From contig NZ_CAGY01000002.1 in assembly GCF_000308055.1 (NCBI RefSeq), positions 124,001 to 188,000 on the forward strand: 64,000 bases of DNA. Reading direction: 5' to 3'. Positions within the stretch are counted from its first letter, which is position 1. Each line of letters begins with the position of its first letter. This DNA is from Actinomyces sp. ph3 (GTDB taxonomy: Bacteria > Actinomycetota > Actinomycetes > Actinomycetales > Actinomycetaceae). Shown here one piece after another: positions 1 through 64,000 of this stretch. A program made the position numbers and the translations under genes. The notes under the pieces were generated by a model, which was given only the letters and a program-made list of their open reading frames with translations, was not told the DNA's origin and did no database searches.

Positions 1-80
1 CCACCCGCGTGAGTTTCCTGCGGTCCGCGGGCGCCTTCCCCTGTAGATCCTGCTCCGCTCTGAGCCTTGTCTGTACTCAT
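1..80 (-). CDS. N-terminus of an unidentified protein, cut by the left edge
   Basis: A reading frame opens at an ATG (80-78) that overlaps the stop codon of the upstream TRIC-like gene in an ATGA arrangement and stays open to the window edge, giving about 26 residues beginning MSTDKAQSGAG. A GAGGA sequence lies about 12 bases upstream. The visible part is polar and glycine-rich and shows no domain. The stop-start overlap suggests translational coupling to the TRIC-like gene. The function cannot be told from this fragment. Confidence 0.5.
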   Translation of the reverse strand, partial: MSTDKAQSGAGSTGEGARGPQETHAG

Positions 81-817
81 TGTTCCGAATTGTCCTCAGT
101 AATCTTCTTGACCTCGCGTTCATCAAGCGAACGCAGCCGAAGGAGTGCCCGAAGCTGCGTTGCTGTCATGGTCAATGTCCAATCATTATGCGAAGGAAGC
201 TGCCAATTTCTCCAATGTGCAAGTACTGTGAAGCTCGACCCGACAATCGTCGCAACCAGCATGCCGATTTGTTCTAAGCCCGAGTGACCAAAAGCGGCCA
301 TGATCGCCGCTGAGACAAATGCGGGCGTTGCATAGAGATTATTTCCACCAAATACCTGCGGGACCATCCCAGCAGAAATATCTCGAATCATGCCGCCACC
401 GACTGCGGTCATAATTCCCAGCAGAATCGCCGGTCCCACTCCCAGGCCAGCGTTCAGTGTCTTCAGTGCTCCAGTGGCCGCCCAACATCCCAGAACGGTT
501 CCATCGGCAATCACCAGCGCGATCCTCCAGAAGCGGGAATTGAGGCGCCAGAGCATAGCGATAAGTGCACCGACCAGCGCAGTCCCCAAGTAGAAGGGAT
601 CTGTCAAAGCTACCGGCGGGCCTTGATCGAGCATAATGTCGCGGAGCATTCCACCGGCCAGTGCACACATGATGGCCAAGACCATGAAACCGACTGCATC
701 GAAACGTTTAATGCGCGCGATACGTCCGCCGAGGATCCCGTTCAAGAGCACGCCAAGAAGATCGATGACGCGGAACAGGTCCGGCAAAGTTTGATTGAGA
801 GTATCGAGCACGCTCAC
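77..817 (-). CDS. TRIC-like (UPF0126 / glycine-transporter domain) membrane protein
   Basis: This is a highly hydrophobic protein with two related halves, each carrying a GGG-M-(L/I)-RD motif (GGGMLRDIM and GGGMIRDIS). That motif is the hallmark of the bacterial UPF0126 family, now grouped with trimeric intracellular cation channels. Family members are inner-membrane proteins of about 200-250 residues with roughly seven helices and are thought to conduct cations; the physiological role here is unknown. I chose the GTG at 817 because GAGAGGTGG lies about 9 bases upstream, although the frame is open to an ATG at 847. The stop overlaps the start of the next minus-strand gene. Confidence 0.8.
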   Translation of the reverse strand: MSVLDTLNQTLPDLFRVIDLLGVLLNGILGGRIARIKRFDAVGFMVLAIMCALAGGMLRDIMLDQGPPVALTDPFYLGTALVGALIAMLWRLNSRFWRIALVIADGTVLGCWAATGALKTLNAGLGVGPAILLGIMTAVGGGMIRDISAGMVPQVFGGNNLYATPAFVSAAIMAAFGHSGLEQIGMLVATIVGSSFTVLAHWRNWQLPSHNDWTLTMTATQLRALLRLRSLDEREVKKITEDNSEQ

Positions 818-934
818 TATTGTTATCCACCTCTCAAAAGAATCCAAGGCTGTGGACGCGCAGTCTCAGTACCCAAGATTTACGACGAGGCCGTTCCCCT
901 CTGAAGAGCAGCGCGGTCGCGCGGCTGTCCCCGA

Positions 935-2083
935 TCAGGAGACGCTGGTGCCGAAGAGAAGACCCAGCAGGTAGGTTGCGCCGGCTGCGCCATAACCAAC
1001 GGCAAGCTGACGGAAAGCACGCGGGACGGGTGCACGGCCCGAAAGGACACCGACAATTCCACCGGTGAACATGAGCGCGATACCGACAAGGACAACCGAA
1101 ATTCCCGCAGCAAGCACTCCATCAAGCCTGAAAAGATAGGGAATTAAGGGCAAGAGAGCGCCAACAGCGAAACAAATGAAGGACGAGGCCGCAGCGCCCA
1201 CCGGGGTACCGACCTCTTCGCTTGCTCCCGCATCTTCATCTTTGTGCGTCGCAAAAATGGGGCGTCGCTCTGTGCCATCTGCACTTGCTGCAGCCTCACC
1301 ACCACTGCGGCGATCAGACTCCGCAAGTTTTGCGAAGACATCTGCTGCATGCGCCTTCGCGCTTTCCTCATCTTCCCCGCGAGCGCGGAAAAGCAGTGCC
1401 AATTCATTGGCATCGACATCGACATCATTCAAAGTGTTATCAACACCGGGATCGGGAATCGATGCGTCCAATAGCTCGCGCTGAGAACTGACGCTCACCC
1501 ATTCACCGGCGGCCATGGACATTGCACCTGCAAGCAAGCCGGCAACACCCGTGGTCAAAATCGAATGCGAGCTCATTCCCGCACCAACGACACCCAAAAT
1601 CAACGCGAGGTTTGATACCAGGCCATCGTTCACTCCAAAAACAGCGGCTCTGAAGGTACCCGCTAGGGATTCACGGGAACGCTGCGCAAGCGAACGAACA
1701 ACCTCAACATGCAAACGCTCATCGGCAGCGATCGCCGCTGGAACGTCAGCGTCGTCATCATAAGAGGAACGTTCCTCGGTTCGTTGGGCCATCGCCAGAA
1801 CGAAAATCGTCCCGAACATGTAGGCCAGTGCAGATGAAATTCGGGTACGAAGCGGAGGATGCGGTGCGGGAAGCGCACTCTCCCCCAGCAGGGACAGCCA
1901 GTACTCCTCATGGCGCCCCTCGGCCTCGGCAAGGCCAAGAAGTACCTGACGTTCCTCGCCCGTCCGACGTTCGGCAAGCGCACGATAGGTACGCGCCTCC
2001 ATACGTTCTTCAGCCAAGTAGCGACGCCAGCGGCGAATCTGCGCGCGCAAAGCTTGCTTTTCAGCGTGATGGGAATCAGCCAT
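935..2083 (-). CDS. Ferritin-like domain fused to a VIT1/CCC1 iron or manganese transporter
   Basis: The first ~130 residues are charged and helical, with spaced Glu/His pairs (EERMEARTYRALAE, EAEGRHEEYW, DERLHVE) like rubrerythrin or ferritin metal-binding helices. The rest is a VIT1/CCC1 transporter with the signature FGVNDGLVSNLALILGV followed by AGAMSMAAGEWVSV. In the family this fusion (Er-VIT1, MbfA-like) exports iron or manganese and protects against metal or peroxide stress. The 382-residue length fits the fusion. No strong ribosome binding site is seen. The gene follows the YtxH-like gene with a 17-base gap, so the two are probably cotranscribed. Confidence 0.85.
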   Translation of the reverse strand: MADSHHAEKQALRAQIRRWRRYLAEERMEARTYRALAERRTGEERQVLLGLAEAEGRHEEYWLSLLGESALPAPHPPLRTRISSALAYMFGTIFVLAMAQRTEERSSYDDDADVPAAIAADERLHVEVVRSLAQRSRESLAGTFRAAVFGVNDGLVSNLALILGVVGAGMSSHSILTTGVAGLLAGAMSMAAGEWVSVSSQRELLDASIPDPGVDNTLNDVDVDANELALLFRARGEDEESAKAHAADVFAKLAESDRRSGGEAAASADGTERRPIFATHKDEDAGASEEVGTPVGAAASSFICFAVGALLPLIPYLFRLDGVLAAGISVVLVGIALMFTGGIVGVLSGRAPVPRAFRQLAVGYGAAGATYLLGLLFGTSVS

Positions 2084-2100
2084 TGTAAAAGTGTCGCGCC

Positions 2101-2391
2101 TCAGCCCGCGTAGGTCGGTAGGTCCTCTTCGGTGATCTCCGGCTCAGCAGCCGGCATGCGGAACAAGCGCTCCTTCACTGCATCGGCAACTTTATCCGTA
2201 ACCTTCTCACCCTGGACGCGGACAAGCGTAGACATTTTTTCACCGGCAGCATCCAAGGGACGGGCGACCAGCGGGAAGCGACGAAGCTTTCCAGCGCACG
2301 CGCAAATTCGCGCGTATTGTTCACGCCCCGCTCGGGTTCCCAGCACGTAGCCAATCCCGAAACCAACGGCGATTCCCATTTTCGTTCCCAT
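2101..2391 (-). CDS. Small YtxH-like protein with an N-terminal membrane segment
   Basis: The protein begins MGTKMGIAVGFGIGYVLGTRAG, a short glycine-rich hydrophobic helix followed by TRAGREQY, the pattern seen in YtxH-like and related actinobacterial envelope proteins. The remaining ~70 residues are amphipathic and end in an acidic tail. I chose the ATG at 2391 (96 residues) because upstream codons in the same frame encode an atypical sequence and the family starts at this glycine-rich helix. AAGAAAGA lies about 8 bases upstream. The exact function is unknown. It heads a likely two-gene unit with the ferritin-VIT1 gene. Confidence 0.65.
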   Translation of the reverse strand: MGTKMGIAVGFGIGYVLGTRAGREQYARICACAGKLRRFPLVARPLDAAGEKMSTLVRVQGEKVTDKVADAVKERLFRMPAAEPEITEEDLPTYAG

Positions 2392-2414
2392 GATGCGTCT
2401 TTCTTGTGCGTTCA

Positions 2415-2428
2415 GGCGCATATGCGCC
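2415..2428. promoter_or_regulatory. Perfect 14-bp palindrome in a divergent promoter region
   Basis: GGCGCATATGCGCC lies between the divergently transcribed YtxH-like and alpha/beta hydrolase genes. It is a possible dimeric regulator operator, but no known regulator matches it clearly. Confidence 0.35.
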
Positions 2429-2547
2429 GGTGTGCGATGGTGACTATCGAATAAAAACAAGCCTAGTGGTTCCCCAAAGCGACACGCTACTTGTTTACCT
2501 TTTCGCACGTTGTGAGATGGGGTATTTCGCATCTTCTATGAAACCAG

Positions 2548-2559
2548 TACCGTGGAGGT
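2548..2559 (+). promoter_or_regulatory. -10 box of a probable leaderless promoter
   Basis: TACCGT (2548-2553) is followed by GGAGGT and then directly by the ATG at 2560. With this spacing transcription would start at or next to the start codon, and GGAGGT is too close to the ATG to act as a normal Shine-Dalgarno site. Confidence 0.45.
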
Positions 2560-3339
2560 ATGAGCGAAGTACGTATGAACACACCCCGAGGGATCACCCT
2601 GTCGGGAACTTTCGTTCAGCCCGTGGATTCACGGGACGCTGCTGTCCTGTTTTCGCATTCATTTCTTGCAGATGAACACTCGGGTGGACACTACGATGAG
2701 CTGGCACGTGCCTATCGCAAAGCCGGGTATGCGACGCTCCAATTCGATTACTCGGGGCATGGACGCTCCGATGACGAGGTGATTACGCGCGAGTCTCAGA
2801 TCGAGGACCTCCAGGCCGCATCGGGTTGGCTAGCCGATCAGGGTTTCACGCACCAGATTATTCACGGTCACTCTTTTGGCTCGGTCACTGCACTTGCCGC
2901 TCACCTGATTCATGCGACCGCGTTGTTTCTTTCTGCTCCGGTACTTGGCCCACTCTCCTACGACTGGAGTGCAATTTTCTCCAATAGCCAATTAGACGAA
3001 TTGGAGCACACCGGCCAGACCCGGATTCCGGACGACTCCGATGGGCCTCGCGAATTTTTCACGATCTCTAAGCAAACGCTGGCCGATCTATCCATGGTCG
3101 ACTCTTCAATCATCGATCCGAAGGGTGCGCCTGCATTCATCCTCCACGATGCCGATGATATCGATTTGGGGCTGGTTGATCTCACGCGCGATGCTTTCCA
3201 CCGTCTTCCCGACGGCTCACGGGTTGAAATGGTCCACGACACTCGCTTTGGTGCCGGTGAGCATCCGGAAATCCTTCTCGAGGCCGCGCTTGAGTGGGCA
3301 CATCTGTGGGCAGAGCCCAGCGGAGAGTTCCGCCAGTAA
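2560..3339 (+). CDS. Alpha/beta-fold hydrolase (serine hydrolase)
   Basis: This 259-residue alpha/beta hydrolase has the nucleophile elbow GHSFGS, an early HSF oxyanion-type segment and a later DADD that could supply the acidic member of the triad. Such proteins act as esterases, lipases or peptidases on small soluble substrates; the substrate here is not predictable. There is no signal peptide, so it is cytoplasmic. The ATG at 2560 fits a leaderless transcript; a second in-frame ATG at 2575 is possible but has no better ribosome binding site. Confidence 0.8.
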   Translation: MSEVRMNTPRGITLSGTFVQPVDSRDAAVLFSHSFLADEHSGGHYDELARAYRKAGYATLQFDYSGHGRSDDEVITRESQIEDLQAASGWLADQGFTHQIIHGHSFGSVTALAAHLIHATALFLSAPVLGPLSYDWSAIFSNSQLDELEHTGQTRIPDDSDGPREFFTISKQTLADLSMVDSSIIDPKGAPAFILHDADDIDLGLVDLTRDAFHRLPDGSRVEMVHDTRFGAGEHPEILLEAALEWAHLWAEPSGEFRQ

Positions 3340-3354
3340 CGTACACACCCAGCT

Positions 3355-6300
3355 GTGGCGAAAGTTCTTCGTTACCCTGAAGGGGTGTCCACTTCATCGC
3401 AGCCGAGGCGCCGGCGCGCACATTCACGCAGGGGTCGCTCCCCTCATGCACCCGCGCCTTTCCGTCCTTTCACACCCGAACAGCTTGCTGCTCGGGCCGC
3501 TGCGATCCCACTGATTTCATTTCCCGATCTTCCGGTCAGCGCGAGGCGCGAGGAAATTGCGCAAGCCATTTCGCAGCACCAAGTTGTCATCATCTCCGGT
3601 GAAACCGGTTCGGGAAAGACCACGCAAATCCCAAAGATTTGCCTCCAATTAGGCCGAGGCGTGGCCGGCATGATCGGGCACACCCAGCCTCGCCGTATTG
3701 CAGCGCGTTCGGTTGCAGAGCGCATTGCTGCTGAACTTGGCCAAAAGGTGGGCAAAGAGCCCGGTGAGGTCGTCGGATACCAAGTGCGATTCACCGACGA
3801 GGTCGGTCCTACCACTTTGATCAAACTCATGACCGACGGTATTTTGCTGGCGGAAATTCAGTCTGACCCGATGCTGCGTCGCTATGACACCCTGATCATC
3901 GACGAGGCCCACGAGCGAAGCCTGAACATCGATTTCATCTTGGGCTACCTTGCGCGCCTGCTCCCCTTGCGCCCCGATCTCAAGGTCATCATCACTTCAG
4001 CGACCATTGATTCGGATCGTTTCGCGCGTCACTTCGGTCGATGGAACGGTCCAATTGGACAGGGCACGCATATTGAAGCCGCGCCGGTTATCGAGGTTTC
4101 GGGTCGTACTTTCCCGGTTGAAATCCGCTACCGTCCCCTTGCGGCCGATACCCCGACTTCCTATTCCTCCTCAAGCAGCTCCCCCGCTGCTCAGCCCACT
4201 GAAAGCAGCCCTGCCACGGCCTCGGCAATCGAGGAAGAAAGCACTGGAAGCGGCGTCGAACAACTGGTTTTAGAGGACCCGGATGATCCCCTTGCTCTGG
4301 AGGGCTACGGCGCGGGTCAAGACATCGATGTCGAAACCGCAATCTGCCATGCGGTCGATGAACTATGCAGCGAGGGCCCGGGGGATATTTTGGTATTCCT
4401 TCCCGGTGAGCGCGATATTCGCGACACCGAACAGGCATTGCGTGATCACCTGGGCAATCGTGCGCCCAAGGATATCTCGCACTCGAAGAACCCCGCAGAT
4501 ATCGAAATTTTGCCCCTATTTGCGCGCCTCAGCTCTGCGGAACAACACCGGATTTTTGAGGAACACAGCCATCGGCGCGTTGTTCTGGCGACAAACGTTG
4601 CTGAAACCTCACTGACGGTTCCGGGAATCCGCTACGTGATCGACCCGGGACTGGCGCGAATTTCCCGCTATTCCAATAAGACCAAGGTTCAGCGCCTCCC
4701 CATCGAAGAGATTTCAAAGGCCAGCGCGAATCAGCGTTCTGGGCGTTGCGGACGAGTTGCAGACGGTATCGCGATTCGCCTGTATTCCGCCGATAATTTC
4801 GCATCGAGGCCGGACTTCACCGAGCCGGAAATCTTGCGTACCTCGCTGGCCTCGGTCATTTTACAGATGAGCGCTTTAGGGCTGGGAGACGTTGCTTCTT
4901 TCCCATTCGTCGATGCGCCGGACTCACGAGCGATCCGCGATGGCATCAACCAGCTCATTGAAATTGGGGCACTGCGCCCGCTGGATTCGTCAAAGAACTC
5001 CGATTCTTCCGCGCTGGCACAGGGAAACCAGGGACTTGAGCTCACACGCATTGGTCGCGATTTAGCTCGGCTTCCTATCGATCCGCGCTTGGGCCGCATG
5101 CTGATCGCTGGGCATGAATCAGGATGCGCCTCGGAAATTTTAGTCATCGTTGCTGCGCTATCGATTCAGGATGTCCGCGAGCGCCCACTGGAACACCAAG
5201 AAGCTGCAGATACGGCACACGCGCGTTTTGCTGACCCTCACTCCGATTTCTTGACCTACCTCAATTTATGGCGCTACCTGCACGTCCAGCAGCGCGATCT
5301 TTCAGGTAGCGTGTTTAGACGTATGTGCCGGGCAGAATTCATTCACTACCTGCGTTTCCGCGAGTGGCGCGATATCGCCCACCAGCTGCGCGATATGGCC
5401 CGCAGCATCGGCATCAACACCGAGCCACTGGGGATGCCTTCAGCGGGTGATGTGGTTGAGCAGGCATCACGTACGGGAATTGCGGACGCCGCGGCGAAGG
5501 CTGCAGTTGCCTTCACGCGCTCAACCAGCGCGGTCGACACCGACGACATTCACCGTTCGATCCTTGTTGGCCTGCTCTCCAGCCTGGGCGCATGGGATCC
5601 GGCAACTCGCGACTATACGGGTAGCCGAGGCACTCACTTCACCATTTGGCCCGGTTCTGGGATCACTGGCCATCCCGATTGGGTGATGACCGCGGAATTG
5701 GTTGAGACCTCGCGACTCTTTGCACGTACGGTCGCCCGTATTCGCCCCGAATGGGTCGAGCCACTGGCAAAAGACCTACTCAATCACGTCTATTCCGAAC
5801 CCACGTGGAATTCCTCGCGGGGCGCGGCTTACGTCCAAGAAAAAGTCATGCTCTACGGGCTGACGTTGATCGCAGACCGCTCTGTGTTGCTGGGACGGCT
5901 GGGATCTACTCCCTTGGGATCAATCCGCGGCGCTGTTCCAACAGATTCTCCTTTTGCGATCGCCCAGCAAAGCCCCATTACCGCCGCCGAGCTCGCCCGT
6001 GAAATGTTCATCCGCCACGCGTTGGTTCAGGGACAGTGGCGCGAGCGTCACGCCTTCCAGCGTCGCAACGACGAGGCGATCGAGCGCGCAAGGGAAACCG
6101 AACGCCGCAGCCGCACCCACGGCCTCGTCGCCGATGAAATGGCGCTGGAGCGTTTCTTTGACGATCTCCTCCCCGCCTCGATCATCTCTGCCGGCCACTT
6201 TAATCGCTGGTGGAAGAACGAAAAGCGCCAGAATCCTCATCTTTTGGATTACCCTCCTGAGCTTCTTCTTCCTCGAGGCCTTGGGCAGACCGGAGAGGGC

Positions 6301-8265
6301 TTCCCCGACCATTGGCAGCAGGGAGAGCTTCGCCTTCTCCTGTCCTATGAGTTCCACCCCGGTTCCCCGCGCGATGGCGTTTCGATGTCCATTCCCGTCG
6401 AGGCCTTGGGTCGCGTGAGCGATGCGGGCACCGATTGGTTAGTGCCGGGTATGCGCGAAGAACTCATCACCGAGGCAATTCGTGCGCTTCCCAAGGCCAA
6501 GCGCCGCCTGCTTGCACCCGCCCCCGAAGTCGCAAAGAGCGTTGCCGGGTGGATTGATGATTTCCGAAGCGGCCGCGTGAGTGCTGGCAACGAGTATCAC
6601 GACACAAGCTCTGGTGTTGTGTCCGGGTCCGGAGAGAATTCTCTGCGCGGCTCTTCAACTAGCGCGGCTTCGAAGAAGACAAAGGAAACTCCTACTCCCG
6701 ATGAAGATCCGGCCTCGCTGAGCGCTGCTCTTGGACGCTTGGCGGCATGGGGACAGAAAACAGGTCAGGGCCGCAGCGATAAGCGCCTGTCCAAGGCCAG
6801 TACGCCCACCCAAGACGAACGGGGTAAAGGCCGCGATCTTTCTGCGCTTTCCTCAGCTCAAACCTCCGATAGGTCTCCGAAGTCTTCCGCGGAAAATCCC
6901 GGTGGACCCCACACCGATACCACGCAGGCTACCTCGGCATCCTTCGACGAACTTTTCACGCGCGCAATCCGCGAGCTCCGAGGCGTTGACCTGAGCGATT
7001 CCGATATCCGCACTATGCGCGACGCACTTCCCGATCATTTGCTCATGACCTTTGTTGTCCACGATCGTCAGGGACGCGAACTGGGAAGCGGGAAAGACCT
7101 GGGGTATCTCAAACGTACCTTGGCCGGTGCGACCGATAGCGCGTTACGAACGGCCGTTCGCCAGGCATTGACCGAAGCCCAAGAACGCAGCGCACAAGGC
7201 AAGCATCGCGCAGGTGCAGAAGCTAAGCCTGAGTCTGGGAGTCCCTCAAGGACTGCGTCTGTCGAGGCAAAAGCACGCGCGCAAGGGAAGGCAGCGACGG
7301 CCTCGGGAGCAATCGATGGTAGCGAAGGCACTCCCGGAAGTGAGCTTTTCGCCGACGATCTTGAGGATTTCCCGACCACCCCTTTGCCAACCTCAATCGA
7401 ATCTCAGGCGCAAGGTCTGACAATTCGCGCATTCCCCGCACTAGTTCCCCAAGGGAAGCCCGAGAATCCGCTGGCGGGTGTGCGCGTCATGGCAAATGCA
7501 TCGCAGGCAAGAAGCGATCACGGATTGGGTGTGGCGAACCTCGTCCTACGTCGCGTTCAGCTATCAACCAAGCGCGTTTCGACGCGTTGGAGTGGACGCG
7601 AGGCACTCATGCTGACCTCAACTCCCTATCGAAGCACTGAGGCTCTGATCGCGGATGCTCAGTGGGCAAGCGTGCGTGCGCTCACGGTGTCTCTGAGCGG
7701 AAATCAAGGGCTGTGGGGGGTACGTGATCGCTCGAGCTTCGATGACCTTTCCCAACGCGTGAGAGATCTGCACGAAGATCAGGTCTATTCGATTATTGAA
7801 GTCGTTGTGCGAGCGATGGAATCCTGGGCGCAACTTCAAGACACCCTTGCGACTGCGGACGCACAGGCCTATTCCGCACTTCGCGAGGATGTCGAAAGGG
7901 TCGCGCATTCCCTGGTATTTGATGGATTCATTGCCGCAACACCTATCGAGCGTCTTCGCAATCTTCCGCGATACATTCAGGCTCAAGCGTTACGCGTCCG
8001 TAAAGCGCTGCGTTCGCCTTCCGATCTTGCGCGTGACGAACGCTCTGCTCAAGCCTTGGCGCAGGTCGATGAGGAGTTACGTGAACTTCGCGAGCTCATG
8101 GACACGCGTCCTTTCGACGCTCGCCACGCCAGCGATTTTGAGGAACTTTTGTGGATGCGTGAGGAACTGCGCGTTTCTCTATTTGCTCAAGAACTGGGGA
8201 CCGCGCGAAAAATTTCACCTCAGCGCATGTTGGCAGCAATCGATCGCCTGCACGAGGCCATATGA
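3355..8265 (+). CDS. hrpA: HrpA-type DEAH-box ATP-dependent RNA helicase
   Basis: This 1636-residue superfamily 2 helicase has the Walker A GETGSGKTT (about 82-90), DEAH (about 183-186), the SAT motif ITSATID and motif VI QRSGRCGR. HrpA homology continues through the OB-fold region and a long C-terminal domain (DUF3418-like). Its length is above the ~1300 residues of E. coli HrpA because of a Ser/Thr/Pro-rich insert after the helicase core and a second low-complexity linker encoded around 6600-7300. Family members remodel RNA or ribosome-associated mRNA. The start is uncertain: GTG 3355 lacks a ribosome binding site, and GTG 3385 sits 6 bases after TACCCT and could be a leaderless start. The stop overlaps the next gene. 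Confidence 0.88.
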   Translation: MAKVLRYPEGVSTSSQPRRRRAHSRRGRSPHAPAPFRPFTPEQLAARAAAIPLISFPDLPVSARREEIAQAISQHQVVIISGETGSGKTTQIPKICLQLGRGVAGMIGHTQPRRIAARSVAERIAAELGQKVGKEPGEVVGYQVRFTDEVGPTTLIKLMTDGILLAEIQSDPMLRRYDTLIIDEAHERSLNIDFILGYLARLLPLRPDLKVIITSATIDSDRFARHFGRWNGPIGQGTHIEAAPVIEVSGRTFPVEIRYRPLAADTPTSYSSSSSSPAAQPTESSPATASAIEEESTGSGVEQLVLEDPDDPLALEGYGAGQDIDVETAICHAVDELCSEGPGDILVFLPGERDIRDTEQALRDHLGNRAPKDISHSKNPADIEILPLFARLSSAEQHRIFEEHSHRRVVLATNVAETSLTVPGIRYVIDPGLARISRYSNKTKVQRLPIEEISKASANQRSGRCGRVADGIAIRLYSADNFASRPDFTEPEILRTSLASVILQMSALGLGDVASFPFVDAPDSRAIRDGINQLIEIGALRPLDSSKNSDSSALAQGNQGLELTRIGRDLARLPIDPRLGRMLIAGHESGCASEILVIVAALSIQDVRERPLEHQEAADTAHARFADPHSDFLTYLNLWRYLHVQQRDLSGSVFRRMCRAEFIHYLRFREWRDIAHQLRDMARSIGINTEPLGMPSAGDVVEQASRTGIADAAAKAAVAFTRSTSAVDTDDIHRSILVGLLSSLGAWDPATRDYTGSRGTHFTIWPGSGITGHPDWVMTAELVETSRLFARTVARIRPEWVEPLAKDLLNHVYSEPTWNSSRGAAYVQEKVMLYGLTLIADRSVLLGRLGSTPLGSIRGAVPTDSPFAIAQQSPITAAELAREMFIRHALVQGQWRERHAFQRRNDEAIERARETERRSRTHGLVADEMALERFFDDLLPASIISAGHFNRWWKNEKRQNPHLLDYPPELLLPRGLGQTGEGFPDHWQQGELRLLLSYEFHPGSPRDGVSMSIPVEALGRVSDAGTDWLVPGMREELITEAIRALPKAKRRLLAPAPEVAKSVAGWIDDFRSGRVSAGNEYHDTSSGVVSGSGENSLRGSSTSAASKKTKETPTPDEDPASLSAALGRLAAWGQKTGQGRSDKRLSKASTPTQDERGKGRDLSALSSAQTSDRSPKSSAENPGGPHTDTTQATSASFDELFTRAIRELRGVDLSDSDIRTMRDALPDHLLMTFVVHDRQGRELGSGKDLGYLKRTLAGATDSALRTAVRQALTEAQERSAQGKHRAGAEAKPESGSPSRTASVEAKARAQGKAATASGAIDGSEGTPGSELFADDLEDFPTTPLPTSIESQAQGLTIRAFPALVPQGKPENPLAGVRVMANASQARSDHGLGVANLVLRRVQLSTKRVSTRWSGREALMLTSTPYRSTEALIADAQWASVRALTVSLSGNQGLWGVRDRSSFDDLSQRVRDLHEDQVYSIIEVVVRAMESWAQLQDTLATADAQAYSALREDVERVAHSLVFDGFIAATPIERLRNLPRYIQAQALRVRKALRSPSDLARDERSAQALAQVDEELRELRELMDTRPFDARHASDFEELLWMREELRVSLFAQELGTARKISPQRMLAAIDRLHEAI
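4214..4225 (+). repeat. Copy of the recurrent 12-mer CCACGGCCTCGG
   Basis: An exact copy inside hrpA, followed by CAAT. With the preceding G it is part of a 17-base match (GCCACGGCCTCGGCAAT) shared with copies at 30.9 and 61.4 kb. Confidence 0.6.
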
Positions 8266-8783
8266 AGCGTGAAGACGCACGCGCAATGGCACGCGAGTTG
8301 ATGGATCACCACGGTTTAAGAGAGTGGTCGCTGCGATTTGACCGTGCGCGTAGACGCGCGGGAGCATGCGTCCATACACGACGCGAAATTCGCCTTTCGG
8401 GGCCCTTGGTTGACCTCTACGATGCGGAAACGGTACGTGGAGTCATCCTGCACGAAATTGCCCACGCCCTGGTTGGTGCCTCACATCATCACGATGCGAT
8501 CTGGCAAGCGAAAGCTCGCCAACTTGGCGCCCCCGATAGCGCACGTTTATCGGCACACTTACCCTCGCCTCGGCCATCATGGGTGGGGATATGCCCAGTG
8601 TGCGGAACACGGCGGGAACTGTATTCGGCTCCTCGACGGGTCACCTCTTGCGGTGTGTGTTCACGCACTTTTGATGCCTCGCGAATCTTTATCTGGTCCC
8701 ATAAAGGACAACCCCGTCAACCCGGCGGACAGTATGCGCGCCAACTACGCAGTTTGACACGACTTCGTCATTCAAATGGATGA
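8262..8783 (+). CDS. SprT-like zinc metalloprotease-fold protein
   Basis: The 173-residue protein carries the zinc-protease motif HEIAHALVG (HExxH at about 64-68) and a downstream zinc ribbon CPVC (111-114) with CGVC (130-133), the layout of SprT/SprT-like proteins. Eukaryotic SPRTN cleaves DNA-protein crosslinks; the role of bacterial members is poorly defined. Its ATG overlaps the stop of the HrpA gene by ATGA, so the two are likely coupled and both may act in nucleic-acid maintenance (inference). Confidence 0.82.
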   Translation: MKREDARAMARELMDHHGLREWSLRFDRARRRAGACVHTRREIRLSGPLVDLYDAETVRGVILHEIAHALVGASHHHDAIWQAKARQLGAPDSARLSAHLPSPRPSWVGICPVCGTRRELYSAPRRVTSCGVCSRTFDASRIFIWSHKGQPRQPGGQYARQLRSLTRLRHSNG

Positions 8784-8855
8784 CGATGCGTAAACGTACT
8801 GACGGGCGTTACCATATGTCCATTCACCTGATCACTTTTGTTGAAGGACGTATAC

Positions 8856-9404
8856 ATGTCTGCTTCCACCCCATTCGATGACGGCGCAACGACCAACACT
8901 GGCGAAGAACGCGAAAATCTGACCTGGCAAGAGTTCGGCGACGCCGCACGCGAGCTGGCACAGCAGATCGTGAACTCCGGGTGGAAGCCCGACCTGATCG
9001 TTGCAATTGCGCGCGGCGGCCTGATCCCCGCAGGTGCAATTGCCTACGCGATGGGTGTGAAGGCCATCGGTACCATGAACCTCGAGTTCTATACCGGTCT
9101 GGGTGAGACTTTGGATGAACCTCAGGTTCTGCCTCCGCTCATGGATGTTTCGGCTCTGGATGGCAAGAAGGTACTGGTCGTCGATGACGTGGCAGACTCG
9201 GGCAAGACCCTGAAGAAGGTCATGGAACTGATCGACGAAGACGGGCTGAGCCTCGATGGTAAGACCCACGCAAAGGTCGACGCTCGCTCGGTCGTTATTT
9301 ACAAGAAGCCCGTCTCGATCATCGAACCGGACTACATCTGGCGCAAGACCGCTTTGTGGATCAACTTCCCCTGGTCGGTCTTGCCTGTGGTCGAGGCTGA
9401 GTAG
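8856..9404 (+). CDS. Phosphoribosyltransferase family protein (xanthine/hypoxanthine type)
   Basis: The PRPP-binding signature VLVVDDVADSGKTL is clear, and IVAIARGGLIPAGAIAYAMG matches the type I PRTase hood region. The 182-residue protein probably salvages a purine base (xanthine, guanine or hypoxanthine) using PRPP in the cytoplasm; the base cannot be assigned by eye. I chose the ATG at 8856 because GAAGGA lies 8 bases upstream; a TTG at 8838 would add six residues. It is followed by a strong terminator. Confidence 0.85.
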   Translation: MSASTPFDDGATTNTGEERENLTWQEFGDAARELAQQIVNSGWKPDLIVAIARGGLIPAGAIAYAMGVKAIGTMNLEFYTGLGETLDEPQVLPPLMDVSALDGKKVLVVDDVADSGKTLKKVMELIDEDGLSLDGKTHAKVDARSVVIYKKPVSIIEPDYIWRKTALWINFPWSVLPVVEAE

Positions 9405-9427
9405 CACTCAACTTCGAGCATAAATAT

Positions 9428-9460
9428 ACGGGACTGCGCGCTGCTCGCAGTCCCGTTTCA
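9428..9460 (+). terminator. Rho-independent terminator after the PRTase gene
   Basis: An 11-bp perfect stem ACGGGACTGCG / CGCAGTCCCGT with a 7-base loop is followed by TTCATT. Confidence 0.8.
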
Positions 9461-9492
9461 TTAAACGACCGGTATTTTCCAATCGATGCCGG

Positions 9493-10551
9493 CTACACCG
9501 CAACGAGTGGCACATAACTCCCGCTTAAGTCACCTCCCGACACCTTTGGTCTTCCGCGATCGCAGGTCTCAAACAAATACGCTGCAGCCCCGCACGCCCA
9601 GCGGGAATCCTCACTGGCACGACGAATCACAATCGGAAGCACTTCCCCCGGAGAGCCCACAGTGAAGAGCACATCCTCAAAGAGGACTGCCCACTCCGAG
9701 GAAAGAATCCGCACCGCGCTTCCATCAAGGACGATGTGATCAATTTTGGTCATTTCGCTGAGCTGCTCCAGACACATCGCAAGGTTGCGAACGAAGCCCA
9801 GCACCGCCTTTCGACAGGCCAGATCTCCGCCCTGCGCCATACGAATCAGCTCTTCGATATCACGGGGCCGATCAGTATCACCAGCGCTCATACGGGCAGC
9901 GCGTGCCTGCCCAATAATGGCTGAGGGAACCAAGGACACACTGGCACATCCATAATGCCCCTGTGCGCATACCGCATTGTTTCCCTCAAGACGAAGGTGA
10001 GCAGTTCTTCGATAATCTCCAGCGGGATCAGGGCAAATTGCGCCATTCTTCACTTCGACGTGACAGACGTTTTCCGCGATCTGAACGATCATGAAGTTAT
10101 CAAAACGCTGCCCGACACCGTATATGGCTTCGTAGGTTGCCAGTCCTTCAAGACTGTTGATGAGAGAAAGCGGAAGCCCGCCCTGACCAGAGATCAAGTC
10201 AAGGAGCGGGAAGTCTAGCCATCCCAGCTCTTCGACAGTGCACCTTCGCCCATCGATCACTTTCCCACCGAGGGATAGGCCAATTCCCTTGATGTCCCCA
10301 TATGAACGAACGCTTTCTGCCATTTCTCTGCAAAGAGTGTTAATCATGGCAAGGATGGCATTCGCATTATTTACAACGATTCGCGCACGCTCTTCACGCA
10401 CACGCCCAGAGCGATCCATGACAACGGCATGAATCCTTCCGGGTAAGAGCGCAATTCCAACAGCACACTCATCAGAGCGTTTGAAATGCGGTATGTGAAT
10501 TGGCGGTCCCGGAGGGTCGGCAGTCTTCTTGTGAATATCGTATGGCTCCAT
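9493..10551 (-). CDS. ROK-family protein lacking kinase residues and a DNA-binding domain
   Basis: The 352-residue protein keeps the ROK fold: GIGLSLGGKVID in the middle and a CAQGHYGC segment matching the cysteine-rich zinc motif. The phosphate loop normally DxGGT is ALLPG here (about 35-38), and the usual NDxN catalytic segment reads NSLE (about 132-135), so the catalytic aspartate is missing. There is no N-terminal helix-turn-helix. It is therefore unlikely to be a sugar kinase and looks like a free-standing sensor or effector domain. AAGGGG lies 6 bases before the ATG. Confidence 0.7.
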   Translation of the reverse strand: MEPYDIHKKTADPPGPPIHIPHFKRSDECAVGIALLPGRIHAVVMDRSGRVREERARIVVNNANAILAMINTLCREMAESVRSYGDIKGIGLSLGGKVIDGRRCTVEELGWLDFPLLDLISGQGGLPLSLINSLEGLATYEAIYGVGQRFDNFMIVQIAENVCHVEVKNGAICPDPAGDYRRTAHLRLEGNNAVCAQGHYGCASVSLVPSAIIGQARAARMSAGDTDRPRDIEELIRMAQGGDLACRKAVLGFVRNLAMCLEQLSEMTKIDHIVLDGSAVRILSSEWAVLFEDVLFTVGSPGEVLPIVIRRASEDSRWACGAAAYLFETCDRGRPKVSGGDLSGSYVPLVAV

Positions 10552-10648
10552 CGCGCACCCCTTGGCAACTTCTTCGTTACCTGGACACGGGCGTATCCAG
10601 CGCGCTCAGTGTATACCATGACCACCTATATTTGACCGGATTTCAACA

Positions 10649-11497
10649 TTATTGAGCAAACCAGGCGCGCATATAACCATAAACATTCGCATTGCCATAA
10701 ACCGAGCAATCATTCCCATGCCCCGCAAGCGCCCCCTGGTTGGGAACATAGGGCGTGTAGTTATAGAAACTGGCGGTTGCACGATTAGCCGGAGTGATCT
10801 CAACGGACGTGCATTCTTCGGCGGGACCGTAGCGGGCCTCGACCCTTTCTCCCGCACGGAAACGGAAACGCTCAGGCTTCACTCGATAGATCGCAAACTG
10901 GCGCGCGGCGTAATAAACCTGCCGCTGAAAACCGGCATAATCCGGGTCGCAGGTCGAGTTATCCGGGCAGGCATATCCCATCGCGCTGGGATAGCTGAAC
11001 CACTGAAACATTCCACCCGATGCGTAGATCAGTCCCTGCTCTTTTTGCAGCGTCACCAACAAAACTTTCGGGTTCACTCCGCATGAACGTGCTGACTGGC
11101 CAATAATTTGCGCGGCGGTTTCTTCTTCGCCGCCCTGGTATCCCCATTGGCAATATTCGTCAGCGGGAAAAGTCTCGGTGACGGCTCTGAAGTCCTTCAA
11201 ACACGGAACATCCTGGTCGTTCACCCGTCCCGCGCGGCAGCCCTCCCCTTTTTCGTTGATAAAAGCAGCGATCTGCTCATCATTCATGGCGCTCGAGTCA
11301 TCCAGCACGGCATCAGACATGATGTTCTCCGGGTCAAAACCCGAGTAGTCCAAAGGAATCCCGCGAGGCGCCTCAGAGGCTGTTTCTTGCGGCTGCTCTT
11401 GCGGCGTTGTGTCCGTACAGCCGGCTATCCCGATCGCCGAGGCCGCCGCTACGCAAAGTGCGACAAGCGCGCCTATGCGCTTGTTTCGTTTCGTCAC
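10649..11497 (-). CDS. Secreted lipoprotein with a possible lysozyme-like domain
   Basis: The N-terminus is a lipoprotein signal peptide with lipobox IAGC, so the 282-residue product should be lipid-anchored on the outer face of the membrane. The centre contains VLLVTLQKEQGLI, resembling the catalytic-helix region of lysozyme-like or glucosaminidase-like actinobacterial exported proteins, followed by aromatic segments (MFQWFSYPSAMGYAC). Several cysteines could form disulfides. A role in cell-wall turnover is only inferred. The GTG start overlaps the stop of the upstream phosphatase gene (GTGA), indicating coupling. Confidence 0.65.
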   Translation of the reverse strand: MTKRNKRIGALVALCVAAASAIGIAGCTDTTPQEQPQETASEAPRGIPLDYSGFDPENIMSDAVLDDSSAMNDEQIAAFINEKGEGCRAGRVNDQDVPCLKDFRAVTETFPADEYCQWGYQGGEEETAAQIIGQSARSCGVNPKVLLVTLQKEQGLIYASGGMFQWFSYPSAMGYACPDNSTCDPDYAGFQRQVYYAARQFAIYRVKPERFRFRAGERVEARYGPAEECTSVEITPANRATASFYNYTPYVPNQGALAGHGNDCSVYGNANVYGYMRAWFAQ

Positions 11498-11982
11498 CGA
11501 GTTGTGCTCCTCATGATGTACTCAATGATGGCTGGAGTGCAGTTCTCAATGGTCTCACGAGTGGCCTCGAAATCAGAATAATCTCCGTACCAGGGGTCGG
11601 GAACATCGAGGTCACGCCGGTGGCTAGCATCTCCCCCACTCACTTCGAATTCACGGAACATGCGAATCTTCGGATCAGGTCCGCCTGCAAGCCCTTCGAG
11701 GGCGCGAAGATGTGAGGAGGTCATCGCAAGAATCAAGTCCCAACGTTGAAGCTCCCCCGCCTCGACTTGGCGTGCTCGATGCGAGGGCACGCGGTACCCT
11801 CCCTCTCGCAGTGCTCGGGCAGCGCGAGAGTCGATCCCGTGTCCATGTTCCTCATCGCTGATCCCGGCCGAATCAACAACAACATCAAGCCCGCGCTGTT
11901 CAACGGCTTCACGCAGGATTTCTTCGGCCATGACCGAGCGGCAGATATTGCCGGTACACACCATAAGGACGCGATAGGACAC
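11494..11982 (-). CDS. Low-molecular-weight protein tyrosine phosphatase
   Basis: The P-loop CTGNICRS (residues 9-16) gives the nucleophilic cysteine and arginine, and DPWYGD near the C-terminus supplies the general acid. The 162-residue length is typical. Such enzymes dephosphorylate tyrosine (or arginine) on cytoplasmic proteins and are often linked to envelope or polysaccharide control. It lies between mtnN (9-base gap) and the lipoprotein gene (4-base overlap), so it is probably part of the luxS-mtnN transcription unit. Confidence 0.9.
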   Translation of the reverse strand: MSYRVLMVCTGNICRSVMAEEILREAVEQRGLDVVVDSAGISDEEHGHGIDSRAARALREGGYRVPSHRARQVEAGELQRWDLILAMTSSHLRALEGLAGGPDPKIRMFREFEVSGGDASHRRDLDVPDPWYGDYSDFEATRETIENCTPAIIEYIMRSTTR

Positions 11983-11991
11983 GGGATCAGC

Positions 11992-12756
11992 TCACTTGCA
12001 GAAAAGTGAGAGGTAGGCGCAAATGGCCTCGAAGGAGTGGTATGCGGCCTTCTCACCGTTCATGTGGAAGTCCTCGTCAGCACCTTCTCCCGTTAGATCC
12101 GAGATCGCACGCAGGCAGATCCAATCCACGCCGTTGGACCAGCACACCTGGGCCATGCCACAGGTTTCCATGTCAACAGCCAGCGCATCGGGGAAGCCTG
12201 CGCGGATACGGGCAACGACCTTTTCCGAGGCGAAGGAGTCGCCGGTGACGATGCGGCCGGTGCGCACGTGGTGCGGCTGGGCATCGTTGAGGCCAGCGAG
12301 CGCGTCGATCGCCCGCTGCGAGGAGTGGTAGTCGACGGGCATACGCGGAATCTGGCCGAGCTCGTAGCCGAAGACGGTGGCGTCGGCATCGTTGTAGATC
12401 GTGGCGATCGCGCCCGCGATGTCGCCCACTTGGATTCCGCCCTCAAGACCGCCCGCGGTACCACCCGCGATGACGATCTTCGGGGTGGCCAGGGTCAGGC
12501 CTCGGGCCACTGCTGCTGCCGCATTCGCAATGCCAACACCCGAGGTGATGACGACGACGGTGTGACCTTCGAGCTGGCCAAGGGCGTAGCTCTGCTGGTG
12601 ATGTCCGTCGGCGCCCACAACAAGGGTTTCAACCGCGTCAGAACCGGGAAGAGGCGCAAGAGCATCCAGGAAGGGCTGTGCCTCCATCACCATGGCGCAC
12701 TGAATGAAGGCGTCGACCTCGGGAAGCTGACGCGAAGGGGTCAAGGTCAGGGACAT
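11992..12756 (-). CDS. mtnN: 5'-methylthioadenosine / S-adenosylhomocysteine nucleosidase
   Basis: The 254-residue protein has the nucleoside phosphorylase-like fold of MTA/SAH nucleosidases: SGVGIANAAAA and GGTAGGL near the front, the substrate segment VDMETCGMAQV, and LRAISDLTGEG with the catalytic Asp. It hydrolyses SAH to adenine and S-ribosylhomocysteine and MTA to methylthioribose. It follows luxS by 45 bases with GAGAGG before the ATG, so the two consecutive steps of SAH recycling are encoded together. Confidence 0.9.
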   Translation of the reverse strand: MSLTLTPSRQLPEVDAFIQCAMVMEAQPFLDALAPLPGSDAVETLVVGADGHHQQSYALGQLEGHTVVVITSGVGIANAAAAVARGLTLATPKIVIAGGTAGGLEGGIQVGDIAGAIATIYNDADATVFGYELGQIPRMPVDYHSSQRAIDALAGLNDAQPHHVRTGRIVTGDSFASEKVVARIRAGFPDALAVDMETCGMAQVCWSNGVDWICLRAISDLTGEGADEDFHMNGEKAAYHSFEAICAYLSLFCK

Positions 12757-12801
12757 GAGTACCTCTCTGAGAAGTGTCTGGGGGACGTCAGGTCTGAATA
12801 A

Positions 12802-13284
12802 TTACTTGGCTGCCGCAGCGTCATCCTGGGTAACAACCAGCCACTTGTCGCGGTGATTCAGGAACTCGCGAACGGCTTCTTGAGCGCCTTCCAGGGAGTG
12901 GTTTGCACCCCAGCCACACTGAACCTCGTTTGCAGCAGGAACTTCGGTGGCATTGAGGATGTCTTCGAAAGTTGCCTGCAAGATGGGCAGGAATTCCTCA
13001 GTCTCAACGCCCAGGAGCAGGGCGTAGAAGCCGGTCTGGCAGCCCATGGGGCCGAAGTCGATGAGCTTATCGGTGTGGTTGCGCATCAGTTCAGCGCTGA
13101 GGTGCTCGATGGAGTGAACCGTGGGCATCTCAAGGTGTGCCTTATTGGGCTGGGTAAAACGGACGTCGTACTTGATCAGGACGTCGCCGCCGGGAAGAGT
13201 CTTCCGATCTGCGACGCGGACGTAAGGAGCAAGGACAGTGCGGTGGTCGAGGTTAAAGGACTCAACATTCATGCGTTCACTCAT
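12802..13284 (-). CDS. luxS: S-ribosylhomocysteine lyase (autoinducer-2 synthase)
   Basis: This 160-residue LuxS has the metal-binding HSIEHL motif (His57, His61), [11 protein letters not shown] with the catalytic cysteine, and a downstream CGWGANHS segment giving the third metal ligand. It splits S-ribosylhomocysteine into homocysteine and DPD, the precursor of AI-2. I chose the ATG at 13284 ([10 protein letters not shown]) because the homology starts there; the frame extends upstream without a credible start. TAAACT ends 7 bases before this ATG, suggesting a leaderless mRNA. Confidence 0.93.
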
Positions 13285-13297
13285 GAAACCCAGTTTA
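13285..13297 (-). promoter_or_regulatory. -10 box of a probable leaderless luxS promoter
   Basis: On the minus strand TAAACT (13297-13292) is followed by GGGTTTC and then the luxS ATG. No Shine-Dalgarno sequence is present. Confidence 0.5.
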
Positions 13298-13444
13298 TCG
13301 GGATTTAGATGGCGTGCTCGAGCGAGTCTCGGATGCCGCACGTTGTGTAGAACACCATCGTTGATGGGCTTTTCGCTAAAAACTCCGCTTCATTGCAGCG
13401 AAGCGAATGAGTGATCACGTCGTTCATCTCCAGTTATTTTCAGG

Positions 13445-13456
13445 CACAATAGAGGC
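13445..13456 (+). promoter_or_regulatory. -10 box of a probable leaderless sdaA promoter
   Basis: CACAAT (13445-13450) is followed by AGAGGC and directly by the ATG. TTCATC, 16 bases upstream, is a weak -35 candidate. Confidence 0.45.
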
Positions 13457-15097
13457 ATGGATCTTCAGCCGTCGATTGATGTCACTTCTCCCGATCAGTA
13501 CAGCGCAGGCACCCCTACACCTGCAGCCATTGTCGCCGGTGAAGTTCCTGCCAGCGAGGCCCCTCGTCCGCTCTCCGCTTTCGATATGTTTTCGATCGGC
13601 ATTGGCCCCTCTTCATCGCACACGGTCGGTCCGATGCGTGCGGGCCTTGCTTTCTCCACCGAGTTGTGTGCGCTTCCTGATTATTCGCATCTGTCTCACG
13701 TAACCATCGACCTTTTTGGCTCCCTTGGTGCAACCGGGCGAGGTCACAACACGGACCGTGCAGTGCTGCTGGGTTTAGCGGGCTATGACCCGGAAACCGT
13801 GTCCATTGAAACAGTTGAGGGCCTGATTCCCCAGATTGCTTCCAGTGGCCGTCTTCCTTTCGCCGGGGGCCGGGAAATTCCTTTTGATATCGAGTCCGAT
13901 ATCCGTTTTCTTCCGCGCACGGTCCTGAGCTACCACGTCAACGCACTCACAATCACCGCCTACGCAGGCGAGAGCTTGGTCCTTGAGCGCACCTACTATT
14001 CGGTGGGCGGAGGCTTCGTTATGGCCCAGACGAATAACGATCCCGAACACCCCGAGATTGCCTCTTTGGCCTCTGCTCAAGAGACAACGGGAATGTGCAC
14101 CCCCGCGCCCTATCCTTTCTCGACGGCCGCACAGCTTTTGGCGCAATGCGCGCGCTCGGGCCTATCGATCGCCGAGGTTGTTCGCGCCAACGAACTTTCT
14201 GCGCGTTCCGATGTGGCCTTGGATGCCTACCTTGACCAGATCGCACACACGATGTTCCACGCAATTGAGGCGGGGATTTCCTCCACCGGTATTTTACCCG
14301 GCGGACTGGATGTTCCTCGCCGCGCGAACGCCTTGGCGGCCCAATTGCGCGTGCGTGCTGAGAAGGCTTTTTCAGCCGGTGAACGCCGAGGCTGGGCCGG
14401 GGTCATGCAAGATCCCCTGCGTGCCATGGATTGGGTCAACCTCTACGCACTGGCAGTGAATGAAGAAAATGCCGCCGGCCACAGAATCGTCACTGCACCG
14501 ACCAATGGCGCTGCCGGCGTAATTCCCGCGGTGCTGGGCTACCTCGTTGCTTTTTGTCCCGAGGCCGGAGCAAGTTTCCCCGACTTCTCCCCCTCAAATT
14601 TGGCTGGGATTTCAGAACTTCCTCTGGACGAGTCCTCAGAGTCCGCCTGTTGCCGTCGCGCATCAATTCACGAGTTTTTGCTGGCTGCAACTGCGATTGG
14701 CGCTTTGATCAAGACAAACGCGTCGATTGCCGGCGCTGAGGTTGGCTGCCAGGGAGAGGTCGGTTCGGCCTCGGCAATGGCGGCTGCGGGGCTTGCTCAG
14801 GCTCTGGGCGGCACCCCACAGCAGGTAGAGAACGCCGCTGAGATCGCCATGGAGCATTCTCTGGGATTGACCTGCGATCCCGTTGGAGGCCTTGTTCAGA
14901 TCCCCTGCATCGAACGCAATGCGATTGCTGCTGTTAAGGCAATTAACGCTGCTCGCATGGCCCTGTGGGGCGATGGCCGCCACACCGTGTCCTTGGATGT
15001 CGCGATCGAGACAATGCGTCAGACGGGAAACGACATGCTCTCGAAGTACAAGGAGACCTCAGCGGGCGGCCTGGCCGTCAACGTTGTGGAGTGTTGA
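13457..15097 (+). CDS. sdaA: L-serine ammonia-lyase (serine dehydratase), iron-sulfur type, fused subunits
   Basis: The 546-residue protein joins the beta-like domain ([15 protein letters not shown] near residue 50) and the alpha-like domain in one chain. Cysteines for the 4Fe-4S cluster are visible in [21 protein letters not shown] and [14 protein letters not shown]. It deaminates L-serine to pyruvate and ammonia in the cytoplasm. It has an N-terminal extension of about 40 residues before the conserved fold. It is divergent from luxS and convergent with the sortase gene, with only one base between the stop codons. Confidence 0.92.
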
Positions 15098-15098
15098 T

Positions 15099-16109
15099 CT
15101 ACGCGTTTTCGCCGTTTTCGCTCGCTGCGGATACCCCCGCTGCTGCAGCTTCCTCAGCCTCACGCTTCTTGCGGTTCTTGCGGGCAAAGCCCCATAGGAC
15201 TGCGGTCGCAATGAGCACGGCAATAATGCCGACGACAACGGCGATCATCCAGGTCTGGATGACTGCGGGTTCAACCTTTGCTGATTCTGCAGCAACCTGC
15301 TGATCATCCATGGGAACGCGCTCACCAGTGACGAGCAGTCGGTGGGTATTGATGCCGTAGGGCGTACAGGTAATCAGGGTTGCAAGGTCTTTTCCGGCAA
15401 CCTTGTTCAGGCTTTCTGTTTCATTCGGAAGAACAGTCCGGATATCGGTGACCTTATATTTGAGGTGACGGTCCAGGACTTCAATGTAGAAGACGTCGCC
15501 GACTTTAACGCGGTTGAGGTGGTCGAACATAGTTGCACTGCCCAGTCCGGAGTGGCCGGTAAGAACCGTATGAGTTCCTTCGCCACCAACGGGAAGCGCA
15601 GTTCCAAAGAGGTGTCCAACGCCTTTTTCAAGAGTTGAGGTTTCGGTGCCGTGATAGATCGGAAGGCTGATATCGGCCGAAGGGACCTTAACGGTTGCCA
15701 TCACGGGGTTGACATCGAGCTGCGAAAGATAGTCGCTGTACTGAGGAGTATTGGGGCGCTGCGATTCCAACCAGGGGTCCAGAATAGGGGCTTCAGCGGC
15801 TTTACGGTTGTATTCATCAGCGCGGGCAAGTTCGTCTTTCAGCACATCGGGGCCAAGGTTGGTTTGTTCGGCACTGAAGGCCTTGGCAATGCGCTGTTGT
15901 TCGAGGTTGTTCTGATAGGTCGCGATAACGGGGTAAAGCAGAACCAGAATCCCCAGCACCAGCAGAACGGGCGGAAGGATCGTGAAGAGGCGACGGCGGC
16001 GCCCAGCCTTGCGAATGCGTTGATCACGTTCTTCCGCAGTTTCAGGTATCTCTTCGTGAACCTGGGTACTTGAGAGGCTGTCGTCTGCGTGGATCTCGTT
16101 CTCGCTCAT
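15099..16109 (-). CDS. srtC: Class C (pilus-polymerising) sortase
   Basis: The 336-residue protein has an N-terminal membrane segment (about 43-64), the lid motif DPW (111-113) typical of pilin sortases, TLITCTPYG with catalytic Cys248, the His in LTGHSGL, an Arg in THRLLVTGER, and a second C-terminal membrane helix. It links shaft pilins through the sorting motif and the pilin lysine. I chose the ATG at 16109 (AAAGG 6 bases upstream); the longer frame would put ~55 residues before the domain. It is the last gene of the tip-shaft-sortase cluster, as in A. oris fimQ-fimP-srtC1. Confidence 0.92.
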   Translation of the reverse strand: MSENEIHADDSLSSTQVHEEIPETAEERDQRIRKAGRRRRLFTILPPVLLVLGILVLLYPVIATYQNNLEQQRIAKAFSAEQTNLGPDVLKDELARADEYNRKAAEAPILDPWLESQRPNTPQYSDYLSQLDVNPVMATVKVPSADISLPIYHGTETSTLEKGVGHLFGTALPVGGEGTHTVLTGHSGLGSATMFDHLNRVKVGDVFYIEVLDRHLKYKVTDIRTVLPNETESLNKVAGKDLATLITCTPYGINTHRLLVTGERVPMDDQQVAAESAKVEPAVIQTWMIAVVVGIIAVLIATAVLWGFARKNRKKREAEEAAAAGVSAASENGENA

Positions 16110-16161
16110 GAGTCGCCTTTTAAATGGGGATAACGGGGGGTTGCGTTGATTGTATAGAAAC

Positions 16162-16195
16162 GGGTGCGGGAAGACCGACGGGTCTTCCCGCACCC
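16162..16195 (-). terminator. Strong hairpin between shaft pilin and sortase genes
   Basis: A perfect 15-bp stem (GGGTGCGGGAAGACC with its complement) and a 4-base loop lie 21 bases past the pilin stop, followed on the minus strand by GTTTCT. The U-tract is imperfect, so it may be a leaky terminator or a stabiliser that lowers sortase expression relative to pilin. Confidence 0.65.
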
Positions 16196-16215
16196 AGCTA
16201 AATCTCACTGAGAGA

Positions 16216-17820
16216 TCAGTCGTTTTCCTTGCGACGCTTGTTCGCAATGGTGATTGCGCCAGCGCCAGCAACAAGTGCGGAGCCAGCTGCGATCAGCACG
16301 CCCACACCGGCAGCACCGGTGACGGGCAGGCGGAATCCACCATTGTGAGGAGCATCCTTGACCGTGGTCTCCAGGGTGTACTGGTTAGCAGCGGTCGAGT
16401 TGGTCTCGAGGACCTGGAAGGCAATCGGGCGAGTCTGGAGCTCGAAGCCTTCGGGAGCCTTGGTCTCAACGAGGCAGTACCAACCGGGGTTGGTGACCTT
16501 GGCGTTGTTGGCCCAGTCGTTGTTGCGCAGGCCATCGATGGTGACCTCGCCGTTTGCGTCGGTCACGTAGGTGGTGACGCCAGCGGGGCTCAGCTTCTTG
16601 TCCAGGGTTGCGTCAACCGAGTCGAAGTTCTTGGTGGGAGTGCTCTGAGGCGTGCACTGGTACACCTCGAACTCTGCACCCTTAAGCTTCGCGCTCGTAT
16701 CTGCTGCGGAGACCTTGGTGATCTTCACCTTGCCGAACTTGGAGACAACCTCGGAGTTCGGGTAATCCGGCGGGGGAACCTCACCCGAGTTGGGCTTCCA
16801 ACCGTTGGAGGGCTCGTTGGGGAGCAGGATTGCCTTGTTCTTGAAGAGGCCGTCGGATTCAACCTTGTCCTTAACGGTGCCAGCCAGGTCCATCTGAACC
16901 TTGGTGGTGTCGTCCTTGCGGTTTTCGACGATCTTCTTGCGGCCGGCCTCGGTAAACTCAGCGGTCCAGAACATGGTCTTGCCGTCGGTGCCAGTGGCGC
17001 CAATCAGCTTGTAATCGGTGCCCTTGGTCAGAGCAACCTCACCGGTCTTGCCGTTGATGAGCTTCAGGGTGATGCCAGCTTCGGGCAGTTCCACGCGCTT
17101 GTCGTACTGGTCGACGACGTCGTAGAAGTCGAGAGCCTCAACTGCAGGAACGTCGGACTTGATGGTGTAGGAGATCGCAGATCCGATGGCGGGAGTCGCC
17201 ACATCGGCAACGGTCTTCTCGACGCCAGCCTTGGAGTTCTTCGGGTATGCGTGAACGTCGTAGACCCACTTGTTCAGGTCCTTCGGGTTCGTCATCGGAA
17301 CGGTGATGATGAAGGGCTTGGAGCCGACGTAGCCCGCGGGGGTTTCGGTCTCGGTCACGACGTAGGCGCCCAGGGGCAGGTTGGAGAAGGTGGCCAGACC
17401 GCCGCCAGCGGTGGTCTTTTCAACTGCTGCATCGACACCGTCTGCCTTAGCGGCAGTAACGTCACCATTGAAGCCAACAAGCTTCTCCCAGCCAGCCTGA
17501 GTGGTCAGGTCGACGTTGGTCAGGCGCTCAACGGTGAACTTTGCGCCGTCAAGCGGGGTGCCGCTGACGGTGTTGTCCTCGAGGCCAGTGCCTTCGGTGG
17601 TGCCGTTGGTGGCATCCTTGACCAGCTTGTGGATGGTGATGGAGCCGGTCTTGCTGGTATCCAGGTCAACCAGTGAGGGAAGACGCTCAGCGGTGGCAAC
17701 GACACCGAATGCCGATGCGGAGGGGGCTGCCGTAGCAATACCCGGAACCGCTGCGGCGCCGGCGGCAACCGCGATGACGGCGAGGAGGCTGACGCCTCGA
17801 CGGGTCTTAAGAGTTGTCAT
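16216..17820 (-). CDS. Major fimbrial shaft pilin (FimP/FimA type)
   Basis: The 534-residue precursor has a signal peptide (about 1-31), the pilin motif WVYDVHAYPKN with Lys194 as likely cross-linking residue, SpaA/isopeptide-type domains, an E-box YCLVETKAPEGF (Glu452) and the sorting signal LPVTG (498-502) followed by a hydrophobic helix and KRRK tail. Sortase C should join the LPVTG threonine of one subunit to Lys194 of the next. AGGAG lies 9 bases before the ATG. Its position between tip and sortase genes supports the role. Both A. oris FimP and FimA resemble it, so no symbol is assigned. Confidence 0.92.
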   Translation of the reverse strand: MTTLKTRRGVSLLAVIAVAAGAAAVPGIATAAPSASAFGVVATAERLPSLVDLDTSKTGSITIHKLVKDATNGTTEGTGLEDNTVSGTPLDGAKFTVERLTNVDLTTQAGWEKLVGFNGDVTAAKADGVDAAVEKTTAGGGLATFSNLPLGAYVVTETETPAGYVGSKPFIITVPMTNPKDLNKWVYDVHAYPKNSKAGVEKTVADVATPAIGSAISYTIKSDVPAVEALDFYDVVDQYDKRVELPEAGITLKLINGKTGEVALTKGTDYKLIGATGTDGKTMFWTAEFTEAGRKKIVENRKDDTTKVQMDLAGTVKDKVESDGLFKNKAILLPNEPSNGWKPNSGEVPPPDYPNSEVVSKFGKVKITKVSAADTSAKLKGAEFEVYQCTPQSTPTKNFDSVDATLDKKLSPAGVTTYVTDANGEVTIDGLRNNDWANNAKVTNPGWYCLVETKAPEGFELQTRPIAFQVLETNSTAANQYTLETTVKDAPHNGGFRLPVTGAAGVGVLIAAGSALVAGAGAITIANKRRKEND

Positions 17821-17900
17821 TTTTGTGTTCTCCTGTTGTACGGGATCTTTAAACAGATCAAGTGATGGTGATTGAACTAGTCATTTACAGGGTCAGTGTC

Positions 17901-20900
17901 TTAGGCAAATTTATCTGCCTTCCGACGCTGTTTCATGGTGACCAGCGAGATCACCATCGCCCCGCCCATAAGCGCCACTGCGACGCCGATGTACGGGTAG
18001 ATTCCGAAGCTGCCCGATACGGGCAGATGTCCTACCTCGGTGTCTTTCACGAGGAGGGTGGCCTTGCGTGCATTTCCAACCAGGAAGCCCTTGGGACCGG
18101 GCAGGCTGCCGGAGATCGAAGAGAAGGCCTGAACTGCGCCCTTGGCCCACTTGGCCGTGTTTTCCACTTCGTCTCCGAGCTCGACCTTGGTGCCGGTGCC
18201 ATCGGTCTGAGCGGCGTCCAGCGTGAAGGTGATGGGCCTGGGAAGGAGCGAGTGCCCTGCGGGGGCCTTGGTCTCAACCAGCCAGTAGACGCGGCCAAGT
18301 TCCAGGTCGTTGACGGACCAGTAGTAGCCATCGGTTGCATTCGCCTGGGTCAGGGTCTTGACCACGGTGGCGTTGGCGTCAGTATTCGGGTTGGCATTGT
18401 AGATTGCGAACTCAGCGCCCGACAGGGGGTACATCTTGACTCCCTTGGGACCGGTGTACTGGTTCGAAGGATCCATGAAGGTCTTACCTGTGTTCTGCGT
18501 GCCGGCCTTCACCACGACGAAGTCGTGCGGAACGGTCGGGCCACAGGCCTTGTTGTTCTCGGTGCCATCCCAGTCCTTGCCGTTTTCAGCGTAGACCTGG
18601 TTGAAGAGGCCGTAGCCGGCCTTCGGGATACCAGTTGAGTCAGCTCGGCAGGCGAGGTTCTCTTCCGAGTATCCAGCCGCGGCAGTATTACGCGTCACCG
18701 TGAAGCGGATCCAGAATTCCTTTGAGGCATTGGGAGCCAGTTCGACGCCGTTCGTCAGGGTGTACACGCCATTCGTTGCAGCTGCATCGGAGGCAGTGTC
18801 CAAACCTGCTTGGGTTTCAGCGATCTTTGCGGACTGAATCTCAAGGCCCTTGGCAAATTCGGGCTTATCTGTGAGCTTGCCGGTGTTGGCGGCCAGCGAG
18901 CCGTCGTTGGTAGCGAGGATCTTGTAGTCCACGGTGAAGTTGGTTGCACCGGTGGCGCCGCCGTTGTTCTCGATGGACTTTTCAACACGCAGCTTGGGAG
19001 CCTGGTATTCGTTGACGAAGGTACAGGTGATGGGGGCTGCCTCGTTGGACGCTGCGCCGCCGACGTTCTTGAAGTTAACGCCGTGCTCGGTCTTGGTCAC
19101 GGCGACGTCTTCACCGATGCCGTTGACGCACTTCACGTCCTTGAGGTTCCACTTATCGTCCCCACCGGTCGAGATTTCCTTCTCTTCGATGGTGAAGTCG
19201 GAGTTACCGACCTCGAAGGGGATGAAGGTCGAATCGTACTTCGCGTTGGCCTCACCAAATCCCGTGGGGGTCAGCGTTGCAAGCGAGTTGCTTGCGGACA
19301 TGTAGGTACCGCGGGCCGGAGCGGAGGAGGCCGTGGGCTTCGTGACTGACACGGTGCCGGTGGTCGCCGGGGTACGGCTCGTGTTATCCGCCCAGGTAGA
19401 GCCCGTAGTTGCTGTGAAGGTAGCGGCAGGGATCGCAGGGTTGGCACCCGAAGGATCCTCGACGGACTTCACAATGCGCACGGAGCGCTCTTCGGTGATG
19501 ACACCGTAGAGGCAGGCGTAGTTGACCGAGAGTTCCTGCGTCACGAAGTAGTCAGTACGCTTGGCGTCCGACGGGACAGTCGTCGGGCAGTTAGCGGTCG
19601 GGATGGAGTTGAAGTTCTCCGGGGTCAAGAAGTTGGTCGCGTTCGTCGCGGGGACAAAGCCCCACAAGTGAAGACGATAAGTGCGTCCGTTCTTCGTGAA
19701 GGTCTTGTCCGAGACGGTCTTCTCCAGCTTGACAGTGTCGGAGACGTAGGGGTTCTCGTTGACGTTACCCTTTGCGCCGGGCCAATAGCGAGGCTTGGTT
19801 TCTTCCTTCGTCAGCTGATTGTGAGGCTGCTCTGCACCGCCGTTGTAGTACTGGCTGTAGAGGTCGTAGTCACCGTTACCTTCACCCACGTACTTGACGC
19901 AGTACATGCGTCCCGAACGGGATTCGGGCAGGTTTGTGTAACCCTGCGAGCGGTCGGCCGCGTTGACCGGGTTCGGCTCGTAGGCGGGACCAATGAAATC
20001 GCCAGAAGGCGTGTAACCCGGACGACCGTAAGTGTCACCAGACAGCACGTAGTCACGAGGCAGTTTTCCACCAATGCGCTGCGTAGCATCCCAGCCGTTA
20101 ATACCAAAGTCGGTAGAGCAAGTGCCTGTCCCCGGCACGCCAGCCGTCTTTACGTAGGCGCCGCCCTTGCGGTAGATGATCGTCGAGGCCAGGGTGTTGA
20201 AGGTCTCGTGGTTGATAAAGGGGAATGCTTCGCCCTCGTCCCCAGGAATCAGTCCCGTGAACTTCAGGTTCAGGCTCGAGACGAAGTAAGGCTGGCCAAG
20301 ACCGCCTGGGGCAGCCGCCTGTCCAATGGGCAGGTTATTGTGGCGGATCGCGCCAAGAAGGAAGGTTTGACCCGGTTCAACCTTGCCAGGGTTATTCGGC
20401 TTGAAGCCAATGGCACTCTGTCCATTCACCCAGATCTTCGTGTTGTCAGCAGCCCATTGATTGTAGTGATCCTGCATCCACTTTTTACTGGCTGCAGAGT
20501 CACCCCAGTCAGCGGTCTGGTTATCCCACTTCCACGGCGTACCTCGGGCAATGTAGGTCCACGCGTCCTTATTCTTAGCGGTTTCGCCGCCGAGCCAGGT
20601 AGTTAGCTTCTGATTGCTACTGCGAAGCCGATTTTCGGTCATGCCAACGACAACACCGTAGCGGATGCTGTCATTCAGGTCAGAGCCGGTCGGGGTTTCG
20701 CGAGTATGACCCTCACCCATGATCGCGTCGACCATGCCGACATCGATCTTGCCCGCCGCAGCTTCCTGTGCCGCATACGCAGGCTGAGGAGCAACGAAGC
20801 TTCCGACAAGTGCGCTACCGGCGGTTGCTGTTACAGCAAAGGCCGCCACGAAGCGCGTCGATACAGACCTGCGTTTCGATGTAGCTGAGCTTTTCGCATT

Positions 20901-20906
20901 CGTCAT
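17901..20906 (-). CDS. Fimbrial tip adhesin with LPVSG sorting signal
   Basis: The precursor is about 1001 residues with a signal peptide ending near PAYAAQ, a large N-terminal adhesive region (ITRGTPWKWDN, GYKPNNPGKVEPGQTF), DUF11/SpaA-like repeats (CTFVNEYQAPKLRVEKS), an E-box-like VETKAPAGHSLL and the sorting motif LPVSG (961-965) with a C-terminal helix and basic tail. Size, order and wall-sorting signal match a FimQ/FimB-type tip pilin. I chose the ATG at 20906 (GAGGAG 10 bases upstream) over one 90 bases earlier. The shaft pilin follows after 80 bases. A paralogue lies at 39-41.7 kb. Confidence 0.88.
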   Translation of the reverse strand: MTNAKSSATSKRRSVSTRFVAAFAVTATAGSALVGSFVAPQPAYAAQEAAAGKIDVGMVDAIMGEGHTRETPTGSDLNDSIRYGVVVGMTENRLRSSNQKLTTWLGGETAKNKDAWTYIARGTPWKWDNQTADWGDSAASKKWMQDHYNQWAADNTKIWVNGQSAIGFKPNNPGKVEPGQTFLLGAIRHNNLPIGQAAAPGGLGQPYFVSSLNLKFTGLIPGDEGEAFPFINHETFNTLASTIIYRKGGAYVKTAGVPGTGTCSTDFGINGWDATQRIGGKLPRDYVLSGDTYGRPGYTPSGDFIGPAYEPNPVNAADRSQGYTNLPESRSGRMYCVKYVGEGNGDYDLYSQYYNGGAEQPHNQLTKEETKPRYWPGAKGNVNENPYVSDTVKLEKTVSDKTFTKNGRTYRLHLWGFVPATNATNFLTPENFNSIPTANCPTTVPSDAKRTDYFVTQELSVNYACLYGVITEERSVRIVKSVEDPSGANPAIPAATFTATTGSTWADNTSRTPATTGTVSVTKPTASSAPARGTYMSASNSLATLTPTGFGEANAKYDSTFIPFEVGNSDFTIEEKEISTGGDDKWNLKDVKCVNGIGEDVAVTKTEHGVNFKNVGGAASNEAAPITCTFVNEYQAPKLRVEKSIENNGGATGATNFTVDYKILATNDGSLAANTGKLTDKPEFAKGLEIQSAKIAETQAGLDTASDAAATNGVYTLTNGVELAPNASKEFWIRFTVTRNTAAAGYSEENLACRADSTGIPKAGYGLFNQVYAENGKDWDGTENNKACGPTVPHDFVVVKAGTQNTGKTFMDPSNQYTGPKGVKMYPLSGAEFAIYNANPNTDANATVVKTLTQANATDGYYWSVNDLELGRVYWLVETKAPAGHSLLPRPITFTLDAAQTDGTGTKVELGDEVENTAKWAKGAVQAFSSISGSLPGPKGFLVGNARKATLLVKDTEVGHLPVSGSFGIYPYIGVAVALMGGAMVISLVTMKQRRKADKFA

Positions 20907-21002
20907 GCTGGAGGTGCTCCTCATGTCATGGGATAGCTGACAGTTTTCCGACAACGCGTCGTCGACTACGCGTGCGACAACAAATATGTGTGTCATCTAC
21001 CG

Positions 21003-21041
21003 CCTATTGGGATAGGAACGATTTGAGGGTATGTAATACCC
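21003..21041. promoter_or_regulatory. Two short palindromes upstream of the fimbrial tip gene
   Basis: CCTAT-TGGG-ATAGG (21003-21016) and GGGTAT-GTA-ATACCC (21027-21041) lie about 100-135 bases upstream of the tip start. They are possible operators for an unidentified regulator. Confidence 0.35.
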
Positions 21042-21201
21042 GCTCGATTTACAATTGAATCGTACAGGCGACTCTCAGCTAACTATCGCGAACATGGCAG
21101 AATTGGCCATAAAATTTCAATAAATCCACCCAAATAAACATCTTCCGACCTGCATATATGCGAAATTGCTACACATTTCAGAAGACTCATTTCTGGGATA
21201 T

Positions 21202-21217
21202 CGTGATCTAGCTCACA
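21202..21217. promoter_or_regulatory. CRP/GlxR-type binding site upstream of the fimbrial operon
   Basis: CGTGATCTAGCTCACA matches TGTGANNTANNTCACA (the corynebacterial GlxR and E. coli CRP form) in every fixed position except the first. It lies about 300 bp upstream of the tip gene and about 510 bp before nrdH, so the fimbrial operon is the more likely target. Confidence 0.5.
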
Positions 21218-21408
21218 ACTCCCAGTATTTACGCATTTTTTATTCAGAAATCGCGCATCTTCCACTCATTTGAGCTTTGCTGACACAACTTCTCTATCCG
21301 TCAACCGCGCAACCTGGGGAACACTGGAGCACATGCCCCCCATAAGAACGGGAGATGACCCATCAACTGTGCTACCGAGCTAGCACTACGTGCGACACGC
21401 CGACATGG

Positions 21409-21435
21409 GCACGAAATTTTTCGAATTTTTCGTGC
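21409..21435. promoter_or_regulatory. 27-bp AT-rich inverted repeat
   Basis: Arms GCACGAAA and TTTCGTGC flank an 11-base centre containing TTCGAA. There is no run of T after it and no gene end nearby, so it looks like an operator rather than a terminator. Confidence 0.4.
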
Positions 21436-21437
21436 GC

Positions 21438-21579
21438 TTACCCACAACCTCAACCCACTCTGTGGAGAAATCGAAGAGCTCTATCCACAGGCCCCCTCGG
21501 GCACAATTTCCTCAAATTACACCGATGTAAGCCATCCTCATCCACACCCCATCCACAGGGGACCAACCATCCATCCACA
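21438..21579. promoter_or_regulatory. Cluster of DnaA-box-like sequences upstream of nrdH
   Basis: TTACCCACA (21438), TTCTCCACA (minus strand, 21469-21461), CTATCCACA (21481) and TCATCCACA (21538) each differ from TTATCCACA by one base. Two weaker copies start at 21549 and 21571. E. coli nrdAB is controlled through DnaA boxes, so a similar role is possible here. Confidence 0.45.
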
Positions 21580-21602
21580 TCTAGGGTTAGGAACACAGTT
21601 AG

Positions 21603-21618
21603 ACACAACATATTGGGT
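21603..21618. promoter_or_regulatory. NrdR box 1 (candidate)
   Basis: ACACAACATATTGGGT resembles the NrdR consensus (ACAC, an AT-rich centre, then GTGT). It is paired with a second box 32 bp downstream, about three helical turns, as expected for NrdR sites. Confidence 0.55.
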
Positions 21619-21621
21619 CTC

Positions 21622-21650
21622 GTGACGAAAGCACACACAAGGTGTAGTGT
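21622..21650 (+). promoter_or_regulatory. Candidate nrdHIE promoter
   Basis: GTGACG (21622-21627), a 17-base spacer and TAGTGT (21645-21650). The -10 overlaps the second NrdR box, which would explain repression. Confidence 0.4.
21635..21650. promoter_or_regulatory. NrdR box 2 (candidate)
   Basis: ACACAAGGTGTAGTGT keeps both ends of the NrdR box (ACAC and GTGT), lies on the same helix face as box 1 and overlaps the proposed -10. Confidence 0.55.
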
Positions 21651-21724
21651 TGTCGCATGTTCCGCTCCCCCGGGTAAACAGCGGAGAAAACACACATCAA
21701 CACACGACATTGAAAGGTCCGGCC

Positions 21725-21985
21725 ATGTCTATCACCGTCTACTCCAAGCCCATGTGTGTCCAGTGCGACGCGACCTACCGCGCACTCGACAAGCAGGGAC
21801 TGGACTACACGAAGGTCGACCTCACCGAAGACCCCTCGGCACTCGAGTTCATTAAGGGCCTGGGCTACCAGCAAGCTCCCGTCGTCATCGCCGGCGAAGA
21901 CCACTGGAGCGGCTACCGCCCCGACCTCATCAAGGCCGCAGCACAGGCCTCGGCAATGGGAACGGCACGCGTCGTTAACGCCTAA
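21725..21985 (+). CDS. nrdH: Glutaredoxin-like NrdH redoxin
   Basis: This 86-residue glutaredoxin-fold protein has the active site CVQC (after SKPM) and the NrdH-typical C-terminal WSGYRPD. It passes electrons from thioredoxin reductase to the class Ib ribonucleotide reductase. I chose the ATG at 21725 because GAAAGG lies 7 bases upstream and NrdH proteins start at this strand. It is first in nrdHIE, preceded by NrdR and DnaA-box-like sites and followed by an internal hairpin terminator. Confidence 0.95.
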
Positions 21986-21994
21986 AAGCAACCC

Positions 21995-22035
21995 ACCCGG
22001 TCCCCCAAGCAAACCGGGGGACCGGGTCACTTTTT
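21995..22035 (+). terminator. Terminator or attenuator between nrdH and nrdI
   Basis: A 12-bp stem ACCCGGTCCCCC / GGGGGACCGGGT with a 9-base loop is followed by CACTTTTTG. It sits inside the operon, so it probably gives nrdH more transcript than nrdIE. Confidence 0.7.
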
Positions 22036-22076
22036 GCTCCCTGCCCAGGGGCGGCCTCGTGAAAGGAAAAGACCAC

Positions 22077-22493
22077 ATGGTCAACGTCGTCTACTTCTCG
22101 TCGGCGACGGGCAATACCCGCCGTTTCGTGGAAAAACTCGGATTCCCAGCACAGCGAATCCCACTTCTCCCCCGCGACGGATTCCTTCACGTCGATCAAC
22201 CCTACGTCCTCATCGTTCCTACCTACGGCGGAGGCAACGTCAAGGGAGCAGTCCCCAAACAAGTCATCAAGTTCCTCAACGATGAACACAACCGTGGCCT
22301 CTGCCGCGGAGTGATCTCTTCTGGGAACACCAACTTCGGCACGGCCTACTGCCTGGCCGGAGACATCATCTCCGCAAAATTACATATCCCCCACATGTAC
22401 AAATTTGAGCTCCTCGGCACTGCCGAAGACGTCTCACGAGTTCGCGAAGGATTGAGCGAGTTTTGGCAGAAAACCTCACTGACACAGGAGTAG
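22077..22493 (+). CDS. nrdI: Class Ib ribonucleotide reductase flavodoxin NrdI
   Basis: The 138-residue protein begins [20 protein letters not shown], the FMN-binding flavodoxin-like start of NrdI, with VPTYGGGN and SSGNTNFG forming the other flavin loops. NrdI supplies the oxidant that activates the dimanganese cofactor of NrdF. AAAGGA lies about 9 bases before the ATG at 22077. Its 3' end overlaps the start of nrdE by 31 bases. Confidence 0.95.
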
Positions 22494-24619
22494 AACCAGC
22501 CCCCTCCCCCGAGCTGGATTACCACGCGCTCAACGCGCAACTGAACCTCTACGACGCCGACGGCAAGATCCAATTCGAGGCCGATCGACAGGCAGCACGT
22601 CAGTACTTCCTCCAGCACGTCAACCAGAACACCGTGTTCTTCCACGACCTGGAAGAGAAGATGGAATACCTGGTCGAACAGGGCTACTACGAGAAGCACG
22701 TCCTGGACCAATACGAATTCCAGGATATTAAGGACCTTCACAAGCAGGCCTACGCTCACAAGTTCCGATTCCCCACCTTCCTGGGCGCCTTCAAGTACTA
22801 CACCTCGTACACGCTCAAGACCTTCGACGGAACCCGCTACCTAGAGCGCTTCGAAGACCGCGTCGTCATGGTCGCGCTCTACCTGGCACAGGGAAACATC
22901 GAGATGGCGCGCCACCTGGTCGACGAGATGATGACCGGACGCTTCCAGCCCGCGACCCCGACCTTCCTCAACGCCGGCAAGGCCGCGCGAGGCGAGCTCG
23001 TTTCCTGCTTCCTTCTGCGCATCGAAGACAACATGGAGTCCATCGCCCGCGGCATTAACTCCGCTCTGCAGCTGTCCAAGCGCGGCGGCGGCGTGGCCCT
23101 GCAGCTCACCAACCTTCGCGAGGCCGGCGCCCCGATCAAGAAGATTCAGAACCAGTCCAGTGGCGTGGTTCCCGTTATGAAGCTTCTCGAGGACTCCTTC
23201 TCCTACGCGAACCAGCTGGGTGCACGTCAGGGCGCGGGTGCCGTCTACCTGCACGCACACCACCCGGACATCATGCAGTTCCTGGACACCAAGCGTGAGA
23301 ACGCGGACGAGAAGATCCGTATTAAGACCCTCTCCTTGGGTGTGGTCATCCCCGACATTACCTTCGAGTTGGCCCGTAAGAACGAGGACATGTACCTCTT
23401 CAGCCCCTACGACGTCGAGCGCGTCTACGGTGTGCCCTTCTCGGAAATCTCGGTCACCGAGAAGTACCACGAGATGGTTGACGATGGCCGTATCCACAAG
23501 AAGAAGATCAACGCACGTCGCTTCTTCCAGACCATCGCTGAAATCCAGTTCGAGTCCGGCTACCCCTACATCGTCTTCGAAGACACGGTCAACGCTGCGA
23601 ACCCCATCAAGGGCCGCATCACCATGTCGAACCTGTGCTCGGAGATCCTCCAGGTGTCCGAGGCCTCGACCTACAACGATGACCTCTCTTACTCGCATAT
23701 TGGTAAGGACATCTCCTGCAACCTTGGCTCGCTCAACATCGCGAAAACCATGGATTCCCCGGACTTCTCCAAGACCATCGAGACCGCAATCCGCGGCCTG
23801 ACCGCCGTCTCCGACCTGTCGGATATCCAGTCGGTGCCTTCGATTGCCCGTGGTAACGCCATGAGCCACGCCATCGGCCTTGGCCAGATGAACCTCCACG
23901 GCTACCTCGCCCGCGAGCACGTCTACTACGGCAGCGAAGAAGCCCTGGACTTCACGAATATGTACTTCATGGCCGTTGCCTACGAGGCCATCAAGGCCTC
24001 GTGCACAATCGCCCGCGAGCGCGGCGTGAGTTTCGAAGGTTTCGAGGATTCCCAGTACGCCTCGGGCGAGTACTTCCGCAAGTACATCGACCAGGTGTGG
24101 GAGCCCCAAACTGAGCGCTGCCGCGAACTTCTTGCGGCCTCGACAATCCACCTGCCCACGCAGGAGGATTGGGCGGCTCTGGCGGCCGACGTCGCCCAGT
24201 ACGGTATGTACAACCAGAACCTGCAGGCGGTCCCGCCGACCGGTTCGATCTCGTACATCAACGGCTCGACCTCGTCGATTCACCCGATCGTCTCGCGCAT
24301 CGAAATCCGCAAGGAAGGCAAGATCGGTCGCGTCTACTACCCGGCGCCCTACATGACGAACGAAAACCTGGAGTACTACCAGGATGCGTACGAAATCGGC
24401 CCCGAGAAGATCATCGACACCTACGCGGTGGCGACCCAGCACGTCGATCAGGGCCTGTCGCTCACGCTGTTCTACCCCGATACGGTAACCACGCGTGACC
24501 TCAACAAGTCCTACATCTACGCGTGGAGGAAGGGCATCAAGACCCTGTACTACATGCGACTGCGCCAGATGGCACTGGAAGGCACCGAAGTTTCGGGCTG
24601 CGTGTCCTGCATGCTGTGA
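22463..24619 (+). CDS. nrdE: Class Ib ribonucleoside-diphosphate reductase, alpha subunit
   Basis: The 718-residue protein has the reductase core ([18 protein letters not shown] with an active-site Cys, NLCSEI, MNLHGYL) and a C-terminal GCVSC redox pair that NrdH reduces. It lacks an ATP-cone, as expected for NrdE. It reduces ribonucleoside diphosphates in complex with NrdF. The start is a TTG inside nrdI with GAAGGA 11 bases upstream; no ATG or GTG is available before conserved sequence begins. The partner nrdF lies 13.4 kb away. Confidence 0.95.
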
Positions 24620-24643
24620 CGTCAGGTCCGTATAGCGGGTAAA

Positions 24644-24680
24644 GCGGGGGTCGGGAAACCGGCCCCCGCATTGTATTTGT
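24644..24680 (+). terminator. Terminator after nrdE
   Basis: An 11-bp stem GCGGGGGTCGG / CCGGCCCCCGC (one G-T wobble) with a GAAA loop is followed by ATTGTATTTGT. Confidence 0.75.
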
Positions 24681-24730
24681 GCTGGTGTGTGCCTGCGGGT
24701 GCGGGATGACACACTGGGTACGCGGGCGCG

Positions 24731-24811
24731 GCCTCGGAAAGTCACAGGAAGGGCGCGCACCGCCTCGGAAAGTCACACGAAGTCGGGAAAAGACACAGGG
24801 CATAACCTGTG
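24731..24811. repeat. Direct repeats plus a palindrome upstream of the 24.9-kb gene
   Basis: GCCTCGGAAAGTCACAGGAAG (24731) recurs 31 bp later with one change (24762), and a shorter related stretch starts at 24783. It overlaps the inverted repeat CACAGG-N6-CCTGTG (24794-24811). This looks like a regulator-binding array in the 274-bp gap after nrdE. Confidence 0.45.
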
Positions 24812-24881
24812 ACAAACACCGACTTCATGTGGAGCAAGCTTAGAGGATGCTTGGAACGCGCCCGTACCTCAAGCCATTGCC

Positions 24882-24893
24882 TATGATGGAGGC
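24882..24893 (+). promoter_or_regulatory. -10 box of a probable leaderless promoter
   Basis: TATGAT (24882-24887), close to the consensus TATAAT, is followed by GGAGGC and directly by the ATG at 24894. Confidence 0.55.
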
Positions 24894-25394
24894 ATGACGC
24901 AACCTGATCCGCAAAACTCCGGACCATTCACAGCCCCCGTCCCAATGAACGCTCCGGGATACGCGGAATCCGCACAGGTACCGCAAGTGCCAGCACCGTC
25001 TCCGGCAATGCCAGCCCCAGCCTCGGCAATGCCAGCGCCAACTCCCGTTGCACCCCAGCAACCCCAAACAGCCCCCCAGCCCCAGTTCGGCGCACCTCAA
25101 TTCACCTACACGCCGACCACACCGACGCTGGAGGCACGCAATGTCCCCAGCACCGGCCCACTGGTTCTTGCTCTTCTGGGCCTGTTCCTCATCGGCCTTT
25201 TCGGCTCGATTCCGGCATGGGCATGGAGTGCTTCCGCGATCAAGAACGCTCGCTCGGCGTCTCTTCCCGAAAGTTCCTATCAGAAGGCCCTCATGGCCCG
25301 TTCTCTGGGCATCGCAGGCACAATCATTCACTCTTGCCTGGTAGTTTTCCTCATCATTTACGCGATCATCACGATCTCGCACGCGATCGGCTGA
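24894..25394 (+). CDS. Proline-rich DUF4190-like membrane protein
   Basis: The first ~80 residues are Pro/Ala/Gln-rich and disordered with repeated PAPxxAMPAP units. Two hydrophobic helices follow (about 85-108 and 135-160), the layout of DUF4190-type small actinobacterial membrane proteins. The function is unknown. The stop is four bases before the start of the COG3044 ATPase gene, so the two are likely cotranscribed from the leaderless promoter. Confidence 0.7.
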   Translation: MTQPDPQNSGPFTAPVPMNAPGYAESAQVPQVPAPSPAMPAPASAMPAPTPVAPQQPQTAPQPQFGAPQFTYTPTTPTLEARNVPSTGPLVLALLGLFLIGLFGSIPAWAWSASAIKNARSASLPESSYQKALMARSLGIAGTIIHSCLVVFLIIYAIITISHAIG

Positions 25395-25398
25395 ACTC

Positions 25399-27192
25399 AT
25401 GAGCACCTCGACCAATCCAGAGCGCGCACAGCGTATTTCCGGCCAGAGTTCTACCGCTGAGTTCCGCAAGCACACCGGCAGCGATGAAGAGCTCATCCGC
25501 ACGCTTCACAAACTTGATGGACGTTCATATCCGGCTTACAAGTCCATCGTTGGAATGTGGGATTTCGGCAGTTTCTCGCTCTCAATCGACCGAATTCAGG
25601 CCGATCCCTACGCTCCTCCCTCGAAGGTACGTGCCATTTCCACCCCGCAGGAAATGGGGCTTCCGCAGGCCGCAATCGCCTCGCCCGATGCTCGGGCAGC
25701 GTGTGCTGATTACCTACTCCGTGCTTTCAACCTTTCCCTGCGTGAGCGGCGCCTTCATGACATTCAGGTCATGTCCCCCAGCGTCGAGATTCTTGATCGC
25801 AGTGCCTGCACCGTCAAGCCCGACCGCGTTGAATTGCGTTTCGAAGTCCGCATGCCCGCACGAGGCCGCACAATCCTTGGCCACCGCGCCGCACAGATTT
25901 TCGACCTCGACGTTCCGGACGCGGTCCAGGATACTTTTGACTACCTGAGCGATATCCCCGAAGTTGAACGCGAACGCGAGGGCTTGTTGCGTCATATCGC
26001 GGTTTACGAGGATTATCGCGCGCTCCAGCAGATCCTGATCGATCGCGGCTGGGTTTCCTTCGTCGCTAATGGTTCCGTTCTTGCTCGCCGCAGTGGAGTC
26101 TCGCAGTCCCCTATGGAGGGTGCACTTCCTTTTACTTCCCCCGCCACTCTCGAGGCCGAGGTCGAGCTTCCCCACGCGGGTGTCCTTCGCGGGATGGCAA
26201 TCGAGCCGGGAGTCACGGTGATTGTCGGCGGTGGGTATCACGGTAAGTCCACACTTTTGGGCGCGATTCAGCGCGGCGTTTATGCACACATTCCGGGAGA
26301 CGGCCGCGAATATGTCGCAACCCTTGAGGATGCGATGAAGGTACGCGCCGCCGACGGGCGGGCGGTCACTGGCGTTGATGTTTCATCCTTCATCACTCAC
26401 CTTCCGGGGGATGCCGACACAACGCATTTCTCCACCGAGAATGCCTCAGGTTCGACATCGCAGGCTGCATCCTTAGTCGAGTCAATCCAATTGGGTTCGA
26501 CGCTCCTACTGATTGACGAAGACACCAGCGCAACGAATCTCATGATCCGTGATGCCCGTATGCGCGAGTTGGTCCAAGCCGAAAAGGAGCCGATCACTCC
26601 GCTTGTTGATCGAATTTCCTCTCTACACAAAGATCTGGGTGTCTCAACGATCCTCGTCATGGGCGGATCGGGAGATTATCTCGATCAGGCGGATCGGGTC
26701 TTGATGATGGACCACTACCGCTGCCTAGACGTGAGTGATCGGGCCCGTCAAGTCATCAAAGATCTTCCTCGCGTACATCAGAACCTGACGATGGACGCTC
26801 CTTTAGCGCGATGCGCCCCTGCGCGCTTGCATTCCTCCGATCGGCCAAAGACGAAGGCAGCAGGTTTGTCCTCAATCACCATCGACAAGATCAACCTTGA
26901 CTTGGGCGATGTCGAGCAGATTGTGGACCCCGGACAGACCGAGGCGATTGCGTGGATGCTTCGCGGACTGCTTTATTCCTACGCGAATGGGACAAGTACC
27001 CTGAGTGATCTTTTGGCACGCCTTGAACGCACACTGAACTCTGAAGGTTTGGATGCCGTCGTAAAGTTCGGGGCGCACGCCCTGCCAGGACGCCTTGCCC
27101 GCCCACGCCTCGTTGATGTTGCGGCGGCACTCAACCGCTTCCGGGGACTGAGCTTGAGCGAGAAAGAGCCCTCCAGCACCACCAAAGACTAA
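25399..27192 (+). CDS. Predicted ATPase of the ABC class (COG3044)
   Basis: The 597-residue protein matches the COG3044/PF09818 family of isolated ABC-class ATPases: Walker A GGGYHGKST near residue 275 and a Walker B-like TLLLIDEDTSATNLMIRD near 370. These proteins carry no membrane domain and have no agreed function; links to nucleic-acid or toxin biology have been suggested only by context. Long N-terminal and C-terminal regions flank the ATPase core. It lies directly after the DUF4190-like gene. Confidence 0.82.
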   Translation: MSTSTNPERAQRISGQSSTAEFRKHTGSDEELIRTLHKLDGRSYPAYKSIVGMWDFGSFSLSIDRIQADPYAPPSKVRAISTPQEMGLPQAAIASPDARAACADYLLRAFNLSLRERRLHDIQVMSPSVEILDRSACTVKPDRVELRFEVRMPARGRTILGHRAAQIFDLDVPDAVQDTFDYLSDIPEVEREREGLLRHIAVYEDYRALQQILIDRGWVSFVANGSVLARRSGVSQSPMEGALPFTSPATLEAEVELPHAGVLRGMAIEPGVTVIVGGGYHGKSTLLGAIQRGVYAHIPGDGREYVATLEDAMKVRAADGRAVTGVDVSSFITHLPGDADTTHFSTENASGSTSQAASLVESIQLGSTLLLIDEDTSATNLMIRDARMRELVQAEKEPITPLVDRISSLHKDLGVSTILVMGGSGDYLDQADRVLMMDHYRCLDVSDRARQVIKDLPRVHQNLTMDAPLARCAPARLHSSDRPKTKAAGLSSITIDKINLDLGDVEQIVDPGQTEAIAWMLRGLLYSYANGTSTLSDLLARLERTLNSEGLDAVVKFGAHALPGRLARPRLVDVAAALNRFRGLSLSEKEPSSTTKD

Positions 27193-27261
27193 GGGAAGCA
27201 CCGGGGGAAATCAGGGAAGGCCCAGGGCATCCCCCCATAGCGATTGCGCGACTCGGGCAAT

Positions 27262-27273
27262 CATGATGGAGGT
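27262..27273 (+). promoter_or_regulatory. -10 box of a probable leaderless promoter
   Basis: CATGAT (27262-27267) is followed by GGAGGT and directly by the ATG at 27274. Confidence 0.45.
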
Positions 27274-28005
27274 ATGAATACAGAACCATCTGCGACCCCA
27301 ATCGTTCGCCTCGCTAACGTTTCCAAGGTTTACGGCATGGGCGATACCCAGGTCACCGCCCTCAATGACGTCACCGTTGACTTCTACTCTGGTGAGTTCA
27401 CCGCAATCATGGGCCCCTCGGGCTCGGGTAAGTCCACCATGATGCATATCCTTGCGGGACTTGATTCGCTGACCTCAGGTCGCGTGCTCATCGAAAACAC
27501 AGAGATCACCGCTTTGAAAGATGCTGATCTGACGAAACTTCGCCGCGATCGCATCGGCTTCATCTTCCAGAGCTTCAACTTGATTCCCACCCTGGATGCC
27601 AAGGCAAACATCCTTCTCCCCTTGGAACTTGCAGGGCAGAAAGTCGATGAAGATTGGTTCACCTTCATTGTTTCTTCGCTGGGTCTGGAACAACGCCTCA
27701 ACCACAGACCATCAGAACTTTCGGGTGGCCAGCAGCAGCGCGTGGCCGTTGCTCGTGCACTGATGAGCCGTCCCGCAGTCATCGTTGCCGATGAACCGAC
27801 CGGTAACCTAGATTCTCACTCGACCTCAGAGGTTCTTGATCTATTGCGTCGAGCGGTTACCGAGCTGGGTCAGTCCGTCATTATGGTCACTCACGATGTT
27901 CACGCCGCAACCTACGCTGATCGGGTCTTGGTTGTCCGTGACGGCCAAATTGTCTCTGACCTGCGCAATGCTAGTGAAGAGCAGCTGAACGCTGCGTTGA
28001 GGTGA
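27274..28005 (+). CDS. ABC transporter ATP-binding protein (MacB/LolD type)
   Basis: The 243-residue ATPase has Walker [10 protein letters not shown], the signature LSGGQQQR, Walker [13 protein letters not shown] and the H-loop MVTHD. These features, with the EPTGNLD form, place it in the MacB/LolD/FtsE group that powers FtsX-like permeases. The ATG at 27274 starts right after GGAGGT; an ATG in frame at 27244 lacks context. Its stop overlaps the permease start (GTGA). Confidence 0.92.
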
Positions 28006-30557
28006 CATCCGTGAGCGCAACAACACGGCTGTTGAAAGCCAATCTTCATTCCCACGGTCGCCGCTACTTCTCAACTGGCTTGGCGGTTGCCATCTCTACC
28101 GCCTTCATCGTCATCACGCTCTTGTTCTCAAATACGATGACCTCCTCGCTCACCGGTAGCGTCCGCAATTCCTACCGCGGGACCACATCGGTGGTCACCT
28201 ACAGTCCCGCTGATGACGAGGCGCTGAACATGACGGCCGCCCAGGTCGGCAATGATTTCGATGCCCTCACCCAAAAGATCGCAAAGATCCAAGGCGTGAC
28301 GGCGGTTGGAATCACAGCGCAATACCCCATTGCCGTGAAGGCAGGCGGCGATCAGACAACGCTCTTCCTTTCTCCCGCGCTCGCGGAACCCCTCAGCGCG
28401 GTGAAGATGAGTGAAGGTAAAGCCCCGGCCACGGCCTCGGAAATCGTCATCCCCCAACGCACGGCAAAAGAATCTTCCCTCAAAATTGGCGACAAAGTGA
28501 CAAGCCTGTCCCGTGACGATGCGGTTTCTACGCACGAGTTCACCATCGTCGGAACCTACTCTTCGGGAAATCGAGCTTTGGCGCCGTCCTACGTGACGAC
28601 AGAAGGTTTCGAGGCAAGCACGGGAATGAAGCCGGCCGGTGAAATTCACGTTGCAACCAATGCGCCGGCGGTGAATAAGTACGGCAACCCCTCGACTGAT
28701 GATCAAGAGCAGTGGACGAAAAAGCTCACCACTGAACTGACTTCATTCAAGGGCGTCAAAGTGGCGAGCGTCTCCGCAACTGAGGAGGAAAGCCTGCGAG
28801 CGATTCAAGTCTCAGCGGCGATGCTCACCGCGATTGCGCTGATCTTCCCGGCTATTGCGATCTTGGTTGCCTCGGTTGTTGTCTCTTCGACATTCCGAGT
28901 ACTCCTTCAACAGCGCAGGCGCGAACTGGCACTTCTGCGCGCACTGGGCGGAAGCACGAAGCAGGTGCGTTCTCTGGTTCGACGCGAGACCTATGCGGTT
29001 GGCGGGATTTCCTCGCTCGTCGGCATCGTCTTGGGACTCCTACTGGGCGGCTTGCTGAGCACACTCACAGAGGACACAAGTTTTATCGATGTGGTCTCCT
29101 CGATTTCGCCCCTCTATGTCGTGCTCGTATGGCTCTTCGGTACGCTGCTGACCGTTTTCGTTGGGCGCCGACCTGCCCGCGCGGTTTCTCAAGTTCCACC
29201 GATCGCTGCCCTTTCCCCGATTAACGAGGCCGACGCGACTTCCCAGAAGAGCCACCGTTTCGCGTTGACCCTGGGACTGCTGATGACGGTGCTGTGCGGT
29301 GGAAGTTTGTTCGCCTCACTTCGTATTCACAATGATTCGCAGAAATTCTTGGCCTCTTTCGGCCTGTCATTGCTGTGCCTGGTGGGCATTCTCATTACCT
29401 GCACCGTCATTGTCCCCGCGGCAACAAAGCTCTTTGGGAAGCTGTGGCCGGGAATGCTTGCACGAATGGCACGCGAAAACACGGTCCGCAACCCCGGTCG
29501 AACAGCCGCAACCGGTACATCGATTGTCATTGGCGTCACCTTAGTTGTCACCATGATGGTCGGCGCCTCGTCGATGCGCGACTCCTTGATTAACGAAGTC
29601 AATGAGCGTCGTCCTTTCGATATTTCGGTGTCGAACTTCAGCGACGAGGCCCTGAGTAGCGATATCCAGTCGCGCATCTCTTCGACCGATGGAGTTGCCG
29701 CTACAGTCCCTGTCTATTCCACCGTCGGCGGCGCTAATGCAGAGGATGGAACCATTGCCCCCGGCGGTAATGGTTCTGAAGAGCCCGGAGCGATGCAAAT
29801 TTTAGGAGAGCCCAACTACTCAACGGTCGCGCACTCGAGCGTCGACCAGATCGACGATGCGACTGTGATGGTCAGTTTGGGTTCCCTGGATGGGAAGAAC
29901 GTCAAGCTGTGTGCAGCCGAAGGGTCTTGCATGACCCTGAAGGCAAAGTACGACAAGAATTCCACAGCACCCTATGAGATCAGCCAGGCAAATCTGCTGA
30001 AAATTGCGCCAAAGGCTCCAATTACCGGAATGATCGTCAAGCTCAAGGATGGTGCTTCTGCGACAGATGTTCAGAAGAACCTGACGAAGATTGACACCGG
30101 TCTGTCTGTTGGCGGTTCAGCTATCGAACGTGAGATGTACACGCGCATCATTAACCAAATGTTGCTCATCGTCGTCGGCCTGCTGGGAGTGTCTGTCCTG
30201 GTTGCACTGGTGGGCGTTGCAAACACTCTGTCACTGTCGGTTGCCGAACGCACCCGTGAAAACGGCCTGCTTCGAGCCCTTGGTCTGACCAAGAGGCAGA
30301 TGAAATCTATGCTCGCTCTTGAAGCACTGTTCATCTCGGTAACGGGAGCGCTGATTGGAACCGCGTGCGGAATCTTCTTCGGAGCGATAGGCATCCTTGC
30401 GCTTCCCCTGGAAGGCATCACGGTCTTCATCACCATCCCATGGATGCAGATCCTTGCGGTGGTCATGATCGCTATCCTTGCTGCGCTTGTTGCCTCGTGG
30501 CTACCTGGTCGCAGAGCAGCAAAGGTCAGTCCTTCGGTCGCCCTGGCTACCGAATAA
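28002..30557 (+). CDS. FtsX-like (MacB-family) ABC transporter permease
   Basis: The 851-residue membrane protein has an N-terminal helix, a large extracytoplasmic MacB-PCD-like domain, and two FtsX-like membrane units: one around residues 270-400 and the other at the C-terminus, each followed by conserved (R/N)R-x(2)E-x-x-LLRALG-type coupling helices (RRRELALLRALGG; RTRENGLLRALGL). Such systems export peptides, antibiotics or lipoprotein-linked substrates; the substrate is unknown. It starts at a GTG overlapping the ATPase stop and ends before a 20-bp hairpin terminator. Confidence 0.9.
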   Translation: MTSVSATTRLLKANLHSHGRRYFSTGLAVAISTAFIVITLLFSNTMTSSLTGSVRNSYRGTTSVVTYSPADDEALNMTAAQVGNDFDALTQKIAKIQGVTAVGITAQYPIAVKAGGDQTTLFLSPALAEPLSAVKMSEGKAPATASEIVIPQRTAKESSLKIGDKVTSLSRDDAVSTHEFTIVGTYSSGNRALAPSYVTTEGFEASTGMKPAGEIHVATNAPAVNKYGNPSTDDQEQWTKKLTTELTSFKGVKVASVSATEEESLRAIQVSAAMLTAIALIFPAIAILVASVVVSSTFRVLLQQRRRELALLRALGGSTKQVRSLVRRETYAVGGISSLVGIVLGLLLGGLLSTLTEDTSFIDVVSSISPLYVVLVWLFGTLLTVFVGRRPARAVSQVPPIAALSPINEADATSQKSHRFALTLGLLMTVLCGGSLFASLRIHNDSQKFLASFGLSLLCLVGILITCTVIVPAATKLFGKLWPGMLARMARENTVRNPGRTAATGTSIVIGVTLVVTMMVGASSMRDSLINEVNERRPFDISVSNFSDEALSSDIQSRISSTDGVAATVPVYSTVGGANAEDGTIAPGGNGSEEPGAMQILGEPNYSTVAHSSVDQIDDATVMVSLGSLDGKNVKLCAAEGSCMTLKAKYDKNSTAPYEISQANLLKIAPKAPITGMIVKLKDGASATDVQKNLTKIDTGLSVGGSAIEREMYTRIINQMLLIVVGLLGVSVLVALVGVANTLSLSVAERTRENGLLRALGLTKRQMKSMLALEALFISVTGALIGTACGIFFGAIGILALPLEGITVFITIPWMQILAVVMIAILAALVASWLPGRRAAKVSPSVALATE
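28429..28440 (+). repeat. Copy of the recurrent 12-mer CCACGGCCTCGG
   Basis: An exact copy inside the permease gene, followed by AAAT. Confidence 0.6.
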
Positions 30558-30593
30558 GACTGGAATATTCAGGCTTTCTGCCAGATCACAAGT

Positions 30594-30637
30594 AAGGGTG
30601 TGGGGCTGGACGGTTTTCCGTCCAGCCCCACACCCTT
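30594..30637. terminator. Bidirectional terminator between the permease and patatin genes
   Basis: A perfect 20-bp stem starting AAGGGTGTGGGG with a TTTT loop separates two convergent genes. Confidence 0.85.
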
Positions 30638-30689
30638 GATATTGAAGGTGCTGAGTGATCTTCACCGCCGATAAGTGCTGAAGCCTGCC

Positions 30690-31586
30690 TCAGAGCCCCA
30701 AAAAGGCTTCCCAGCGGGGAAGATCCCGACGCGCCAGGGAGACCCCGGCATCAAAGGCATCTTCAAGGCGTTCAACATTCATCTCCATCTTGTCGATGGC
30801 CAGATCTTCGGGGGTCACAATCAACGCACGTCCCTGTTCCTCCAGCTCAAATAGCTTCCGGCGGGCAGCGTTGTAGGCGACGGTACGGCGAGCCACGGCC
30901 TCGGCAATGGAAGGAAGATGGGGGAAAGCCAGCCTGAGGGCGGAGTAAACGCCGGGCTTGATCGGGGACTTGACGAAGTCTCGCGGGCGCGTAAGGACGA
31001 CGAAGAACTTACGGTAGCCATCGCGCATGGGGGCATCCAGCGGGATTCCGCCATCGGGTCCAAGAGCTCCATCAACGTAGGTATCGCCATCGATCGTGAC
31101 CGTCGGCATGATGATCGGTAGGGTCGAGGATGCGCGAACGCAGCGACCGACTTCTTCGATCGTTCGCATATCCTCCTTGGTGAACCAGACTTCTTCACCT
31201 CGGGTCGCATTGAAGGCTCCGATGCGAACCTCTGCTGGGTTCGAAAGGAAGGTATCGAGGTCCAAAGGCGCATCGCCATCGGGCTGAGCGATCTCATCGT
31301 ACAGATAGTCGACATTGAACATCCCACGACCGTGCACCCAGTGCTTGAGACCTCCGAATTCGGGGCTATCGGCCACTGTCGTGAAAGTGTCGTGAGCGCG
31401 CTGAGCATCTCGAGACACATAGTTAACGGTGTTCGATGAACCCGCGGAAATCCCCGAAACATGGGGGAAATCAATGCCCTCTTCGATCAGGGTTGCGGTG
31501 ATTCCAGCGGTGAAGGCACCGCGCATACCGCCGCCTTCGAAAACCAGGGCCGTGTCATCAATGTGCTTGAGAGTTTTCGCGTTCAC
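30690..31586 (-). CDS. Patatin-like phospholipase
   Basis: The 298-residue protein has the patatin oxyanion loop GGGMRG, the nucleophile elbow GISAGS and the DGA motif that completes the Ser-Asp dyad. Homologues (RssA/YjjU group) hydrolyse acyl chains of lipids in the cytoplasm. The start is a GTG with no spaced ribosome binding site; TAGAGT ends six bases before it, so the mRNA is probably leaderless. It is convergent with the MacB-type permease. Confidence 0.9.
   Translation of the reverse strand: MNAKTLKHIDDTALVFEGGGMRGAFTAGITATLIEEGIDFPHVSGISAGSSNTVNYVSRDAQRAHDTFTTVADSPEFGGLKHWVHGRGMFNVDYLYDEIAQPDGDAPLDLDTFLSNPAEVRIGAFNATRGEEVWFTKEDMRTIEEVGRCVRASSTLPIIMPTVTIDGDTYVDGALGPDGGIPLDAPMRDGYRKFFVVLTRPRDFVKSPIKPGVYSALRLAFPHLPSIAEAVARRTVAYNAARRKLFELEEQGRALIVTPEDLAIDKMEMNVERLEDAFDAGVSLARRDLPRWEAFLGL
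30893..30904 (+). repeat. Copy of the recurrent 12-mer CCACGGCCTCGG
   Basis: An exact copy inside the patatin gene (which reads the opposite strand), followed by CAATGG. Confidence 0.6.
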
Positions 31587-31598
31587 CCTTCGACTCTA
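31587..31598 (-). promoter_or_regulatory. -10 box of a probable leaderless patatin promoter
   Basis: On the minus strand TAGAGT is followed by CGAAGG and directly by the GTG start. Confidence 0.45.
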
Positions 31599-31649
31599 CG
31601 GCGCAAAGCGGGGGCACGCGAAGGGGTGGGGAGGAATTTATGGCGAAAA

Positions 31650-32129
31650 TTACCTGTTTTTTGTTCCCGTGAATACGACGTAGTGATAGAAAACGAAGCG
31701 GAAAGCCGTTCCCAGAGCGAAGCCGACGACATAGGCGGAAATATTGTCGGCCAGAGGCGAAGTCAAACCGAGGATGTGGTGCGTGAACAGCAGACAGAAC
31801 TGCGTAATTCCAATGCCGCACACGTTCGCGAAGAAAAATAGAAATGCTTCACGGCCAGCGTTTTCCTGAGTACGCCCGCGGTAGGTCCACACGCGATTCA
31901 TGATCCACGAGTAGATGGTTGCAATGCTGGCTGCAAGAGCGTTCGCGGTATTGACATGGCCTGAAAGGAATCCCAGCGGTCCGTGCTGGAAAAGGTTGAA
32001 CAGCCCCATGTCGATGACGAAAGCGGTTGCTCCGACTAGGCCGAATTGGATGAATTCCTTAATCCAGGCGCGCAGAGTTTCCCCGAGGCTCTGGGGGGCT
32101 TGTGTAGTGATGTGTTGATCTGTGGGCAC
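31650..32129 (-). CDS. GtrA-family membrane protein
   Basis: The ~159-residue protein has four hydrophobic helices and the GtrA start FIQFGLVGATAFVIDMGLFNL. GtrA proteins are thought to move lipid-linked sugars across the membrane in teichoic acid or polysaccharide glycosylation. I chose the GTG at 32129: TAAAAT ends seven bases upstream (leaderless), and the longer frame would overlap the divergent gene and encode an unrelated N-terminus. It lies 63 bp upstream of the patatin gene on the same strand. Confidence 0.85.
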   Translation of the reverse strand: MPTDQHITTQAPQSLGETLRAWIKEFIQFGLVGATAFVIDMGLFNLFQHGPLGFLSGHVNTANALAASIATIYSWIMNRVWTYRGRTQENAGREAFLFFFANVCGIGITQFCLLFTHHILGLTSPLADNISAYVVGFALGTAFRFVFYHYVVFTGTKNR

Positions 32130-32142
32130 GGTACTGATTTTA
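32130..32142 (-). promoter_or_regulatory. -10 box of a probable leaderless GtrA promoter
   Basis: On the minus strand TAAAAT (32142-32137) is followed by CAGTACC and then the GTG start. Confidence 0.55.
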
Positions 32143-32207
32143 ACGTTTAATTTGAGGGCGTTTGGCCAGCGTGTCCCGAACGGTCTCCAGATGCGGGTGC
32201 GCTCCCT

Positions 32208-32219
32208 TACAGTATCCAT
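32208..32219 (+). promoter_or_regulatory. -10 box of a probable leaderless oligopeptidase promoter
   Basis: TACAGT (32208-32213) is followed by ATCCAT and directly by the ATG at 32220, with no Shine-Dalgarno sequence. Confidence 0.55.
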
Positions 32220-34403
32220 ATGACTGAAGAAGCAGCTCCTCTTGCCCCGCAGCGTTTTGGGACGCGAGTTCGTTCCATCCATGGGGACCACTTTGATGAC
32301 CCCTGGGATTGGCTGCGCGATCGTAATGATCCGCAGGTTGTGGCTCATATCCAGGCGGAAAATCGCTGGGCGGACAAGGTGTGCGAACCTACACGGGAAT
32401 TGGTCGACACTCTTGTTTCAGAGTTCGATTCTTTCACAGCACCGGTTGTGTATTCGGCTCCTCAGCGGATTGGTGACTGGTGGTACTTCCAGCGCCAATT
32501 CCACGAGGATTCCTACGCGAAGCATTATCGAGTTTCTGCCCTGCACTACACCGAAACTCCGGTGCTGATAGAAGAGGAAACCTTGGAAGGTGAGCAGCTC
32601 CTTCTCGATGAAAACCTGTGTGCTCAAGGTGAAGAGTTCTTCAAAGTCGGGGAATTGGTTCCAACCGCAGATGGACGCTTGATCGCCTGGTCTCGGGATA
32701 CCGAAGGGGACGAACGCTGGACGTGGATCATTCAGGATGCATCCAGCGGCGACATCGTTGATCAGGTTGTGAGTGACGCGGGCTATGGCTTTGCGTGGGC
32801 AGCGGATTCACAGTCCTTTATCTACACGCGGGTTGATGACGCGTGGCGGCAGTTCCAGCTCTGGCATCACCGTGTGGGCGCGGATGCTGATGGGGATTCC
32901 CTGTTGTTGGAAGAGCCGGACGAGGCCTTCGACCTGTGGTTTTCCGCATCGAACGACCCGTGGCACGTCGTTGTTCATTCGACCTCGACAACCAGTGGCG
33001 GTGCATGGCTGTGGGATCCTTATGCACCCAGCGCTTCTCCGCTTCCCCTTGTCGCCAAGCGTGATGACGTTCAGATCAACGTTGAACCCGCAGGCGATCA
33101 TCTGCTTGTCATCCACACAGCACTTTCACGCGAAGGAAGTTTGGCGTGCATCCCCCTGCCTTCAGCGGGCGACGCTGATTCAATCGTTTCCCCCGATCGC
33201 TGGGTGACGCTCTATACCGCCCATGATGGCGAGCGTCTAACCGATGTAGAGGCCTATCGCGATTTCTTCACACTGTCCTACAGGCGTGACGCTCTCCCTC
33301 AGGCACGCTACTACCGACGCACGCGCCCTCTTGAAGTTATTGATGGAAAGCCGGTCCCGGCCTCGGATTGCAGTGACCTGTGGGCATACGGGGAAGAACT
33401 CAATAAGGAAGGGACAATCCGCAGCCTCTACCCCCTCAGTTCTGGGCGTTTTGAAGACTGCCTTGTTCGTGTGGGGTATCAGAGTGTTTTAACTTCACCC
33501 ACCGTGGAAGAACTCGATCTTCAAAGTGGGAAGACTCGCATTCTCAAAGTTACTGAAGTCCCCAATTGGGATCCTTCGGATTTCATTGAAGAACGCGTGT
33601 GGGTGTGCGCCCGGGATGGACACACACAGATTCCCGTGACCTTGGTTCATCGACGTGATGCCCAGCCCGACGGAACACATGCGGGGTGGATCCACGGCTA
33701 CGGATCCTATGAAATTTCCTTTGACCCCGAGTTCGATATCTTGCGTCTTCCTGCCCTTAAAAGAGGGGTCGTGCACGCAATCGCCCATATCCGCGGCGGC
33801 GGAGAAATGGGACGCGCATGGTACGAAGACGGCAAGAAACTGGTGAAAACCCACACCTTCACCGACTTCTTGGACGTTGCGAACTATCTGGTTGATTCCA
33901 GGTGGGTTCACCCGGATCGTTTGATCGCCGAGGGTCGCAGCGCGGGGGGACTTCTCATGGGTGCAGTTACGAATGCACAGCCCGATCGTTTTGCCGCGAT
34001 AATCGCAGGTGTGCCTTTCGTTGACGCATTGACGACGATCTTGGATCCCTCCCTCCCCCTGACTGTTGGAGAGTGGGAAGAGTGGGGAAATCCCATTGAA
34101 GATCCTGAAGTGTACGCACTCATGCGCTCATACACCCCCTATGAAAATGTCCACCAGGGAGTGCGCTATCCGGCAATCATGGCAACGACCTCAATCAATG
34201 ACACCCGAGTCTTCTACGTTGAACCCCATAAGTGGGTCCAACGTCTTCGACAAGCTACCGCTCAAGTCCCCAATCAACCACCCATCGTGATCCGAACCGA
34301 AATGGTCGCTGGACACGCGGGGGCATCTGGACGCAAGGGACGCTGGAATGCCAGGGCGCAAGAATTCGCCTTCGTGCTGCACCAGGTCGGTATTACCAAG
34401 TAG
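32220..34403 (+). CDS. ptrB: Oligopeptidase B (prolyl oligopeptidase family S9)
   Basis: The 727-residue protein has the S9A layout: an N-terminal DDPWDWLRDRNDP segment, a beta-propeller middle, and a C-terminal hydrolase domain with IRGGGEMGRAWYEDGKK and the nucleophile EGRSAGG. The catalytic His lies in the GHAGASGR region near the end. These features match oligopeptidase B, which cuts short peptides after Lys or Arg in the cytoplasm. The RNase HI fusion gene follows after 11 bases. Confidence 0.92.
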   Translation: MTEEAAPLAPQRFGTRVRSIHGDHFDDPWDWLRDRNDPQVVAHIQAENRWADKVCEPTRELVDTLVSEFDSFTAPVVYSAPQRIGDWWYFQRQFHEDSYAKHYRVSALHYTETPVLIEEETLEGEQLLLDENLCAQGEEFFKVGELVPTADGRLIAWSRDTEGDERWTWIIQDASSGDIVDQVVSDAGYGFAWAADSQSFIYTRVDDAWRQFQLWHHRVGADADGDSLLLEEPDEAFDLWFSASNDPWHVVVHSTSTTSGGAWLWDPYAPSASPLPLVAKRDDVQINVEPAGDHLLVIHTALSREGSLACIPLPSAGDADSIVSPDRWVTLYTAHDGERLTDVEAYRDFFTLSYRRDALPQARYYRRTRPLEVIDGKPVPASDCSDLWAYGEELNKEGTIRSLYPLSSGRFEDCLVRVGYQSVLTSPTVEELDLQSGKTRILKVTEVPNWDPSDFIEERVWVCARDGHTQIPVTLVHRRDAQPDGTHAGWIHGYGSYEISFDPEFDILRLPALKRGVVHAIAHIRGGGEMGRAWYEDGKKLVKTHTFTDFLDVANYLVDSRWVHPDRLIAEGRSAGGLLMGAVTNAQPDRFAAIIAGVPFVDALTTILDPSLPLTVGEWEEWGNPIEDPEVYALMRSYTPYENVHQGVRYPAIMATTSINDTRVFYVEPHKWVQRLRQATAQVPNQPPIVIRTEMVAGHAGASGRKGRWNARAQEFAFVLHQVGITK

Positions 34404-34414
34404 AGGAATTTTCT

Positions 34415-35392
34415 ATGACGATTACAGCTGCAGTAGACGGTTCTTCTTTGGGCAATCCCGGACCTGCTGGATGGGCATGGGTGGTCTCAGCGGATTGTTG
34501 GGATGCGGGTGGTTGGCCCAGTGGTACCAACAACTTGGGCGAATTGAATGCTGTCCTCGAGCTGCTCAATGCCACCGCCCAAGCCGGTTTGGCCGACGAA
34601 GATCTCCACATCCTCGCAGACTCTCAGTACGCAATTAATGTGATTTCCAAGTGGTCACCCGGGTGGAAAAAGCGCGGGTGGGTTAAGGCCGATAAGAAAC
34701 CCATCAAAAACCTTGAACTCATTCAAGAAATCGACCGCGCCATGCAGGGGCGCACAGTTACCTTCGAGTGGGTGAAGGGACATGCCGGACACCCACTCAA
34801 CGAGCGTGCCGATGACGCAGCACGTTCCTGCGCGGAAGCCTACCGCGATGGCCGCGATATTCCTCGAGGCCCAGGGTTTGTTATCACCGACAGCACTGAA
34901 CAAGACACAGCTAGGTCCAAGACCGATGTTGCTTCAACAAGCACAGAAAGCGCATCGACGGAATTCGAGCCCTCCACTCCCACAGCTGATGCCGCCTCGG
35001 CAGGCAGGGAAATTCCGGGAAACGCAACGGATATGGAAATAACGGAAGAGGCACTCGAACGCCAATTCCTTGACGCATGGCTGCGCTCAGACTCTCAAGC
35101 CCTCAAAGCACTTCAGGCCCCCGGTTGCATGCGCATCTGGCACAACGGTTCTCTCACTCAAGGTTTGGAAGGGCGCGCACCCGAGCACGCGGAGTCCTCA
35201 AATTTCCAGGTCAACCGCCTGCAGGGCACAAGCAGCCACCACAACACCGCTGAAAGCTACCCGGATGCATGGGTCATCACCTACGTTCTAACGTGGACGG
35301 GCGGAAAACTGCGCGAAAGCAGCACCTGGGTTGCAGGGGAAAACGGGCCTCGAATTCTCATGCACCAGTCCTCACCGATCTCGGCTCGCTAA
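34415..35392 (+). CDS. rnhA: Ribonuclease HI with an additional C-terminal NTF2-like domain
   Basis: Residues 1-150 are RNase HI: AVDGSSLGNPGPAGWAW (catalytic Asp), LGELNAV (Glu), ILADSQYAI (Asp), VKGHAGHPLNERADDAA (His and Asp). It removes RNA from RNA-DNA hybrids. A Ser/Thr-rich linker (about 165-205) leads to a C-terminal ~120-residue domain (FLDAWLRSDSQALKAL, CMRIWHNGSLTQGLEG, VTYVLTW-like strands) resembling NTF2/SnoaL folds, which ordinary RNase HI lacks. GAGGA is 7 bases before the ATG. It is 325 residues versus about 150 for plain RNase HI. Confidence 0.85.
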   Translation: MTITAAVDGSSLGNPGPAGWAWVVSADCWDAGGWPSGTNNLGELNAVLELLNATAQAGLADEDLHILADSQYAINVISKWSPGWKKRGWVKADKKPIKNLELIQEIDRAMQGRTVTFEWVKGHAGHPLNERADDAARSCAEAYRDGRDIPRGPGFVITDSTEQDTARSKTDVASTSTESASTEFEPSTPTADAASAGREIPGNATDMEITEEALERQFLDAWLRSDSQALKALQAPGCMRIWHNGSLTQGLEGRAPEHAESSNFQVNRLQGTSSHHNTAESYPDAWVITYVLTWTGGKLRESSTWVAGENGPRILMHQSSPISAR

Positions 35393-35502
35393 CTTGTTTT
35401 ACCTCGGTAACTCGAGTTGCTGAAGATCTGAGACCTTCCGGGTTAGCCGATACATTCGGTTTCAATTCGTGAACACCGCATGCAGGTCCTGTTCCGACTG
35501 CC

Positions 35503-35514
35503 AAGAATAGAAGA
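35503..35514 (+). promoter_or_regulatory. -10 box of a probable leaderless azlC promoter
   Basis: AAGAAT (35503-35508) is followed by AGAAGA and directly by the ATG at 35515. Confidence 0.4.
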
Positions 35515-36204
35515 ATGCCATCCTCAACCCGCGCGGAAATCCTCACCGGAATCCGCATGACCGCACCCATTGCGGCGGGCTATATTCCTCTGGGGATTGC
35601 ATACGGCATTTTGGTCATGCAGCTTGGTATGCCCTGGTGGATGGCACCAGCACTCTCTCTCGCTGCCTATTCGGGGTCGGCGGAGCTCCTTGTTATTACT
35701 TTGGCGGCCTCACACACCCCCATCGCCGTCATTGCTGTGACGATGCTGCTCGTCAACTTCCGGCATCTCTTCTACGCATTCTCCTTCCCTCTTCACCTGG
35801 TTGAGGGCAAGCTCGCGCGCCTATTTTCCATGTACGCCCTGGTTGATGAGGCCTACGCAATCACCGCTGCGCGCCCCGAAGGCTGGACAAAGCCTCGTCT
35901 TCTTGCCATGCAAGTCACCTATCACGCGACATGGGTAGCCTCCGGTTTGGTTGGCGTTCTTGCAGGGTCTTTCATTCCCGCACAGATCCAGGGCCTGGAT
36001 TTCGCGCTCACGGCATTGTTTATCACCCTCACCGTCGACTCAATTCGTTCCCTCAAGGACATTCCCTCGGTTGTTTTGGCGGCTGGATCATTCCTCATCG
36101 CAATGCTGCTCTGGCCACAACAACGACTTTTGCTCGCACTGCTGCTATTCGTCGCTTCCCTTGTGGTGCGCCATATGCTTGCAAAAAGAGGTGAGGAGTC
36201 CTGA
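35515..36204 (+). CDS. azlC: AzlC-family branched-chain amino-acid exporter, large subunit
   Basis: The 229-residue protein has the AzlC pattern: PIAAGYIPLGIAYGIL near the start, AAYSGSAELL, and NFRHLFYAFSFPLHL, with about five to six membrane helices. AzlC and AzlD (BrnFE in corynebacteria) form an exporter of branched-chain amino acids or methionine. The stop codon overlaps the AzlD start. Confidence 0.9.
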   Translation: MPSSTRAEILTGIRMTAPIAAGYIPLGIAYGILVMQLGMPWWMAPALSLAAYSGSAELLVITLAASHTPIAVIAVTMLLVNFRHLFYAFSFPLHLVEGKLARLFSMYALVDEAYAITAARPEGWTKPRLLAMQVTYHATWVASGLVGVLAGSFIPAQIQGLDFALTALFITLTVDSIRSLKDIPSVVLAAGSFLIAMLLWPQQRLLLALLLFVASLVVRHMLAKRGEES

Positions 36205-36533
36205 TGTCTCACTCGCTCCCCTACCTCCTCGGAATCCTCCTGGTCGTCTTCGTCATCGACTTCACCTTGCGGGCGCTCCCCTTCAAAATCCTTGAGCCTC
36301 TGCGCGAGTCCAGCTTCGTTCGGAATATGGCCGTGTGGATGCCTCCGGGAATTCTGCTAATCCTCGTCTTGGCGACTCTCAGCGATAACGCGGGCGCTGC
36401 GGGCTCCCAGTGGTGGGCAGCCATTGTCGCAACCGCCATTACGGTTGTTGTCCACCTAGCAACAAAGCGACGCCTCCTGTGGAGCGTCGGTCTTGGGACA
36501 CTCAGCTACATCCTCATGCTGAACTGGCTCTAG
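36204..36533 (+). CDS. azlD: AzlD-family branched-chain amino-acid exporter, small subunit
   Basis: The 109-residue protein has four hydrophobic helices and the AzlD features ALPFKILEPLRES and WMPPGILLILVLAT. It is the obligate partner of AzlC. The ATG overlaps the azlC stop (ATGA). It is followed 31 bp later by a separate, apparently leaderless, hydrolase gene. Confidence 0.9.
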   Translation: MSHSLPYLLGILLVVFVIDFTLRALPFKILEPLRESSFVRNMAVWMPPGILLILVLATLSDNAGAAGSQWWAAIVATAITVVVHLATKRRLLWSVGLGTLSYILMLNWL

Positions 36534-36552
36534 AGAAACTCGCTAAACGGGC

Positions 36553-36564
36553 TACTGTTGTCCC
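36553..36564 (+). promoter_or_regulatory. -10 box of a probable leaderless promoter
   Basis: TACTGT (36553-36558) is followed by TGTCCC and directly by the ATG at 36565. Confidence 0.5.
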
Positions 36565-37875
36565 ATGCGTACGACCTCTTACACTCACCACGCTCACACC
36601 GTTTACGAGCACCGCCTTGACGTTCCCCTCGATCACACTCGCCCCCTGGGCGCTGACAACCCCAGTATCGAGATCTTCGCGCGCGAGGTCGTGCGTCCCG
36701 GCAAGGAAAACGCGCCCTACGCAGTCTTCCTCCAAGGTGGCCCCGGCTACCCCAGCCCTCGTTTCGGCACCTTTGACAGCGGGTGGATCAACCGCCTGCT
36801 GCAGGATTACCGCGTGGTCCTTCTCGATCAACGAGGCACCGGTCAGTCCACCCGCATGGACGCCCAATCCCTTTCCTTCCTTTCGACAGCGCAGGAAAAG
36901 GCAGATTACCTGCGCTATTTCCGCCAAGACCAGATCGTCTACGATGCCGAGGCTTTCCGTCACGAGCTCGCCGGAGAAGAGCCGTGGACAACCTTGGGCC
37001 AATCTTTCGGCGGATTCATCACCACGTCTTACCTCTCGCTTGCTCCCCAAGGCCTCAAGGCCAGCCTCATCACGGGAGGCCTACCCGGCCTCGTCCATGT
37101 CGATGAGATCTACCGCCTGACCTACCAGCGAACGGCTGCGCGCAACCGCGTTTTCTTCCAGCGTCACCCCGAGGACGAAACAACAGTCCGCGAGATCGCC
37201 GCACACCTGCGCGATACCGAAGAGCTTCTTCCCACCGGCGAGCGCCTCAGCAGCGCACGCTTCCGCCAGATCGGCATGATGCTGGGCGGACAGGGACGCA
37301 CCGACCAGCTCCACTACCTGCTCGAGGGCCCGTGGGTGACCGTCAAGGGCCAGCGCCGTCTCTCCACCCAATTCCTCGAAGCAATCGCAGACGCAACGAA
37401 CGTCGCCCCGATTTACGGTGTTTTCCAGGAGTTCATCTACGCCTGCGCAACTCCAGAATTGCACGGAACTGCAACGAATTGGTCGGCTGATCGCCTGGCT
37501 GAAGAGATCCCCGGATTCGCGAAAGACGCAGATCCCTTGGATACTTCCGAGCCCTATTACCTGACGGGTGAGCACTTTATGCGCCGTGTCTTCGACGAGG
37601 ACCCGGGACTCGCTCCCTTGGCAGAGGTTGCCGATATCCTCGCGCAGGTGAAGGATGTAGCGCCGGTTTATCTTCCCGAGGTCTTGGCTGAGAATTCCGT
37701 TCCCGTTGCCGCCGCGGTCTACTACGACGACATGTTTGTGCCGCGCGAGCTCTCGCTTCAGACGGGCGAACTCATGGGCGCTCACCACTACATCACGAAT
37801 GAGTACCAACACGACGGCTCTGCCTATTCGGGAGGAAAGGTTGTCGACCACCTGCTGGGGCTACTCGCAGATTAA
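36565..37875 (+). CDS. Prolyl-iminopeptidase-like alpha/beta hydrolase
   Basis: The 436-residue protein has an early LQGGPGYPSPRFG oxyanion segment typical of the proline iminopeptidase (S33) group, DQRGTGQST, and the nucleophile elbow GQSFGG. A catalytic His is likely near the C-terminus (HDGSAYSGGKV). It is longer than Pip (about 310 residues) because of a lid insertion, as in the tricorn-interacting aminopeptidases. It probably releases N-terminal amino acids from peptides in the cytoplasm. Confidence 0.87.
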   Translation: MRTTSYTHHAHTVYEHRLDVPLDHTRPLGADNPSIEIFAREVVRPGKENAPYAVFLQGGPGYPSPRFGTFDSGWINRLLQDYRVVLLDQRGTGQSTRMDAQSLSFLSTAQEKADYLRYFRQDQIVYDAEAFRHELAGEEPWTTLGQSFGGFITTSYLSLAPQGLKASLITGGLPGLVHVDEIYRLTYQRTAARNRVFFQRHPEDETTVREIAAHLRDTEELLPTGERLSSARFRQIGMMLGGQGRTDQLHYLLEGPWVTVKGQRRLSTQFLEAIADATNVAPIYGVFQEFIYACATPELHGTATNWSADRLAEEIPGFAKDADPLDTSEPYYLTGEHFMRRVFDEDPGLAPLAEVADILAQVKDVAPVYLPEVLAENSVPVAAAVYYDDMFVPRELSLQTGELMGAHHYITNEYQHDGSAYSGGKVVDHLLGLLAD

Positions 37876-37952
37876 TGCCTAGAGGCAGTGAGACACTTTC
37901 GTGAATATTCCGACGAGGCGCAGACGTGCGCGCGTCAACACGGTAATCTTAA

Positions 37953-38978
<1,026 letters not shown>

Positions 38979-39014
38979 GCTGCGCTCTACCAGTTCACCT
39001 GACTGAGCGTTAAA

Positions 39015-39050
39015 GGAGGGGGCGCCCGCCACACGGCGGGCACCCCCTCC
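39015..39050. terminator. Bidirectional terminator between nrdF and the orphan tip adhesin
   Basis: A 16-bp stem GGAGGGGG...CCCGCC with one mismatch and an ACAC loop is followed by TTCATCTATTTCTT on the plus strand. Confidence 0.75.
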
Positions 39051-39062
39051 TTCATCTATTTC

Positions 39063-41702
39063 TTAGGCTTCGAGCCCTTCGCGACGCTTCATCCACAGAA
39101 TCGCACCGGCTGCGACCATCAGTACCGCACCGGCACCGAGGTACGGGTAGATACCCGTTGACCCCGACAGGGGCAGATGACCAACTTGGGTATCTACGAC
39201 GCGTATACCCGGAAGAGCGGCATCCCCTGTACCGGCCTTTGCGAGCAGAACTCGCACGGAGGTGAATCCTTCATCGGCCCCAAAATCGGTCGTAATCACG
39301 GTCGAGGCAGCAGAATCAGTTCCAACGCTGATATGGAAGGGAATGGGACGAGGCAACAAAACATGACCCGCTGGGGCACGCGTTTCGACCAACCAATACG
39401 AGCGGTCTACTTCTAGTGGCGCACTGACGAAGGCAGATCCGCCCTCGAGGACGCTCACGGGGATACCGCTCAGGGCCTCGTTGTCATAGATCGCAAAAGC
39501 TGCACCCTCCAAGGGGTAAGTCCCATCCTCATTCCTCTGACCGATGGGCTGAGTCCCGGCCTTCTCAACGCGGATGGTACGTGGACGAACCGGAGCACAT
39601 GCCTCGTTATTGCTCACGCCATCGTGGTCGTAGGGAGCGCTGACGATGTTATACAAACCGTTCTTAGGAGTCAGGCGGTCCTTCGTTGTCTTGCAGTCCA
39701 ATGAAGCCTCGTTGTAACCCGAGGCATTGCGATCCCTGCGGACCTTCATGCGGATATACCAAGTGGCAGACTTGCCGGCTTCAACGTTGGTCCCCGTAGT
39801 GAGCACGTAGGAGGAGGCGCTACCTTGCTGGCGTGCGCGCCCAAGACCGTCAAGAGATTCAGCAATCGCTACTGAGCGTACTGAAAGTCCCGGAGCAAAC
39901 TGTGGGGTATCAACCAGGCGGCCGGTTGTTCCTGCGATAGTGCCGTCATTGGTTGCAGTAATGCGGTACGTGACGGTGATATCGTCCGTCGTCGCCCCTT
40001 CAACGCTCTCAAGGGCTTTCTCAATGCGCAGCTTGGGGGCCTTCTGTTCATTGGTAAAGGTGCAGGTAATGGGAAGCGCTGCGACAGAATGTGCCGGTGC
40101 AACCTCTGAGAAGTCCACGCCACCTGTGAAGGGATCACGACTGACATTCACGCGTTCACCCACGCCATTCAGGCAGGTCACATCTTTGAGCTGCCAGCGG
40201 GCGGCATTGGGGTCATCGCTAACCATCCACGGACCGAAGTAGCCAGGTTCGCCAAATCGCAGGGGTCTTCTACCTGGGATTGTCGGACCGGTTTCTGCAA
40301 TAACAAACTCTGAATACCCGGGAATGAAGGCCTGGTAGCCACTTGTGACAGTGCCGCTTTCGCCATAGCCCGTCGGGGTCAGTGGTGAATCTGCAAAAGA
40401 AGACCAGTCGACGAAGGAATCCACCTGTTCATAGAGCGACAGAGGGGTCCCGGTCGGAGAAGTCCAGTCACCCACACCCAGGGTTGTAAAGCCGAATCGG
40501 GGAATTGTTGTCCCAACGGCCGCAGACTCTTCGCTAATCTTCTTCGCCACTCGCACGTAACGTTCTTGACTAAAAGAGCCGTAGAGGCAGCCGAAGGAAC
40601 TCTGGTTTTCCTTCGTCGTAAAGGTAGAAACCGGCGTTGCGCCCGCCGGGGGCTTTGCGGGGCAGGTTCCATCGGCACTGGGGACAAAACCAAAAAGCAC
40701 GAGGCGGTAAGGGATCCCGTCAACAGTGATGGTCCGATCGGAGGTTGTCTTCGTGATAGACAAGACGTCATCGGAGGCGGGTGTCTGATCGGGCTTCCCC
40801 GCTGACTGCGGATAGTAGTTCGGGTAATCGGTGTAGATATCGCGATCGCCCTTACCTTCACCCACAAAGCTGTAGCAGTACCAGACTCCGTCACCATTTT
40901 CGCGGGTCAGCGCGTAGTAGGGGGCATTCGTTGGACAAGTTCGGGGAGCAGAAGCACGCGAAATCAACTTATAGGGACCACCCGTGCGAGCAACCGCAGT
41001 CGTGTCGGTGTCGTTGTCGGTTTCGTGTTGATCGAAGGGGAAAGACTCTTCGAGGTCTCCCAGACGGATATCGAAGGAAGAGTGGACCCAGTGGATCTTT
41101 GAAGAGATCGGGAAGTTATTGTGTCGCACCGTACCGATGAGGAAGGTGTCATTCAAAGACACTGTTCCGGGGTTATTGGGCTTATAGCCCAGCGCACTGG
41201 TCGTTGATGCGGAAATGGCGTAAGGGGTGTAATCACCGTAATAGGGGTACTGATAGACACTGGCCAGGTGATACTCCCATGCAATACCGCGGGTGATGTA
41301 GGACCAGTAGTCGTTCTGCGCGACAGACGCGTCCAACCACTTTTGGGAATACCCAGCCCTATAAGGAACAGAGCTTTCATTCGAATCAGCGGAGTTATAG
41401 GATTCCATCCCTTTGATCACGCCGAAGTAGGAATTATCAGGTACAACCGTTGTGCGGTCGGTTTCTGAGTCATTGAGGACGGCCTGACCAATACGCCCTT
41501 GAGAACGCGAGAGCGTAATGCTTGCAGCGCCTGGAGTTTCTAGGGGAGCATCTGCTACTGCGCTTGATTGAAAACTCGCTACTCCCGGAAGAGCAACCAG
41601 CGTTGTCAGGATGCACGAAACCAGAGCATAGCGAGCACGATTCCTCCGTTGAGAACTACGCTGCGCATGCTGCGGGTGGGGGGCAGTACTGAACCGGTCC
41701 AT
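39063..41702 (-). CDS. Orphan fimbrial tip-type adhesin with LPLSG sorting signal
   Basis: The 879-residue protein is a clear paralogue of the tip adhesin at 17.9-20.9 kb. Shared blocks include ITRG(I/T)-W, GYKPNNPG, (L/I)GT-RHNN-PI, LKDV-CLNG(V/I)GE, CTFTNE-APKLRIEK, VETRAPAGHVLLPRP and the ending DTQVGHLPLSGS-GIYPYLG. It has a signal peptide, and LPLSG lies at about 843-847 before a hydrophobic helix and basic tail. No pilin or sortase gene is adjacent. By analogy with A. oris CafA it could be a second tip that uses another operon's shaft. A clear promoter lies just upstream. Confidence 0.88.
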   Translation of the reverse strand: MDRFSTAPHPQHAQRSSQRRNRARYALVSCILTTLVALPGVASFQSSAVADAPLETPGAASITLSRSQGRIGQAVLNDSETDRTTVVPDNSYFGVIKGMESYNSADSNESSVPYRAGYSQKWLDASVAQNDYWSYITRGIAWEYHLASVYQYPYYGDYTPYAISASTTSALGYKPNNPGTVSLNDTFLIGTVRHNNFPISSKIHWVHSSFDIRLGDLEESFPFDQHETDNDTDTTAVARTGGPYKLISRASAPRTCPTNAPYYALTRENGDGVWYCYSFVGEGKGDRDIYTDYPNYYPQSAGKPDQTPASDDVLSITKTTSDRTITVDGIPYRLVLFGFVPSADGTCPAKPPAGATPVSTFTTKENQSSFGCLYGSFSQERYVRVAKKISEESAAVGTTIPRFGFTTLGVGDWTSPTGTPLSLYEQVDSFVDWSSFADSPLTPTGYGESGTVTSGYQAFIPGYSEFVIAETGPTIPGRRPLRFGEPGYFGPWMVSDDPNAARWQLKDVTCLNGVGERVNVSRDPFTGGVDFSEVAPAHSVAALPITCTFTNEQKAPKLRIEKALESVEGATTDDITVTYRITATNDGTIAGTTGRLVDTPQFAPGLSVRSVAIAESLDGLGRARQQGSASSYVLTTGTNVEAGKSATWYIRMKVRRDRNASGYNEASLDCKTTKDRLTPKNGLYNIVSAPYDHDGVSNNEACAPVRPRTIRVEKAGTQPIGQRNEDGTYPLEGAAFAIYDNEALSGIPVSVLEGGSAFVSAPLEVDRSYWLVETRAPAGHVLLPRPIPFHISVGTDSAASTVITTDFGADEGFTSVRVLLAKAGTGDAALPGIRVVDTQVGHLPLSGSTGIYPYLGAGAVLMVAAGAILWMKRREGLEA

Positions 41703-41729
41703 GCGTCTCCATTTCAGGGATCTTCCACG

Positions 41730-41757
41730 AGTTTAACAGCGCTAATTGATATGGCAA
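41730..41757 (-). promoter_or_regulatory. Promoter of the orphan tip adhesin
   Basis: On the minus strand TTGCCA (41757-41752), a 16-base spacer and TAAACT (41735-41730). A short leader with GGAGA before the ATG follows. Confidence 0.6.
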
Positions 41758-41858
41758 ACAGCTGGTGAAACACATTTCGATAACACCTCGACATAGCCCC
41801 ACGCGGCGACTTCACCCCACCCAATTGGTGCCGAAACGGTAAAATACCCGTGTAGACC

Positions 41859-41881
41859 TGTCGATACTTTAAGTGTCGATA
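41859..41881. promoter_or_regulatory. Direct repeat TGTCGATA upstream of the fhaA operon
   Basis: TGTCGATA occurs at 41859 and again 15 bp later at 41874, 43 bp before the fhaA start. It is a possible regulator site or promoter element; not identified. Confidence 0.3.
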
Positions 41882-41923
41882 TGTCTGAGAGAAGAGGAAG
41901 ACCGCGAACAAGGAACAGATGAC

Positions 41924-42625
41924 ATGGGCATTTTTGACCGTTTTGAAAACGCCGTTGAGCGCGGCGTGAACGGTGCTTTTTCTCGTGTGTTCCGTTCTGG
42001 GATCAAAGCCGTTGACGTTACCTCTGCACTCAAACGCGCGATGGATGACCATGTCCAAGAACTGTCAACGGACCGCGCAATCGCGCCAAATCACTTCACT
42101 ATCCGTATGGCGCCAGCAGACATGAACGCACTGGGTGACCTCGATATTCTTTCCGACGAATTCGTTCAGCAAGCCACCGACTACGCACAGTCTCAGGGCT
42201 ACTCACTTCTGGGGCCGATCTCCATCGACTTCACACAAGATAGCGATGAATTCACCGGCCAGCTCCAGGTTCAGGCACGCAACGAACGCGGCGCAGCGGC
42301 CCCGGCCACGGCCTCGTCACCTTCACCCGAGCACCCCATCATTGACGTCGACGGAGAGAAGTGGCTTCTTACTGAACCCGTCACCGTCATTGGCCGCGGA
42401 ACCGAGGCCGATATTACCGTCGCTGATTCGGGAGTGTCCCGCCGCCACCTGGAACTTCGTATCACCCCAACCGGCGTTATAGCTACCGATCTGGGCTCGA
42501 CAAATGGTACCTTCGTCGAAGGACACCGCATCGACGCGGCGACCCTTCTTGACGGAAACCAGATCACCATCGGCCGCACCCGTATCTTGTTCTGGACGCA
42601 CCCGCAAAGTGAGGATGCCCAGTGA
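41924..42625 (+). CDS. fhaA: FHA-domain protein FhaA (DUF3662)
   Basis: The 233-residue protein has an N-terminal DUF3662 domain (MGIFDRFENAVERGVNGAF) and a C-terminal FHA domain with VIGRGTEADI, SRRHLEL and STNGTFVEG, which binds phosphothreonine. In mycobacteria FhaA binds phosphorylated kinase targets such as the MviN pseudokinase domain and regulates peptidoglycan synthesis. AAGGA lies about 9 bases before the ATG. It is the first gene of the operon and overlaps fhaB by four bases. Confidence 0.93.
   Translation: MGIFDRFENAVERGVNGAFSRVFRSGIKAVDVTSALKRAMDDHVQELSTDRAIAPNHFTIRMAPADMNALGDLDILSDEFVQQATDYAQSQGYSLLGPISIDFTQDSDEFTGQLQVQARNERGAAAPATASSPSPEHPIIDVDGEKWLLTEPVTVIGRGTEADITVADSGVSRRHLELRITPTGVIATDLGSTNGTFVEGHRIDAATLLDGNQITIGRTRILFWTHPQSEDAQ
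42306..42316 (+). repeat. Near copy (11 of 12) of the recurrent motif
   Basis: CCACGGCCTCG then T instead of G, inside fhaA. Confidence 0.45.
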
Positions 42626-43098
42626 CTTCTGATCTCACCTTTACCCTCTTCCGACTGGGATACCTTGTATTCCTTTGGCTCCTGGTCTTGGGAGCGGTCT
42701 CAACCCTGCGCCGAGATATTTTCGGCACTGTGGTGACCCCACGCGGAAAAGGCCGAAAGGACGCGGATCGCAAACGACGTGAGTCTCGTCGCGCAAAGAC
42801 CGGCACAGCTCCACGCAACCTGCTTCTCACCGGCGGCCCCCTCGTTGGAACAATCATCCCCCTGGGCGCCTCCCCCATCATCATTGGGCGTTCACCCTCG
42901 TCAACTCTCGTTTTGGAAGACGAATACGCCTCTTCCCAGCACGCCCGACTCACTCCTGCAGATGGTCAGTGGTGGATCGAAGACCTGGGGTCACGAAACG
43001 GAACTTTCGTGGATGACGAAAGGCTGACTTCGCCTCGGGAATTAAACGTTGGGGATATCGTCAGAATCGGCCAAACCACCCTTGAATTGGTGAAGTAA
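42622..43098 (+). CDS. fhaB: FHA-domain membrane protein FhaB (FipA)
   Basis: The 158-residue protein has one N-terminal membrane helix, a basic linker and a C-terminal FHA domain (IIIGRSPSSTL, SSQHARL, GSRNGTFVDDE). FhaB/FipA links kinase signalling to FtsZ-ring proteins in mycobacteria. The GTG start overlaps the fhaA stop (GTGA), and pstP begins one base after its stop. Confidence 0.92.
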   Translation: MTSDLTFTLFRLGYLVFLWLLVLGAVSTLRRDIFGTVVTPRGKGRKDADRKRRESRRAKTGTAPRNLLLTGGPLVGTIIPLGASPIIIGRSPSSTLVLEDEYASSQHARLTPADGQWWIEDLGSRNGTFVDDERLTSPRELNVGDIVRIGQTTLELVK

Positions 43099-43099
43099 C

Positions 43100-44464
43100 A
43101 TGCCCCAATCCAAGCCCGTCGAGTTCCACTACGCCGCTCGCAGCGACGTCGGCTTGGTGCGTCAAAATAACCAAGATTCTGGCTACGCAGGCGCAAATTT
43201 ACTGGTTTTGGCCGATGGAATGGGCGGTCCCGCGGGCGGCGATATCGCCTCGTCGGTCGCGATGGCTCACCTTGTTCCGCTGGACACCGACTCTCACCCG
43301 GCGGAATCTCTACTCCCCCTCCTTCGCGATGCTCTGATGGACGCTCACGAAGAGCTCTCCGAACGCTCGCAACATGATCCCGAGCTCGCAGGTTTGGGAA
43401 CAACTTGCATTGCAATTTTGCGTTCGGGTCGGAAGCTCGCCATGGTTCACATCGGCGATTCGCGCGCATACCTTCTGCGCGGGGACACCCTGACCCAGGT
43501 CACCACCGATCACTCTTTCGTTCAGTACCTGGTTGATAGCGGCCAAATCACTCCCGAAGAGGCCGAACACCATCCTCAGCGCAACGTCGTCATGCGCATT
43601 CTGGGTGATTCCCAAGCGGATGTCACCCCCGATGAAACCATGCGCGAGGCGATCGTCGGCGATCGCTGGCTCCTGTGCTCTGACGGGCTTTCCGGCGTTG
43701 TTTCTGCCGATACGATCGCCGAGGTCCTCACCGACGTCCACGATCCCGGTGAATGCGCTGAAGAGCTGATCCGCCTCGCGCTTCTTGCCGGCGGTCCAGA
43801 TAACGTCACCTGCGTTGTCGCCGATATCGTTCCCGCGGGTACCAACCCTCCCGCCGCGCCCCAGGTTGTCGGCGCAGCCGCAAAGGACCGCTTAGCTCCA
43901 ACCCGAGGTGGCGGTGGTGCAGCCGCGCGTGCAGCGGCCCTTTCTGCGCCTACGAAGTCGCTTCCTCAAGATGACGAGGCCGAGCCTGAGCTCCCCCGTC
44001 GCGCTCGCTTTGGGTGGGTACTTCCCCTCGTCTCATTGATTGCGGCCATTGCTGTTGTCGTCGGTGGATGGTTCGGCTGGAAGTGGAGCCAAACTCAGTA
44101 CTACGTGCTGGGCAAAGACGGCGCCGTGGTGATCTACCAAGGCATTCCGCAGTCGATTGGCTCGTGGAATCTCTCGCATGCGGTGGAAATTACCGATGTG
44201 AAGCTCGATCAGCTTGCCGCAGTCGACCAGCAGCGTCTACAAGAGCCGGTCACTCGAACTTCTCGCGGTGATATCGACGCCTATGTGTCAGTCCTACGAT
44301 CGAATGCCCGCGAGCGCGCTTTGGAGAAAGAACGCGAAGCGAAGCAGCAAAAGGAGCAGCAGGAACGCGAGCAAAATCAGAACAACCAGCAGGGACAAGA
44401 GGGCCAAGGTTCCACAGGCGATAATTCCGCCAATTCCTCGGCCAATCAGGAAGGGGGTAACTAA
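43100..44464 (+). CDS. pstP: PP2C-family Ser/Thr phosphatase PstP
   Basis: The 454-residue protein begins with a PP2C domain: DGMGGPAGGDIA, IGDSRAYL, TTDHSFVQYLV, LLCSDGLSG and GGPDNVTCV, with aspartates for the metal centre. A membrane helix (about 310-330) and an outer segment with a Gln/Glu/Asn-rich tail follow. It dephosphorylates PknA, PknB and their targets. Its stop overlaps the rodA start by one base. Confidence 0.94.
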   Translation: MPQSKPVEFHYAARSDVGLVRQNNQDSGYAGANLLVLADGMGGPAGGDIASSVAMAHLVPLDTDSHPAESLLPLLRDALMDAHEELSERSQHDPELAGLGTTCIAILRSGRKLAMVHIGDSRAYLLRGDTLTQVTTDHSFVQYLVDSGQITPEEAEHHPQRNVVMRILGDSQADVTPDETMREAIVGDRWLLCSDGLSGVVSADTIAEVLTDVHDPGECAEELIRLALLAGGPDNVTCVVADIVPAGTNPPAAPQVVGAAAKDRLAPTRGGGGAAARAAALSAPTKSLPQDDEAEPELPRRARFGWVLPLVSLIAAIAVVVGGWFGWKWSQTQYYVLGKDGAVVIYQGIPQSIGSWNLSHAVEITDVKLDQLAAVDQQRLQEPVTRTSRGDIDAYVSVLRSNARERALEKEREAKQQKEQQEREQNQNNQQGQEGQGSTGDNSANSSANQEGGN

Positions 44465-45882
44465 TGGCAACCGTGTCCATTAACCCCGTTCGTCCCCGAC
44501 GTTTTCTTGAGCTTGTCCTTATGCTCCTTGCCCTAGCCGTCGGCATTGGTGGCTATGTCATCACCAGTATCAACCGGACGGGCGAGCTCCCGGCAAACCT
44601 TGGCCTTCACATTGGAATTTTGCTGACCATTGCGATCCTCGCCGAAATCGGAGTCCACTTCTTGGCTCCCTACGCTGATCCAGTTATTTTGCCGGTCGCT
44701 GTTGCGCTCACCGGCATGGGTTTGGCAATGATTTACCGTATTGACCTCTCGTTGAACGCACTGGGCATGGATACGGTCGGCATGCGTCAAATGATGTTCG
44801 TCGGCATTGCAATTGCGTTGGCCGCAGTCATTTTGGTTGTTATTCGCGACCACCGAATCCTGCGTCGCTACACCTACACTTTTGGCCTGCTTTCGCTTGT
44901 TTTGCTCCTTCTTCCGATGATTCCCGGATTGGGCAAGGAAACCTACGGCGCTCGCGTGTGGATCAGCCTCGGACCGCTGTCAATGCAGCCCGGCGAGCTC
45001 GTCAAGATCACGCTGGCAATCTTCTTCGCGGGTTACCTGGTGAACAATCGCGATAACCTCGCGATTGGCGGTCCCAAGGTTCTGGGCATGCGGATGCCCC
45101 GCGCTCGCGACCTCGGACCAATCTTGGTCGTATGGCTTGTGGGAGTAGCCATCCTGGTTCTTCAACGGGATCTGGGAACCTCGCTGCTCTTCTTCGGCCT
45201 TTTTGTTGCGACCCTCTATGTCGCAACAAATCGCGTCTCCTGGCTGGTCATCGGTTTCCTCATGTTCGTCCCCGCTGTTCTTGTTGCCATCAGCACCTTC
45301 AGTCACGTTCGTGCTCGCTTCTCGGTCTGGCTCAACGCTCTTGACCCCGAGGTCTACAACGCTCAAGCCGGCGGCTCCTACCAGCTGGTCCAAGGCCTCT
45401 TCGGCCAGGCCTCGGGCGGGCTTTTGGGAACGGGCTGGGGTCGCGGCTATCCGCAGCTCGTCCCCCTGGCTAACTCGGACTTCATCCTTTCTTCTTTCGC
45501 TGAAGAGCTTGGAATTACGGGCCTTGCGGCGATCTTGGTCCTGTACTTGATTCTTATTGAACGAGGCATGCGCGCGGCAATCGGCGTGCGTGACGGCTTC
45601 GGGAAGCTCCTTGCCACGGGCCTGAGCTTCTCCTTCGCAATCCAGATTTTCGTGGTCTTGGGCGGCATCACCCGACTGATTCCACTCACCGGCCTGACCG
45701 CTCCTTTCTTGGCTGCCGGCGGCTCTTCAATGGTCTCCTCCTGGCTGGCTGTTGCTCTTCTGATCCGCGTATCGGATGCATCGCGTCGTCCTTCGGCGCC
45801 TTCAACTTGGACCTCGGGCAATCTCCCCGTTATTGATGCCAAGAAGCGTCACACCCCCGAGCATGCGGGAGGTCGCCTGTGA
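44464..45882 (+). CDS. rodA: SEDS-family peptidoglycan polymerase RodA
   Basis: The 472-residue protein has about ten membrane helices and SEDS motifs such as WISLGPLSMQPGELVKI, LQRDLGTSLLFFGLF and NSDFILSSFAEELG. RodA polymerises glycan strands together with a transpeptidase partner, here PbpA encoded immediately downstream with a 4-base overlap. Confidence 0.94.
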   Translation: MATVSINPVRPRRFLELVLMLLALAVGIGGYVITSINRTGELPANLGLHIGILLTIAILAEIGVHFLAPYADPVILPVAVALTGMGLAMIYRIDLSLNALGMDTVGMRQMMFVGIAIALAAVILVVIRDHRILRRYTYTFGLLSLVLLLLPMIPGLGKETYGARVWISLGPLSMQPGELVKITLAIFFAGYLVNNRDNLAIGGPKVLGMRMPRARDLGPILVVWLVGVAILVLQRDLGTSLLFFGLFVATLYVATNRVSWLVIGFLMFVPAVLVAISTFSHVRARFSVWLNALDPEVYNAQAGGSYQLVQGLFGQASGGLLGTGWGRGYPQLVPLANSDFILSSFAEELGITGLAAILVLYLILIERGMRAAIGVRDGFGKLLATGLSFSFAIQIFVVLGGITRLIPLTGLTAPFLAAGGSSMVSSWLAVALLIRVSDASRRPSAPSTWTSGNLPVIDAKKRHTPEHAGGRL

Positions 45883-47336
45883 ATACCCAGATTCGTCGTC
45901 TTTTCATCGTCGTTTTGATGATGTTTGCAGCCCTTGGCCTGATTGTGACGAATAATCAGGTCATTCAGGCGCCATCTCTCAATGCCGATGGGCGCAATCA
46001 GCGAACCATCCTTCATGCCGCGGAAGTCGACCGCGGTCCGATCATCGTCGCTGGAGAAGCCATCGCTTCTTCAAAGAAGATCGAGGATTCTTCGCGCTAC
46101 CAGCGTTCCTATTCGCAGGGTCCGCTCTACGCTCAGACAACGGGCTACTTCTCTGCGGCCTTCTCTCAATCGACGGGGATGGAAGCAGCGGCTGAAGACA
46201 TTTTGGATGGGCAGTCTCAGGTTCTTCTCGCCCAGCGCTTCCGTAACCTTTTCACCGGACAAAACCGTCAAGGCGGCGGCGTCGTTTTGACGCTCAACCC
46301 AAATATGCAAAAGATCGCGGCTGAAAAACTGGGCAACCGCAAGGGTGCAGTTGTCGCTCTCGATGCCAATACCGGTGCTGTCTTGGCCATGTATTCTTCG
46401 CCCTCCTACGACCCCAATTCATTGGCGGTCTTCGATTCGCAGGAAGCCAATACTGCTTACACGAATCTCATTAACGATCCTTCTAAGCCCCTGTACAACC
46501 GCGCGATCGCAGGCGACTTGTACGCTCCCGGGTCAACTTTCAAGATCCTGACAACCATTGCTCTTCTTGAAAAGGGAGCGGTCACTCCGGAGACAGAGAT
46601 GGACTCCCCCGTCTCAACCACACTTCCCGGAACGGCAACCTCGGTGTCAAATATTGAATCAACCGAATGCGGCAACGGACACCCGACGCTTTCAGAAGCC
46701 TTTGCGCGTTCGTGCAACACAACCTTCGTCCTGGCCAGCGAGAAACTGACACACACGGATTTGGCAGATGTGACAAATCGTTTTGAGTTCGGAACCTCCC
46801 AGAAGATTCCGCTCAGCGTCACGCCCTCTCAGTTCCCTGATTCAACGGATTCTGCGCAGCTGGCTATGAGCGCAATCGGCCAGTACTCGGTCAAGGTCAC
46901 TCCTATGGAGATGGCGATGATCGCACAGACCATTGCCAATAAGGGAACAATGATGCGTCCCTACCTGATTTCTCAGATCGTTGATTCTGATCTTCAGGTT
47001 CAATCGCAAACCTCACCAATCCGCGTGGGTCAGAAGATCACCCCCGAGATCTCCTCCCAACTGACGCAGATGATGACCGGCGTTGTCTCCCAGCCCTATG
47101 GAACCGGAACCCCCATGGCAATTTCGGGCGTTCCTGTTGCAGCCAAGACCGGAACTGCTGAATTAGGCGATGGCTCCGGCCGCGCAAATGCCTGGGCAGT
47201 TGGCTTCGCCCCCGCCGATAATCCGCAGATCGCCTTCGCGGTACTTGTTGAAGGCGATGAATCCCATCCCGTCCCGCACGGTGGAACCGATGCGGGCCCC
47301 ATCGCACGTGCACTTCTCCAGGAGGGTCTGAAGTGA
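45879..47336 (+). CDS. pbpA: Penicillin-binding protein PbpA (class B transpeptidase)
   Basis: The 485-residue protein has an N-terminal membrane anchor and the transpeptidase motifs APGSTFKI (SxxK), SCNTTF (SxN) and KTGTAELGDG (KTG). It crosslinks peptidoglycan outside the membrane and pairs with RodA. It overlaps rodA and pknA by four bases each, showing tight translational coupling in the cluster. Confidence 0.94.
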   Translation: MNTQIRRLFIVVLMMFAALGLIVTNNQVIQAPSLNADGRNQRTILHAAEVDRGPIIVAGEAIASSKKIEDSSRYQRSYSQGPLYAQTTGYFSAAFSQSTGMEAAAEDILDGQSQVLLAQRFRNLFTGQNRQGGGVVLTLNPNMQKIAAEKLGNRKGAVVALDANTGAVLAMYSSPSYDPNSLAVFDSQEANTAYTNLINDPSKPLYNRAIAGDLYAPGSTFKILTTIALLEKGAVTPETEMDSPVSTTLPGTATSVSNIESTECGNGHPTLSEAFARSCNTTFVLASEKLTHTDLADVTNRFEFGTSQKIPLSVTPSQFPDSTDSAQLAMSAIGQYSVKVTPMEMAMIAQTIANKGTMMRPYLISQIVDSDLQVQSQTSPIRVGQKITPEISSQLTQMMTGVVSQPYGTGTPMAISGVPVAAKTGTAELGDGSGRANAWAVGFAPADNPQIAFAVLVEGDESHPVPHGGTDAGPIARALLQEGLK

Positions 47337-48919
47337 GCGATCCCAAACCAACACGGGCACCAAACCAGCTGGCCGGGCGAGTCCTGGGCGGCAGGTATCT
47401 GTTGCTTTCTCTCATTGCCCAAGGAGGAATGGGCGAGGTCTGGAAGGCACGAGATCGCGTCACCGGCCGCATCCTTGCTGCGAAAGTCTTGCGTCCCGAG
47501 TTATCCGGGCAGGAACTTTCGCTCTCCCGCTTGCGCATCGAAGCACGTAACGCGATGAGCGTTGAGCATCCAAATATCGCCAATGTCTTGGATTCGGGCG
47601 AAGAAAACGGTCGTGGCTGGATCATCATGGAGCTGGTCGAAGGACGTCCTTTGACCGATTACCTGCGCGGTGGCCAGTCTTTGGCTCCCGAATACCTCAT
47701 GCCCATTCTCATGCAGATTGCAATGGCTTTGGGCGCGGCGGCTCAGGCTGGTGTTGTCCATCGCGATATCAAGCCCGCAAACGTTCTCATTCGCCCCGAC
47801 GGCATGGTTAAGCTAACGGATTTTGGCATTTCTCGTACAGATTCGCAGATTGATCTGACCGCCGATGGCATGGTGATGGGAACCGCCCAGTACCTTCCCC
47901 CCGAGCAGGCAATGGGAGAGAAAGCCACCTCATTGGGCGACCTTTACGCTCTCGGTGTCATTGCCTACGAGGCCGCGGCCGGGGTTCGTCCTTTCACCGG
48001 GAAGTCCCAGGTCGATATCGCTTTCGCCCACGTCAATGAGCCGGTTCCCGCGCTTCCAGACACGGTTCCCGCTCCCCTTGCTCGAGTGATCTACCGCTTG
48101 TTGGATAAAGATCCTCAGCAGCGCCCCGCATCGGGCTCTGCACTTGTTCGTGAACTGGTTGCGGCAGCCAGCGAGATGGGCGTTTCCCTTCAGGCACGTC
48201 CGCTTCCCGCTCCAAGCGTCCCAGCTCCGCAGCACGGTGCACCACCGGATCCGGGTGAACCGGCGGTTGAAACTCGCGTCAACCCAGTGGCTCGGCGCAG
48301 TGCGCCGATTCGCCACACGCACCGTCGTTCCCTTCCCGAGGACATGCTCGAGCCCGTCGATTTTGATGCACAGGCAGCACAGCCTTCCCTGGCTGCTCGC
48401 CCTGTGACGCCAACGCGCACTCCCGAGGCCTCGCACAAGGATTCCCCATCGCGCCCTTCCCTCTCCTCACGTATTTCTACGGCCTCGCGAAGGGAAGAGC
48501 GGGGCGACGGACCAGGGCGCAGGGCACAAAGCCGCGGCGCAGCTCCTACGGTGCACACCCCCGCGCCCGAGGCCTCGGCACGCAAGGCGCCAGCTCCAGC
48601 GCGTCCTAAACGGCCTGCTCAGACCACAAGAATCAACCCCGCGCTTTTCCGCTGGCACGCGATCACGGAAGAGAACGGAACAATCCTCACGAGCGCTCCC
48701 GCAAAGACTCGCTACAATCGTTCTGTTGTGGCGCCGGAGCCAAGCCGCAGTGAGCAGATCGGAAAATGGCTGGTCATCTTCCTGATCTCTCTCACAATTT
48801 TCTTAATTGCGGTTGCTACTATCCACAACAGATTAGGGTCGCTCCTGCACAGGACAAGTGCAGACGTCTCACTCAATCAGGAGGTTTCGACATGGCAGAA
48901 TCCGCCCCTCGAGTTCTAG
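47333..48919 (+). CDS. pknA: Membrane Ser/Thr protein kinase PknA
   Basis: The 528-residue protein has a Hanks-type kinase domain (GQGG-like loop LIAQGGMGEV, AAKVLRP, HRDIKPANV, DFGIS, GTAQYLPPEQA), a long Pro/Ala/Arg-rich cytoplasmic linker, and one membrane helix near the C-terminus (about 485-507) with a short outer tail. PknA phosphorylates cell-division and wall enzymes. The start is a GTG overlapping pbpA. Its last 28 bases overlap the start of pknB. Confidence 0.93.
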   Translation: MSDPKPTRAPNQLAGRVLGGRYLLLSLIAQGGMGEVWKARDRVTGRILAAKVLRPELSGQELSLSRLRIEARNAMSVEHPNIANVLDSGEENGRGWIIMELVEGRPLTDYLRGGQSLAPEYLMPILMQIAMALGAAAQAGVVHRDIKPANVLIRPDGMVKLTDFGISRTDSQIDLTADGMVMGTAQYLPPEQAMGEKATSLGDLYALGVIAYEAAAGVRPFTGKSQVDIAFAHVNEPVPALPDTVPAPLARVIYRLLDKDPQQRPASGSALVRELVAAASEMGVSLQARPLPAPSVPAPQHGAPPDPGEPAVETRVNPVARRSAPIRHTHRRSLPEDMLEPVDFDAQAAQPSLAARPVTPTRTPEASHKDSPSRPSLSSRISTASRREERGDGPGRRAQSRGAAPTVHTPAPEASARKAPAPARPKRPAQTTRINPALFRWHAITEENGTILTSAPAKTRYNRSVVAPEPSRSEQIGKWLVIFLISLTIFLIAVATIHNRLGSLLHRTSADVSLNQEVSTWQNPPLEF

Positions 48920-50889
48920 GGGGACGCTACGAGGTGCGCTCGCTTATCGGGCGCGGCGGGATGGCCGAAGTTCACCTCGGATTCGACAAGCGTCTGTCGC
49001 GAATCGTTGCAATTAAGACTCTTCGCACCGACTTGGCGATGGATTCCGTCTTCCAGGCGCGCTTCCGTCGCGAGGCCCAGTCCGCAGCTTCGCTTAATCA
49101 CCCAAACATCGTTGCGGTTTACGACACCGGTGAAGAGCCAACCATCCTCCCCGACGGCCGTCGAGTGTCGATTCCGTACATCGTCATGGAATACGTTGAC
49201 GGGCGGCCGCTGAAGGACCTGCTCTCTGACGATGCCGGTCCCTTCCCCATTCCCGAGGTCGTCGACATTGTTGCCGGCGTTCTCTCTGCGCTGGAGTACT
49301 CGCATTCCGCTGGCCTGGTTCACCGCGATATCAAGCCCGGCAATGTCATGCTGACTTCCAAGGGCGAAGTCAAGGTCATGGACTTCGGTATTGCCCGCGC
49401 AATCGCCGATTCTCAGGCAACAATGACGCAGACGAACGCAGTTGTCGGCACCGCTCAATACCTTTCCCCCGAGCAGGCACAGGGTAAGCCCGTTGATGCG
49501 CGCTCAGATTTGTACTCAACGGGCGTCCTGCTCTTCGAGCTTCTCACCGGAAAACCCCCATTTACAGGGGATTCTGCGGTAGCCGTCGCCTACCAGCACG
49601 TGCAGACTCTCCCGCCGCTTCCTTCCTCTATCGCGCCCGATGTTCCGCCGGAAATGGACCGCGTCGTCATGAAGGCCTTGGCGAAGAACCCCGATGATCG
49701 CTATTCTTCAGCGGCTGCAATGAAGGCCGACCTTCTGCGCGCGGCTCATGGCTCTCATGTGAACGCGCCCGACACCGCGGTGTGGACGACCCAGGCGACG
49801 CAGACGCTTCCCGCTGTTGCTACGCCTCCGGCTTTCCCTGCAGCGTCCTCACCCTCCGAGGCCCAGGAGACCCAAATTCGACCTCGTGGGGCTGCGGCAA
49901 CTGCGGTTCGTCAAAATGATGAGGAGCAAGAGGACGAGAAGAAGCGTCCTGCGGCTCTGATTGTGGGAATCATCGGTGTTGTTCTGGTTGCGGTTATTGG
50001 TATCGCGTGGCTTTTCCTGACGCATACTCAAACCGATTCGACGACAGAGGTGCCCAACGTTGTCGGCCAGACCCAGGCCGAGGCCATGAAGACCATTACG
50101 GATAAGGGCTTCGAGTGGGCTGTTGCGAACGAGCAGGTTGCTTCTGACAGCGTTCCTGCCGGTTCCGTTGTTTCAACCGATCCGAAGGCCGGAACCGCTG
50201 CCAAACCCGGTTCCCGCGTGATCGCAACGATTTCTTCGGGTCCTGCGTCCATTACTCTGCCGGACAACCTTGTCGGCATGACCCCAACGCAGGCTCAGCA
50301 AACTGTTGAAGCTTTGGGCTTGAAGTGGACTCTGTCCGACCAGAAGGAAGCCTCCGATTCGGTCGAAAGCGGAAAGATTGCACGCGTCAGTCCTTCTGCA
50401 GGCTCGAAGGTCCGCGCCGGATCAACCATTACCGGCTACGTGTCCTCTGGCTCTGAAAAGGTGACAATCCCCGATGTCACCGGCATGAGCCAGGATCAGG
50501 CTCGTACTGCACTGACTCAAGCCGGCCTGTCGGTTGGAAACGTCAATACCGTCGATGAGGGCGGTGCCCAGCAGGGCCGTGTCGTCTCGACCTCTCCGGC
50601 TGTGGGTTCCGAGGCCAAGCGCGGCGATACCATCGCCCTGAACATCGCTTCGGGTAACATCACCGTTCCTCAGAACCTGACGGGTGCAAACTACACCGAG
50701 GTCGCCTCTCAGCTTGAGGCCTTGGGATTGCGCGTGACCGTCATCCAGATGCCCGACCGTAACGCAGCCGCTGGTGTTGTCACCGGCGTGACGCCCAGTG
50801 AGGGTTCTGCGGTGCGACAGGGCAGCTCCATCACTCTCTACGTGTCACAGGGTGGGTCTTCGGCCTCCCCTAGCCCCTCAGGCCACTAA
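48892..50889 (+). CDS. pknB: Membrane Ser/Thr protein kinase PknB with four PASTA domains
   Basis: Residues 1-270 form a kinase domain (LIGRGGMAEVHLG, AIKTLR, HRDIKPGNV, DFGIA, GTAQYLSPEQA). After a linker a membrane helix follows (LIVGIIGVVLVAVIGIAWLF), then four PASTA repeats beginning VPNVVGQT, LPDNLVGM, IPDVTGMS and VPQNLTGA that sense muropeptides or lipid II outside the cell. The ATG at 48892 is supported by CAGGAGG about 8 bases upstream. The 665-residue length is typical. A strong hairpin follows the gene. Confidence 0.95.
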   Translation: MAESAPRVLGGRYEVRSLIGRGGMAEVHLGFDKRLSRIVAIKTLRTDLAMDSVFQARFRREAQSAASLNHPNIVAVYDTGEEPTILPDGRRVSIPYIVMEYVDGRPLKDLLSDDAGPFPIPEVVDIVAGVLSALEYSHSAGLVHRDIKPGNVMLTSKGEVKVMDFGIARAIADSQATMTQTNAVVGTAQYLSPEQAQGKPVDARSDLYSTGVLLFELLTGKPPFTGDSAVAVAYQHVQTLPPLPSSIAPDVPPEMDRVVMKALAKNPDDRYSSAAAMKADLLRAAHGSHVNAPDTAVWTTQATQTLPAVATPPAFPAASSPSEAQETQIRPRGAAATAVRQNDEEQEDEKKRPAALIVGIIGVVLVAVIGIAWLFLTHTQTDSTTEVPNVVGQTQAEAMKTITDKGFEWAVANEQVASDSVPAGSVVSTDPKAGTAAKPGSRVIATISSGPASITLPDNLVGMTPTQAQQTVEALGLKWTLSDQKEASDSVESGKIARVSPSAGSKVRAGSTITGYVSSGSEKVTIPDVTGMSQDQARTALTQAGLSVGNVNTVDEGGAQQGRVVSTSPAVGSEAKRGDTIALNIASGNITVPQNLTGANYTEVASQLEALGLRVTVIQMPDRNAAAGVVTGVTPSEGSAVRQGSSITLYVSQGGSSASPSPSGH

Positions 50890-50972
50890 GGCTCACGAGG
50901 CCCGCTTCAGACTGACAAACAGTTTACTTGGGGGCCTCGTCCGAAGGGCTGACAATCTGAACTGAATACACT

Positions 50973-51003
50973 GTGGGGGGGCCGGCAATGCCGGCCCCCC
51001 CAC
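50973..51003 (+). terminator. GC-rich hairpin after pknB
   Basis: A perfect 14-bp stem GTGGGGGGGCCGGC with an AAT loop follows pknB. There is no U-tract after it, so it may terminate weakly or protect the mRNA end. Confidence 0.6.
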
Positions 51004-51024
51004 TCTATGCTCATTTTCGGTCAA

Positions 51025-51177
51025 TCAGACCGCAGCGCCACCCAAGCCAAAGAAACGCTCTGCCCATGGGAAGACATAGGCAAAAAGCACGGCGACAGCG
51101 AAAGCGGCAATCACCAGGCACAAGAAAACTCGGAACCACGTGGGTCCCGGAAGGTGGCGGAAAAACCATCCGTACAT
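51025..51177 (-). CDS. Small (50-residue) membrane protein of the sortase E-DUF881 cluster
   Basis: A short gene encodes a 50-residue protein beginning MYGWFFRHLPGPTWFRVF, followed by one hydrophobic helix (LVIAAFAVAVLFAYVF) and a short tail. Similar tiny proteins with a YGWxxRHLPGP start sit next to class E sortases and DUF881 proteins in many actinobacteria (recalled, not searched). AAGGA is about 7 bases upstream of the ATG. It starts 15 bases after the sortase E stop. Confidence 0.75.
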   Translation of the reverse strand: MYGWFFRHLPGPTWFRVFLCLVIAAFAVAVLFAYVFPWAERFFGLGGAAV

Positions 51178-51191
51178 ATTGAATTCCTTCC

Positions 51192-51938
51192 TTACTCCAC
51201 GGGCTCATCAAGTAGTTCGGCGGGGACACCCGTACTCTTCGGTGTCCACGATTCCAGCTTGAGATGAACGATAAAACGCTCAGAGTTGCCGTACTCGGGG
51301 TTGCAGGTCGTCATTGTCATCAGACGTTCAGTCGGCTGCTTTGAGAAGGTGAGATCACCAGGAACCGGGGCAATGACACGGATATTGGTTTCATCGCTAG
51401 CGGGGACGATCTCATTGGACTGGTAGGTGTAGACCAGATAGACGTTATCGGTCTCGACAACAACCTTGTCATTGTCCTTGAGCAAGTCAATGAAACGGAA
51501 TGAATTGCCGTATGAACGACGGTGCGCGGCAACCGAGAAGTTACCCACCTGGCCGGGCTGCGCGGTGTCCTTGTAGTGGCCGGCCCAGCCCTGATCAATC
51601 ACGCTACCCGTCGTACCCTCACCCAAGGGGATCTTCATCCAGTTCCATGAAGGAACGTGGATCACTCCATAGAGTTCATCGATTGCCGGGTTCAGGGTGA
51701 ACTCCGGCGGATCGTCGGTATGGCGCTCACCCAGGGTTCGGTTCGATGGGTGCTTGCTGGAGAAGTCTGCGACTGCTTGCGCGCGAGGGCCTTCTACCTT
51801 GTATGTCGTCCAGTACAACTGCCAAACGGCAAATAACCCCAAAATGACGGCAATCGTAATGAGGAGCTCGCCGATGACCGAGAGGAAGGTGACGCGATAG
51901 CGACGGGGGGCAGCCGCTTCTTTCACGTGTTCACCCAT
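51192..51938 (-). CDS. Class E (housekeeping-type) sortase
   Basis: The 248-residue protein has an N-terminal membrane helix, a catalytic His in VAAHRRSYG, TMTTCNPEYG with the nucleophilic Cys, and an Arg in SERFIVH, the class E pattern. In Actinomyces the housekeeping sortase that anchors wall proteins and pili is of this type. The overlap with the DUF881 gene (8 bases) and position beside pknB match other actinobacteria. It may anchor the LPxTG-like proteins of this window. Confidence 0.9.
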   Translation of the reverse strand: MGEHVKEAAAPRRYRVTFLSVIGELLITIAVILGLFAVWQLYWTTYKVEGPRAQAVADFSSKHPSNRTLGERHTDDPPEFTLNPAIDELYGVIHVPSWNWMKIPLGEGTTGSVIDQGWAGHYKDTAQPGQVGNFSVAAHRRSYGNSFRFIDLLKDNDKVVVETDNVYLVYTYQSNEIVPASDETNIRVIAPVPGDLTFSKQPTERLMTMTTCNPEYGNSERFIVHLKLESWTPKSTGVPAELLDEPVE

Positions 51939-52659
51939 TCTCTTTCACCACCTGTGCGTATCGAAGGGATAGGTCTTGATCTGATGCCGGAAATTCCAGT
52001 TTGTCTGAAGTTTTCAACTCCCAGCCCAATCCGTAGCGTGCCACATAACGCTGATAGTTGACGACTCGAGGGTTCGTTTCGACTGAATTTCGGAGCTGAT
52101 TCACATTTCCGATCGCCGAAATCTTGTAGGGCGGAGAGAAGGATGTCCCACCGACCAAAATGACGTTTCCAATGCAGCGCACAACGGTACGCGGGGCAAT
52201 GCGTACACCTTGGACGGTCATCGCCTCTGCACCGCCTTCCCACATTGCATTCATGACATCGTCGATGTCTTGCTGGTGAATGACCAGATCATTGGGGTTG
52301 ACGTTGTCCGGGATGCTGTCTGTAGGCGCATCTGAAAGGGTCACCGTAATACCCGGACCCGAGACGGGAACTTTAGAGAGCTCACCGACGTTATCGCTGC
52401 TCTGCTGGCCAGCTGCCGGAACATGGCCCGCAATCTGATCTTTCAGGCTGCGGACCCCGTCTTGGAGTTCTTTCACTTCGTTTTGACGGTTTGCGACAAG
52501 CCCGGCCAGATCAACAGCACTTTGTGAGCGGGTTTCCGCGTTTGAGCGTGCACTGGCGACAAAGAGCATTCCCGAGGCCGTGGTAACGATGAGAACAGAC
52601 AGAGCCGAGCGCAGGGTACGACCCGTCGGGCGGGTAAGCGGTCGGCCGAAGAGTTTCAC
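51931..52659 (-). CDS. DUF881-family membrane protein
   Basis: The 242-residue protein has one N-terminal membrane helix, a coiled-coil segment (RQNEVKELQDGVRSLKDQI) and a DUF881 domain (SGPGITVTLSDAP, VIHQQDIDDVMNAMW, GGTSFSPPYKISAIG). The family is widespread next to sortase E and crgA but has no settled function. It overlaps the sortase gene. Confidence 0.87.
   Translation of the reverse strand: MKLFGRPLTRPTGRTLRSALSVLIVTTASGMLFVASARSNAETRSQSAVDLAGLVANRQNEVKELQDGVRSLKDQIAGHVPAAGQQSSDNVGELSKVPVSGPGITVTLSDAPTDSIPDNVNPNDLVIHQQDIDDVMNAMWEGGAEAMTVQGVRIAPRTVVRCIGNVILVGGTSFSPPYKISAIGNVNQLRNSVETNPRVVNYQRYVARYGLGWELKTSDKLEFPASDQDLSLRYAQVVKENG
52572..52583 (-). repeat. Copy of the recurrent 12-mer CCACGGCCTCGG
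   Basis: An exact copy read on the minus strand, inside the DUF881 gene, followed by GAAT. Confidence 0.6.
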
Positions 52660-52823
52660 ATCATCTCCTGTTGGCGAATAGGTGTACTTCTAGTATCCCT
52701 TGTTTAAGGGTGCAACGCCCAGTTGCTTTTGATGTTTGGCTCAGTCCCGCTAGGCTAGAGGAAGGCCGCCTGTCGCGGCGTTTCCCGGGAAGATCCCGAC
52801 ACTTGCCGCATGAAAGGAAAATC

Positions 52824-53243
52824 GTGGCTGAGCCGAAGAAGAGCGAAGAGCGCGAGGAAGAGAAGAAGGACGCACAGACCGAGGAGCGTTCCGAGAAGCG
52901 CGAAGAGCGTCACGCTCACGAGGAAGAGAAGAAGAAGGACTCGAAGCGCGAGGAACACGGCAAGCGTTCATCAAGCAAGAAGCGCGATCACGAATCTCGC
53001 GTTGAGAAGCGCGCAAAGGCCGAGTCGGATAATGAGATCCACGCGTGGACCGATGGCATTCCGCTCTCACCTGTGTGGTGGGCACCCGTCTTTACGACCC
53101 TGATGATTGTCGGTCTGCTGTGGATTGTTGTCTTCTACATTTCCGGAGCCACCTACCCGATTCCGAAGATCGGGCAGTGGAACTTGGCAGTGGGTGGCGG
53201 TATCGCCTTTGTCGGCTTCCTTATGACTATGCGTTGGCGCTGA
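52824..53243 (+). CDS. crgA: Cell-division protein CrgA with a long charged N-terminus
   Basis: The C-terminal ~65 residues match CrgA: two membrane helices with SPVWWAPVFTTLMIVGLLWI and IPKIGQWNLAVGGGIAFVGF-type sequence. CrgA recruits division and wall enzymes at the septum. The first ~70 residues are almost entirely Lys/Glu/Arg, much longer than in mycobacterial CrgA (about 93 residues total), forming a charged cytoplasmic tail. The GTG at 52824 follows AAGGAAAATC. Confidence 0.88.
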   Translation: MAEPKKSEEREEEKKDAQTEERSEKREERHAHEEEKKKDSKREEHGKRSSSKKRDHESRVEKRAKAESDNEIHAWTDGIPLSPVWWAPVFTTLMIVGLLWIVVFYISGATYPIPKIGQWNLAVGGGIAFVGFLMTMRWR

Positions 53244-53257
53244 GCATGTCGCCGAAC

Positions 53258-53345
53258 GTGAATTCTCCTTTCTGATGAACTGAATTCACGGTTGAGTCTC
53301 AAGGGGGCTGGGACACCCGAAAGGGTGTCCCAGCCCCTTTGCTTT
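53258..53345 (+). terminator. Terminator(s) after crgA
   Basis: An inverted repeat CGTGAATTC / GAATTCACG (53258-53290) is followed by a strong hairpin: GGGGCTGGGACACCC (53304-53318), GAAA loop and complement (53323-53337), then TTTGCTTT. Confidence 0.75.
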
Positions 53346-53411
53346 CACGCATCACAAGATTTTTCTTCGTCAGATCTTGGATATCGACGATTTTGGGCGA
53401 TTTAGAGGCGT

Positions 53412-53675
53412 GAATCCACATCCACAGCCAAAAGTTATCCACAGGCAAATCCACAGCTGGGGACAAATACCATCGATGTAATTACCCAGCATCGATTCCC
53501 AGATTTACTAATGAATTTAGTTTCATGAAGATTGAATTGAAACTTCAGACTTGCGGTATATCAACGAAAACTCACTTTTTTGCCACAAAAACAACAAAAT
53601 GATGTCCGGCAGCACACTTTTCAGCTTCGCACAATGATTTCGCGCTGTATCCACACGTTATCCACAACATCCACA
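53412..53675. promoter_or_regulatory. Cluster of DnaA boxes (candidate origin-like or DnaA-binding locus)
   Basis: Perfect TTATCCACA at 53435-53443 and 53658-53666, a one-mismatch box GTATCCACA at 53647, and two-mismatch boxes at 53412, 53418, 53447 and 53667, all in the same orientation. The stretch between the two groups is AT-rich. dnaA and dnaN are not in this window. Confidence 0.5.
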
Positions 53676-53819
53676 GGCAAAATGAGCAAGCTTCCATTTA
53701 GCTTCCAGCTTTCGCCCAGAATGAGCTAAGAAGCGGCCAAAACGAAGCCATGCACGGACATGCAGCGGGTCACTACACTCCCCGCATCACCTCGATGTGG
53801 GGCAATAACTCCACGCAGA

Positions 53820-54581
53820 CTAGGCGTGGAACTCGATACGCCGACCGGCCTCGTACATACCCCCAAGGCGCTGGCCACCCAAAGCGGGCTGGAAGGAAGC
53901 AATATCCGTCGTCGAGAAGGTCGTCAGCGAATTCATGCCATATTCGGCAAGCAAGGTCGCAGCGGGAGCCGAAGGGCCAACAATAATCGTCTGCGCACGT
54001 CGGGAAAGCTCAAGGAGACGCGGCATCGTCTTATTCACAAAGGCAGAGCCCGTAATGAAGACGTAGTCACAGGTGGGAAGAACATACTCTGCGGCGGTGT
54101 CTGGCAAATCTCCATCCAATACGTTGCGCTCAAAGATGAAGAGCTCAGATGCGGCAGAAAGGGCCGCAGCAGCGAAAGGGAAATGCCCAATAACAGCAAC
54201 GCGCTTGCCGGCAACCTCAGTCGACCAGGGGTCAAAAAGGTTCTGCCAGTTATTCACCTGGCAAGGAACAAAACCTGCAGCTTCGGCCCGCGAGGGAAGC
54301 GCATACCAAGAATTCACAGCAGCCATCCCCAGTGCGGCCTCGGCGAAATTCCAACTCTTCGCATAGGCGGCAACCTCGCGCAGACTCATGCCAGAGGGGT
54401 CGGCGGGAAGACGGCGAGCAATCGACTCAACGGGCATGTGGAAGGCCATTCCCGCGCCGGCCTCGGAATTCTCAATGAAAGCCCACTTACCAAAACGTCC
54501 GCTAGCCGTGACTTGCACGGCTGGGTCGATCTGGTCAATCAGCCGATCATAGATCTCCCACGGATTCCACAGGTCCAGCAT
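53820..54581 (-). CDS. DUF4213/DUF364 protein (putative heavy-metal chelation family)
   Basis: The 253-residue protein has an N-terminal DUF4213-like region (ending WNFAEAALGMAAVNSWYA) and a C-terminal DUF364 Rossmann-like region (VAVIGHFPF, VFITGSAFVNKTMPRLL, IIVGPSAPAATLLAEYGM). The family is annotated as putative heavy-metal chelators, often beside transporters or molybdenum genes; a role here is unknown. TGGAG is 5 bases before the ATG. It starts 11 bases after the rhomboid stop on the same strand. Confidence 0.82.
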   Translation of the reverse strand: MLDLWNPWEIYDRLIDQIDPAVQVTASGRFGKWAFIENSEAGAGMAFHMPVESIARRLPADPSGMSLREVAAYAKSWNFAEAALGMAAVNSWYALPSRAEAAGFVPCQVNNWQNLFDPWSTEVAGKRVAVIGHFPFAAAALSAASELFIFERNVLDGDLPDTAAEYVLPTCDYVFITGSAFVNKTMPRLLELSRRAQTIIVGPSAPAATLLAEYGMNSLTTFSTTDIASFQPALGGQRLGGMYEAGRRIEFHA

Positions 54582-54592
54582 CGAAACTCCAC

Positions 54593-55495
54593 TCAGATAT
54601 TGAGAAGCACCATGTAGGTGACAACAAGGATGACAAGCTCCGCAAGGAACATCCCCGCGATACCAAGATACAAACGGCGGCGTTGTTTCTTCGCTGTCAT
54701 CCCGGAACGCGGCTTACCCAAGGCAAGCATCCCCCAGGTTGCGAGCATCCCGAAAAGCAAACCACCAAGATGAGCCTGCCACGACACTCCTGAAACGATG
54801 AAGCCATACAGGAGGTTGACCGCAAGAAGGCCGACGACGGCGCGCACATCAATCCCAGCGGCACGCTGCAGAACGAAAACAGAGCCAAAAAGGCCGAAAA
54901 TTGCGCCCGAGGCACCGACGGTCACCGTCAAGGCAGATGAGGGGTCAATCAGCACCCATCCCAAAACGCCGAGGGTTCCACCCAGAGCACTCAAAAGATA
55001 GAGACAGAAGTAGGGACCGCGTCCCAGCGCCGGCTCCAATGCCCGTCCAACTGCATAGAGCGAAACCATATTGAAGGCAATGTGCATGAGGTTCACATGC
55101 AAGAACGCCGTCGTCAGGATTCGCCACGGCTGATACAGGCCATGAATCGGTGTGAATCCCAGGTATTGGGTGATTACGCCCTTGGTGAGAATGTCGCCTA
55201 CCCACAGAGCCACACACACGCCAATGATTGCGTAGGTGACGACAGGGGTTTGTGCACTGACCCGGACGCTCCCCCATTGACGAGGCCGGGCGGCGCGGGC
55301 GCTTCCGAAAAGGTTGCCTCGGCCTCGGCCCGCGCAGTCCACACAGATCGAACGGACTTCCGTAGGGACGACACACTGGGTGCACATGGGCCGATTGCAG
55401 CGCTTGCAGTAATCGACGCTGCGCACGCCGGGGTGGCGCGGGCACTCGGGTGCAGCGTAGGGATCAGAACGCTGACCGTACAGAGGCTGAGACAT
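54593..55495 (-). CDS. Rhomboid-family intramembrane serine protease with N-terminal zinc ribbon
   Basis: Residues 18-55 hold paired Cys/His motifs (CPRH, CKRC, CTQC, CVDC) like a B-box zinc finger. The C-terminal part has six membrane helices with VNLMHIAFNM, GASGAIFGLFG (catalytic Ser in GASG) and a late His (WQAHLGGLLFG). It likely cleaves membrane-protein helices. I chose the ATG at 55495 (GGAAGG 5 bases upstream) over a more distant one at 55519. The 300-residue length is typical. Confidence 0.9.
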   Translation of the reverse strand: MSQPLYGQRSDPYAAPECPRHPGVRSVDYCKRCNRPMCTQCVVPTEVRSICVDCAGRGRGNLFGSARAARPRQWGSVRVSAQTPVVTYAIIGVCVALWVGDILTKGVITQYLGFTPIHGLYQPWRILTTAFLHVNLMHIAFNMVSLYAVGRALEPALGRGPYFCLYLLSALGGTLGVLGWVLIDPSSALTVTVGASGAIFGLFGSVFVLQRAAGIDVRAVVGLLAVNLLYGFIVSGVSWQAHLGGLLFGMLATWGMLALGKPRSGMTAKKQRRRLYLGIAGMFLAELVILVVTYMVLLNI

Positions 55496-55515
55496 ATAAA
55501 CCTTCCAGTTTGTGG

Positions 55516-56037
55516 TCACTCAGTGATGTCGATCGATTCGATGACGACATCTTCGACGGGACGATCGTTACGACCGGTGCGAGTCGTGGCGATCGCATCG
55601 ACAACTCGCTTGGAGTCTTCGTCGATGACTTCACCGAAAATGGTGTGGTTTCCGTTGAGCCACGGGGTGGGCGCAACGGTGATAAAGAACTGAGAGCCGT
55701 TGGTTCCCTTGCCCATACGCTTACCTGCGTTTGCCATGGCAAGCAGGTAGGGCTTGGAGAAGGTCAGATCCGGGTGAATCTCATCGTTGAACTGGTATCC
55801 GGGACCGCCGGTTCCGGTACCGAGGGGGTCACCGCCCTGAATCATGAAGCCGTCAATGACGCGGTGGAAAATCGTGCCGTTGAAAAGGGGGCGCGAGGTG
55901 GGCTGACCGTTAGTGGGGTCAATCCATTCGCGTTCACCCTGTGCAAGTGAGGTGAAGTTTTTGACGGTGTTGGGGGCTTGCTCGGGGAAAAGCTCGAGTC
56001 GAATATCGCCCTTATTGGTGTGAATTGTTGCTTCCAT
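55516..56037 (-). CDS. ppiA: Cyclophilin-type peptidyl-prolyl isomerase
   Basis: The 173-residue protein is a bacterial cyclophilin: FHRVIDGFMIQGGDP, TNGSQFFITVAPTPWL and NGNHTIFGEV. It speeds proline isomerisation in the cytoplasm. Its closeness to the pknB-crgA cluster matches the crgA-ppiA neighbourhood near the origin in Mycobacterium. The ATG follows AACCAT and GGAGGT directly, so the start may be leaderless. Confidence 0.93.
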   Translation of the reverse strand: MEATIHTNKGDIRLELFPEQAPNTVKNFTSLAQGEREWIDPTNGQPTSRPLFNGTIFHRVIDGFMIQGGDPLGTGTGGPGYQFNDEIHPDLTFSKPYLLAMANAGKRMGKGTNGSQFFITVAPTPWLNGNHTIFGEVIDEDSKRVVDAIATTRTGRNDRPVEDVVIESIDITE

Positions 56038-56049
56038 ACCTCCATGGTT
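56038..56049 (-). promoter_or_regulatory. Possible leaderless ppiA promoter
   Basis: On the minus strand AACCAT is followed by GGAGGT and directly by the ATG. The -10 is weak. Confidence 0.3.
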
Positions 56050-56188
56050 CCAGATTCAGGTGAAATCGGCACGCTATTTTGCTCGATATTCACTTGATGA
56101 AGCTGCATCTAATGGTCAAAGAGTGCACAATAGAAGGGTCCATGCGTTCGCTTAACGGACGCGAATTTTTTACAGATTCGGAGACATC

Positions 56189-56788
56189 ATGGCAAGGACC
56201 CCGAACATCGACACCGAAAAGCTCAAGGCACAGGGCCTGCAGCTCCGCGACGCAGCGGCTGTGCACGCGGGACGTCTCGCCGTGCGAGCCGCCGATCTGG
56301 CAGAGCAGGGACTGGACTGGGCAGCTCCTCGCGCACAGGCTGCGCTCTCAAGCGCAATTGAGCGCGCGACTCCCCTTGTTGAGTCCGCAAGCGAACGTGC
56401 ACAGTCTGTTGCCGACCGCGCTCAGCCCTTCCTTTCCGACATTCACGGCCACGTCGTGGACGACTACCTGCCTCGCCTGAACAAGGCAGTGTCCGAGTCC
56501 GCCACTGCTCTTGCTGCCGAGGGCGACCTGAGCTCGCGCGCACGCGCCGCTCGTTCCGCATCCGCAAAGGCCCTGACGACTCCGGCTCGTAAGAAGAAGT
56601 GCTGCAAGAAGGGCCGCCTGCTTCGCGCCCTCTGCTTCACCGCATTGACCGCTGCAGCTGCTGGTGCAGGCTACGTCCTGTGGAAGCGCAGCCAGCCGAT
56701 CGAAGATCCGTGGGCCGAGGATTACTGGGCAGACCTCGAGGTCGAAGACTACAGCGCTGACCAGAACCAGGAAGCTTCTGCCGAGTAA
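56189..56788 (+). CDS. Hypothetical Ala-rich protein with one membrane segment
   Basis: The 199-residue protein has a long amphipathic helix-rich N-terminal region (repeated AxxARAxAxS heptad-like pattern), a basic KKKCCKKGRLL stretch, one hydrophobic helix (about 150-165, ALTAAAAGAGYVLW) and an acidic tail. It resembles small actinobacterial envelope proteins of unknown function. CGGAGA lies 5 bases before the ATG. A perfect hairpin terminator follows. Confidence 0.7.
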   Translation: MARTPNIDTEKLKAQGLQLRDAAAVHAGRLAVRAADLAEQGLDWAAPRAQAALSSAIERATPLVESASERAQSVADRAQPFLSDIHGHVVDDYLPRLNKAVSESATALAAEGDLSSRARAARSASAKALTTPARKKKCCKKGRLLRALCFTALTAAAAGAGYVLWKRSQPIEDPWAEDYWADLEVEDYSADQNQEASAE

Positions 56789-56817
56789 GACAGAGCGCCT
56801 CTGAGAAGGCTTAACGT

Positions 56818-56854
56818 TTTGGGGGTCGCGACGCAATGCGTCGCGACCCCCAAA
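56818..56854. terminator. Bidirectional terminator
   Basis: A perfect 17-bp stem TTTGGGGGTCGCGACGC with an AAT loop sits between two convergent genes. Confidence 0.85.
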
Positions 56855-56904
56855 CATTTCTCTGTCCAGATCTTCGCAGGCGAAGATACTCAGCTGAAAA
56901 TGCG

Positions 56905-57285
56905 CTAACCGGCGATGAAGAAGAGCCCCACGAATCCAAGGATTCCCAACGCCAAGGAACTCACATTCAGAACGATCGCCCACACATTGAGCGTGCGCTG
57001 TGGCGCCGAGATCTGGACTGCGCGACTCGGAATCGATAAGACCACGCCGAGGATATTAATCGGGCCGATTAGGCCGACCCACATGATCAAGATCAGGATC
57101 CACACCCAGCCGGCACCTTCGGGATGTCCGCTCTTGATAGCGTTTTGGATGATCATGTAGGGGAACAAAAACGAACAAATGACAAGAATCCAGCCGATGA
57201 CGCCAAGGATCAGCGGGAAACGCTTAAGTTTCGCTTCACCTTGTCCATACGGCGTTCCAAGCTTTTGACCAGCCGGCTGCGGCAT
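56905..57285 (-). CDS. Small multi-helix membrane protein
   Basis: The 126-residue protein has a short polar start and three to four hydrophobic helices (FPLILGVIGWILVICSFLF, WVWILILIMWVGLIGPI, LNVWAIVLNVSSLALGILG). No domain is recognised. I chose the ATG at 57285 because GAGAAGG is five bases upstream; a GTG 6 bases earlier overlaps that site. The HAD phosphatase gene upstream is read from the opposite end of a 75-bp gap. Confidence 0.65.
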   Translation of the reverse strand: MPQPAGQKLGTPYGQGEAKLKRFPLILGVIGWILVICSFLFPYMIIQNAIKSGHPEGAGWVWILILIMWVGLIGPINILGVVLSIPSRAVQISAPQRTLNVWAIVLNVSSLALGILGFVGLFFIAG

Positions 57286-57360
57286 GCTCACCTTCTCCTC
57301 CTCGTGGATATTTATTCCGACGACTGAGACTAGCGAAGGCTCGAGGCCCTGTAAAGGTGA

Positions 57361-58296
57361 CTACTCAAGAAAAGAGCTGAGCACCCGCACAACCCCGGCC
57401 TCGTTATTCGAAGGCGCAACAAAGCGAGCTGCGGCAAGGATATCGGGGGACGCATTCGCCATCGCAAAGGAAAATTCAGCGCGCGACATCATGCCAAGGT
57501 CGTTTCCCGCATCTCCAAATACTGCGGTTTGTGCAGGTGAGACCTCAAGATACTTCTGCAGCTCGCTGATAGCTTGGCCCTTATCGACTCCACGCATCTG
57601 CAAATCAGCCCAGTTATCGCCAGAAAGCGCGAATTGATGACTTTCCTTGAAGCTTCCCAAAGTTCGTTCAGCCAAGGGCTTCACATCTCCTGCACTGCGC
57701 AGAGCAAGCTTGATGATTGCGTCATCCAATTCACCGCGTTCAATCTCATCAAGTACCTCAATCAGGTCTTCAACAACCTGAGTCCGCGCGTAATACGGCA
57801 AGATTGCATGCAAGAAAGACTCATCGCTGCGCTCGATATACGCTGACTTCTTCCCGCAGACGACAAGGCCACCGTCCCACTGTGCAGCTTCTACGTCCTG
57901 AGCTTTCCCGTCTTGAACATCGGTACGCGCAGCAAAGAAACCGCCCTGACGCACGTGATGACGGACTAACTCAACACAGCGGCGCACAGTCCCTAGGTCA
58001 AGGGGGCTTGAGGATATCTCTTCCCCATCACGCATAACAATCGCGCCATTTTCACCGATAAAAGTCATCCCCACGCGCCCCGGGAACATATTGATCAGAG
58101 TCCAAATTTGCCGACCTGACGCGGGCGCAAAAGTCACGCCACGCGCCTCCATAGAATCGAGGAGCTGCTCCAATCCCACGGGGAAGTTTTTCTGATCATC
58201 CAACAAAGTCCCATCCATATCGACCGCTGCCAGACGGATATCAGCATCCGCATATGTGGCGGGATTACTTGCCTGCGGCATTGACGCTTCGCGCAT
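57361..58296 (-). CDS. Cof-type HAD-superfamily phosphatase
   Basis: The 311-residue protein has HAD motif I VDMDGTLLDD, the IIB-type cap, and motif IV GDAGNDLGMM. Such enzymes hydrolyse sugar phosphates or other phosphorylated metabolites. I chose the ATG at 58296 because GAGGAAG is eight bases upstream; the frame extends to 58377 without a ribosome binding site. It is divergent from the AHCY-like gene. Confidence 0.88.
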   Translation of the reverse strand: MREASMPQASNPATYADADIRLAAVDMDGTLLDDQKNFPVGLEQLLDSMEARGVTFAPASGRQIWTLINMFPGRVGMTFIGENGAIVMRDGEEISSSPLDLGTVRRCVELVRHHVRQGGFFAARTDVQDGKAQDVEAAQWDGGLVVCGKKSAYIERSDESFLHAILPYYARTQVVEDLIEVLDEIERGELDDAIIKLALRSAGDVKPLAERTLGSFKESHQFALSGDNWADLQMRGVDKGQAISELQKYLEVSPAQTAVFGDAGNDLGMMSRAEFSFAMANASPDILAAARFVAPSNNEAGVVRVLSSFLE

Positions 58297-58435
58297 GTGT
58301 AGTACTTCCTCACGACCGAAAATGACGTCCTCCAGGGCACCCATTGAACAGAAAAGGACCTGAGACCAGACTAACAACCACGCCTTTCGTGGACCTAATA
58401 CCGCCTACCCGTCAACCTTGTGAAGGCTCATCTGC

Positions 58436-58448
58436 TAGTTTGAACGGC
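58436..58448 (+). promoter_or_regulatory. -10 box of a probable leaderless promoter
   Basis: TAGTTT (58436-58441) is followed by GAACGGC and then the ATG at 58449, with no Shine-Dalgarno sequence. Confidence 0.45.
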
Positions 58449-59906
58449 ATGACCCATGCGCAAGTGCTTCTGCGGGCATACGCCCGCGCAACAAATATGT
58501 TGATCGCGGGACGACGTTTCGTCACTTCAGACCCTGAGCTCGCTTCTCTTCTTGAGGCCTTCGGCGCTCAGGTCACTCCCGAGCCCAGCGGGGAAGGTGC
58601 CACCGGCCTCGAGACAGTATTTGATCTCTCAGACCAAGCACGCCCCCACCCGGGTGCAATCACCGTCGTAGCGCCCTCCGGCACCTTCGAGGGCGTCTAC
58701 TCCCCCGACGGATCCCAAATTTCTGGGCCCGGGGACACCGAGCGCATTGCCTGGGCACGAATGCACATGCCCGTGACCGAGGCTGCGGTTCGCCGCATTG
58801 CCCACCTGCTCCCGAGCCGCCGCATCGGCCTCGCCCTAGTTTTGGAGCCCAAGACCGCTGCGCTTGCTTTGATGCTTTCCGAGGCCGGAGCCGAAGTTTC
58901 CGTTTTTGGGCACGCAAGTGAAACTCGCGATGACGTTGCCGACAAACTGCGCCGGGAGGGACTGAAGGTTTTCGCCGACTCCCAAGCAAGCCCCGAGCAG
59001 GAGGAAGTACTTGCCCGTGAGTTCCTTGCCGAAAACATCGAATATCTGTTGGACGACGGCTCTCATTTGATCCGCATGGCGCACGACCCCAAGCGCGCAC
59101 CGACAGCACTGTCAGCCATGATCGGTGCGGCCGAGGAAACAACGTCAGGCCTGCGCCCACTGCGTCATTTCCCCTTGAGCATCCCCGTGATTGCCAGCAA
59201 CGACGCGCGCTCAAAGACGCTCTTCGATAATGCCTACGGCACCGGCCAATCATGCTGGACAACTGTCCTTGACATCATTGACCCCGATGGCGTTGGCGCC
59301 CCAATTCCTGGGATGAAGGTCGGAATCATTGGCTATGGAGATGTCGGAAAGGGCTGCGCGCGCTTTGCTCGTGCCCTGGGGGCACGTGTCAGTGTCGTTG
59401 AGCTGGACCCCGTCCGCGCGCTCCAAGCACGCATGGATGGTTTCACCGTCGCTTCCCTCGGCGAGCTTGCCTCCACGGCGGGGCTTTTGATGTCCGCTAC
59501 GGGAGAGCCCTCGACCATTCCCCTCAGTGCGCTTGAAGCTCTTCCCGAAGACGCGATCGTCACTGTCGCGGGCGGCGTGGTCGGTGAAGTTGAGGTCGAG
59601 CAGGCGCTGGCCGCGGGGTGGACCCTGAGCGAGGCGGGCGACCCCCATGTGCAAAGACTGGCCGATCCGAAGGGTAAGTCCCTGCGTCTTCTGGAAAAGG
59701 GTGAAGGCATCAACTACACAGCCGGCGAAGGAAACCCCATCGAGATCATGGACATGAGTTTCGGGGTTCAGGTTGCCGCCCTCACCGAGCTACTGACTCA
59801 CGGAGACGAACTCGCACCCGGTCTCCATAACCTTCCCGTCCACGCTGATGATGCGGTATCTCGGGCTGCGCTTGATGCACTTCGTGGGACAGGCAATGCA
59901 CAATAG
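58449..59906 (+). CDS. Adenosylhomocysteinase-like protein with altered active site
   Basis: The 485-residue protein has the AHCY fold: EETTSGL, NDARSKTLFDNAYGTGQS (Lys256, Asp260) and the NAD loop GIIGYGDVGKGCA (292-304), ending EGNPIEIMDMSFGVQ. Against human AHCY, His55, Thr57 and Glu59 align with Val131, Glu133 and Lys135; His301 with Val377; His353 (GHP) with Asn429. The ~100 N-terminal residues are extra. It may use another substrate, such as deaminated SAH, or be regulatory. It is leaderless and lies four bases before the deaminase gene. The alignment is by eye. Confidence 0.8.
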   Translation: MTHAQVLLRAYARATNMLIAGRRFVTSDPELASLLEAFGAQVTPEPSGEGATGLETVFDLSDQARPHPGAITVVAPSGTFEGVYSPDGSQISGPGDTERIAWARMHMPVTEAAVRRIAHLLPSRRIGLALVLEPKTAALALMLSEAGAEVSVFGHASETRDDVADKLRREGLKVFADSQASPEQEEVLAREFLAENIEYLLDDGSHLIRMAHDPKRAPTALSAMIGAAEETTSGLRPLRHFPLSIPVIASNDARSKTLFDNAYGTGQSCWTTVLDIIDPDGVGAPIPGMKVGIIGYGDVGKGCARFARALGARVSVVELDPVRALQARMDGFTVASLGELASTAGLLMSATGEPSTIPLSALEALPEDAIVTVAGGVVGEVEVEQALAAGWTLSEAGDPHVQRLADPKGKSLRLLEKGEGINYTAGEGNPIEIMDMSFGVQVAALTELLTHGDELAPGLHNLPVHADDAVSRAALDALRGTGNAQ

Positions 59907-59910
59907 TTCT
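59899..59910 (+). promoter_or_regulatory. Possible internal leaderless promoter of the deaminase gene
   Basis: CACAAT (59899-59904), overlapping the end of the upstream gene, is followed by AGTTCT and directly by the ATG at 59911. Confidence 0.35.
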
Positions 59911-61287
59911 ATGACTTCGACGCTTTCCCAGGATGACGCAGAGATCCTCAGCCCACGCCCGCATTCCGACGTCGTCGAGGTCTACTCAGCTGGGCTCGTC
60001 ATTCCGATCACGGCCCCATCCGTCTTGGACGGTGCTATTGCGGTTTCCGGCGGGCGAATCGAGCACGTCGGTTCGCGCGATTGGGTGCTCCACGCACTGG
60101 AGCAAGCTGGACGTTCTTTCGTCGAGTACCACGTGGACGGGGTACTCATGCCGGGCCTCGTCAACGCACACACCCACCTGCAGTACACGGGAATGGCGGA
60201 AGTTGGGGCAAAGCGTTACACGGGTTTCCCTTCCTGGGCGCAGGCTTTCGACGCGGTTTACGACCATACCGAATTCGATTGGAAGGCCGAAGCCGAGCGG
60301 GGTGCTCGCCTTTCGATCCGTTACGGGACAACCAGCGCTGCCGACGTTGTCACCGACCCCGAGGCCGCGAGCGCACTCCACGACTTGGGCCTGCACGGCG
60401 TCGCCTACTGGGAAGTCATGGGGTGGTCGAACGAGGATTGGGCGGCTCGCGGTCCGGCAAGCGTCAACGCTTCCTTGGATGCGATGCCCACTCCCCCGCA
60501 AATCGGTATTTCCCCGCACGCCCCGTATTCCTTGGATGCGGAACCCCTTTTGGATCTTCCCGACCTCGCACGTCGGCGTAACCTCCGTCTGCACATCCAC
60601 TTGGGAGAGTCCCATTCCGAGGCCGAGTGGAAAGAAGGCCGGACCGCGCAGTTGGACGATTTGTGGCGCAGTGGAGCGTCGACCTCCTTCACAGAGATGC
60701 GTTCCTTGGGTGGGGGTTTCTCAGCAACACAATTCGTTGATCAACTGGGTGTCTTGGGGCCTGATTGTCATGTGGCACATGGCGTCTACATGACCGCGGA
60801 TGACCGACGTCGCCTACGTTCTCGCAATACTGCTGTTGCTTTGTGTCCGCGCTCGAATCGTGTCATCGGCTTGGATGCGCCTCCCGTTGCCGCCTACCTG
60901 AATGAGGGCAACTTGTTGGCCGTGGGCACGGACTCTCTGTCATCCTCACCCAGTTTGGATGTCATGGAGGACGTTGCGCTGCTTTATAGGATTGCGCGCG
61001 CTCAGGGATATTCGGAAAGCGATTTGGCTCGCCGTCTTCTGCATGCCGCAACCTTGGGCGGGGCCGTCGCATTGGGATTGTCGACGGGTTCTCAACGCGT
61101 GGGCCAGCTTCAGTCTGGCGCGGTCGCAGACATGGTGTTTTTCGATGTACCCGTAACGACAATCGTCGACACCATCGAAGAGCTCGTCCAAACCGGTGCT
61201 TCCCGCCAGATTGCGACGATTATTGACGGAAACTTTCGCTGGGTTGATCCGCGTTTCAGCGATATTTTTGAGGGAGAAGTGCAATGA
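59911..61287 (+). CDS. SAH/MTA deaminase-type amidohydrolase
   Basis: The 458-residue protein has the amidohydrolase metal motifs HTHL (His87, His89), HIHLGESHSE, HGVYM and GTDSLSSSPSLDV, and the SPHAPYSL segment found in 5'-methylthioadenosine/SAH deaminases such as Thermotoga Tm0936. It would convert SAH or a related adenosine to the inosine form. Its place four bases after the AHCY-like gene suggests a deaminate-then-hydrolyse route as described in methanogens. The ATG at 59911 has no ribosome binding site; an ATG at 59896 is the alternative. The stop overlaps the cupin gene. Confidence 0.85.
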   Translation: MTSTLSQDDAEILSPRPHSDVVEVYSAGLVIPITAPSVLDGAIAVSGGRIEHVGSRDWVLHALEQAGRSFVEYHVDGVLMPGLVNAHTHLQYTGMAEVGAKRYTGFPSWAQAFDAVYDHTEFDWKAEAERGARLSIRYGTTSAADVVTDPEAASALHDLGLHGVAYWEVMGWSNEDWAARGPASVNASLDAMPTPPQIGISPHAPYSLDAEPLLDLPDLARRRNLRLHIHLGESHSEAEWKEGRTAQLDDLWRSGASTSFTEMRSLGGGFSATQFVDQLGVLGPDCHVAHGVYMTADDRRRLRSRNTAVALCPRSNRVIGLDAPPVAAYLNEGNLLAVGTDSLSSSPSLDVMEDVALLYRIARAQGYSESDLARRLLHAATLGGAVALGLSTGSQRVGQLQSGAVADMVFFDVPVTTIVDTIEELVQTGASRQIATIIDGNFRWVDPRFSDIFEGEVQ

Positions 61288-61760
61288 CTACTCTCAGCCC
61301 ACTCGCTTCCACGCTTGTCAAGCAACTTGACCTTGCACCCCACCCCGAGGGCGGTCACTTCCGTCGAACCTGGACCGCACCCACGCATGTGGAAACCCCT
61401 CGCGGCCAGCGAGCCACGGCCTCGGCAATCCTCTTCGTGCTGGATCGCGACGAGGAGGCTGCTTGGCATCTGGTGCACTCCGATGAGCTGTGGATTTGGT
61501 CGGGCCCGGGCGCGCTTGAGATTCACCTCGGCGGAGATGACGATGCTCCAAGTTCCGAGCCGGAGATCGTCATCTTAGGCTCGCCGGCTGCTGAGGAAGA
61601 GGAACTCTCCCCTTCTGAGCCTTCGAACCCCGTGCAATTCCTTGTCCCCGCCGGTTCGTGGCAGCGTACCTTTGCTCGAGGCCAAGCGGCGCTGGCCACT
61701 TGCGTTGTCTCGCCCGAATTCTCTTTTGAGGATTGGAAATTGGCTTCGGCTGGTCAGTGA
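61284..61760 (+). CDS. Cupin-5 (DUF985) family protein
   Basis: The 158-residue protein has the DUF985 start LVKQLDLAPHPEGGHFRRTW, a cupin core with FVLDRDEEAAWHLVHSDELWIW and an acidic insert. DUF985 proteins are small jelly-roll cupins of unknown activity. The ATG overlaps the deaminase stop (ATGA), so it belongs to the AHCY-like/deaminase operon and may act on the same metabolites (inference). Confidence 0.87.
   Translation: MTTLSPLASTLVKQLDLAPHPEGGHFRRTWTAPTHVETPRGQRATASAILFVLDRDEEAAWHLVHSDELWIWSGPGALEIHLGGDDDAPSSEPEIVILGSPAAEEEELSPSEPSNPVQFLVPAGSWQRTFARGQAALATCVVSPEFSFEDWKLASAGQ
61414..61425 (+). repeat. Copy of the recurrent 12-mer CCACGGCCTCGG
   Basis: An exact copy inside the cupin gene, followed by CAATC; it shares 17 bases with the copies at 4.2 and 30.9 kb. 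Confidence 0.6.
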
Positions 61761-61936
61761 AAGACTTCGTGTTTCAGAAGGATTCACAGTAGACGTGTCC
61801 TTTTAGGCGCAAATATACGTGATCTATCACTCAAGTATCCTTTAAACATTAAATATATCGACAAGAACACCTCCATGCCCTAGGCTGAAAGGACGTTCCG
61901 GTTAGAGCTGGAAACCCCACTATTGAAGGAGTCATC

Positions 61937-62236
61937 GTGGATCTGGAAAACCTGAAGAAGCAGGCCGAAGAAGGCTTTGAAGCTGCAAAGGATAAGGTCG
62001 GAGACGTCGTCGAGGCAGTTAAGGACAAGGTCGGAGACGTCGTCGAGGCAGTTAAGGACAAGGCCGAAGACGCGAAGGACAAGGCTGAAGACGCCGTCGA
62101 CGCAGCTAAGGACAAGGCCGAAGACGCGAAGGACAAGGCTGAAGACGCCGTCGACGCAGCTAAGGACAAGGCCGAAGACGCGAAGGACAAGGCTGAAGAC
62201 GCCGTCGAGGCAGCTAAGGACGAGCTTGGTAAGTGA
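61937..62236 (+). CDS. Small LEA-like protein made of tandem Lys/Glu/Ala repeats
   Basis: The 99-residue protein is almost all amphipathic repeats: two 11-residue VKDKVGDVVEA units then three 18-residue AKDKAEDAKDKAEDAVDA units. It resembles actinobacterial proteins annotated as antitoxin-like (MT0933 group) or LEA/stress proteins and should be a long soluble helix. AAGGAG is six bases before the GTG start. It is followed by a terminator and precedes an amino-acid importer. Confidence 0.75.
   Translation: MDLENLKKQAEEGFEAAKDKVGDVVEAVKDKVGDVVEAVKDKAEDAKDKAEDAVDAAKDKAEDAKDKAEDAVDAAKDKAEDAKDKAEDAVEAAKDELGK
61985..62212 (+). repeat. Tandem DNA repeats within the LEA-like gene
   Basis: Two 33-bp copies (61985-62050) are followed by three 54-bp copies (62051, 62105 and 62159) that differ only at a few bases, suggesting recent expansion. 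Confidence 0.85.
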
Positions 62237-62257
62237 CCATTAGCGTCAAATAAATCA

Positions 62258-62290
62258 GAGGGCAGATCCAATTGGATCTGCCCTCGGTTA
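62258..62290 (+). terminator. Terminator after the LEA-like gene
   Basis: A perfect 12-bp stem GAGGGCAGATCC with an AATT loop is followed by GGTTATT. Confidence 0.75.
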
Positions 62291-62461
62291 TTAGATCAAT
62301 CATAGCGAGGATTCACGCAGGCCATATCTCACATCTCAAGTTTGAGACTATCTCTTTCCATTACCGCGTAGTTGCCCTTAGCCTTAGAGCGTGGGTGCTT
62401 TACCCATGGGTTGACAAGCACTCAAAATTGTTCTGTCCCAATATCTTCATAGGGAGCACAC

Positions 62462-63343
62462 GTGGTTCGTCCCAAGATCCGTTTCCGCAAGTCCGCACTC
62501 GTCGCAATCGCAGCAACTGCCGTCATGGCGCTGGGTGCATGCGCGGGCGGAACCACTTCCAGCAACACAACTTCCGCAACCGCCGATGCTAACGCAACCG
62601 GCGAAGCACTCCCCACCGTCACCAAGGGTAAGCTCACCATCGCCACCGGCGATCCCGCTTACACCCCTTGGGTTCTTAACGACGATCCGGCCTCCGGTGA
62701 AGGCTACGAGGCCGCAGTTGCCTACGCAGTCGCCGAGAAGCTGGGCTTCTCCAAGGATCAGGTCGTATGGAAGCGTACGACCTTCGATTCGGCAATCGCT
62801 CCTGGCGCAAAGGACTGGGACTTCAACATCCAGCAGTTCTCCATTACCGATGCTCGCAAGCAGGCAGTGGACTTCTCCAGCCCCTACTACACGACCTCCG
62901 AAGCAGTCGTCGCTGTGAAGGGTACCCCCGCTGCCGAGGCCAAGAGCCTCGAAGACCTGAAGAAGCTGAAGTTCGGCGTTCAGACCGGCACGACTTCTCA
63001 GAACTACGTGATGAACAAGCTCAAGCCCAGCACCGATCCGCTGATCTTCAACGGTTCCGCTGACGTGGTCCAGGCCCTCAAGGGCGGCCAGGTTGACGCA
63101 ATCGTCGTGGACCTGCCCACCGCATTCAACGTCATCGCAACCCAGGTTGAGAACGGCACCGTGGTTGGCCAGTTCACCGCGAACGAGGATGGCAACAACT
63201 TCGGTCTGCTGCTTCCTAAGGGAAGCGCCCTGACCCCCGCGGTCACCAAGGCAGTCGACACGCTGCGCGATAACGGCACCCTGGCCGAACTTCAGAAGAA
63301 GTGGCTGGCCGACGCCGCATCCGCTCCGATCTTCGAGCAGTGA
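62462..63343 (+). CDS. Amino-acid ABC transporter substrate-binding lipoprotein
   Basis: The 293-residue protein has a lipoprotein signal peptide ending ALGACAGG and a type 3 solute-binding fold (TIATGDPAYTPWVLN, GYEAAVAYAVAEKLG, QQFSITDARKQAVDFSSPYY, FGVQTGTTSQNYVM). It captures an amino acid outside the membrane and passes it to the permease encoded next. The GTG start follows AGGGAG by five bases. A hairpin separates it from the permease gene, likely giving more binding protein than permease. Confidence 0.92.
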   Translation: MVRPKIRFRKSALVAIAATAVMALGACAGGTTSSNTTSATADANATGEALPTVTKGKLTIATGDPAYTPWVLNDDPASGEGYEAAVAYAVAEKLGFSKDQVVWKRTTFDSAIAPGAKDWDFNIQQFSITDARKQAVDFSSPYYTTSEAVVAVKGTPAAEAKSLEDLKKLKFGVQTGTTSQNYVMNKLKPSTDPLIFNGSADVVQALKGGQVDAIVVDLPTAFNVIATQVENGTVVGQFTANEDGNNFGLLLPKGSALTPAVTKAVDTLRDNGTLAELQKKWLADAASAPIFEQ

Positions 63344-63348
63344 TCTTC

Positions 63349-63386
63349 TTCTCCGGCTTGGGATTCGTCCCAAGCCGGAGAATTTT
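63349..63386 (+). terminator. Leaky terminator between binding protein and permease genes
   Basis: A perfect 13-bp stem CTCCGGCTTGGGA with a TTCG tetraloop is followed by AATTTTC, inside the transporter operon. Confidence 0.75.
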
Positions 63387-63439
63387 CATCCCCCTTGTCC
63401 TGATTGCTTCACGCATTCGAAACCCACGCAGAGGACCCC

Positions 63440-64000
63440 GTGCTCACCGATTCCCACTCAGCAGACCCAATGGCTGAATTCCCAGTCTCTGAGGTCGAGC
63501 GCCAGCGCCGTCGTTACCGGCGCGCACGCACCACTCGCTCACTCTTGATCTCCGCGATCTCCACTCTGATCATCGCGGCGCTCATCGTCGTTATCTTGGC
63601 CTCGTCTCCAGGCTGGAAGACAACCCAACAAACCTTCTTCAACTGGGAATACGCGAAGAGCTCCTTCCCCGCAGTCCTCTCTGGCATGTGGCTTAACATC
63701 CGCATGCTGCTGGTTGCAGCAACGGGCGTTGCGATTTTTGCAACCCTCCTTGCTGCAGCACGTACCTTGGGCGGACCGGTATTCTTCCCGATCCGTTTCC
63801 TTGCTGCCGCATACACGGACATCTTCCGAGGCGTGCCCTTCATTGTGGTCCTGTACATCATCGGTTTCGGTATTCCAGCTTTGAATCCCTCCCGGCGCAT
63901 CGATGTGACGCTCCTGGGGACCATCGCCCTGGTCATCACCTACACCTCCTACGTTTCCGAGGTTCTGCGTGCTGGCCTCGAATCGATCCACCCCTCACAG
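63440..64000 (+). CDS. Amino-acid ABC transporter permease, cut by the right edge
   Basis: The frame is open from a GTG at 63440 (AGAGGA 4 bases upstream; an ATG 30 bases later is possible) to the window end, giving 187 residues. It has membrane helices and the His/Glu/Arg-Q permease pattern: NWEYAKSSFPAVLSGMWLNI, TDIFRGVPFIVVLYIIGFG and the EAA loop EVLRAGLESIHPSQ at the cut end. It is the partner of the preceding binding protein; the ATPase gene would be expected further right. Confidence 0.9.
   Translation, partial: MLTDSHSADPMAEFPVSEVERQRRRYRRARTTRSLLISAISTLIIAALIVVILASSPGWKTTQQTFFNWEYAKSSFPAVLSGMWLNIRMLLVAATGVAIFATLLAAARTLGGPVFFPIRFLAAAYTDIFRGVPFIVVLYIIGFGIPALNPSRRIDVTLLGTIALVITYTSYVSEVLRAGLESIHPSQ

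Follow-up and report, generated by a model that had tools for sequence, protein, structure and literature searches.

We observed from aligned sequences that the catalytic histidines of SAHH are lost across a whole bacterial lineage of SAHH relatives, one member of which is encoded in the window analyzed here (64,000 nucleotides of DNA from Actinomyces sp. ph3). Since a link to a deaminase, and usually to an amino-acid importer, persists although the histidines are lost, this His-less relative probably carries out a changed reaction, with a nucleoside that has been scavenged and deaminated as its substrate. Our results point to a nucleoside-scavenging pathway in oral Schaalia, Microbacteriaceae and Nocardia. 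No earlier description of the operon or of the His-less clade was found in the literature, as judged by titles and the opening lines of abstracts.

The SAHH-like gene is the single AdoHcyase family match in the 1.86 Mb host genome. As noted in the preliminary description, four bases separate the end of its frame (59906) from the deaminase ATG (59911), and the ATG of the cupin gene (61284) overlaps the deaminase stop. The operon runs past the cupin into an amino-acid ABC importer made up of binding protein, permease and then ATPase (Table 1); the ends of the permease and ATPase genes were read from locus L154 (3405-4319 and 4319-5101). Riboswitch control was considered and rejected, with no Rfam match above gathering in the window or in L154, L058, L065 and L082; eight further loci gave three tRNAs and nothing else in Rfam.

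Table 1 The operon and the key residues of the SAHH-like protein, in window coordinates
Feature	Position	Strand	Remarks
SAHH-like gene	58449..59906	+	485 codons plus stop; His-less clade; NF004005 297.4 bits
N-terminal extension, residues 1-94 of SAHH-like protein	58449..58730	+	hhalign, AF2
V131-L-E133-P-K135	58839..58853	+	HxExK signature of SIH-preferring enzymes, His to Val
D202-D203-G-S-H206	59052..59066	+	catalytic Asp131 equivalent retained; His206 family-typical
K256, D260, N261	59214..59231	+	3'-oxidation residues, retained; 88/88 rows
G375-G376-V377	59571..59579	+	replaces GHF gate
N429	59733..59735	+	replaces His353
Amidohydrolase, predicted deaminase of 5'-substituted adenosine type	59911..61287	+	Amidohydro_1 1.4e-32
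DUF985 cupin	61284..61760	+	PF06172 (Cupin_5) 9.5e-32
Substrate-binding lipoprotein, SBP_bac_3 (polar amino acid type)	62462..63343	+	1.6e-23
ABC permease, cut by window end	63404..64000, gene to about 64318	+	BPD_transp_1 4.4e-21
ATPase gene, beyond window, after permease	about 64318-65100		ABC_tran 3.2e-33

The SAHH-like protein matched AdoHcyase_NAD (3.5e-28) and AdoHcyase (6e-12) in Pfam. Its NCBIfam scores were 297.4 bits against a cut-off of 275 for NF004005, 262.1 against 497.6 for TIGR00936 and 261.8 against 485 for NF004009. The SAHH fold with its substrate and NAD domains is present (AF2 model, pLDDT 88.9, pTM 0.87), and the closest fold match is an HxExK enzyme. Residues were assigned by aligning the protein with the SAHHs of T. 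maritima and P. furiosus and with 61 gathered proteins. This confirmed that Lys256, Asp260 and the NAD loop (GYGDVGKG) are kept and that Val131 and Asn429 replace His55 and His353. The third histidine had been paired with Val377, which is off by one: 'AGGV' lies on 'AGHF' without a gap, so that His301 corresponds to Gly376 and Phe302 to Val377. Glu133 and Lys135, previously counted as losses of Thr57 and Glu59, do differ from the human residues but are normal in the HxExK enzymes of T. maritima, P. furiosus and M. maripaludis (our alignment and PMC10978960). Histidines at shifted positions, the objection that the preliminary description had raised against itself, were ruled out by local alignments and by canonical proteins, some of them from the same genomes.

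According to PMC4647836, His55 acts as general base when water is added, Asp131 donates the proton to C4', His301 stabilizes the intermediate and Lys186 is the residue at the C3' oxygen. With these roles, the His-less clade has retained the C3'/C4' machinery and dropped the pair that handles water at C5'. The change at His353 may matter little, because in mouse SAHH this residue contacts adenine by its main chain only (PMC4647836). HxExK homologues prefer S-inosylhomocysteine (SIH), and their Lys can bond O6 of inosine (PMC10978960). Because Glu133 and Lys135 are the residues of these SIH-preferring enzymes, the base pocket looks tuned to hypoxanthine, in keeping with the deaminase partner; the suggestion of a methanogen-like SIH route thus gains from the ExK residues, which predict a hypoxanthine-type base.

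To assess conservation, we used a family alignment of 88 rows, which is redundant in that some genomes are present twice. No row had His at any of the three sites: site 131 was V in 81 rows and F in 6 (one gap), site 376 was G in 88/88, and site 429 was N in 86 (two gaps). The ExK pair was found in all 87 ungapped rows. D203, E229, K256, D260 and N261, the equivalents of Asp131, Glu156, Lys186, Asp190 and Asn191, were invariant among ungapped rows (D203 in 87 rows, one gap), and H206 was present in 84, with R in three Nocardia rows and one gap. Clustering at 90% of the 58 rows, from 89, that passed a start-motif and length filter left 36, with V in 32 and F in 4 at site 131, G in 36 at site 376, and N in 35 with one gap at site 429. 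H206, K256, D260 and N261 were partly preselected by the contig scan patterns (LDDGSHLI and RSKTLFDN); V131, E133, K135, G376 and N429 were not. The 36 clustered rows gave no clear clade-specific replacement His, Cys or acid when set against 15 canonical rows (clustered from 33); sites that differ from the canonical rows include R104, R209, S233, R236, D275 and R323.

The contig scan returned 72 loci in Schaalia/Actinomyces, Propionibacteriaceae, Rarobacter, Microbacteriaceae and Nocardia. A co-occurrence check across Actinomycetaceae had been proposed; pairing with the deaminase proved near-universal in the protein family, but that family is spread far more widely than Actinomycetaceae. Among 213 genomes of the host family, strong matches (E 5.9e-63 or better) were present in 23 of the 35 same-genus genomes, while same-genus G143 held a fragment only; outside the genus, 1/178 had a family match (G184, interrupted) and the rest were weak or absent. 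A search of 394 genomes of the class, with a Nocardia query and no patterns, had three matches above 300 bits among those listed: G558 (434 bits), G612 (330) and the window's own genome (324). The next matches scored 285 bits and below, and the 27 best of these (L160-L186) all had all three histidines. A tree of 40 rows placed its 22 His-less members in one group (support 100/100, stem 1.1 changes per site), separate from the Pfu, Tma, Mma and Sac enzymes and from canonical actinobacterial ones. Pairwise dN/dS against five relatives was 0.12-0.14 for the whole gene, 0.08-0.125 for the core and 0.17-0.31 for the extension; the whole-gene value and the invariant retained residues rule out a decaying pseudogene in the host genome.

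Gene partners were counted in the 67 loci with more than 5.5 kb of downstream sequence (L076, L087, L093, L096 and L121 were excluded), which include close relatives and are not independent. The proposed pairing with a deaminase-type amidohydrolase was borne out in 67/67 loci, adjacent in 64 and about 3 kb off in three Nocardia loci, and by Rarobacter, where one 1086-aa ORF encodes both proteins. A cupin was present in 61 loci, the binding protein (SBP) in 59, the permease in 57, an ATPase in 58 (three Nocardia ECF ATPases included) and all six genes in 53. No cupin was detected in L063, L109, L110 or the three Nocardia loci, and no polar-amino-acid importer in L061, L063, L069, Rarobacter L070 or the same Nocardia loci. 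In Nocardia, an ECF ATPase, S and T components lie between the two enzymes, and the S component matches a riboflavin-type family. In G558, the deaminase directly follows the SAHH-like gene and is itself followed by a luciferase-like monooxygenase; further on lies a divergently oriented gene for an inosine-uridine hydrolase. All six genes occur in order in G612, and L075 carries the importer genes just upstream on the opposite strand. L189 (G604) was compared by its tblastn match alone.

The predicted deaminase had been described as MTA/SAH-type. It does have the amidohydrolase fold and the sequence HxH...HxxE...H...D, which we take to be the metal-ligand pattern of amidohydrolase deaminases, and it shares both with MTA/SAH/aminofutalosine deaminases (4DZH, 4DYK, 4F0S, 7LKJ, DR_0824 2IMR and TM0936). 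However, identity was 18-23% in the five best fold matches, the protein scored under cut-off for all 25 NCBIfam families listed (PRK15493, NF012037, 44 bits against 779), and its closest solved-sequence match was DR_0824, not an SAH deaminase. Because DR_0824 is presumably an aminofutalosine deaminase, we also considered the aminofutalosine (menaquinone) pathway. The importer has SBP_bac_3, BPD_transp_1 and ABC_tran genes in order. Arg132 and Asp217 of its binding protein, located by alignment with AncQR and each shared by at least 97% of the 64 proteins aligned, are the residues to which an amino-acid ligand is expected to bind by its carboxylate and amino group.

We then looked at other SAH routes in the genomes that carry the His-less gene. 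The window itself encodes an MTA/SAH nucleosidase (11992-12756) and LuxS (12802-13341), both on the minus strand, which leaves the SAHH-like protein unsupported as the host's main means of SAH disposal. LuxS was found in 34/35 same-genus genomes and an MTA/SAH nucleosidase over cut-off in 33/35. Among the 23 carriers outside the genus (25 genomes minus L060 and L062, which belong to the window's genus), 10 had LuxS and 12 scored as having an SAHH of canonical type, which the residues confirmed in 8; G229 had both. Because LuxS or a second SAHH is present, the His-less protein is not needed for SAH in most carriers; it might be the sole route in G225, the one genome of the 23 in which neither LuxS nor a second SAHH was found. 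G234 has neither LuxS nor canonical SAHH; its HxExK SAHH contains the histidines and is encoded next to IunH, adenosine deaminase and one gene of the PNP family. The His-containing homologues of G612 and G234 are unusual, with Asn at the Asp131 site and Glu at the Asp190 site.

The most economical account of these data is a scavenging operon in which deamination precedes NAD-dependent cleavage. We tentatively propose, with a little less than even confidence, that the operon scavenges a 5'-substituted adenosine with an alpha-amino-acid tail (SAH/SAM-like) and that the 5' chemistry of the His-less paralogue is altered. The ABC importer would take up the nucleoside, and the amidohydrolase, judging by family and fold, would turn adenine into hypoxanthine. 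The SAHH paralogue would then oxidize C3' with bound NAD (Lys256/Asp260/Glu229), and Asp203 would take the C4' proton so that the 5' substituent is expelled, leaving the amino acid and the purine nucleoside to be salvaged. Compared with SAH hydrolysis, the 5' half of the reaction is expected to be different, because His55 and His301, which hold and activate the 5' water, are Val and Gly. The substrate might have a better leaving group, such as the sulfonium of deaminated SAM, or hydration might be slow, unneeded or performed by another group. What the sequences show directly is gene content and order, conservation, the residue pattern, the clade and the predicted fold, from which uptake, substrate, step order and chemistry are deduced.

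This scavenging reading is favored by the fold, the retained oxidation residues, the ExK pair and the gene partners. It is also favored by the single Rarobacter ORF, the Nocardia ECF transporter, the G558 monooxygenase and inosine-uridine hydrolase, the single fully supported clade, the low dN/dS and the other SAH routes in carriers. Against it, loss of both the general base and the intermediate stabilizer (PMC4647836) could simply mean an inactive protein, and the family-specific residues offer no obvious replacement catalyst. G225, where the protein might be the sole SAH route, also speaks against it. The importer may be unrelated to the substrate, because in seven loci, Nocardia included, none of the polar-amino-acid type was found. 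Finally, similarity cannot name the ligand of the binding protein, the deaminase is closest to DR_0824, and the cupin has no assigned role.

A rather unlikely alternative is an ordinary SIH hydrolase, with SAH imported, deaminated to SIH and split into inosine and homocysteine, the histidines being dispensable or replaced (e.g. by His206, Arg209 or a water chain). The ExK signature and deaminase partner fit this route (PMC10978960), as do the HxExK enzyme as closest fold match, the near-invariant H206 near Asp203 and the nucleoside hydrolase close by in G558. However, all aligned reference SIH/SAH hydrolases retain the three histidines, Nocardia has Arg at site 206, and in G612 and G234 the His-less protein has an HxExK homologue with the histidines alongside it, suggesting different jobs. 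It is doubtful that the protein is instead catalytically dead, serving either as an NAD/nucleoside-binding sensor or as a subunit, regulatory or structural, of deaminase or transporter. Such a role would explain the loss of His55 and His301, the added N-terminal domain and the single ORF with the deaminase in Rarobacter, and has a precedent in AHCYL1/2 (AHCYL1 being IRBIT); these paralogues of AHCY carry an N-terminal domain and substitutions at catalytic residues, and PMC12955632 describes them as inactive on SAH. A pure binder would not need all of Asp203, Glu229, Lys256, Asp260 and Asn261, which are invariant even in distant Nocardia; moreover, core dN/dS is low and the operon looks catabolic. 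Sequence does not distinguish between SIH hydrolysis, a different leaving group and a sensor. Least probable is redox chemistry without 5' cleavage, in which a 3'-keto nucleoside loses its base from C1' or is epimerized at C4' and the DUF985 cupin handles the keto sugar: the split between retained C3'/C4' and lost C5' residues and the cupin in 61/67 loci fit, but no precedent was found in the portions of the SAHH literature examined, the cupin was undetected in six loci (see above), and a C2' role is demonstrated for no residue.

Returning to the scavenging reading, a bolder and improbable form of it would make the His-less clade an enzyme class of its own, new but built on the SAHH scaffold. 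It would act on a deaminated sulfonium, e.g. S-inosylmethionine derived from SAM that has been scavenged, or on a comparable nucleoside with a 5' group that departs unaided by acid or base; C3' oxidation and elimination of the 5' group would free methionine or another amino acid without His55/His301. If true, this would be a new scavenging route for extracellular SAM or SAH in Actinomycetes.

Known HxExK SIH hydrolases (M. jannaschii, M. maripaludis 7R3A, P. furiosus 7R37, T. maritima) have the ExK nucleobase pair in common with the clade, which differs in His to Val (or Phe), GHF to GG(V) and GHP to GNP, in its separate position, in the extra N-terminal domain and in an operon with an importer. 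Canonical adenosylhomocysteinases (HxTxE/Q) share the fold, NAD loop and Asp131/Glu156/Lys186/Asp190/Asn191 equivalents; the base motif and all three histidines differ, and both kinds coexist in one genome. The methanogen route for SAM recycling, DadD plus SIHH, has the same order of deamination and cleavage with an SAHH homologue, whereas the system described here usually occurs in addition to LuxS or another SAHH and includes a dedicated importer and a hydrolase homologue without the histidines. AHCYL1/AHCYL2 are animal signaling proteins, in contrast to a bacterial operon with metabolic genes, and here the extension is akin to an NAD domain. The textbook picture of SAHH includes a conserved His55/His301 pair and the GHF gate; in a conserved, operon-borne clade that lacks both and retains the residues of the first half, the two halves of the mechanism come apart, so that the role of each can be tested. 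Automatic naming via NF004005 can label such proteins adenosylhomocysteinase, and the methyl cycle of these bacteria would then be mis-drawn.

The N-terminal extension, reported as about 100 residues, is present but 94 residues long, and the match to solved folds begins at residue 95. We compared it with NAD domains and with upstream bacterial proteins or domains. In Nocardia and G558, proteins of 271-289 aa are encoded directly before the SAHH-like gene, and that of Nocardia matched AdoHcyase_NAD weakly in Pfam (E 0.0022, below cut-off). With small inputs (31 rows for the extension and 4 for the upstream set: two Nocardia, G558 and the fused N-terminus of G612), hhalign gave 95.9% for the extension against the upstream set, 84.7% for the extension against the SAHH NAD domain and 92.7% for the upstream set against that domain, in agreement with the suggested likeness to an NAD-domain entry. 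The extension is probably the eroded remnant of a second SAHH-type NAD/Rossmann domain that became fused and shrank in the host lineage. AF2 models it as a small alpha/beta unit, with mean pLDDT of 75-90 in ten-residue blocks over residues 1-100.

Within the window, an MTA/SAH nucleosidase gene and luxS lie side by side, which provides the genome with a classical SAH route. We observed that in Rarobacter the His-less relative of S-adenosylhomocysteine hydrolase (SAHH-like protein) and the deaminase are encoded by a single ORF of 1086 aa.

A second unusual SAHH clade was represented at three loci (L155, L191 and L190). Its members retain the His of HxExK, the base-recognition motif of S-inosylhomocysteine-preferring SAHH, and carry Asn in place of Asp131 and Glu in place of Asp190. 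The L155 gene adjoins genes for IunH, adenosine deaminase, a PNP-family protein and pyrimidine phosphorylase together with an IclR regulator, and the L190 gene adjoins a PfkB-type kinase and IunH; no such neighbours were noted at L191.

In genome G143, the match to the SAHH-like gene covers no more than its first ~65 codons, close to the conserved HAD hydrolase gene. Neither the deaminase nor the cupin had a match, a pattern that looks like a leftover of operon loss. In G184, from another genus of the same family, the entire gene set is present in the same order (L048), with the matches to the SAHH-like, deaminase and permease genes each broken into pieces, reflecting either decay or poor sequence. 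SAHH-like genes 71-89% identical to that of the window occur at L054, L055 and L056, whose records bear the names Trueperella pyogenes, Xylanimonas and Sanguibacter and look misnamed.

In the window, a DUF4213/DUF364 gene lies a few kb upstream of the SAHH-like gene, and a short repetitive ORF with KDKAEDAKDKAEDAVDA repeats sits between the cupin and SBP genes.

Coordinates of the features described
Feature	Locus	Position	Strand
MTA/SAH nucleosidase (PNP_UDP_1)	window	11992-12756	minus
LuxS	window	12802-13341	minus
DUF4213/DUF364 putative heavy-metal chelation protein	window	53820-54581	minus
Repetitive ORF	window	61937-62236	
SAHH-like/deaminase fusion	L156	7398-10658	
Second-clade SAHH	L155	4674-5852	
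Second-clade SAHH	L191	7483-8658	
Second-clade SAHH	L190	8302-9510	
SAHH-like fragment, G143	L049	9080-9274
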